Origin: a virus
Virus record (IMG/VR): IMGVR_UViG_3300010375_000049
Coordinates: 1 to 24,338 of that record
Reading direction: 5' to 3' (one strand)
DNA: 24,338 nt
The position numbers and the translations under genes were made by a program. Of this stretch, positions 1-24,338 are shown in pieces. Position 1 is the stretch's first letter; every line of letters begins with the position of its first letter. Under the pieces are notes generated by a model, which saw only the letters and a program-made list of their open reading frames with translations, had not been told where the DNA came from and ran no database searches.

Positions 1-1498
1 CCGTACCGCTGGTGATGATTCCCCAGATATTGGCAGCAGCCGCGGTCGCCTGTGAATACACAAGATTGCAGTTAAAACTCCAATTGGTTGCCACACTCGC
101 GGGGGTCGTAAATGAAAGCCCGGTAATGGTTCCTGCGGTCGCTAGCGTCGTTGCGCTTGTCGTAAAGTTTGATGTTGTAACCTGTTTGACGTTGGAAAAT
201 TTACCCAATCCGGCAGCATTAACGCTAGCTACGGTCGCCGCTGCACCATTGCCGAATAGCACGCCTCCGGTTCCCTGATCCCAATTAAGATTTACCGTTC
301 CCGCAGCAGAACCGCCGTTAAGATCAGTACGGCCACCAGCGCCATTAACAAGAGTTAAACGGCTAGCTCCTGCATCTGTCAAATCCTTGAAGAAAAATGA
401 GAATGTGGCTTGCACCTGATTCTGCCAAACATCTGTCCTCCATGTATATCGAGCAGGATTTATGATCGAGTTTGTTCCCGCCGTACCTGTGTCGGTGAAT
501 GGGAGATTGGCATTTGTATAGATCATGTTCCCATTGCTGCCAGTGCCAAATGCGGCTGTATTGGTAAGCCCAGAATCCCCCCGCATGAAACCCCATACCC
601 CTGTATTTGCCGTGGATTCAACCTTTACTCCTGTTTGGGCTACGTCACAATCGAACCCTAATATAACTACCCCTGAAGAAGCCGCGCCGTTAACATCAAT
701 ACACGTCGATCCGTTTAAACTCCCTCCCATATTGGCGTGGCCACCATAAATATTGATCGAGTTTGTAATGGCACCAATGAAAAATGCGGTGTTGTTCGTG
801 GCTGTGACGCTGGAATTGATCTCAATTCCGGACATGTTTATCAGGCCAGCAAAGAAAGCTCCTGTACCATTAGTAGCAATGCACTGCTGCCCGCTGAATC
901 CCCCCATCGTGCACCACAGATATTCAAGATCTGAGTTGGTTACGTTAGTCAGCAACATGCCTTGCGCTCCAGCCCCGGCCCCCGTGTCAAGGCTCATCGA
1001 AAAGCCACGCGCATAGAAGTTGGTGGTGAATCCTGATGAGTCTCCAATGCTCCATGATGCAGCGGTGCCGTTATAGCTCTGAAAAGTGCAACCAGAGTTA
1101 ACCGAAGGGGTAGCGCTGTGGATGAATGGGCAAATGAATCCAAAGTCATGCGTACCGGACGGCGCTTTCACGATGAAAGAGTTCTGCGTAAAAATGCATG
1201 GCCCATCGCAAAACAGCATTACGTTAGACTTGAGTGTGAGGTCTGCGGCCAGAGTTTCCGTATAGTTCGGGGGGAAGTGAATCGCACCTCCGGGGTTGGC
1301 AAGATATAAGGCCAGTTGCACACGCTTGACTGGCCACCAGCGAAACCAATTTACGTTGATATTGTCATCGGCCTTGATGAATCCGTGTGTGTAATGCGCC
1401 AATACTTTGTTGCGCACGTAATAGTAGCCCACAGGTAAAGGGCCAATAATGGTAAGGAAAAATATGACAACAAAAATCCAGAGAACATTTTTCTTCAT
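1..1498 (-). CDS. Tail spike-like beta-helix protein, C-terminus cut off by window edge
   Basis: An uninterrupted frame of 499 codons runs from the ATG at 1498 to the left edge of the window, so the stop codon is not visible. Its ATG overlaps the TGA of the upstream fibre gene as ATGA, which suggests translational coupling. Residues 1-20 are a charged start (MKKN) followed by a strongly hydrophobic stretch, so it looks like an uncleaved membrane anchor or signal peptide. From about residue 60 to 330 the protein is Gly/Asn/Thr/Ser-rich with short regularly spaced strands (for example NVMLFCDGPCIF, SGIEINSSVTATNNTAFFIG, NSINIYGGHANMGG), as in pectate-lyase-type right-handed beta-helix spikes. 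Paired cysteines recur. After residue 400 it becomes Ala/Thr-rich. The position at the distal end of the tail genes fits a receptor-binding or glycan-degrading spike. The fold is inferred and no catalytic residues can be assigned. Confidence 0.75.
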   Translation of the reverse strand, partial: MKKNVLWIFVVIFFLTIIGPLPVGYYYVRNKVLAHYTHGFIKADDNINVNWFRWWPVKRVQLALYLANPGGAIHFPPNYTETLAADLTLKSNVMLFCDGPCIFTQNSFIVKAPSGTHDFGFICPFIHSATPSVNSGCTFQSYNGTAASWSIGDSSGFTTNFYARGFSMSLDTGAGAGAQGMLLTNVTNSDLEYLWCTMGGFSGQQCIATNGTGAFFAGLINMSGIEINSSVTATNNTAFFIGAITNSINIYGGHANMGGSLNGSTCIDVNGAASSGVVILGFDCDVAQTGVKVESTANTGVWGFMRGDSGLTNTAAFGTGSNGNMIYTNANLPFTDTGTAGTNSIINPARYTWRTDVWQNQVQATFSFFFKDLTDAGASRLTLVNGAGGRTDLNGGSAAGTVNLNWDQGTGGVLFGNGAAATVASVNAAGLGKFSNVKQVTTSNFTTSATTLATAGTITGLSFTTPASVATNWSFNCNLVYSQATAAAANIWGIITSGT

Positions 1499-2823
1499 GG
1501 AATGACGCAATTCGTAGTGTCTGCCAGAGCCGATGCAGCGCTTGTGTAAGTCGTACCGTCCACGATGCAGGACTTATTTAGTTTTGGGGTCGTAATGGCT
1601 CCGCTGAATGTGTGGGCATTGGGAATCGTGGTTGCTAATGTGGCTGCGCAACCGCTTGAAGTAACATCTCCCGTCAAAGCGGGCTCTTGTGCGCACGAAC
1701 CTACGCCAGAAATATCAGTGAATGCAGGCTGAGAAGCAGTAAATAATCCGGTCGTTGAATCATAACTGCGCAGCCAATTAGAGGCCACGGCGGTCTTCGT
1801 TATAGCCAGTTGCGGAGTGCCTGTGATGTCGTTATAGGCAGGCTGGCTTGCTGTGAATAGCCCCGTGGTTGAGTCATAACTTCTAAGCCAATTTGAAGCG
1901 ACCGCCGTTTTTGTAATTGGCAACTGAGGCGTTCCGGTAATCCCCGAATAAGCTGGTTGCGCACATCCGGGAACCGCATCAGAGTTATTCGCGTTTACAA
2001 ATTGGTTCGCCGGACAAGAACCTACACCCGAAGCTGCGAGAGTTGAATAAACTACGTTTGTTCCGTTTGACTTGAGATAGAGATTCGTACCGCCCAAAGC
2101 CAACCGTGCCCACTTGCTAGATTGTCCTGTGATTACGTCACCAGTTGCAACCGTTCCCGCCGTAGTGTCGCCGTGCGTTACACTTAAGAGATTATGTGCG
2201 GTAACCGAAGTCAGACAGGCTGTGCAGGTAAACGTAAGACTGCTGCCTAGAGCAACCGTGCCACCTCCGCCCAAAGGTGACGTTGTGTTTAGAGTGATTC
2301 CGCCTGCTCCGGGAAGATCGCCGTTCGCAATTGTCGCGGCTGTAAATAGTCCGGTTGTCGATGTATAACTTGTCAGGAAATTAGAGGCCACTGCCGCTTT
2401 GGTTATTGGAAGTTGTGGCGCTCCGCTCAATTCTCCGTAAGCAATCTGCTTGCGCAAAAAGTTCCCGCTGGCATCAATCCCTGTCAGATATTGATTGCTA
2501 ACCGCCGCGTTGGTCGCCAGTTTGCAATCTGAGGCCAGAGTCCCTGCGTTATCGGCACAGACTAAAGCTCCGAGCATGTTTAATATCGTCCGCTGAGTGA
2601 TCGCTACGCTTGCATTTTTAATCGTGGCATATCCCGAGCCACCGCCCGAGGCGCATCCCGTTCCCGTACATGTTCCATTGATAACCACATTGCCGAACGT
2701 CGTAGTTAGGGTGAAAGTATTGAACCCTGTCCAAGTGTTATCGAGGTCTCTGGCGGCAAATGTGTGCGTCTGCCCGAAGGAGAGCGCTGAAAGCAGCACA
2801 ATCAAAAAAGCGAGCTTCCTCAT
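1495..2823 (-). CDS. Tail fibre-like repeat protein with signal peptide
   Basis: 442 aa. The ATG overlaps the TGA of the gp10-like gene (ATGA), and its own TGA overlaps the spike-like gene in the same way. Residues 1-17 (MRKLAFLIVLLSALSFG, then QT) form a textbook Sec signal peptide, which is unusual for a virion protein. The mature part is rich in Thr/Ser/Gly/Ala. It has three copies of a motif PQLxITKxAVASNxLxSYxSTTGLFTA, at about residues 136-162, 299-325 and 337-363; the last two belong to perfect 38-residue units. Around residues 210-245 a block HNLLSVTHGDT..GTVATGDVI....KWARLALGG resembles repeats often seen in phage tail fibres. At least ten cysteines are spread along the chain, compatible with disulfides if it is exported. 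The position after the tail hub suggests a fibre or adhesin. The exact role is unknown. Confidence 0.7.
   Translation of the reverse strand: MRKLAFLIVLLSALSFGQTHTFAARDLDNTWTGFNTFTLTTTFGNVVINGTCTGTGCASGGGSGYATIKNASVAITQRTILNMLGALVCADNAGTLASDCKLATNAAVSNQYLTGIDASGNFLRKQIAYGELSGAPQLPITKAAVASNFLTSYTSTTGLFTAATIANGDLPGAGGITLNTTSPLGGGGTVALGSSLTFTCTACLTSVTAHNLLSVTHGDTTAGTVATGDVITGQSSKWARLALGGTNLYLKSNGTNVVYSTLAASGVGSCPANQFVNANNSDAVPGCAQPAYSGITGTPQLPITKTAVASNWLRSYDSTTGLFTASQPAYNDITGTPQLAITKTAVASNWLRSYDSTTGLFTASQPAFTDISGVGSCAQEPALTGDVTSSGCAATLATTIPNAHTFSGAITTPKLNKSCIVDGTTYTSAASALADTTNCVIP
1729..1956 (-). repeat. Two tandem 114-bp coding repeats in the fibre gene
   Basis: Residues 290-327 and 328-365 of the fibre-like protein are almost identical 38-residue units (PAYxxITGTPQLxITKTAV...), encoded by 1843-1956 and 1729-1842. 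A third, more diverged copy lies further upstream at about residues 129-166. The DNA of the two tandem copies differs at many third positions while the protein is conserved, so the duplication is not recent and is under protein-level selection. Confidence 0.8.
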
Positions 2824-4628
2824 GCGCCCTTCCTCAATTGACTGCTGATCCTTGGCGTTGGCCCGAATCCCGGCTCCGCATTGAGATATCCGTCTACAAT
2901 CCTTAGCGGCACAGCATCGGTGTAGGTGATTTCAAAAACCCTTCCGCGTGTTCCCCAGCACTTTCCCATTCTGCGTTTAATAGCCCTGCGGCTGTAATCG
3001 CCCGTCTTGCCCAGACTCAGCCAATGCTCATTGCTCCAAGTCTTTGCGCCGTCATCCGACCAGCGCAACATTATTTGCGGCCCGCGTAATGCAGGGCGGA
3101 TTTGATCTGTTTGTAATAGTCCTGTAGCGGTCACAAGAAGCTGATAATTAAATTTTCCGCTCGCGCTTAAGAATGAAAACGCAAATGGGTTGGAAGAATT
3201 GAAAGCTGCTGTTGTGGTCGTAAGCACCCCTCCAATGGTGACCTGTACCGCCCAAGAAGTTGTATTGGCGGGATCATTCAGCGTGAGCGTGGTAGCTGCT
3301 CCCGTTGTCTGCGTGGTTGAAATCGTTCCATCGTCATTGACTCCAACTGACCAAACAACCCCGTTAGCATCGGCCAAAAGAATATTGTTTGTGAAGGCTT
3401 GAGCGGTGACGGAATTCAAGCCCATTTCGGCTTCTATTTCCAGACTGTTGAAATAGATATATTGGCTTTCTGCTGAAACGTAAGGCGCACGCCTCATGCG
3501 CCTGATTGGATTCCCTGAATCGTCCGCAAACAACCATCCTCCGCCGGATGCAACGGGAATCGACATCTGATAAATGTTCCCTGATTGCCAATCGCCGATT
3601 AAATGTTTTCCAAAAGCGAATGCGTGACAGGTTCCAAGGTGAGCGTAGGACTTTCCATTGATGAAGCGGTCGCGCTCATGCCATTCCTGCGTGGCCACGT
3701 CATAGACCCATGTGGCACCACGAAAGTTATTGGCTGAGGGAAATCTTGTTACCCAGAATGAATGACCTTGATCTTGATAAGAATATGAAACCGCGTCCGC
3801 TATGGTTGGATAGCCTTGCACTGCCAGTTCAATATTGTGCTTGCTTACTCGTGTCGGAACATAGCCTTGCGCTCTTCGTGCAATACCGTTTCCGCGTTCA
3901 TCTGCTTCCCACCAAAAAAGCGTGTTATCGAGTTTGCAGATTGAGTACGGCGCTCCGATGCCGCTTTCAATGTATGCTCCGGGAATAACATCAAACGGGA
4001 ATATCGCGCCGGAATTGTAATAGCCAACACACTTTTTTTCTCCGCATAGCCAGATTTCGCGGTGATCTATGGCCATCGCAATTATGTTTCCGGGGAAAAC
4101 GGAAACCAGCGATACATCTCCAGCGTCCCAGCTGGTCGCATCCAAGAGTCCCGATACCTGCCACTTGTTTGAGTTCGCCTGAAGTGAAATAAAAAATCCG
4201 TCACTGTACCCAACAAACAGCGGAGAAACCAGATTCTCGGGATTGGCCTGAAAAGTATTCGTGGCGTAAGTAAAAACATATCCGTTCTCATTGCTGGCGA
4301 GTAGAAGTTGAAGAGGCCCTTCGGCAAAAGATACAGGATTGCCGTCATTGGCTACGGCCCCAAAATTCATGAATGTTCCATCCGCAAAAACTTCAAAGAA
4401 AGTGCTTCCCGCAACCGCAAACAGGCGTCCAGCAGCAGTTTTTATTCCACGCGCAGGAGAATCAGGCAACTGTGAGAATATGCTGGTTCCCGGAGTAGGG
4501 TACAAGACACCAGCCGATTTCCCGTCCGCGCTCTCAATCTGCTCTAGGTACATATTGCGCAGTGCTTGAGCGTCGGCATCAAAGGACTGACTTGCATAAC
4601 TTGAACCGCAAAGTCCAAAACGCGCCAT
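2820..4628 (-). CDS. P22 gp10-like packaged-DNA stabilisation / tail hub protein
   Basis: 602 aa. It starts with the ATG immediately after the TAA of the gp4-like gene and ends with a TGA overlapping the fibre gene ATG. The N-terminus (MARFGLCGSSYASQSFDADA, followed by RNMYLEQIES and YPTPGTSIFSQLP) has the layout typical of the phage stabilisation protein family of P22 gp10: a statement of the multi-copy parts followed by a 'published price' style loop YPTPG. The middle part has repeated beta strands with aromatic residues (GATWVYDVATQEWHERDRF, HLIGDWQSGNIYQM), as in a beta-propeller-like hub. The C-terminus (about 380-602) is beta-rich and has LRGPQIMLRWSDDGAKTW. In P22 gp10 (472 aa) this protein plugs the portal after packaging and forms the tail hub. 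This one is about 130 residues longer, mostly at the C-terminus. The order after gp4 matches P22. Confidence 0.8.
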   Translation of the reverse strand: MARFGLCGSSYASQSFDADAQALRNMYLEQIESADGKSAGVLYPTPGTSIFSQLPDSPARGIKTAAGRLFAVAGSTFFEVFADGTFMNFGAVANDGNPVSFAEGPLQLLLASNENGYVFTYATNTFQANPENLVSPLFVGYSDGFFISLQANSNKWQVSGLLDATSWDAGDVSLVSVFPGNIIAMAIDHREIWLCGEKKCVGYYNSGAIFPFDVIPGAYIESGIGAPYSICKLDNTLFWWEADERGNGIARRAQGYVPTRVSKHNIELAVQGYPTIADAVSYSYQDQGHSFWVTRFPSANNFRGATWVYDVATQEWHERDRFINGKSYAHLGTCHAFAFGKHLIGDWQSGNIYQMSIPVASGGGWLFADDSGNPIRRMRRAPYVSAESQYIYFNSLEIEAEMGLNSVTAQAFTNNILLADANGVVWSVGVNDDGTISTTQTTGAATTLTLNDPANTTSWAVQVTIGGVLTTTTAAFNSSNPFAFSFLSASGKFNYQLLVTATGLLQTDQIRPALRGPQIMLRWSDDGAKTWSNEHWLSLGKTGDYSRRAIKRRMGKCWGTRGRVFEITYTDAVPLRIVDGYLNAEPGFGPTPRISSQLRKGA

Positions 4629-5381
4629 TTATCTGCTTTGCCCCGTCCTAAAGCTGTAACCTGTTCTACTTGCTCCGCTGCGCGGTATTCCTGAATCAGT
4701 TGTGCTGATTCGGGGAGACTCCAGATTTAAATTCTGAATCTTTGACCTCGCATTCCGTGCGCTAGCCGCTAACATTGGGCCTACAGGCTTGCCAAACGCT
4801 TCACAGAGAGTTTCAGCCAGCGAGTAAGTCAAGGCCGCCTGATAGCCCGGAGGAAAACTGAATGTTTGATTCAGCGCGGTAGCCCCATTCGGAATATCAA
4901 CAAATTTAGACAGCAGAACCCATGTTTCGAGTTCAAGTCCGTAAGCCAGAGTCGGCACAGGCCACAAATTTATTTGTCCATTAGGCCAATTGGGTGAGTA
5001 GAAAAGATCGGTTGGGGTAGTGTTAGCCAGCGACCTGATTCTCTGGTCTGCCCACCAATCGTCATCCCTGATTCCCAGCGGTATCCTGATATTGGGCGTG
5101 GCTGTATTCAGCACAAGGTTTGCAGCCTCAATTTTTACCGGACGCTGTGTTACCACAAAATCAGCGACCGGCCCAATCGTATGCGGCTGATGATTAGGAA
5201 TCAGGTTATAGACGGTGAAGTCTTTGTTATAGACATAGAGATCATCCGTGGCCCATGTATCCAGCAGCAGATTAAGCTTATTCAGCCCAAAAACTGCTTC
5301 CGCTGATGGCAGGTCTTCACCCGGAGCGACACCGTTAAATTCCAGTACCGCTGCCGTGATGAGGTCGAGGACGGTTGACAT
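4629..5381 (-). CDS. P22 gp4-like head-to-tail adaptor (head completion protein)
   Basis: 250 aa; its ATG directly abuts the TAA of the upstream 212-aa gene. The N-terminus TVLDLITAAVLEFNGVAPG, followed by a helix with LNKLNLLLDTWATDDL, matches the N-terminal helical pair of P22 gp4-type adaptors, which bind under the portal after DNA packaging and start tail assembly. The central part (RDDDWWADQRIRSLANTTPTDL, then FYSPNWPNGQINLWPVP) and the late helix with AALTYSLAETLCEAFG are usual for this family in soil and marine podoviruses. P22 gp4 is 166 aa, so this version has an added C-terminal tail that is Ser/Arg-rich. Identification rests on motif memory and on position between coat and gp10-like genes. 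Confidence 0.75.
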   Translation of the reverse strand: MSTVLDLITAAVLEFNGVAPGEDLPSAEAVFGLNKLNLLLDTWATDDLYVYNKDFTVYNLIPNHQPHTIGPVADFVVTQRPVKIEAANLVLNTATPNIRIPLGIRDDDWWADQRIRSLANTTPTDLFYSPNWPNGQINLWPVPTLAYGLELETWVLLSKFVDIPNGATALNQTFSFPPGYQAALTYSLAETLCEAFGKPVGPMLAASARNARSKIQNLNLESPRISTTDSGIPRSGASRTGYSFRTGQSR

Positions 5382-6020
5382 TTACTGCTTATCCCGTTCC
5401 CGCGCCATTTTAATCATGTCAACCATATCGCTCTTTTTCTGCGCCGGAATAAGCCTCATACCGTGCTTGTCCCATGCGTGCGCAACCAATTCCTCTTTGC
5501 TCATCGCTTCCAGATCAGGCGCGCTTCCAGTCTGCTGCTCGAATGGTATTTCGCCTTCCCATGCGGCTACCTGGTGCAGAAATTCAGTCTGCATTTCCGG
5601 CAGCAGCAGATTGAAATAGTCTCTTGCTCCGCCAAGATCGAGAATCCTGAATCCTTTGGACTGAAGGTATTGAACGTGTCTCTCTGTAAGTTCCGCTTGT
5701 GGGCCTTCTGGTTCGGCAGTGGACGTTCCGGGCTCGGTAGACCAGCCTGAGCCTAAAGCGTCCTGCTCCTGCTTGCTGTGAACCACACGCGTTGCGCCAG
5801 ACAACTGATGGCCCGACACTGAGACATGCGACATCCCGACGCGGTACATCATGCGCGGATAGTCCTGATGGAGATATCTTTCGGTGAAGCCCTCGCTCAT
5901 CAAGGCGCTCAGTTCTTCTTTGGTATTCACTTCGCGGTGTCCCAACGTCCGGTGATAGACCATGCGCGGGAAAGCTTTGCGGATCATTGTTTCGAGTTCG
6001 CTTGAATCTGCTACTGCCAT
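5382..6020 (-). CDS. Virion-region protein with two Y/GF-GW modules and a SAP/HeH-like end
   Basis: 212 aa; the start is fixed by AAGGAGAAAT just before the ATG. Residues 17-45 (FPRMVYHRTLGHREVNTKEE to GFTE) and 54-93 (YPRMMYR to KQEQDALGSGW) are two copies of a module: an aromatic-Pro-Arg-Met start, a conserved Tyr, a short beta hairpin, a Lys/Gln-Glu-Glu helix and a GF or GW end. The same module pair occurs in the 95-aa protein at 6695-6982. Residues 108-160 form a separate helical part. Residues 172-207 (MSKEELVAHAWDKHGMRL) resemble a small SAP/HeH-type helical domain that often binds nucleic acid. It lies directly upstream of the gp4-like adaptor, so a minor head or connector role is possible. 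I do not recognise a named family. Confidence 0.7.
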   Translation of the reverse strand: MAVADSSELETMIRKAFPRMVYHRTLGHREVNTKEELSALMSEGFTERYLHQDYPRMMYRVGMSHVSVSGHQLSGATRVVHSKQEQDALGSGWSTEPGTSTAEPEGPQAELTERHVQYLQSKGFRILDLGGARDYFNLLLPEMQTEFLHQVAAWEGEIPFEQQTGSAPDLEAMSKEELVAHAWDKHGMRLIPAQKKSDMVDMIKMARERDKQ

Positions 6021-6080
6021 ATTTCTCCTTCGGATGATGACTTAAGGGTGACATTACCCTGACGTTTTACTGACGTTTGG

Positions 6081-6116
6081 CCGATGCCGCATACTTTTGA
6101 TACGCGGCACCTTCGG
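6081..6116 (-). terminator. Hairpin directly after the IPT-domain gene, no T-tract
   Basis: On the minus strand an inverted repeat begins one base after the TAA of the IPT gene: GCCGCGTA, a 7-nt loop TCAAAAG, then TATGCGGC (8 pairs including one G-U), extended by an outer CCGA/TCGG. No run of T follows, so it may be an mRNA-end stabiliser or a weak attenuator rather than a full intrinsic terminator. A direct repeat TGACGTTT lies just beyond it, at 6060-6067 and 6071-6078. Confidence 0.45.
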
Positions 6117-6698
6117 TTATGCGGTTATGGTGAAAGTTCCCTTGGTGGTCTGCCCGTTAACAGAGACAAGCACGTCTACCAACCCCAACGGTGCGCCGGG
6201 AACGGCAATCAGAAAGCTTGTGTCCGTCCAGCTTGTCGGTGTGACTTGAATTCCGCCAACAGTTACCACGCTGGCATTCGGAGCAGCACCGAAACCAGCG
6301 CCACTTACTGTGGCCGTCGATCCAACAGGGCCGGAAGCGGGAGAGATAAGAGCGATGGAAGGATTTGAGGCTGGAGGCGGAGCGATTGGCCCCGGAGTTG
6401 GGCTTTGGGCAGGAATCGAAGGGCCTACCGTGGTAGCAGGGACGGGGCTGGATGGCACAAGATTGGCATTGCCTTTTTCCACCTGATCGGCCAATGCCGC
6501 CATATCAAGAGCTGCTTGAGCCACAACCGGATCATCAACCACTACTGGATTTTGGTGAGTATTCAACTTGTCGGCAATCAATCGGAGCTGGTCTGCAACA
6601 TCAGTCTTCAGCCGCGTGAATTGCTGCGTGAAATCTTCATTTGCTTTTGTCATGGGTTCCCTTTTCTTGCTTCTTTTGGTCTTGTTTTTGTTTTTCAT
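6117..6698 (-). CDS. IPT/TIG Ig-like domain protein, probable virion decoration
   Basis: 193 aa from an ATG that overlaps the TGA of the 95-aa gene (ATGA). The Lys-rich first 15 residues may not be translated: a second ATG at residue 16 (MTKANEDF) is preceded by AAAAGGGA and looks like the better start. Residues 20-75 form a helix with polar heptads, 80-110 is a Pro/Ser linker, and 111-193 (IALISPASGPVGSTATVSG, then FGAAPNASVVTVGG and a TFTITA end) is a clear IPT/TIG immunoglobulin-like fold. Such domains in phages often decorate capsids or tails and bind host surface sugars. It sits between the coat and tail adaptor genes, which favours a displayed virion protein. Confidence 0.7.
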   Translation of the reverse strand: MKNKNKTKRSKKREPMTKANEDFTQQFTRLKTDVADQLRLIADKLNTHQNPVVVDDPVVAQAALDMAALADQVEKGNANLVPSSPVPATTVGPSIPAQSPTPGPIAPPPASNPSIALISPASGPVGSTATVSGAGFGAAPNASVVTVGGIQVTPTSWTDTSFLIAVPGAPLGLVDVLVSVNGQTTKGTFTITA

Positions 6699-6982
6699 GC
6701 CGCTTCAGGAGGGTGAGGCTGCGGAGCCCAGCCTTCGCCAAGGGCATCCTGTTCTTTCTGGCTGTTCACAGTTCGTGTTCCCAAAGTCTTGTGGTACACA
6801 TGACGCGGAAACTCAAAATATGGCATCTTTTCGGCAAACCCGACAGTCTTGGCCGCTTGCAACTGGCCGGGATTGTCAACCGTCAAAGTGCCGAATTTCG
6901 GGCTATAGAGCGTGGTTTTGGCGAGCGTGGGTTGTTCCTGTTCCTGGGTCGGATTGTGGGCAATAACGGTGGGGTCTTCCAT
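6695..6982 (-). CDS. Small virion-region protein with two Y/GF-GW modules
   Basis: 95 aa with a clear AAGGAG about 8 nt before the ATG; first gene after the terminator at 7011-7045. Residues 23-52 (TTLYSPKFGTLTVDNP to GFAEK) and 55-85 (YFEFPRHVYHKTLGTRTVNS to EQDALGEGW) correspond one-to-one to the two modules in the 212-aa protein at 5382-6020, so the two genes are paralogs in their N-terminal parts. The 20 residues in front are acidic and Gln/Pro-rich. Its place among head genes suggests a minor capsid or decoration role. No named family is recognised. Confidence 0.65.
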   Translation of the reverse strand: MEDPTVIAHNPTQEQEQPTLAKTTLYSPKFGTLTVDNPGQLQAAKTVGFAEKMPYFEFPRHVYHKTLGTRTVNSQKEQDALGEGWAPQPHPPEAA

Positions 6983-7010
6983 TGTGGTTCTCCTTGAAAT
7001 TGTTTTTGGT

Positions 7011-7045
7011 AAAAATTGGGCCGCACCCCTATGCGATACGGCCCA
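7011..7045 (-). terminator. Rho-independent terminator after the coat/export-signal gene pair
   Basis: Minus-strand stem TGGGCCG / CGGCCCA (7 perfect pairs, 7045-7039 with 7023-7017) around a 15-nt loop, followed by AATTTTTACC. It lies 18 nt downstream of the TAG/TAA end of the 7064-7816 gene and before the Shine-Dalgarno site of the 95-aa gene. It would lower expression of the tail genes relative to coat. Confidence 0.8.
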
Positions 7046-7063
7046 TTTAGGAGGGAGAAGAAA

Positions 7064-7816
7064 CTACTTGCTCTGAAGCACAACAAACTTGGAGTTGGTT
7101 GCGTCCCAAGTCCAAATCTGTGCAAGGTTGGCGACCGCCGTAACAGCGGTAGCGATGTTATTTGTGGCGGTTGTGAGAAATGCCGCGTCTGGAATCACAA
7201 TGAAGACACACGCACCGGCTCCGGTTGCCGCGTTACAGCCCGGAGGAATACCCCAAGCAGTAATGGTATTGGTGCCGGTAATGTGGAACAGTGGGCCGCT
7301 CGGAGTCGTAGTGCCGGCCACAGAAGCAACAGCAGTAGTTACCCCAAGTGGCTTGTCGTAATTTCCGAAACCGGGAACCCACATACCAGTGACTGTTGAG
7401 CATAGCCACTGATTTCCATTGTTGATGTTCACAAGTGGCGTAGCAATCACGTTGGCATTGGTGCAGCCGCCAGCAGGATCGACATTGGCAAACCATGTCG
7501 GCCTACCTGCAAGGATGCGTGATCCGTTAACGTGAGGCGTTGCAGCTGTTCCGCTGTAGCCCCTCATGACGGTCAGGGTTGTGCCATTTACCGCGTTGAC
7601 GAACATTGCTTCTTTGTCAACGTAGATGATTGTCGAGGTTGCCCCGGAAGCCGGGGCGGTGATGCCTGTAGCGCTGGCCACCACTACCAGTGTTGAAGTG
7701 GTAGTGGTGATGGCCGCGCCAAGCGTTGTGTTTACGAGCGTGTTCTGTGCTGTTTGCGCGAGTCCAGAGGCAGCCAGCAGAAGAACCATGCCAAGGCGAA
7801 TGAATAGTTTTTTCAT
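7064..7816 (-). CDS. Signal-peptide protein next to coat gene, possible capsid-associated beta protein
   Basis: 250 aa; AAAGGA lies upstream of the ATG. Residues 1-21 (MKKLFIRLGMVLLLAASGLA, then QT) are a clear Sec signal peptide with an AxA-like cleavage site. Residues 25-105 hold a beta-rich domain with EAMFVNAVNGTTLTVMRGYSGTAATPH, a pattern (E-x-M-x-V ... TLTV-x-RG ... GT-A-x-H) seen in several phage baseplate, fibre and decoration proteins. Two cysteine pairs follow (GCTNANV/WLCST and GCNAATGAGACVF), and the C-terminus is a beta strand set with IWTWDATNSKFVVLQS. It lies directly behind the coat gene and before a terminator, so it should be made in large amounts. A capsid decoration role would conflict with export; the alternative is an exported or membrane-delivered phage protein. 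Confidence 0.65.
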   Translation of the reverse strand: MKKLFIRLGMVLLLAASGLAQTAQNTLVNTTLGAAITTTTSTLVVVASATGITAPASGATSTIIYVDKEAMFVNAVNGTTLTVMRGYSGTAATPHVNGSRILAGRPTWFANVDPAGGCTNANVIATPLVNINNGNQWLCSTVTGMWVPGFGNYDKPLGVTTAVASVAGTTTPSGPLFHITGTNTITAWGIPPGCNAATGAGACVFIVIPDAAFLTTATNNIATAVTAVANLAQIWTWDATNSKFVVLQSK

Positions 7817-7834
7817 GGTGTGGTTGTCCTTTTC

Positions 7835-9064
7835 TTATGCGCAAGCTACGCGAACAGCGCAGTTGTCCGGGTAAAGTGCTCCGAATCCGCAGAGAATATC
7901 GAAGCGGTTTGTCATGCGGTACAGCAATGAATCCCACTGCCGGATGAAACTCAGGCTGATTCCGGTTTGGGGATCGCGCATGTGGCTGGAAACCTCAACA
8001 GCTTCCGGCAATTCCATCTCAACGCCCACCAGCGCAAAAGCATCGCTAGCCAGTCCAAGAGCCTGTTGTCCAGACTTACCATTGGGGGTAGCGGTTCCGG
8101 GCCACAGAGTCAAAGCTGCGGAGTTGGCCGGCAAAACATCAACGTTCTGATACTGGCCGGGGCCAACAATCGGCGGAGAGAAGTTGATAACGTCCACACC
8201 ACCACCAGCAGCCGTCAAGTCCTGCTGAATGACAAAGTTCTTCACTCCAGAACCGACGATGCGCCGTGATACTGGGTTAACGGCATTCACGTTGGCGATT
8301 GAGAAAACGTCGCCTTTCTTGAATGTGTCACCAGCGGTCGCGGTGATGGTCAGAGTCGAGCCGGATTGCGCAGCGCCATTGACGGTAACGGCACCAGCCC
8401 ATGTCCCAGCGGTATGAGAATACAGGTTAACGGATTCCAGCCAGTCAAAGCCCTGCAACTTGCCCAGATAGCCTTCTTTGAACAGCTTGGAAATATCAGC
8501 CTGCGGGTTGAAGATGGTCGCCAAGTTGGTAGACATCTTCGTATTGACCTGCGGTGGGATAATCATGCCCCACTCTTTGCCCGTGCAGGCCAACTCTTTC
8601 AGCCTTTGCCGTGCCTGAGCGAATGGAGTAACAGCGGTGGGATCGGTGCCCAGTACTCCAGTGACGTTGTTTGTGTTTTGGTAGGCAAAAAGAGCTGCGC
8701 GTGAATCAAGCTCATTTGCCAACTGCTTCATGATTGGGTCAATGTAGTTCTTCTTGACATCGGCCTTATCACGGCCCATTTTCAGGGCTTTTTCTGCGGC
8801 ATCCCACTCAAAGTGAACGCCAAAGAACTGATCGACGTTTACTGTGGTGTGAATGCGGTTAATGGCCTGCGGTTGATAGGCCATGCCATCGGTGACAAGG
8901 AAACGCTGCGGAAGCGGTACGCGAACGGTTGAGCCTACCGCGAATGGCCGGGTGAATTCCTTGTTATAGTCTGTGTTGAAAAAACTGGCGATGTGGAGTT
9001 CGTTGGTAAGGACTCGTAGCCCTTCCATCGTGATCCAATCTGCAAATTCAAACTGGTTTGCCAC
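7835..9064 (-). CDS. Major capsid (coat) protein, P22 coat-like HK97 fold
   Basis: 409 aa; starts with GTG at 9064, preceded by AAAGGAT at suitable spacing, and begins 3 nt after the scaffold stop. The N-terminus ANQFEFADWITMEGLRVLTN leads into HK97-type N-arm and E-loop regions (GSTVRVPLPQRFLVTDGMAY). Residues 100-190 form the spine-helix/P-domain part (DPIMKQLANELDSRAALFAY, then LKELACTGKEWGMIIPPQ). Residues about 195-260 have GFDWLESVNLYSHTAG and an inserted beta region with GDTFKKGDVFSIANV, which matches the P22 coat insertion domain where a 'KRGDKISFAGV' segment occurs. P22 coat is 430 aa. The C-terminus has an aromatic/Cys-rich strand set. Position right after the scaffold gene supports the call. 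Confidence 0.85.
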   Translation of the reverse strand: MANQFEFADWITMEGLRVLTNELHIASFFNTDYNKEFTRPFAVGSTVRVPLPQRFLVTDGMAYQPQAINRIHTTVNVDQFFGVHFEWDAAEKALKMGRDKADVKKNYIDPIMKQLANELDSRAALFAYQNTNNVTGVLGTDPTAVTPFAQARQRLKELACTGKEWGMIIPPQVNTKMSTNLATIFNPQADISKLFKEGYLGKLQGFDWLESVNLYSHTAGTWAGAVTVNGAAQSGSTLTITATAGDTFKKGDVFSIANVNAVNPVSRRIVGSGVKNFVIQQDLTAAGGGVDVINFSPPIVGPGQYQNVDVLPANSAALTLWPGTATPNGKSGQQALGLASDAFALVGVEMELPEAVEVSSHMRDPQTGISLSFIRQWDSLLYRMTNRFDILCGFGALYPDNCAVRVACA

Positions 9065-9067
9065 GGA

Positions 9068-10132
9068 TTATCCTTTGGAGCGTCTTGCTAGCTCCTTGGC
9101 GTTTTCCGCTTTTTGATAAGCAGCGAAATCCCGCCGTTTAAGCGCAGCCTCCGCCGGGTCATCGGGCGTGGTTGAACGCCCTCCGGCTTCAAATGGAGGT
9201 CTTTTTGCGCTGGTGGTCTTGATGACAGGAGCCGTGTCTTCTTCTTTCTTTTCGAGGGGAATATCGTCTTTCTTTTCTTCTTCAGCCGTTGCCAATCCGC
9301 GCTCAATCTTGTCCAACTCGCGTATCTGCTGGACAGGGCTTAGAGCGGCTATTCTGGCAATTTCATCGGGATTGCTGCACAGTTCATAGAACACCTCAAC
9401 TCCCAAGGGGGAATCGAGGATGTAGGCATCAATCGGGCCGTTTTGTGGAATTAGTTTCGCCTGTACCACTGCGCTAAGTACTTCCTTCAGGTCAGGGTGT
9501 TTTTTGCTTGCTGCATCAACACGCTTGTTCCATTCGGTTTCAATAGCTTTGTTGGCTTCGGCTACTTTCTTTTCCTGAGCGGCCTTTTCCTGTTCGGCTG
9601 TATGTTCTGCCCACCGCTTTTCAAGCTTTCTATCTGCCGTCCATTCGGCCAAGTCCTCAAGATATTCCGCGAAAGGGTCTTCACTCTTGGACTCAAGATA
9701 CTTTTTGTCCTTGGGATCGGGCTTGGGCGGGGTCTGAGTTTTGGCTTTCTTTTCCGGCTCGGCTTTTACTTCGGGCTTCTCTTCTTGAACGGCTGGCCTG
9801 ACAGCCTTTAGTTTCTCTTCAAGCTCTTTGTTCTTGGCGATGAGCTGCCCAATGCGTTCGGCGGCGGTAAGTTTCCCCTTTTTCGACTCCTGCGATTCTT
9901 TTCCGGCATCCGTTTCCGGGGCGGTTTCGACCTTCTCAGTCGCGGATTCCACCTTTTCAGGCGGTTGAACTTTTGAAGCTGCCGAGGCTTCTTTTTTCGG
10001 CGGTTCGGGCATGATGCCGGTCTTTTTGTACTCGGCATATTTGTCCGGTGATTCTTGATACAAATTCGATAGAACTTCCTGCATTGTGGGCGCGGGTGAC
10101 GGTTCCGCTTGGATTACCTGTTCGTCTGCCAT
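9068..10132 (-). CDS. Capsid scaffolding protein, P22 gp8-like
   Basis: 354 aa, very rich in Lys, Glu, Ala and Pro, with almost no hydrophobic core. The N-terminus (about 1-130) is disordered-like (QPPEKVESATEK, TPPKPDPKDKKYLES). Residues 135-300 are mostly helix or coiled coil (FAEYLEDLAEWTADRKLEKR, then EKAAQEKKVAEANKAIETEW). The C-terminus has a basic helical end (AALKRRDFAAYQKAENAKEL, then ARRSKG), comparable to the coat-binding helix-turn-helix of P22 scaffold. Scaffold guides coat assembly and leaves the procapsid at packaging. It lies between portal and coat, as in P22 (gp8, 303 aa). The ribosome site is weak (TTGGAG far from the ATG). Confidence 0.8.
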   Translation of the reverse strand: MADEQVIQAEPSPAPTMQEVLSNLYQESPDKYAEYKKTGIMPEPPKKEASAASKVQPPEKVESATEKVETAPETDAGKESQESKKGKLTAAERIGQLIAKNKELEEKLKAVRPAVQEEKPEVKAEPEKKAKTQTPPKPDPKDKKYLESKSEDPFAEYLEDLAEWTADRKLEKRWAEHTAEQEKAAQEKKVAEANKAIETEWNKRVDAASKKHPDLKEVLSAVVQAKLIPQNGPIDAYILDSPLGVEVFYELCSNPDEIARIAALSPVQQIRELDKIERGLATAEEEKKDDIPLEKKEEDTAPVIKTTSAKRPPFEAGGRSTTPDDPAEAALKRRDFAAYQKAENAKELARRSKG

Positions 10133-10209
10133 CTGATTTATTGCTCCAATTTCCTGCCGATGAGCAGGGGAATTTATCGAATACGCTTCGACGGGCGAGA
10201 AAAGTTGAT

Positions 10210-10215
10210 TAAAAT
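10210..10215 (+). promoter_or_regulatory. Candidate -10 box for plus-strand mini-ORF
   Basis: TAAAAT ends 6 nt before the ATG at 10222, which would place the transcript start at or beside the start codon. There is no good -35; TTCGAC lies 17 nt upstream. The rest of the 10133-10357 gap between scaffold and portal holds only this mini-ORF. Confidence 0.35.
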
Positions 10216-10221
10216 GTAAGG

Positions 10222-10383
10222 ATGACTGCCAATGAATTGATTAAGGCCGCCAGAAAACTAGCTCCCAAGATGTCAAAAAAGGAGCGTGATTTTTGGTTTG
10301 AGTTTATTAATTCAGCGATTGACAAATGGAATAGTGAGCCGCTGCTCACGCCAGACACTAAGCACCCGCCTGAGGCTGACTAG
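10222..10383 (+). CDS. Plus-strand mini-ORF between scaffold and portal (53 aa)
   Basis: A 53-codon frame on the opposite strand: MTANELIKAARKLAPKMS through FWFEFINSAIDKWNSE to LLTPDTKHPPEAD. It is helical with an aromatic core and Lys/Glu charges, which looks like a real small protein rather than antisense noise. TAAAAT at 10210-10215 lies 6 nt before the ATG, and AAGG directly precedes it. It begins in the 225-bp gap before the scaffold gene and its last 26 bp overlap the portal gene end. The LLTPDT stretch recurs in the mini-ORF at 12572-12703. Function unknown. Confidence 0.5.
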   Translation: MTANELIKAARKLAPKMSKKERDFWFEFINSAIDKWNSEPLLTPDTKHPPEAD

Positions 10384-12565
10384 CTGCCTGCTCTGCTGTC
10401 GCACTTTGCGCTTGAGCGTTCTGCTCCGCTTCGTGCTCCTGATCCGCGCCTTGCATTCCAACTTCGTGCGCTTGGTCGGAAGCCTGCAAATTGGCCTCGT
10501 GAGTCTGGTCTACTGCCTGCGTAGCGGCATCATGCGCGTCACCGTGCAACTGGTTCCACATATCGTTTTCCAGCTTCGCTCTTACCTGCTCAATCTGTGC
10601 CTTGGTTGTAATCTCCGCGATGGTGATCTTGGTTTCATTGTCCATCTTGGCCTTGGCAAGCGTTGTTTGGTTCTCTAAAACCCTGTTCGCTTTTTCCTGT
10701 TGAAGTTGCTCAATGTGTTTTTGCCCAATCTGGATTAGCTGGTGAGCGTCTTGAATCTGCTGGTTAGCCTGTTGAAGCTTCTGTGCTATCGCTGGCGGAA
10801 TGTCCTGCCCGTTTTGCGAAGCGAATTGTGGCGGAGTAAGACGTTCCGCTATCTTGTCGCCAAATGGCCCGAGATTCCGTGACTTCACCAATAAATCCAT
10901 CACCAGAGCGCCTTGCGGAGTGTTGGCCAAAGACTGCAAAAACTCGTTTACTTCATCCCTTTGCGACTGATAGCTTGGCCCTGTTGAAATCGTTACATCG
11001 TGATCGCCGTTGTGCTCAACTACTGCTCCCGTTTCATGGTCTATTGTGGTCTGGCCGACAAAATACTTGCCATCCTCTCCCACCATTCCCACTTGACGCG
11101 CCGTGTCGTAGACAAAATCAATCATTTCATTGATGATTCTGCCGCCATGTTTCAGCGCCATGTCGTAGTTGTCGATGAAGTGAAAGGTTCCCTGATCGCT
11201 CTGCTGGTCAAGGGCTTTTACCGCTACCCCTGAAGTGGCTTTTGTGTCTGCCCGTCCAACCGAAGTGTTAAACATTCCAATGGCAGACTGGATTGCTCTC
11301 TTTGCGGCTTCCGCGCCAATCTCAAGCGTCTGAATCTGCGGCTCATAGCTTTGCCTTTGTGGAAGAGGAAGAACATTTTGCCCCGTAACGTCTAGTATCG
11401 GATTGACCTGAAGGTAAGCAGTCGGAAGTTTATTGACGTGCTTCCAATTTTCTTTATCAATATCGAACTGCCCCGCATAGCCAATGTACGGAGTCTTGGG
11501 TGTCATGCTGACCAATTCGGCCTGACATGTCCTGTAGTAGCAATAGAGCATGTAGGGATCACGGCCTAGGCGAATCAGCGACATCAAAACACGCTTTGAC
11601 CCTCCGCCTGAGTCCAGATACATTTCTTTGCCCAGAACGGGGATAATCGGTATCCATTGGCCTTCCCATTCAACCGTGTCCAGAATCTCAAGCCCATTCG
11701 TGAAATACTGCACTACGGTCTTTTTGTCCGCATCCCTCTGATTGGTGATCTCGAAACGTCCCGTGGGCGGGATTAAGAGGTAGCTTGGTTCACCTTTGGC
11801 CCCTTTTTCTATCTTGCCGCCTTCAATCTCATCCAAGTAGTAATTGGTCTTTCCAGCAGGGCCATTAATCTCTAGAAGCGTGCGCTTCTCCGTCTTGACT
11901 TCCCAATATTCAGCCACTTGAACATGAGTGTCGGTTGACCATTCCGGCGCTTGCGCTTTGGCTTCCGCAGTAAAGTCTTTTACTTCGGCATGCGGCCAGT
12001 CCTGAAGGTATTTCTCTTTCAGGATGTTATCGACCACAAAACACCCTTGCGCATCTGACCCATCAATTTCCTTGCAGTCGGGATCGAAATAAACCACATC
12101 AGGGTTTGGAATGCGCGTAACCTTCAATTCCTGATTGAAGCTCTTACCTTGGACGTATACTTTACTGATTCGGAAGAACCCATAACTTCTCTGCGCAGCG
12201 TTCTCAAAAGCGCATGTATAGGCTGATTGGGCATTCGATTTGTACTCGATGCCGCGAATCATGTCTTGGCGGAACTGAGCCGTCTTATCGTTTGCCCCTT
12301 CGCCCAATGGCAGGACTTTGATCGCTCTGGGGTTTTGGCGAACTGAGTTATTGAGCTGATTAATGTATTGGCTCAATTCGTCCATTGTGAGGCAAGGACG
12401 GTTTACGGCTGGGTCTTCGCGTTCGGCGCGTTCTTTCTCATCCCAAGGGTCGCCTGAGATGTACTTCATGTCCTTCTTGCCTTCGGCGCGTATTTCTCGC
12501 CATGCATCCTGATAGCGGGTGAAATTGTCGCGTATGCGCTTTAGGAGTTCTTCGTCTTGGGACAT
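10358..12565 (-). CDS. Portal protein, P22-like
   Basis: 735 aa, close to P22 portal (725 aa). The N-terminus (LLKRIRDNFTRYQDAWREIR through EGKKDMKYISGDPW) and the following CLTMDELSQYINQLNNSVRQNP match the start of P22-type portals, which form the dodecameric ring through which DNA is pumped. Other supporting parts are RIPNPDVVYFDPDCKEIDGSDA at about 150-175 (DP-C-x-E), GMFNTSVGRADTKATSGVAVKA at about 455 and IDNYDMALKHGGRIINEMI near 490. Residues 590-735 form a long Gln/Glu/Lys/Ala coiled coil, comparable to the P22 barrel helix, ending in 11-residue repeats. The ATG at 12565 has no Shine-Dalgarno sequence, and a plus-strand mini-ORF starts 7 bp upstream. Confidence 0.85.
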   Translation of the reverse strand: MSQDEELLKRIRDNFTRYQDAWREIRAEGKKDMKYISGDPWDEKERAEREDPAVNRPCLTMDELSQYINQLNNSVRQNPRAIKVLPLGEGANDKTAQFRQDMIRGIEYKSNAQSAYTCAFENAAQRSYGFFRISKVYVQGKSFNQELKVTRIPNPDVVYFDPDCKEIDGSDAQGCFVVDNILKEKYLQDWPHAEVKDFTAEAKAQAPEWSTDTHVQVAEYWEVKTEKRTLLEINGPAGKTNYYLDEIEGGKIEKGAKGEPSYLLIPPTGRFEITNQRDADKKTVVQYFTNGLEILDTVEWEGQWIPIIPVLGKEMYLDSGGGSKRVLMSLIRLGRDPYMLYCYYRTCQAELVSMTPKTPYIGYAGQFDIDKENWKHVNKLPTAYLQVNPILDVTGQNVLPLPQRQSYEPQIQTLEIGAEAAKRAIQSAIGMFNTSVGRADTKATSGVAVKALDQQSDQGTFHFIDNYDMALKHGGRIINEMIDFVYDTARQVGMVGEDGKYFVGQTTIDHETGAVVEHNGDHDVTISTGPSYQSQRDEVNEFLQSLANTPQGALVMDLLVKSRNLGPFGDKIAERLTPPQFASQNGQDIPPAIAQKLQQANQQIQDAHQLIQIGQKHIEQLQQEKANRVLENQTTLAKAKMDNETKITIAEITTKAQIEQVRAKLENDMWNQLHGDAHDAATQAVDQTHEANLQASDQAHEVGMQGADQEHEAEQNAQAQSATAEQAASQPQAGA
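10418..10516 (-). repeat. Three 33-bp repeats coding an 11-residue coiled-coil unit in portal
   Basis: Residues 684-716 of the portal read AVDQTHEANLQ, ASDQAHEVGMQ, GADQEHEAEQN: a hendecad unit A-x-D-Q-x-H-E-x-x-x-Q/N. Such 11-residue periodicity favours right-handed coiled-coil bundles. Confidence 0.75.
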
Positions 12566-12571
12566 GCTAAG

Positions 12572-12703
12572 ATGTGGGACTATGGGTTTTATGCTGGCAG
12601 TACCGCTCTCACAAAGCTTGCCGGATTACTCACGCCGGACACTTCGGGCAAACCGTCCGCTCTCCCCGCTGCTTCCAACCCTGAGACGCTGCCTGATCTG
12701 TAG
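12572..12703 (+). CDS. Plus-strand mini-ORF opposite the portal start (43 aa)
   Basis: ATG at 12572 opens 43 codons: MWDYGFYAGSTALTKLAGL, then LTPDTSGKPSALPAAS and ending LPDL. It shares LLTPDT plus a Pro-rich acidic end with the mini-ORF at 10222-10383. TAAG lies just before the ATG as a possible ribosome site. It starts 7 bp upstream of the divergent portal gene, and its 3' half overlaps the end of the zinc-ribbon gene at 12630-12836. A second plus frame (12582-12752) is antisense-like (Arg/Leu/Cys-rich) and was not accepted. Confidence 0.4.
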   Translation: MWDYGFYAGSTALTKLAGLLTPDTSGKPSALPAASNPETLPDL

Positions 12704-12836
12704 CCTCTTTTCGTGTTACTGCCTGAAAGAACCCCTGCCGTGTGCATTTTGAGCAGGACAGAATCAGCGTGTGCTTTGGCGGCAAAAGAGCTTCAGCACA
12801 TAAGGTAGAAAGCTTCTGCTCAATAGCTGCGTTCAT
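12630..12836 (-). CDS. Small zinc-ribbon protein
   Basis: 68 aa; its ATG overlaps the TGA of the upstream gene (ATGA). Residues 28-31 (CSKC) and 63-66 (CPKC) form a classic two-knuckle CxxC...CxxC zinc ribbon with a 31-residue spacer (TRQGFFQAVTRKEATDQAA). The first 25 residues are helical. It is the last small gene before the portal in the order of transcription. Small zinc ribbons in phages may bind nucleic acid or host proteins; no specific role can be given. Confidence 0.65.
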   Translation of the reverse strand: MNAAIEQKLSTLCAEALLPPKHTLILSCSKCTRQGFFQAVTRKEATDQAASQGWKQRGERTVCPKCPA

Positions 12837-13024
12837 TTCTTCTTTTCGGCCTCATATAGCAGGTTATGGATTTCGGTCGATTCCAACATGCCGAAAGTGA
12901 TTGGCGACCTAAGGGTGTATACTCCCGGCTCTAATGTCACCTGTTTTCGTTGATGGTCAAACTTGAAAGGGCCAATAGCTGAAACTTTTAGTTCACTGTC
13001 CAAGAAAATTACCCTTGCTTTCAT
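12833..13024 (-). CDS. Small hypothetical beta-rich protein
   Basis: 63 aa from the ATG at 13024, preceded by AAAGAAGAA. A longer TTG start at 13066 exists but overlaps the 26-aa reading frame. The sequence (KARVIFLDSELKVSAIGPFK, then QVTLEPGVYTL) suggests alternating beta strands and a helical acidic/Lys end (LLYEAEKKK). Its TGA overlaps the zinc-ribbon ATG. No family recognised. Confidence 0.6.
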   Translation of the reverse strand: MKARVIFLDSELKVSAIGPFKFDHQRKQVTLEPGVYTLRSPITFGMLESTEIHNLLYEAEKKK

Positions 13025-13046
13025 TTCTTCTTTGCTACCGCTTTCG

Positions 13047-13127
13047 CTACGCTCTGAAAGCCGCAAGCGTTTTCTTGGCTGGCTTTGTGTCGCGGCCTCG
13101 GTTGCCAGTGAGATAGCCTTGTGCCAT
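13047..13127 (-). CDS. 26-aa micro-protein with a very strong ribosome site
   Basis: ATG at 13127 overlaps the TAA of the upstream 80-aa gene (TAATG) and is preceded by GAGGAGGAAATA, the strongest Shine-Dalgarno in the area. The product is basic and Gly/Lys-rich (MAQGYLTGNRGRDTKPAKK and a short helical end). The stop lies 22 nt before the next start. It could be a genuine micro-protein or a leader that couples translation of the following gene. Confidence 0.45.
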   Translation of the reverse strand: MAQGYLTGNRGRDTKPAKKTLAAFRA

Positions 13128-13369
13128 TATTTCCTCCTCTTGCCCAGAGCTTTTGTCACAGCCTGAAACCCTATATGCGGACTCAATCCACCCTGCATTG
13201 CAACTCGCTTAATCCCCGGCGGAATCTTTAGCACACCAGCCTTGGGAAGCTTCGGCATCGCCAGCTTGGGCCGTCTCAGCGCCGATTGCCCCGGAGCGTA
13301 CAGCGAACGCGGGTCAGATTCTCCGATTGCCGGAGCCGCTACTTTCTTGCCATAGCCTGATTTAGCCAT
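13127..13369 (-). CDS. Basic hypothetical protein after large terminase
   Basis: 80 aa, about a quarter Lys/Arg, with Pro/Gly-rich low-complexity parts (RRPKLAMPKLPKAGVLKIPP) and a final GKRRK. It starts 6 nt after the large-terminase stop, with GAGAAAG before the ATG. Basic, likely partly disordered, and placed between terminase and portal, so it may bind DNA or RNA. No known family. Confidence 0.6.
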   Translation of the reverse strand: MAKSGYGKKVAAPAIGESDPRSLYAPGQSALRRPKLAMPKLPKAGVLKIPPGIKRVAMQGGLSPHIGFQAVTKALGKRRK

Positions 13370-13375
13370 GCTTTC

Positions 13376-14881
13376 TCAACTCCACATGCTTACACGTCTC
13401 GGCGGGCCTTGTTGACGCGATGGCGGAATCACTGCTACCGACCGCGCAAATGTGAGGCAAAACGCATCTGCGTCATCCGGGCTGGACTCACCACGCTCTT
13501 GAATGCTCTTTTTAGACTCAATTACTAGCTTGCCGGAACTGTTGATGCTGTAACCAGGCAATGCAAGCTGCTGACAAAGGCTCTTATTCTTCGGCAACTC
13601 GCTATCGTCCTGAATCGCGCCCATAAGCAGAAATTCTTTCGCTTTCTGCCACATGTAAGCACGCATATTTAAGCAATGTGGATTGGGGCTGACTCCGCCA
13701 AAGTTGACCTCATGCACGTTTGTATGCCCTAAAGCTTTCAACCGTTCCACTATCGGCGCTCCAAAGGCTGAATCTACAAACATTGCAGCAATCTGTCTTC
13801 CCGGTCGCCTGTCAGAAAGCAATTCAGCGCATATTCCTACACGTTGTGAACGCTCAGGATCTTGCTCACCGGGAATCCTGATAGGCTTCAAATCTGCCGG
13901 TTTACCGTCTAAGCCTCTGCGGAACCTGATTACATTCCACGCTTTCCCGCCGCCTGAAACGTCAAATCCTGCAATGAGAGGATCGTCCGGCAAGGCATAC
14001 ACGGTACGCCTGCTGGCCTCGGTGATGCGCCCCTTGTCAATGTACTGAAGTTCAGAAGCGCTCGGCGGGAGCCCAAAGACGCGGACTTTAACAAAATCTG
14101 AATCTTCGCCATGGTCCGTGATCCATTGTTCAATGAGCGGCTTATTTGTAAAACGCGAAGTCCGCGAGTCCACTCTACGACGGTTCCATCGTTCCTGCTT
14201 TGAGCCAAAATTGATCTCATAGAAATAGCCGGTATTTCTTACGCACTGCCCCCAAGCAAAGAACATCGGTTCTCCATCAGTCAAACCTCCTTCAGCCGTC
14301 TCGCATACCTTGTTTGGAACTTCTGAGGCTTCATCGAACAGATACCACGATGTTGACCTTCTCGCGTGCTGTCCGGCAAAGCTCTGCGCATTCTGCTCTT
14401 TACAAGTCTGAGGTGTTACTTTCCATGTGCCAGGATTTGATTTGTGAAAGATTCCACTGGCCTGAATATCAAACCAGTGGGCCGTGATACACAAACGCCC
14501 CCAAGAGAGGATTGCAGCCCAAGTCTTTTCTTCAAGCTGGTCATAAGTCCCGGCTGTTACTGTCCCAATAGAAAATGGCCGCGTAGAAAGAATCCACCAT
14601 GCTATCCAAGCTCCCATGGCCGATTTCCCCGTACCGTGCCCTGAAGTCTCGGTCATTTGAATAGGCATGACCGGGGTAGAACCGTCAAACTTGCGCGCTC
14701 TGACTTCAGCCCCTAATGCGTTTAGAAACCCTTTTTGGTTATCATCCGGGCCGGTTTCGTTCTCAAGCTCTCCCGGCTCTCCCCAAGGGAATGCAAACAG
14801 GACAAAGCCGAGAGGGTCAGCATAAAATCTGCTGACCTCATCGGCCAACATCAAATCTGGGGTTATTTCAGCCGTTGCCAT
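13376..14881 (-). CDS. terL: Terminase large subunit (packaging ATPase-nuclease)
   Basis: 501 aa, almost the size of P22 gp2 (499). ATPase domain: Walker A GHGTGKSA at 81-88 (preceded by TETS) and Walker B WYLFDEA at 179-185 with the catalytic Glu after Asp. Nuclease domain (RNase H fold): D307 in IAGFDVSGGG, D370 in AAMFVDSAFG and D470/D472 in SSPDDADAF. The enzyme cuts concatemeric DNA and pumps it through the portal. The ATG at 14881 lacks a Shine-Dalgarno sequence (the preceding bases are AATTATAA), and a plus-strand mini-ORF starts 14 bp away on the other strand. Confidence 0.9.
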   Translation of the reverse strand: MATAEITPDLMLADEVSRFYADPLGFVLFAFPWGEPGELENETGPDDNQKGFLNALGAEVRARKFDGSTPVMPIQMTETSGHGTGKSAMGAWIAWWILSTRPFSIGTVTAGTYDQLEEKTWAAILSWGRLCITAHWFDIQASGIFHKSNPGTWKVTPQTCKEQNAQSFAGQHARRSTSWYLFDEASEVPNKVCETAEGGLTDGEPMFFAWGQCVRNTGYFYEINFGSKQERWNRRRVDSRTSRFTNKPLIEQWITDHGEDSDFVKVRVFGLPPSASELQYIDKGRITEASRRTVYALPDDPLIAGFDVSGGGKAWNVIRFRRGLDGKPADLKPIRIPGEQDPERSQRVGICAELLSDRRPGRQIAAMFVDSAFGAPIVERLKALGHTNVHEVNFGGVSPNPHCLNMRAYMWQKAKEFLLMGAIQDDSELPKNKSLCQQLALPGYSINSSGKLVIESKKSIQERGESSPDDADAFCLTFARSVAVIPPSRQQGPPRRVSMWS

Positions 14882-14882
14882 T

Positions 14883-14888
14883 TATAAT
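14883..14888 (+). promoter_or_regulatory. Consensus -10 box (TATAAT) before plus-strand mini-ORF
   Basis: A perfect TATAAT lies 6 nt before the ATG at 14895, in the 13-bp gap between terL and the divergent mini-ORF. A good -35 is not seen. Spacing fits a leaderless start. Confidence 0.45.
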
Positions 14889-14894
14889 TGTTGA

Positions 14895-15032
14895 ATGAAA
14901 TTCACTACTTGGTTTTGGAAACAGCGTGAATCCGATTTACACACCTACATGCAAGCTCTTTTTATTGCCGCCAAATCAGAAGACATTGCCCAAATAAGAG
15001 AGGCCGTAAAGGCCATCGAGAAGTCACGCTAG
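14895..15032 (+). CDS. Plus-strand mini-ORF between the two terminase genes (45 aa)
   Basis: 45 codons: MKFTTWFWKQRESDLHTYMQ, then a helix with KSEDIAQIREAVKAIEKS. The start is not preceded by a ribosome site but by TATAAT 6 nt away. Its TAG stop shares the palindrome CTAG (15029-15032) with the TAG stop of the convergent small terminase, so it fills the terL/terS gap exactly. The sequence is amphipathic-helical and looks like a real small protein. Function unknown. Confidence 0.55.
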   Translation: MKFTTWFWKQRESDLHTYMQALFIAAKSEDIAQIREAVKAIEKSR

Positions 15033-15400
15033 CCAGTATTGGTACGCTTGCGGCCTTCCATTAACCGCTTTACCAGTTCATCGGATGCAGAGTGCTCAAC
15101 CTTTTCCTTGAGCTTCCCATAACCACGGTTTGCGTGTACGTCGTAGGCATAAGGACTGCCACTCAAAAGCGATTTGACCACTGCAATGTAAATCTGCTCC
15201 TCATTGGCCTCAAATGCCTTGCGCGAAATATCCGCCGCTGTATCTTTGGGCCTGCCCGGAGATTTAGGCCGCGTCTCTGAAGTCCATGGAGCCACAAGGT
15301 TAGCTAGACTCTTTGGATTTATTTTTCGCTTCTTTTCGATTGGCTTTTCTGCCGATTCAAGGTCGGCTTTTTCTTCGATGAATTGGGCTGTCTTAGGCAT
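15029..15400 (-). CDS. Probable terminase small subunit
   Basis: 123 aa. Basic N-terminal half (KPIEKKRKINPKSLANLVAP, then RPKSPGRPKDTAADISRKAF), followed by helices with EEQIYIAVVKSLLSGSPYAY and RGYGKLKEKVEHSASDELVK. The GRPK motif plus a C-terminal 'GYGKLKE' helix is common in small terminase or terminase-like phage proteins, which recognise the packaging site. It lies just before terL in the P22 position (gp3-gp2). P22 gp3 is 162 aa and sequence similarity is weak, so the call leans on position. Confidence 0.65.
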   Translation of the reverse strand: MPKTAQFIEEKADLESAEKPIEKKRKINPKSLANLVAPWTSETRPKSPGRPKDTAADISRKAFEANEEQIYIAVVKSLLSGSPYAYDVHANRGYGKLKEKVEHSASDELVKRLMEGRKRTNTG

Positions 15401-15426
15401 TCTTACTGTTAACTCTGTACTTGCCG

Positions 15427-15435
15427 TGCTAAAAT
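15427..15435 (+). promoter_or_regulatory. Extended -10 promoter for the two-gene plus-strand operon
   Basis: TGCTAAAAT, an extended -10 (TG-n plus TAAAAT), ends 7 nt before the ATG at 15443 and partly covers an earlier in-frame ATG at 15434. It lies in the 42-bp divergent gap in front of the small terminase. TGTTAA 17 nt upstream is a poor -35, as expected for an extended -10 promoter. Confidence 0.45.
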
Positions 15436-15442
15436 GAGACTT

Positions 15443-15634
15443 ATGACTAACAATGACGGCACGGAATCAACAGACATTAGAACCGTTTCCACGTTATACC
15501 TATATTTTGTGGGGTTTATATTCATGATCCCATTCCTGCTCAGGCTAGCTGCTGATATTGCTGGTGAAGCATACCGAGAGTTATTCCGCCGCGCCCGCGA
15601 GAAACATAATGCCAATTCGCTCAAATCGCTCTGA
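15443..15634 (+). CDS. Plus-strand single-pass membrane mini-protein (63 aa)
   Basis: ATG at 15443 is preferred over 15434 because the latter overlaps the -10 box. Residues 17-36 (TLYLYFVGFIFMIPFLLRLA) form a single transmembrane helix, followed by a basic amphipathic tail (EAYRELFRRAREKHNAN). N-terminal acidic and polar residues suggest N-out or N-in topology cannot be decided. It overlaps the next plus-strand gene by 26 bp. Such a membrane-anchored peptide could act on the host envelope (for example as a small toxin, pinholin or antiholin), but nothing specific is visible. Confidence 0.6.
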   Translation: MTNNDGTESTDIRTVSTLYLYFVGFIFMIPFLLRLAADIAGEAYRELFRRAREKHNANSLKSL

Positions 15635-15797
15635 AATTGAACGATTCCGCATGTTAATTCGAGGAATGAGCCGCGATTCCATTCTCTACAAGATGCTCCA
15701 AGAGGAACTTGAGAAGCTTGGCCATTGGAAGCAGAAACCTCGCGGAAAACCGGGCAATCCACGCAAACTCAATAAACAGAGCGATTTCATGGATTAA
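15609..15797 (+). CDS. Plus-strand small basic protein (62 aa)
   Basis: ATG at 15609 overlaps the preceding plus-strand gene. GAGAAA upstream is a modest ribosome site. The product is helical and basic (EIERFRMLIRGMSRDSILYK, then a Leu/Glu helix), with a Lys/Arg/Pro/Gly-rich tail (KQKPRGKPGNPRK), like a small helix-turn-helix or nucleic-acid-binding protein. Its TAA shares the palindrome TTAA (15794-15797) with the TAA of the convergent membrane protein. It forms a two-gene plus-strand unit with 15443-15634. Confidence 0.6.
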   Translation: MPIRSNRSEIERFRMLIRGMSRDSILYKMLQEELEKLGHWKQKPRGKPGNPRKLNKQSDFMD

Positions 15798-16189
15798 GCC
15801 GGTTTCCTCTCTGGAGCTTTTACGCCCGTAATGTCTTTGCTTTCAACTACTGCCGTTGCTTGCTGAGCAATTGGCGGATTCAACTGGTTTGATAGGCCCG
15901 TGTAAAGCCCTTTCGTTACAGCATATTGTTGAGCCCAATGCCAAAGTCCTGCAATTAGAACTGTTCCCGCTGGCCAAGTGATTAGAAGTGATCCGCCTTG
16001 AACAAAACTTCCCGTGTGTGATGTGTGCAGTCCTAAAGTTGCCAGTCCAGTCAGCAGAATTGAAACCAGATGGTTTGTTTTGGTGGTTTGGTACGTTAAC
16101 CAAGGCATCCACTTTTGCTGTTTGGCCCAATTCTGGATGAAAACCAGAATCAAGCCTAATGGGAGCTGCTGATCGAGAAAGTTATCCAT
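15794..16189 (-). CDS. Polytopic membrane protein, possible holin
   Basis: 131 aa with hydrophobic segments at about residues 10-22 (LPLGLILVFIQNW), 40-56 (LVSILLTGLATLGLHTS) and 66-86 (GGSLLITWPAGTVLIAGLWHW), and a polar C-terminal tail (VESKDITGVKAPERKP). Size and topology fit a phage holin, which forms pores in the inner membrane at lysis, but no endolysin is recognisable nearby, so this is a guess. Its ATG follows the TAA of the 100-aa gene almost directly. Confidence 0.55.
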   Translation of the reverse strand: MDNFLDQQLPLGLILVFIQNWAKQQKWMPWLTYQTTKTNHLVSILLTGLATLGLHTSHTGSFVQGGSLLITWPAGTVLIAGLWHWAQQYAVTKGLYTGLSNQLNPPIAQQATAVVESKDITGVKAPERKPA

Positions 16190-16190
16190 T

Positions 16191-16493
16191 TTAGTAGCGG
16201 GACTGTTGCATTTGCCCGCCTATTACGCTGTTGGTGGGCTGCGATGGCTTGGGGCACGTTGGATCGTAAACACCTTCAGCCACTGCTTGAGCAACTTTCT
16301 CAGACAGTTCATGCAGCCGCTTTTCGGCATTGGCTCGCCGCTGCTGGGTTTGGGAAAATGATTCACACGCCTTATCGAAATCTGACTTTGCCGCGACATA
16401 ATCCCTCATTAGAGACATGAGCGGGCTTTCTTTGGTAGCGGTCTGAGTGTCATTTATCGACGCGCGCCCATTGTTTAATTGATCTTCGTACAT
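16191..16493 (-). CDS. Coiled-coil hypothetical protein
   Basis: 100 aa with an excellent ribosome site (AAAGGAGAAGAA before the ATG). Residues 25-75 form a long amphipathic helix (DYVAAKSDFDKACESFSQTQ, then RRANAEKRLHELSEKVAQAV), probably an oligomeric coiled coil. The C-terminus is Pro/Gln/Ser-rich. There is no signal or membrane segment. It lies in an operon with the holin-like gene. No family recognised. Confidence 0.65.
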   Translation of the reverse strand: MYEDQLNNGRASINDTQTATKESPLMSLMRDYVAAKSDFDKACESFSQTQQRRANAEKRLHELSEKVAQAVAEGVYDPTCPKPSQPTNSVIGGQMQQSRY

Positions 16494-16506
16494 TTCTTCT
16501 CCTTTT

Positions 16507-16728
16507 TTACAGTGCCGGGAGTCCTGCCGCCACGCGCTCAGCGTTCAAAACGTCAATGGTTTCTTTGTCGAACTGCTGCGCTGTTGCCTGAAGGCTTGCC
16601 ACGTTATCAGCCACTACAGGGCCAAGCGTGTCAATGGAGCGAATAGCGTTCAAATCTTCCACGCCGATTGCCGTTAGAGCTGCCAAGAGTGCAGCCAGTT
16701 TTAATGCTACGTCAGTAGGTAATGCCAT
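16507..16728 (-). CDS. Small Ala/Leu-rich helical protein
   Basis: 73 aa; AAGGAGAATTTC before the ATG. The first 23 residues are Ala/Leu helical (MALPTDVALKLAALLAALTA), more amphipathic than membrane-like, and the remainder (DTLGPVVADNVASLQATAQQ, then DVLNAERVAAGLPAL) is helical too. Same strand and close spacing to its neighbours. Function unknown. Confidence 0.65.
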   Translation of the reverse strand: MALPTDVALKLAALLAALTAIGVEDLNAIRSIDTLGPVVADNVASLQATAQQFDKETIDVLNAERVAAGLPAL

Positions 16729-16738
16729 GAAATTCTCC

Positions 16739-16951
16739 TTATGGGATCGAACTTAACTTCAATGGGACTGGAGCGTCTAAATCCCAAGTCGTTTGGCGAT
16801 TACATTTCGAGCAGATGATGTTTGTGAATGTTCCGCCTTCGTAAATCTTTGATAGTGGGTCTTGCAGTGTTTCATGGCCACACTCGCACCACGCTTTACT
16901 CCTTCTGTCTTCTTTCGTGAACTGATTTTTCAGCCAAGTAATAATTGACAT
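16739..16951 (-). CDS. Small zinc-ribbon protein
   Basis: 70 aa. Residues 22-24 (CEC, in AWCECGHETLQDP) and 47-50 (CSKC) form a zinc ribbon. A basic/Trp N-terminal helix precedes (ITWLKNQFTKEDRRSK). The ATG overlaps the TAA of the upstream gene (TAATG), indicating coupling. Role unknown. Confidence 0.65.
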   Translation of the reverse strand: MSIITWLKNQFTKEDRRSKAWCECGHETLQDPLSKIYEGGTFTNIICSKCNRQTTWDLDAPVPLKLSSIP

Positions 16952-17268
16952 TACTTTTTGGGTTTTGGGCTTATCCGCCGAAGTGAACCATGGCTGTCTC
17001 GCGTGTATCCACTGATGGACTGAGTTTCCCTGATTCCGTAACTTATTGGGCCATTAAAGAACTTGCGACCCTTGTCTCTGGCATGGCATGCCTTACCATG
17101 GTCACAATAAACGCAGCGACCGTTGCCGCTGATTGTGTAATCATCACACGCGCCTAGATCGCCAGAATGACAACAGCCGCATTCACAGCGTCCCACAAGA
17201 AAATCCATCGCAGTAGGTCTCGGTGCGCCTTCCGGATGGAATCGTATTTCTCTGCCTTCACTGCTCAT
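16951..17268 (-). CDS. Cysteine/histidine-rich putative zinc-binding protein
   Basis: 105 aa; begins directly after the lipoprotein stop. Residues 27-44 (RCECGCCHSGDLGACDDY) and 50-64 (GRCVYCDHGKACHAR) contain nine cysteines and two histidines, enough for two zinc sites. The rest is polar with a basic end (RRISPKPKK). No named family recognised. It overlaps the next gene by one base. Confidence 0.65.
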   Translation of the reverse strand: MSSEGREIRFHPEGAPRPTAMDFLVGRCECGCCHSGDLGACDDYTISGNGRCVYCDHGKACHARDKGRKFFNGPISYGIRETQSISGYTRDSHGSLRRISPKPKK

Positions 17269-17760
17269 TTACTTCAGCACTCCAGCAGCGGTAAGCGTGG
17301 AACCAATTGAATTTGCCAATGTGATAATCGACTGAATCTCAGAAACGATTCTCTGCTGAGCAGTCGGATTCTTTACTCCTGCCGTTCCATCCGCTACCAT
17401 GCTTGCGCCGATATCGCCAATTTCCTTAAGTAAGCCTTTGATCTGCGCCGAGTTCGCCGCTACAGGCTGAGCCAAAAGCGGAGTCAATTGCTCGTGAATG
17501 CGCGTGATCTTGATTTGGCCAGCCGAGAGTTTGTCGAAATATTCATTGTCGATAAGCCCGTTCTGGTGGACTGCCACGAGAGATTCAGCTACTGCGTGGT
17601 TGTGAATGCTGATTTGGGCATTGTCCGAGTTTACGGATTCCAGTTTCGTTACTGGTGCCGTTGGCGTGTTGTCTGCGTTCGGTGTGCGGTGCAGTTTTGC
17701 GCAGCCCACCAGCATTACCATTGCCAGCGCACTTGCCAGATACTTTGATTGCAGTTTCAT
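17269..17760 (-). CDS. Phage-encoded lipoprotein
   Basis: 163 aa with a strong ribosome site (AAGGAGTGATTTA). Residues 1-20 are a lipoprotein signal: a basic start, a hydrophobic core (ASALAMVMLVGC), and the lipobox LVGC with C20 as the modified residue, followed by Ala-Lys. The mature part (HAVAESLVAVHQNGLIDNEY, then helical to the end) is largely helical with coiled-coil-like spacing. It may be an outer-membrane lipoprotein for superinfection exclusion or an outer spanin partner, but it is longer than typical outer spanins and no inner spanin is seen. The export signal itself is certain. Confidence 0.75.
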   Translation of the reverse strand: MKLQSKYLASALAMVMLVGCAKLHRTPNADNTPTAPVTKLESVNSDNAQISIHNHAVAESLVAVHQNGLIDNEYFDKLSAGQIKITRIHEQLTPLLAQPVAANSAQIKGLLKEIGDIGASMVADGTAGVKNPTAQQRIVSEIQSIITLANSIGSTLTAAGVLK

Positions 17761-17773
17761 TAAATCACTCCTT

Positions 17774-18238
17774 CTAGATGCTGTCTTTATCGCATGGAGT
17801 CAGGTCAACGAATACAAACTGGCCCGGTAACAGTTTACCGAAGGCTTGCGGGTTACTGATTGTCATCGTCAAGCTGGCTGCTGGCGTCCATTTCGACCAT
17901 TGCTTATTGGCCGAACCTTCCTCATTGCTGTAAACCGCATTGAGTCCTATTTCTTCTTGGGTTTTGTCGCCGTTCGTGTCAGCAACAATTTTGACTGAAT
18001 TAACTGACATCTTCAGGCGTAAAGCTGCGCTCATAGCATCTCTCCTTTGTAATTCCCTTACTAGGCTGCCTACAGAATCGGCAGCGTTATTTTCCATCTC
18101 TCGCTCACGTTCAATTCCTGGCCCAAGCCGAGTATGGTCACAACAGCTAACCAAGCGGCTTTCTCCATCACCACTCACGCGCCGGAACCGCTCACCAGTA
18201 GCTAAATTGACACGCTCAACATCGCCGTAGACTTTCAC
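17774..18238 (-). CDS. Phage protein with probable internal second start
   Basis: The frame is open from a GTG at 18238, which overlaps the upstream TGA as GTGA, giving 154 aa. An internal ATG at 18034 (residue 69, MSAALRLKMSVNSVKIVAD) has a strong AAGGAGAGATG Shine-Dalgarno and opens an 86-aa protein. That part (LNAVYSNEEGSANKQWSKWT, PAASLTMTISNPQAFGKLLP) matches a small widespread phage protein type with the pattern AVY...WSKWTP.A...I.NP.A.GK...G..F.VD. The upstream 68 residues are polar and charged (GIEREREMENNAADSVGSL). It may be a fusion, or two products from one frame. The short form is more certain. Confidence 0.65.
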   Translation of the reverse strand: MKVYGDVERVNLATGERFRRVSGDGESRLVSCCDHTRLGPGIEREREMENNAADSVGSLVRELQRRDAMSAALRLKMSVNSVKIVADTNGDKTQEEIGLNAVYSNEEGSANKQWSKWTPAASLTMTISNPQAFGKLLPGQFVFVDLTPCDKDSI

Positions 18239-18423
18239 TGGCTCAACTCCGCTTTCTTCTGCTCCGTCATGCCGTCAAAACAAACTGATTCCAATGTCTT
18301 AGAACGATTTACCGCGCCTGATGCCTTGTAGAAAACTGGCGGCGACGGCTTAATTCCTGAATCGTTGCCAACATCCAAAAAGGATTCCAGTTCTTCGATA
18401 AATTCAGCATCGGTGTATTTCAT
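18235..18423 (-). CDS. Small acidic hypothetical protein
   Basis: 62 aa; the ATG overlaps the TGA of the GDWII-type gene (ATGA), and its own TGA overlaps the GTG start of the next gene. The N-terminal helix is acidic (DAEFIEELESFLDVGNDSG), followed by a Pro-rich loop and a final helix (GMTEQKKAELSQ). Not recognised. Confidence 0.6.
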   Translation of the reverse strand: MKYTDAEFIEELESFLDVGNDSGIKPSPPVFYKASGAVNRSKTLESVCFDGMTEQKKAELSQ

Positions 18424-18671
18424 GCGCTTGCTGCTTCTTCAACAAGCTCGTATGTTGCGGTGAAGATGTCCGGCTTGCAAGGGTAGCGTTCGCCTTGGAC
18501 TCCGGTGATGATCCAATCACCAGCGGTCACATCTTGACAAGCCTCAATCGTCCTAATCACCGGCTTGCGTCCAATTTCTCCGGGTGGCCAATAAACGACT
18601 CCACCTACTTCCCCCATGTGCGGAAACCATTGAAATGCTTCGACGACTACAGGTTTTTTACGAAACTTCAT
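18420..18671 (-). CDS. Conserved phage protein of the KPVVVEAFQW/GDWIIxGVxGE type
   Basis: 83 aa. The start (MKFRKKPVVVEAFQWF), the middle TAGDWIITGVQGERYPCKPD and the end IFTATYELVEE match a very widespread small phage/prophage protein family whose function is unknown. Its length is typical. The ATG overlaps the TGA of a tiny upstream frame, with GGGGAG as ribosome site. Confidence 0.8.
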   Translation of the reverse strand: MKFRKKPVVVEAFQWFPHMGEVGGVVYWPPGEIGRKPVIRTIEACQDVTAGDWIITGVQGERYPCKPDIFTATYELVEEAASA

Positions 18672-18705
18672 GCGCTCACCAGCTCCCCAAGCCCGATCTC
18701 CAAAC

Positions 18706-19056
18706 TCATTGCCGCCCCGCGTGTGCCAAATGGTTAGCCTGCATTATCCTGAATATTCCTATCCGCGATTGCTCAACCACTGGCCCTTTTGCCTTTGTTC
18801 CCGGCGTTTTGTGCGATGGCAATTTGGCCGGAATGTACTTTGATCGCCCGCAGTTTGGCGTAGAGTTTGAGCGCGTCGACATTGAATTGGCGTGTACTTG
18901 AGCAATAGTCTGCGCCCGCATGATCAGGAGCACATTTTCTTTAATCCAAACCGCCAGCCCTCTCCGGACGAGCGAATGCCCTCCAGAGCGTTTGATTCGC
19001 TTGGAAGGCCGGTCAGTTTCTTTTTGGTGCGCCTCTAAGACGCTACAGTGAGCCAT
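18706..19056 (-). CDS. Doubtful ORF, possibly a decayed gene
   Basis: One frame is open for 116 aa (basic, with RRGLAVWIKENVLLIMRA). However, in the -1-like alternative frame, about 18790-18950, a more protein-like stretch appears (FNVDALKLYAKLRAIKVHSG, ending in a TGA), without a start codon; upstream of it a third frame reads KKLTGLPSESNALEGIRSSG. The pieces would join if two single bases were missing, so this may be a frameshifted pseudogene. Between this ORF and the next gene is only a 13-codon frame (18670-18709), linked by ATGA at both ends. Confidence 0.3.
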   Translation of the reverse strand: MAHCSVLEAHQKETDRPSKRIKRSGGHSLVRRGLAVWIKENVLLIMRAQTIAQVHANSMSTRSNSTPNCGRSKYIPAKLPSHKTPGTKAKGPVVEQSRIGIFRIMQANHLAHAGRQ

Positions 19057-19068
19057 GCGTTAAAACTG

Positions 19069-19133
19069 TGAGGGGCTTAAGGATTTGCACCTTACGGCGA
19101 AGGGTTTCTAGCCCTGCCTACCTGTTACCCCTC
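19069..19133 (-). ncRNA. tRNA-like RNA lacking a D-arm
   Basis: On the minus strand the ends pair as GAGGGGT (19133-19127) with GCCCCTC (19076-19070), 7 pairs with one wobble, followed by A as the discriminator. A second stem AGGG/CCCT encloses the 7-nt loop CTAGAAA, which fits an anticodon loop (U33, A37; nominal anticodon AGA). A third stem TAAGG/CCTTA encloses TGCAAAT, like a T-loop (consensus TTCRANY) except for G at position 55. Only about 10 nt lie where the D-arm should be, and the end is ACAG rather than ACCA. It begins 2 nt after the stop of the 109-aa gene. It may be a tRNA remnant, a tRNA mimic or a structured mRNA end. Read as a normal tRNA it fails. Confidence 0.4.
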
Positions 19134-19134
19134 T

Positions 19135-19464
19135 TTAAAATTGATGGGCGGAAGGCCCTGTTGTCAGGTTTAATTGCTTATCCGCGTCAGCCCTTGCCGC
19201 GTTGATTTGCCCGCTTTTCAATACCTGAATTCTTCCCGGCTTGCCTTTTCCCTGATGATTGCGCTTGCGAGTATTGTGATATGCCAAACAGGTCTGACAA
19301 AAATAGGCTTTCCACTTGTACTTCGGAGAGTGACGCTGCCCGGACAATATCGCATCTTCGTAATTGGTGAAGCGGAGTTTTCGGCAAATCGCCATATTTA
19401 GGGAATAGCTTCCCCCTCCCATGCGCCTAACGGTCGCTCCCTTGAATGCGTCAAGGCTTCGCAC
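19135..19464 (-). CDS. Zinc-binding phage protein (CxxC/YH type)
   Basis: Up to 109 aa from a GTG at 19464; an ATG at residue 15 or 24 (MAICRKLRF) is also possible, the latter just after a GGGAA/TTCCC hairpin. The core CRKLRFTNYEDAILSGQ, then YKWKAYFCQTCLAYHNTRKR, has the C...Y..YxC..C..wH order of a common small zinc-finger type in phages and bacteria. The rest is polar. It is the first gene downstream of the 19465-19745 control region and is followed by the tRNA-like element. Confidence 0.65.
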   Translation of the reverse strand: MRSLDAFKGATVRRMGGGSYSLNMAICRKLRFTNYEDAILSGQRHSPKYKWKAYFCQTCLAYHNTRKRNHQGKGKPGRIQVLKSGQINAARADADKQLNLTTGPSAHQF

Positions 19465-19540
19465 ATTAAAAGTGTATTAGGACGATAAGCGTTTGCAACC
19501 GAAAGCTCCTCATCGCCCACAATACCTCATCTCCGTCTTA

Positions 19541-19552
19541 GGGTGGCCACCC
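19541..19552. promoter_or_regulatory. Perfect 12-bp palindrome, possible operator
   Basis: GGGTGGCCACCC is a perfect inverted repeat in the non-coding region before the 109-aa gene. The GC-rich palindrome could be a dimer binding site. The 19465-19745 gap holds this, the repeats at 19583-19628 and no convincing gene. Confidence 0.35.
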
Positions 19553-19582
19553 ATGAGCTTTTCGCCGGAAACTCGGTAAACA

Positions 19583-19628
19583 TCAAAAAGTCGAGACAGT
19601 CAAAAAGTTCGATACAGTCTAAATATCG
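19583..19628. repeat. Tandem 17-18 bp repeats in control region
   Basis: TCAAAAAGTCGAGACAG, TCAAAAAGTTCGATACAG and a partial TCTAAATATCG follow each other directly (copies at 19583-19599, 19600-19617 and 19618-19628). On the minus strand the copies read CTGTxTCGA(A)CTTTTTGA, with TTGACT inside. They could be repressor operators, iterons or a promoter with repeated sites. Confidence 0.6.
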
Positions 19629-19745
19629 CTTAACCCTCAAGGCGCGGAATCGGGATCGGGTCGGACTCCGCACCTCGTTTTCAGTTCCGGGAGCGATGGA
19701 GATAACTCTATGACGGGATTAAGGCAGGCGCAATGTTTGATGCCT

Positions 19746-19952
19746 CTACGATGCCTCTATTCCACGTAGAACGCGATTACGCTCTTTTCGGATGATTGAA
19801 TTAGCAATTGCCGCGACTGAAATTCCTTCGGCCTCTGACCGCTGAATCAAATAATCGTAGTTGGCATCGTCCCAGCGTATTTGATGGCGCGTCTTTGAAA
19901 TGAGCTTTGATTGCCGCCCAAGACTACGATGTGTTTTGGGTTCTGTGCTCAT
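19746..19952 (-). CDS. Ribbon-helix-helix-type small regulator
   Basis: 68 aa from the ATG at 19952, which overlaps the TGA of the 226-aa gene (ATGA). An in-frame ATG 12 codons earlier is less likely. Residues 24-62 (HQIRWDDANYDYLIQRSEAE, then GISVAAIANSIIRKE) fit the Arc/MetJ-like ribbon-helix-helix pattern: a short strand, helix A and helix B with Ile/Ala positions. N-terminal Lys/Arg residues would contact DNA. It is the last gene before the repeat-bearing control region, so it may bind there. Two GATGCCTCTA copies flank the stop. Confidence 0.65.
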   Translation of the reverse strand: MSTEPKTHRSLGRQSKLISKTRHQIRWDDANYDYLIQRSEAEGISVAAIANSIIRKERNRVLRGIEAS

Positions 19953-20629
19953 TGGGGCTCCGTAATCAACTCTCTTTGTTTTGCGCACGTCAGGCAGAGA
20001 GGATCGCCTTCAATTTCTTTATCGGCTCTGGTAGCAGCACGGCCAGCCACGTAGCAGTCAACGCACCATTCAATATGTGGCTTGGGCGCTTGACCCAGTG
20101 GCTCTGACTCTTCTGCATCTCGGGGCTGTGGTTTTACGTCCACAGTGAGTTTGGTGCGTGGTTTCCTTACTCTCTTAGGCGCTGGCGGCTTCGAGAAAGT
20201 AGACTCGGGATTACAAACTACCAGCCCTTGCGCTACCAGCACATGCAGCCAAAATTCAACTACACTCTCGCCTTTATCTAGGTCTGTACTAAATCCCCAT
20301 TTACCATCAACCCAAAGCCCTTGCGCCTTCATGTTTTCACACCAGAGCGTGACCTGCCTTGGATCGAACCCAAGCGCCTCTGCAATTTTTAGCGGCTCCT
20401 GCCCAAGTTCACAAGAAGCCATCAATGTCATGGCGGCTTTAAACTCTAGGCTCTCCAACGACAGAGCCCCATCTAGTTCTTTTACCGTTTTGATCAGACG
20501 TTCCTTTAAGCCGATCTTGAGTTCCCGCGCCACGGTTCGACCTCCGGGGCAAACGATGCTCCAGTCTCGCGAGTGAACTAGAGTCTTGCCCCAAGTTTTC
20601 AGAGGTTTATTACAATTGGCGCACTTCAT
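19949..20629 (-). CDS. Zinc-binding, winged-helix-like putative regulator
   Basis: 226 aa with GAAGG before the ATG. Residues 3-6 (CANC) and C27 form an N-terminal zinc-finger-like part. Residues 55-135 are helical with a strand pair (SLEFKAAMTLMASCELGQEP, LKIAEALGFDPRQVTLWCEN, then GLWVDGKWGF), as in a winged helix-turn-helix. After a basic linker (PPAPKRVRKPRTKLT) a second zinc ribbon has CVDC and CLTC (about 188-218). The mixture suggests DNA or RNA binding. Not recognised as a named family. In front of it, 20630-20713 holds no gene; a weak TTGAAT-N18-CAAAAT promoter is possible there. Confidence 0.65.
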   Translation of the reverse strand: MKCANCNKPLKTWGKTLVHSRDWSIVCPGGRTVARELKIGLKERLIKTVKELDGALSLESLEFKAAMTLMASCELGQEPLKIAEALGFDPRQVTLWCENMKAQGLWVDGKWGFSTDLDKGESVVEFWLHVLVAQGLVVCNPESTFSKPPAPKRVRKPRTKLTVDVKPQPRDAEESEPLGQAPKPHIEWCVDCYVAGRAATRADKEIEGDPLCLTCAKQRELITEPQ

Positions 20630-20713
20630 TTTTTACCTTCGAGACTTCTATTTTGCTCCGTATTCGCCTGTGGATTCAAGAGAAATCGTCAATGTTTATG
20701 CGGCTAAAATCAC

Positions 20714-20935
20714 TTATTCCTCGCATGTATGCTCAAATCCTTCATCAGTGATTGGGAACTTTATGACGTGGCCGCTCTCGAACATCAAACACACGTAAGC
20801 CTCTTGCCCAGCTTCCCACTCCTCCTGATCGTGCTGCGTGATGTCCACAAGCTTTTGGCCGATGAACGGCCCCAGCAGCTCACGGATGTTTGAATAGTCG
20901 CTCACGATGGCCTCGTTTCTCCGCAGCTCAAACAT
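20714..20935 (-). CDS. Small phage protein with GQKLVDITQHDQEEW motif
   Basis: 73 aa from the ATG at 20935 (GGGA upstream); a GTG at 20953 would add six residues. The stretch LLGPFIGQKLVDITQHDQEE and the end YVCLMFESGHVIKFPITDEG form a compact alpha/beta protein of a type I have seen as conserved hypothetical in phages and acidobacterial genomes. It overlaps the 52-aa gene by 34 bp. Function unknown. Confidence 0.6.
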   Translation of the reverse strand: MFELRRNEAIVSDYSNIRELLGPFIGQKLVDITQHDQEEWEAGQEAYVCLMFESGHVIKFPITDEGFEHTCEE

Positions 20936-21060
20936 TCCCAGCGATAGCCGCACACTTTACCAAGAACTACATTGTCAATTGACACCATAATCGCTGCGCA
21001 TACATGGCATGGTGGGCCGTCTAAAGCCCCTGTTAGGTCGGTAAGAGATGAGTTAGTCAC
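20902..21060 (-). CDS. 52-aa zinc-ribbon protein
   Basis: GTG at 21060 overlaps the TGA of the upstream gene (GTGA), like the other coupled starts here. The product has CHVC (18-21) and CLSC (43-46, in WECLSCGETRP) and a beta strand pair between them: a complete minimal zinc ribbon. Its end overlaps the start of the next gene. Easily missed because of its size. Confidence 0.6.
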   Translation of the reverse strand: MTNSSLTDLTGALDGPPCHVCAAIMVSIDNVVLGKVCGYRWECLSCGETRPS

Positions 21061-21389
21061 AGCGCATCTCTCATGATTGCTTCTACTTCGGCAACGTTCC
21101 CGGCCTTTTTCAGCTTGCGGATAGTGCGCCGATGCTTGTCGTTTTTCTTCAGCCAGTCGCTAATCGAAGCGTTGAATTTGTCCGCATCTTTCAGGGCCAT
21201 GATTGAATTGATTACCGTACCTTTGACCGATAGCAGGAAAGTGCTTGACGCGGCTCTCACGGCCTCGGGATACATCGTTTCTATGTGAAAGGCTACCTGC
21301 CTGCCAATTTCCTCAGCAATCACCCTAGCGGCGTCCTTGGCTTCGCCAGAGACTTCGAGTTTGTCATTTAGAGCTAATTTGTCGCTCAT
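21057..21389 (-). CDS. Helical hypothetical protein
   Basis: 110 aa from the ATG at 21389, which has AGGGGGAAAGAG before it; the longer TTG frame (21422) is less likely. Mostly helical (EAKDAARVIAEEIGRQVAFH, then SVKGTVINSIMALKDADKFN), with a basic helix near the end (KKNDKHRRTIRKLKKAGN). Its TGA overlaps the zinc-ribbon GTG. Not recognised. Confidence 0.65.
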   Translation of the reverse strand: MSDKLALNDKLEVSGEAKDAARVIAEEIGRQVAFHIETMYPEAVRAASSTFLLSVKGTVINSIMALKDADKFNASISDWLKKNDKHRRTIRKLKKAGNVAEVEAIMRDAL

Positions 21390-21418
21390 CTCTTTCCCCC
21401 TGTTACTGCCCTGAAAGA

Positions 21419-21631
21419 TCAAATCAGGCCGTCCTTGATGTCTCTAAGCCATAGCAGCTGTTTACCTGAGACTGGCCCATCCTCTGCCATTTGCTCGATA
21501 AACTTCTGCTGAGTTGGGGTGAGGCGATCAGTGTCATCCCCAATTACGTCCTCGATGATCTTGAGTATTCTGTCGGCTTCAGCGCGGCTATCATCTGCGC
21601 TCTTACCTGTAAAACTTGATCCGTAGCTCAT
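21419..21631 (-). CDS. Small phage protein with LTPTQQKF...SGKQLLWLRDI motif
   Basis: 70 aa. Two helical motifs, RLTPTQQKFIEQMAEDGPVS and GKQLLWLRDIKDG, match a recurrent layout in small phage/prophage proteins (L-x-x-W/Q-x-x-F ... lS-x-x-Q-x-x-x-L-x-x-I). The ATG has AGGAGCCAC upstream. Function unknown. Confidence 0.65.
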   Translation of the reverse strand: MSYGSSFTGKSADDSRAEADRILKIIEDVIGDDTDRLTPTQQKFIEQMAEDGPVSGKQLLWLRDIKDGLI

Positions 21632-21659
21632 TTGTGGCTCCTGAAGTGGTCTATCTCGG

Positions 21660-21839
21660 CTAACGCTTCTTTAGTTTTCTGCGCTGCGCAGCACGATAGG
21701 GGCAATCAAATTCACAATCCTCTGTGCCAGCCAAGCTACATGCCCCACTTCGATCCATGCCGCAATCAAACTCGTCATCTTCCCAAGGGTCTTGGCCGTC
21801 ATAATCGTCGTAATCGTCAAATTGTTCTGCTAGGCTCAC
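21660..21839 (-). CDS. 59-aa acidic, cysteine-bearing protein
   Basis: GTG at 21839 with AAAGGA upstream, 3 nt after the stop of the preceding gene. The first 25 residues are very acidic and aromatic (EQFDDYDDYDGQDPWEDDEF). Four cysteines follow (DCGMDRSGACSLAGTEDCEF, then DCPYR) and a basic end (AQRRKLKKR), a charge pattern compatible with a small zinc-binding protein or a DNA-mimic-like N-terminus. Unknown function. No other gene is seen in 21632-21842. Confidence 0.55.
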   Translation of the reverse strand: MSLAEQFDDYDDYDGQDPWEDDEFDCGMDRSGACSLAGTEDCEFDCPYRAAQRRKLKKR

Positions 21840-21842
21840 GGC

Positions 21843-22019
21843 TCAGTCCTTTCTGCTGCGCTGGGCAACCGCATGAGCCAAGCATCCTACGATTTCCAGC
21901 ACGTCAATAAGTTGGTCTATCGTTGCGGCTCCGCCTAATTTCTGCCAGCCCATCAATTCAGTGTGAAGATTATTGGCCCGGTTGGATATTTCATCAATGC
22001 TTACTTCAACTTCGCTCAT
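21843..22019 (-). CDS. 58-aa helical hypothetical protein
   Basis: ATG at 22019 overlaps the upstream TGA (ATGA). The protein (SEVEVSIDEISNRANNLHTE, then GWQKLGGAATIDQLIDVLEI) is amphipathic-helical with a final basic end. Small, same strand, tightly packed; not recognised. Confidence 0.55.
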   Translation of the reverse strand: MSEVEVSIDEISNRANNLHTELMGWQKLGGAATIDQLIDVLEIVGCLAHAVAQRSRKD

Positions 22020-22153
22020 GCTTCCTGCTTTCTTGGATCATCTCCGCCATATTTAAGAAATTCATACCACGCTGCCACAGCCAGAAACTCTTCAGCCGTC
22101 AAAAGTTTGAGATTCTTTCGACAAGCCGAACGGAATAGCTCCATGAATTTCAT
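22016..22153 (-). CDS. 45-aa hypothetical protein
   Basis: ATG at 22153 overlaps the TGA of the 313-aa gene (ATGA), and its own TGA overlaps the next ATG, so three genes are chained here. The sequence (FMELFRSACRKNLKLLTAEE, then FLAVAAWYEFLKYGG) is helical with aromatics. Not recognised. Confidence 0.5.
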   Translation of the reverse strand: MKFMELFRSACRKNLKLLTAEEFLAVAAWYEFLKYGGDDPRKQEA

Positions 22154-23091
22154 CTCTTCTCTTCCGGCCCCGGCTGAGCGAGTGCGCCTACTAAGTGCGA
22201 ACGTAGAATTGCAGCAGCGGTTTTTATCATCCTCTCAGCAACGTATTGCTCTGGGGGAACGTATGTGCAATATGGGCCTGCCAGTTTTGCGCTCTCGCCC
22301 TCAAGTGCAACAAAAATCTCCCGCGCTATCTCTTCCACCTGTGGCGTCCCTTGGGCCGCGCCAGAATAATCCCTGCACCCTTTGCAATCAGGATGAATAT
22401 GGAAGCGATACAACTGCTCTGGGTGAAGAATTAAGTGAGCAATTTCACAGACGTACATTTCCGTGGGCTGCGTTCCTGCAACGGATGGAGCGGCATCAAA
22501 TTTGCATCTTCCGGTGCAATCGCAATCAGGTCCTTCTTTTACACACTTTGCCAGCGCGGAGGCCGTCTCCGTTGCTTGGGTGGGCGCGTCCAACAATTCA
22601 GCTAATATTTCGTCCATTTCTTCTTGCTCGGCAGCGGAAGGGGAAAGCCTTACGGCATCCAGTTCTCTGAATCGCTCTAACAATTCGCGCACTTTTTCAG
22701 GCAAGCACAGCTCAACCTTGGGCGCGGATGGCTCAGAGGGACGCGCTGCAACTCCTGCCTTGCGCATTTCATCAACATCCACTCCTAACTTCTTGGCTAG
22801 GTCGCGGTCTGCCCTATCTTGGTGAGACGCAATTACTCTGCGTGCGTGTTCGTCGAGCGCATTCTTGTCGGGCGGCTGCTCCCCTGTGGATGCTCCGCCT
22901 GAGATGGGCTCGTGGCTTTTGTAGTTATTGTTTTTGCAGGAATAATGGCCGTCTGGGGCACGCCAGTAATCGGTTTTAATGATAACTAGATCGCAATGCC
23001 TGCACCTGCTGCTATTCTCCACGTGAAGCTCGGCTTTCGGCGGCTCCTGAGCTGATGAAGCAAGCTTTTCGGCCTTATTCAAATCACGCAT
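22150..23091 (-). CDS. Zinc-binding multi-part hypothetical protein
   Basis: 313 aa from the ATG at 23091, with GGAG 8 nt upstream. A longer frame (to 23193) would lie inside tnpB and is not accepted. Three Cys/His groups are visible: CRHC with a later YSCKNN (about residues 30-53), CVKEGPDCDCTGRC (about 206-219) and HPDCKGC (about 236-242). In between are a charged helical part (DEHARRVIASHQDRADRDLA, then VRELLERFRELDAVRLS) and an end part (VEEIAREIFVALEGESAKLA) common at the tail of accessory phage proteins. It overlaps the tnpB 3' end by 13 bp. Function unknown. Confidence 0.6.
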   Translation of the reverse strand: MRDLNKAEKLASSAQEPPKAELHVENSSRCRHCDLVIIKTDYWRAPDGHYSCKNNNYKSHEPISGGASTGEQPPDKNALDEHARRVIASHQDRADRDLAKKLGVDVDEMRKAGVAARPSEPSAPKVELCLPEKVRELLERFRELDAVRLSPSAAEQEEMDEILAELLDAPTQATETASALAKCVKEGPDCDCTGRCKFDAAPSVAGTQPTEMYVCEIAHLILHPEQLYRFHIHPDCKGCRDYSGAAQGTPQVEEIAREIFVALEGESAKLAGPYCTYVPPEQYVAERMIKTAAAILRSHLVGALAQPGPEEKR

Positions 23092-24182
23092 TGGACATCT
23101 CCATTCGTTACGATTTGAGCGGCTCTTCCAGCCGCAAGAATGACCATCGCTGAAACAACATCCCGCGATGCGAACAGGCCGCACTCTGGGCAATCGTGCC
23201 AGCGGTCACTTAATTTTTTGGGTACAGATGCGCCACAAATGCAGGTTTGTGACGTACCTCTTGGATTCACTCGTACCAGCGTCCTACCAGCATCTGCCGC
23301 TTTGTAGGTGAGCATGTTTACGAATGCTGTCCATCCTGCATCATGGATTGATTTGGCCAGCCGCGATTGCGCCAGCCCTTTGACGTTCAAATCTTCAACT
23401 GCAATGAGTTGGTTCCCGTTAACAATCTGCCGGGATAGCTTGTGATGGAAGTCGCTGCGCTGGTTGCGAACCTTAACGTGATGCCGCACCACTTGCGCCA
23501 CAGCCTTCGCCCTGCGCTTGCTGCCACGTTTACAGCGTGCGAGATGCCGCTGCGCTCTGCGGAGCTTCGCTTGGGCCTTGCGGAAGAATTGCGGGGCGGC
23601 TACGGTGCTGCCATCCGATAACGCGATGAAAGAGGACAAGCCAACATCAATCCCACACTCGATATTTACCGCTGGCAGGGTAATAGTCTGGTATTCGACT
23701 GCAAATATTACAAACCACTTCTGGCCCTCACGCTTGACTGTGGCAGTTTTAATGGTGCCATCCACCGGACGGTGAAGATTGATCTTGATAAGCGAACATC
23801 CTTGAAGGCGAAGGCGGTCGCCATACACGCTGAATCCGCTGGTGCGCTTCGGAAACGTGATGCTGTCAAAGCGCCGAACGGAGCGAAAGCGCGGGAACCC
23901 ATAGCCGCGCCGGAACAAGGCAGAGTAAGAGCGATCCAGGCGCTTCAATATTTCTTCAGCGCAGTTGAAATTGGGGATTTTTAGAAGCCCCTGCGCTCTC
24001 AGGTATTTCAGTTGACGGGACTGCTCATAGAAGCTTACGGTTTTCCGGCAACACTTCCATGCGCTCTTGCGCTCCTCAAGGGCTGCATTGTACAGGTCGC
24101 ACGCTTCGCGCAACTGCTCCGTGAGCCATGCGGCCTGCTCTTGATTGGGATAGAGGCGGTACTTTAAACTTCTGATGGGCAT
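23079..24182 (-). CDS. tnpB: TnpB-family RNA-guided nuclease (IS200/IS605 OrfB), operon-embedded
   Basis: 367 aa from the ATG at 24182 (PIRSLKYRLYPNQEQ, the usual TnpB start), with GAGGGG before it; a GTG at 24278 would add 32 unconserved residues. N-terminal helical/WED-like part, then the RuvC-type nuclease split: D179 in CGIDVGLSSFIALSDG, E263 in LIAVEDLNVKGL and D341 in FASRDVVSAMVIL. The zinc finger has CIC (314, 316) and CPEC (331, 334), so the first knuckle is CxC rather than CxxC. The usual DRDxNAA motif reads SRDVVSA; the catalytic D is kept. TnpB uses a guide RNA from its 3' end to cleave DNA. No tnpA transposase is seen. Possible promoter TATACT (minus strand, 24255-24250). Confidence 0.85.
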   Translation of the reverse strand: MPIRSLKYRLYPNQEQAAWLTEQLREACDLYNAALEERKSAWKCCRKTVSFYEQSRQLKYLRAQGLLKIPNFNCAEEILKRLDRSYSALFRRGYGFPRFRSVRRFDSITFPKRTSGFSVYGDRLRLQGCSLIKINLHRPVDGTIKTATVKREGQKWFVIFAVEYQTITLPAVNIECGIDVGLSSFIALSDGSTVAAPQFFRKAQAKLRRAQRHLARCKRGSKRRAKAVAQVVRHHVKVRNQRSDFHHKLSRQIVNGNQLIAVEDLNVKGLAQSRLAKSIHDAGWTAFVNMLTYKAADAGRTLVRVNPRGTSQTCICGASVPKKLSDRWHDCPECGLFASRDVVSAMVILAAGRAAQIVTNGDVQCVI

Positions 24183-24192
24183 CGGCAACCCC

Positions 24193-24315
24193 TCATTCGG
24201 GTTGGTGACATGGACTGGAATCGTGTTCAAGCACTTTTCCAGTTCGCCCAGTATACCGCAATTTGCTTGTGCTTCCACCTATTTTTCGGCCCTCGTTCGT
24301 CATCTTCTTTTCCAT
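24193..24315 (-). CDS. 40-aa ORF upstream of tnpB
   Basis: ATG at 24315 overlaps the TAA of a partial upstream frame (TAATG); a second ATG four codons in has AAAAGAAG before it. The product is basic/polar (TNEGRKIGGSTSKLRYTGRT, then GKVLEHDSS). The TGA stop overlaps the tnpB ribosome site (AATGAGGGG), 10 nt before the tnpB start. Probably a real small operon gene, or one shortened by tnpB insertion. Confidence 0.4.
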   Translation of the reverse strand: MEKKMTNEGRKIGGSTSKLRYTGRTGKVLEHDSSPCHQPE

Positions 24316-24338
24316 TACCCCATTCCCCCAGCGTCAGA
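24315..24338 (-). CDS. 3' end of an upstream gene entering from the right edge
   Basis: Only seven codons and a TAA (SDAGGMG, stop) are inside the window. The TAATG join with the next frame suggests the operon continues to the right. Too short for any identification. Confidence 0.3.
   Translation of the reverse strand, partial: SDAGGMG

What the first reader, a model, noticed from the sequence alone, without database searches (positions are those of the whole stretch)
23079..24338. TnpB without visible transposon ends inside a phage operon
tnpB has 10 nt to the upstream ORF, its ribosome site overlaps that ORF's stop, and it overlaps the downstream gene by 13 bp. An IS200/IS605 element usually has non-coding ends, and the guide RNA is made from the 3' end. 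Here the guide would be read out of the 313-aa gene. The three catalytic acids are present, so it may be a domesticated phage nuclease, perhaps for competition with other phages or for host-gene targeting.
Basis: partly seen in the sequence, partly recalled or inferred. Interest (0 to 1): 0.7.

Follow-up and report, generated by a model that had tools for sequence, protein, structure and literature searches.

The report
Phage TnpB, guide inside neighbouring gene
A gene-cutting enzyme that normally belongs to a jumping DNA element has become an ordinary, long-kept phage gene, and the RNA that should aim it appears to be read partly out of the next phage gene.

Summary
A full-length tnpB (ATG 24182, 367 aa; RuvC D179/E263/D341 and zinc ribbon intact) sits 10 nt after a 40-aa ORF and overlaps the 313-aa gene by 13 nt. 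No tnpA is present. Only three lineages of this clade were found (window; L002, 87% aa; L003, 76%). They form one clade (support 100/100) inside a family whose other members carry an ordinary omegaRNA end (GAGAAGCC-hairpin-GGAGTGGTCAC). In this clade that end is gone, yet dN/dS is about 0.07-0.13. In L003 the gene overlaps phage genes on both sides.

The guide RNA seems remodelled rather than lost. Stems 1-3 persist with compensatory changes (8 of 27 pairs; 0/500 shuffles). A short stem 4 and an invariant GCTTCA follow; GCTTCA is complementary to the stem-1 loop, as in the ISDra2 pseudoknot. Sequence conservation ends there. The predicted guide (window 23054-23039, minus strand) therefore lies in codons of the 313-aa gene, whose start codon and ribosome site lie inside the omegaRNA fold.

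Most likely this is a domesticated, nuclease-competent phage TnpB. Its target is unknown. Small sample, no RNA data: a new variant of a known kind.

The parts
23079..24182 (-). tnpB, 367 aa, RuvC triad D179/E263/D341 and zinc ribbon intact
   Evidence: dN/dS 0.07-0.13 within the clade
24193..24315 (-). 40-aa upstream ORF, probable remnant of the 100-aa gene intact in L002
24245..24255 (-). -10-like TATACT (TATAAT in L002) in the leader; the sigma-70 scan found no promoter here
   Evidence: weak
24215..24242 (-). leader hairpin kept in L002 with compensating changes; possible left-end remnant or 5' UTR element
   Evidence: two sequences only
24180..24194 (-). ribosome site GAGGGG and ATG of tnpB
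23119..23135 (-). omegaRNA stem 1, loop GGAAG (5' strand of the pseudoknot)
   Evidence: two compensatory pairs
23079..23118 (-). omegaRNA stems 2 and 3, overlapping the tnpB stop and the start of the 313-aa gene
23089..23102 (-). ribosome site and ATG of the 313-aa gene; the ribosome site is paired in the stem 3 arm
23062..23076 (-). short stem 4 (3 bp, covarying)
   Evidence: found unprompted by RNAalifold
23055..23061 (-). omegaRNA 3' tail GCTTCA+T; CUUC complementary to the stem-1 loop GAAG
   Evidence: invariant in three relatives amid diverged flanks
23039..23054 (-). predicted 16-nt guide CAGCTCAGGAGCCGCC, inside the 313-aa gene
   Evidence: conservation stops about here; inferred
22150..23091 (-). 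313-aa downstream gene; mosaic, unknown function; counterpart in L003 (305 aa) has DUF551

Best explanation
A TnpB-omegaRNA unit from the IS200/IS605 superfamily was captured by phages and is kept as an ordinary operon gene. It has lost the Y1 transposase and the ordinary right end. The enzyme keeps its catalytic residues and is under purifying selection (shown). The omegaRNA is still made from the 3' end of the tnpB message, in a shortened form: stems 1-3, a 3-bp stem 4 and the tail GCUUCA, whose CUUC pairs with the stem-1 loop as the ISDra2 pseudoknot does (inferred from covariation in three sequences). The guide is the next ~16 nt and lies inside the coding sequence of the following phage gene, whose start codon and ribosome site lie inside the omegaRNA fold. 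Processing of a transcript to omegaRNA and translation of the downstream gene would then compete (inferred). The particle most likely cuts or binds a DNA target that benefits the phage, such as competing mobile DNA or a host locus (inferred). The target is not identified.
For: Intact domains and acids. dN/dS 0.07-0.13 at dS about 0.7-2.5 among three members that share the altered 3' end. One clade, 100/100, nested among relatives with the canonical end. No tnpA in the window, G001, G002 or G003, whereas canonical sister G006 has one. L003 tnpB overlaps genes on both sides. Model R1, built only from canonical relatives, has one hit in the window (21.1 bits, E 0.002) and in G001-G003 hits only the cis site. 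Structure count: 97.5% of cells paired vs 86.9% shuffled; 8 pairs with both-side changes vs 2.7; slid controls fall to 33-46%. GCTTCA invariant while the flanking spacer is 38-56% and the guide 11-39% identical. Stem-1 loop differs from that of the canonical relatives (GGAC/GGAU there, GGAAG here) on the same branch on which the tail differs (GGUCAC there, GCUUCA here); ISDra2 has the same GAA/UUC pseudoknot (PMC10097598). L002-L003 synonymous change is lowest over the omegaRNA part (0.86 vs 0.46 identical codons, rank 1 of 253). A second, divergent tnpB in G001 also has a downstream gene that starts across its stop and runs through an omegaRNA-like end.
Against: Only three distinct sequences. 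The canonical GAGAAGCC and GGAGTGGTCAC blocks are absent, and in the CM alignments of the window, L011 and L012 the stem 4 region is skipped. The pseudoknot never varies within the clade. The mini-stem has only 3 pairs. The window does not share the synonymous-site suppression seen for L002-L003. No RNA reads, TAM, target or activity data. Downstream gene segments shared by the window and L002 could keep some of these nucleotides for protein reasons.
Confidence: 0.58

Rival explanations
1. The guide end is truly lost. TnpB is kept for another activity, for example binding the remaining stems to control translation of the downstream gene whose ribosome site they contain, or working with guide RNAs supplied in trans by other elements of the cell.
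For: The canonical tail and long stem 4 are absent. The ribosome site of the next gene is paired in the retained stem 3 arm. Purifying selection persists.
Against: A conserved GCTTCA with loop complementarity and a covarying mini-stem stands where a tail should be. No trans omegaRNA was found in G001-G003, though those records may be incomplete.
Confidence: 0.25
2. An ordinary IS605-type remnant that landed in a phage and is decaying; selection signals reflect its past as an active element.
For: TnpB genes are common in phages (554 phage records match). tnpA is missing. The upstream gene is partly deleted in the window.
Against: Three lineages at dS about 0.7-2.5 share the altered end and still have intact genes with dN/dS about 0.1. 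Covarying RNA stems. Overlaps with phage genes on both sides in L003.
Confidence: 0.1
3. A still mobile IS200/IS605 element with a variant right end ending at GCTTCA and a left end in the 96-nt leader, moved by tnpA in trans.
For: The tail resembles IS605-type right ends that carry TCA near their end. A leader hairpin is shared by the window and L002 with compensating changes.
Against: L003 has no leader at all. The same neighbours occur upstream and downstream in the window and L002. No Y1 gene in these records.
Confidence: 0.07

Closest known systems
ISDra2 TnpB-omegaRNA (IS200/IS605; PMC10097598)
   Same: Same protein domains and catalytic acids; omegaRNA order stem 1, 2, 3, 4, tail; GAA loop / UUC tail pseudoknot
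   Different: No tnpA, no recognised ends; short stem 4; guide read from a coding phage gene
Canonical sisters in phage and virus contigs (L013-L015, L021-L035, L041; Thermus phages phiLo, TSP4, T72)
   Same: About 37-58% identical TnpB; same omegaRNA plan for stems 1-3
   Different: They keep GAGAAGCC, a long stem 4 and GGAGTGGTCAC or a near relative; L041 also keeps tnpA
TldR (phage-borne TnpB-derived RNA-guided repressors; PMC13418256)
   Same: Phage-borne, immobile, tied to non-transposon genes, guide RNA next to the gene
   Different: TldR has lost RuvC catalysis; here the triad is intact and no flagellin neighbour was seen
Cyanophage Mic1 gp49 (PMC11237433) and Lalka phage TnpB beside CRISPR-like arrays (PMC11437467)
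   Same: Phage-borne TnpB with catalytic residues (Mic1); the Mic1 isolate with broken gp49 had a far lower burst size
   Different: No shortened omegaRNA or guide inside a neighbouring gene is described in the passages read; no CRISPR-like array was noticed here

Membership tests
TnpB RNA-guided nuclease | OrfB_IS605 and TNB domains | tested here: met
   closest natural solved chains are ISDra2 TnpB
TnpB RNA-guided nuclease | RuvC D-E-D triad | tested here: met
   D179, E263, D341
TnpB RNA-guided nuclease | omegaRNA scaffold at the 3' end of tnpB | tested here: met
   CM hit E 0.002 and covarying stems 1-3
TnpB RNA-guided nuclease | 3' tail with pseudoknot followed by guide | tested here: inconclusive
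   canonical tail absent; GCTTCA candidate
TnpB RNA-guided nuclease | guided DNA cleavage | not testable with these tools
   no experiment
IS200/IS605 mobile element | tnpA (Y1) in the element | tested here: not met
   PF01797 absent from the window and G001-G005; elements without tnpA do occur, and records may be fragments
IS200/IS605 mobile element | left and right ends | tested here: inconclusive
   ordinary right end absent; no leader in L003; possible hairpin remnant in the window and L002
IS200/IS605 mobile element | empty-site junction | tested here: inconclusive
   no tnpB-free relative of the locus found
TldR repressor | loss of RuvC catalytic residues | tested here: not met
   triad intact
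Cas12f CRISPR effector | CRISPR array | not tested
   PADLOC Cas12f models match, as is expected for TnpB relatives; no repeat search was run and none was noticed in the sequence read; the contig ends 156 nt upstream of tnpB

The most novel reading that the evidence does not exclude
The first codons of a mosaic phage gene serve both as protein code and as the guide of a domesticated nuclease, so that recombination of that gene between phages re-aims the nuclease, and omegaRNA folding decides whether a transcript yields guide RNA or downstream protein.
Probability: 0.15. Interest if true: 0.85.

Novelty: new variant of a known kind. Interest (0 to 1): 0.56.

Why it matters
TnpB is the ancestor of Cas12, and how it leaves its transposon to become a host or phage tool is an open question. 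Described phage cases such as TldR lost nuclease activity. This clade appears to keep the nuclease, drop the transposon ends and move the guide into a variable phage gene. It offers a compact omegaRNA to test and a candidate for RNA-guided competition between phages.

Tried and rejected
First view that the omegaRNA was simply truncated: set aside in part after the ISDra2 structure paper pointed to the stem-1 loop / tail pseudoknot and RNAalifold had found the mini-stem unprompted; it remains the main rival. GTG 24278 start: rejected in favour of ATG 24182, because the 32 extra residues are not shared with the wider family. Rfam gave no match to this RNA. Relatives of the 313-aa protein: none found. 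One DNA-pattern scan failed through my own one-base spacing error and tests nothing. tnpB-free relatives through TerL: the accessory region is not shared. Guide targets: the L003 guide matches 15 nt in the coat gene of nine related P22-like contigs, apparently one locus; by rough count this could be chance at a few per cent, so it is a lead only. The window guide has no close match outside its own locus in held sequence, and the L002 guide recurs (14 nt or more) only at window 23008-23022, in the same downstream gene. The block shared by the window and L002 there (GTGGAGAATAGCAGC) may be a recombination linker of that gene, not a kept guide.

Full report
What is there. The window is a 24.3-kb linear virus record with P22-like portal, scaffold and coat genes. 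At its high end, on the minus strand, lies a complete tnpB: ATG 24182 to stop 23079, 367 aa, with OrfB_IS605, TNB and HTH domains. The RuvC acids D179, E263 and D341 are conserved across relatives and the closest natural solved structures are ISDra2 TnpB chains. The 40-aa ORF seems to be the remnant of a 100-aa gene that is whole in L002.

Relatives. Three lineages share this clade: the window, L002/L011 (87% aa) and L003/L012/L018 (76%). They lie in phage records that differ from the window outside accessory genes. G001 and G002 share only tnpB and a few small genes with the window, plus one short weak match, and G001 has an integrase and a DnaB-like helicase. The gene has therefore probably spread with phage accessory cassettes. 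A tree of 20 TnpB proteins puts the three in one clade (100/100) inside a group whose other members carry tails ending GGAGTGGTCAC. Canonical sister G006 also has a Y1 tnpA next to tnpB; the window and G001-G005 have none. In L003 a 59-aa gene overlaps the tnpB start by 8 nt and a 305-aa gene overlaps its end by 8 nt, so there is no non-coding end on either side. dN/dS is 0.12-0.13 (window-L002), 0.10 (window-L003) and 0.07-0.09 (L002-L003), at dS about 0.7-2.5. The altered 3' end is shared, so selection continued after it arose.

The RNA. Twelve canonical omegaRNAs give a clear consensus: stem 1 with loop GGAC/GGAU, stems 2-3, GAGAAGCC, a long stem 4 and GGAGTGGTCAC, with 20 of 30 pairs showing both-side changes. 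A covariance model from these sequences alone gives one hit in the window, 23138-23040 minus (21.1 bits, E 0.002), and in G001, G002 and G003 only the same cis site. Stems 1-3 are matched; the stem 4 region is skipped and the tail does not match. In the three clade members RNAalifold, given no hint, predicts the same topology plus a short third helix. Counting that structure with the pseudoknot added gives 97.5% paired cells against 86.9% in shuffles, 8 pairs with both-side changes against 2.7, and a collapse to 33-46% when partners are slid.

The pseudoknot and the guide. In ISDra2 the stem-1 loop GAA pairs with tail UUC, a few nucleotides before the guide (PMC10097598). In canonical sisters the loop GAC/GAU can pair with GUC of GGUCAC. 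In this clade the loop reads GGAAG, and 16-17 nt after stem 2 all three have GCTTCA, directly after the short stem 4. The spacer before it is only 38-56% identical and the next 18 nt only 2-7 of 18 identical. Finding CTTC at one offset in all three never occurred in 200,000 shuffles. That test was framed after seeing the motif and treats the sequences as unrelated, so it overstates the case. The best reading is a compact omegaRNA ending in GCUUCA+1, with the guide 23054-23039 in the window. Both lie inside the downstream gene. Its ATG aligns with an ATG-containing stretch of the canonical omegaRNA (TCATGCGTAGCCTGA), so its start may have evolved out of the omegaRNA. Its ribosome site is paired in the stem 3 arm. 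TnpB is known to process its own mRNA into omegaRNA (PMC10278001), so guide production and translation of the downstream gene may compete; this is inference.

A second case. G001 also holds a divergent TnpB (L106 19614-18436, minus). Its RuvC-II motif reads FSSDN where others read VEDLN, so the glutamate is lost: a TldR-like candidate. Its downstream 103-aa gene starts 11 nt before the end of that tnpB and runs through a tail-like GGGAGATCAC. The arrangement of a guide inside the next gene may therefore have arisen more than once; the RNA end there was read by eye, not by a model.

Against over-reading. There are only three sequences, no RNA data, no TAM and no target. The L003 guide matches 15 nt in a coat gene of related P22-like phages, which rough counting puts within reach of chance. 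Known cases: phage TnpB is common (554 phage records), TldRs show phage domestication of inactive forms (PMC13418256), and a spontaneous Mic1 isolate with a broken phage TnpB had a much lower burst size (PMC11237433). The finding is thus a new variant of a known kind.

Noticed in passing
L106 18436-19614 minus (G001, IMGVR 3300009093_000082): Second TnpB in the same phage record as L002: RuvC-II glutamate replaced by serine (TldR-like), with a 103-aa downstream gene that starts across its stop and runs through its omegaRNA-like end and predicted guide.
   Followed up: partly
L066 3927 (also L067-L072, L074, L083): 15-nt match of the predicted L003 guide to a coat-gene stretch (VYAVNPQSRQST) of P22-like phages related to the window.
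   Followed up: partly
L048 (G005 60087-60170) and L031 486-521: Canonical omegaRNA-like sequences with no tnpB match found beside them.
   Followed up: no
window 16507-16728 minus: 73-aa protein with no PHROG match, 100% identical in G001, an otherwise largely different phage: recent cassette exchange.
   Followed up: no
window 22150-23091 minus; L002 4097-4453; L003 4085-5002: Downstream genes are mosaics: the window and L002 share short near-identical DNA blocks (e.g. coding SEPSAPKVE) in otherwise different proteins.
   Followed up: partly
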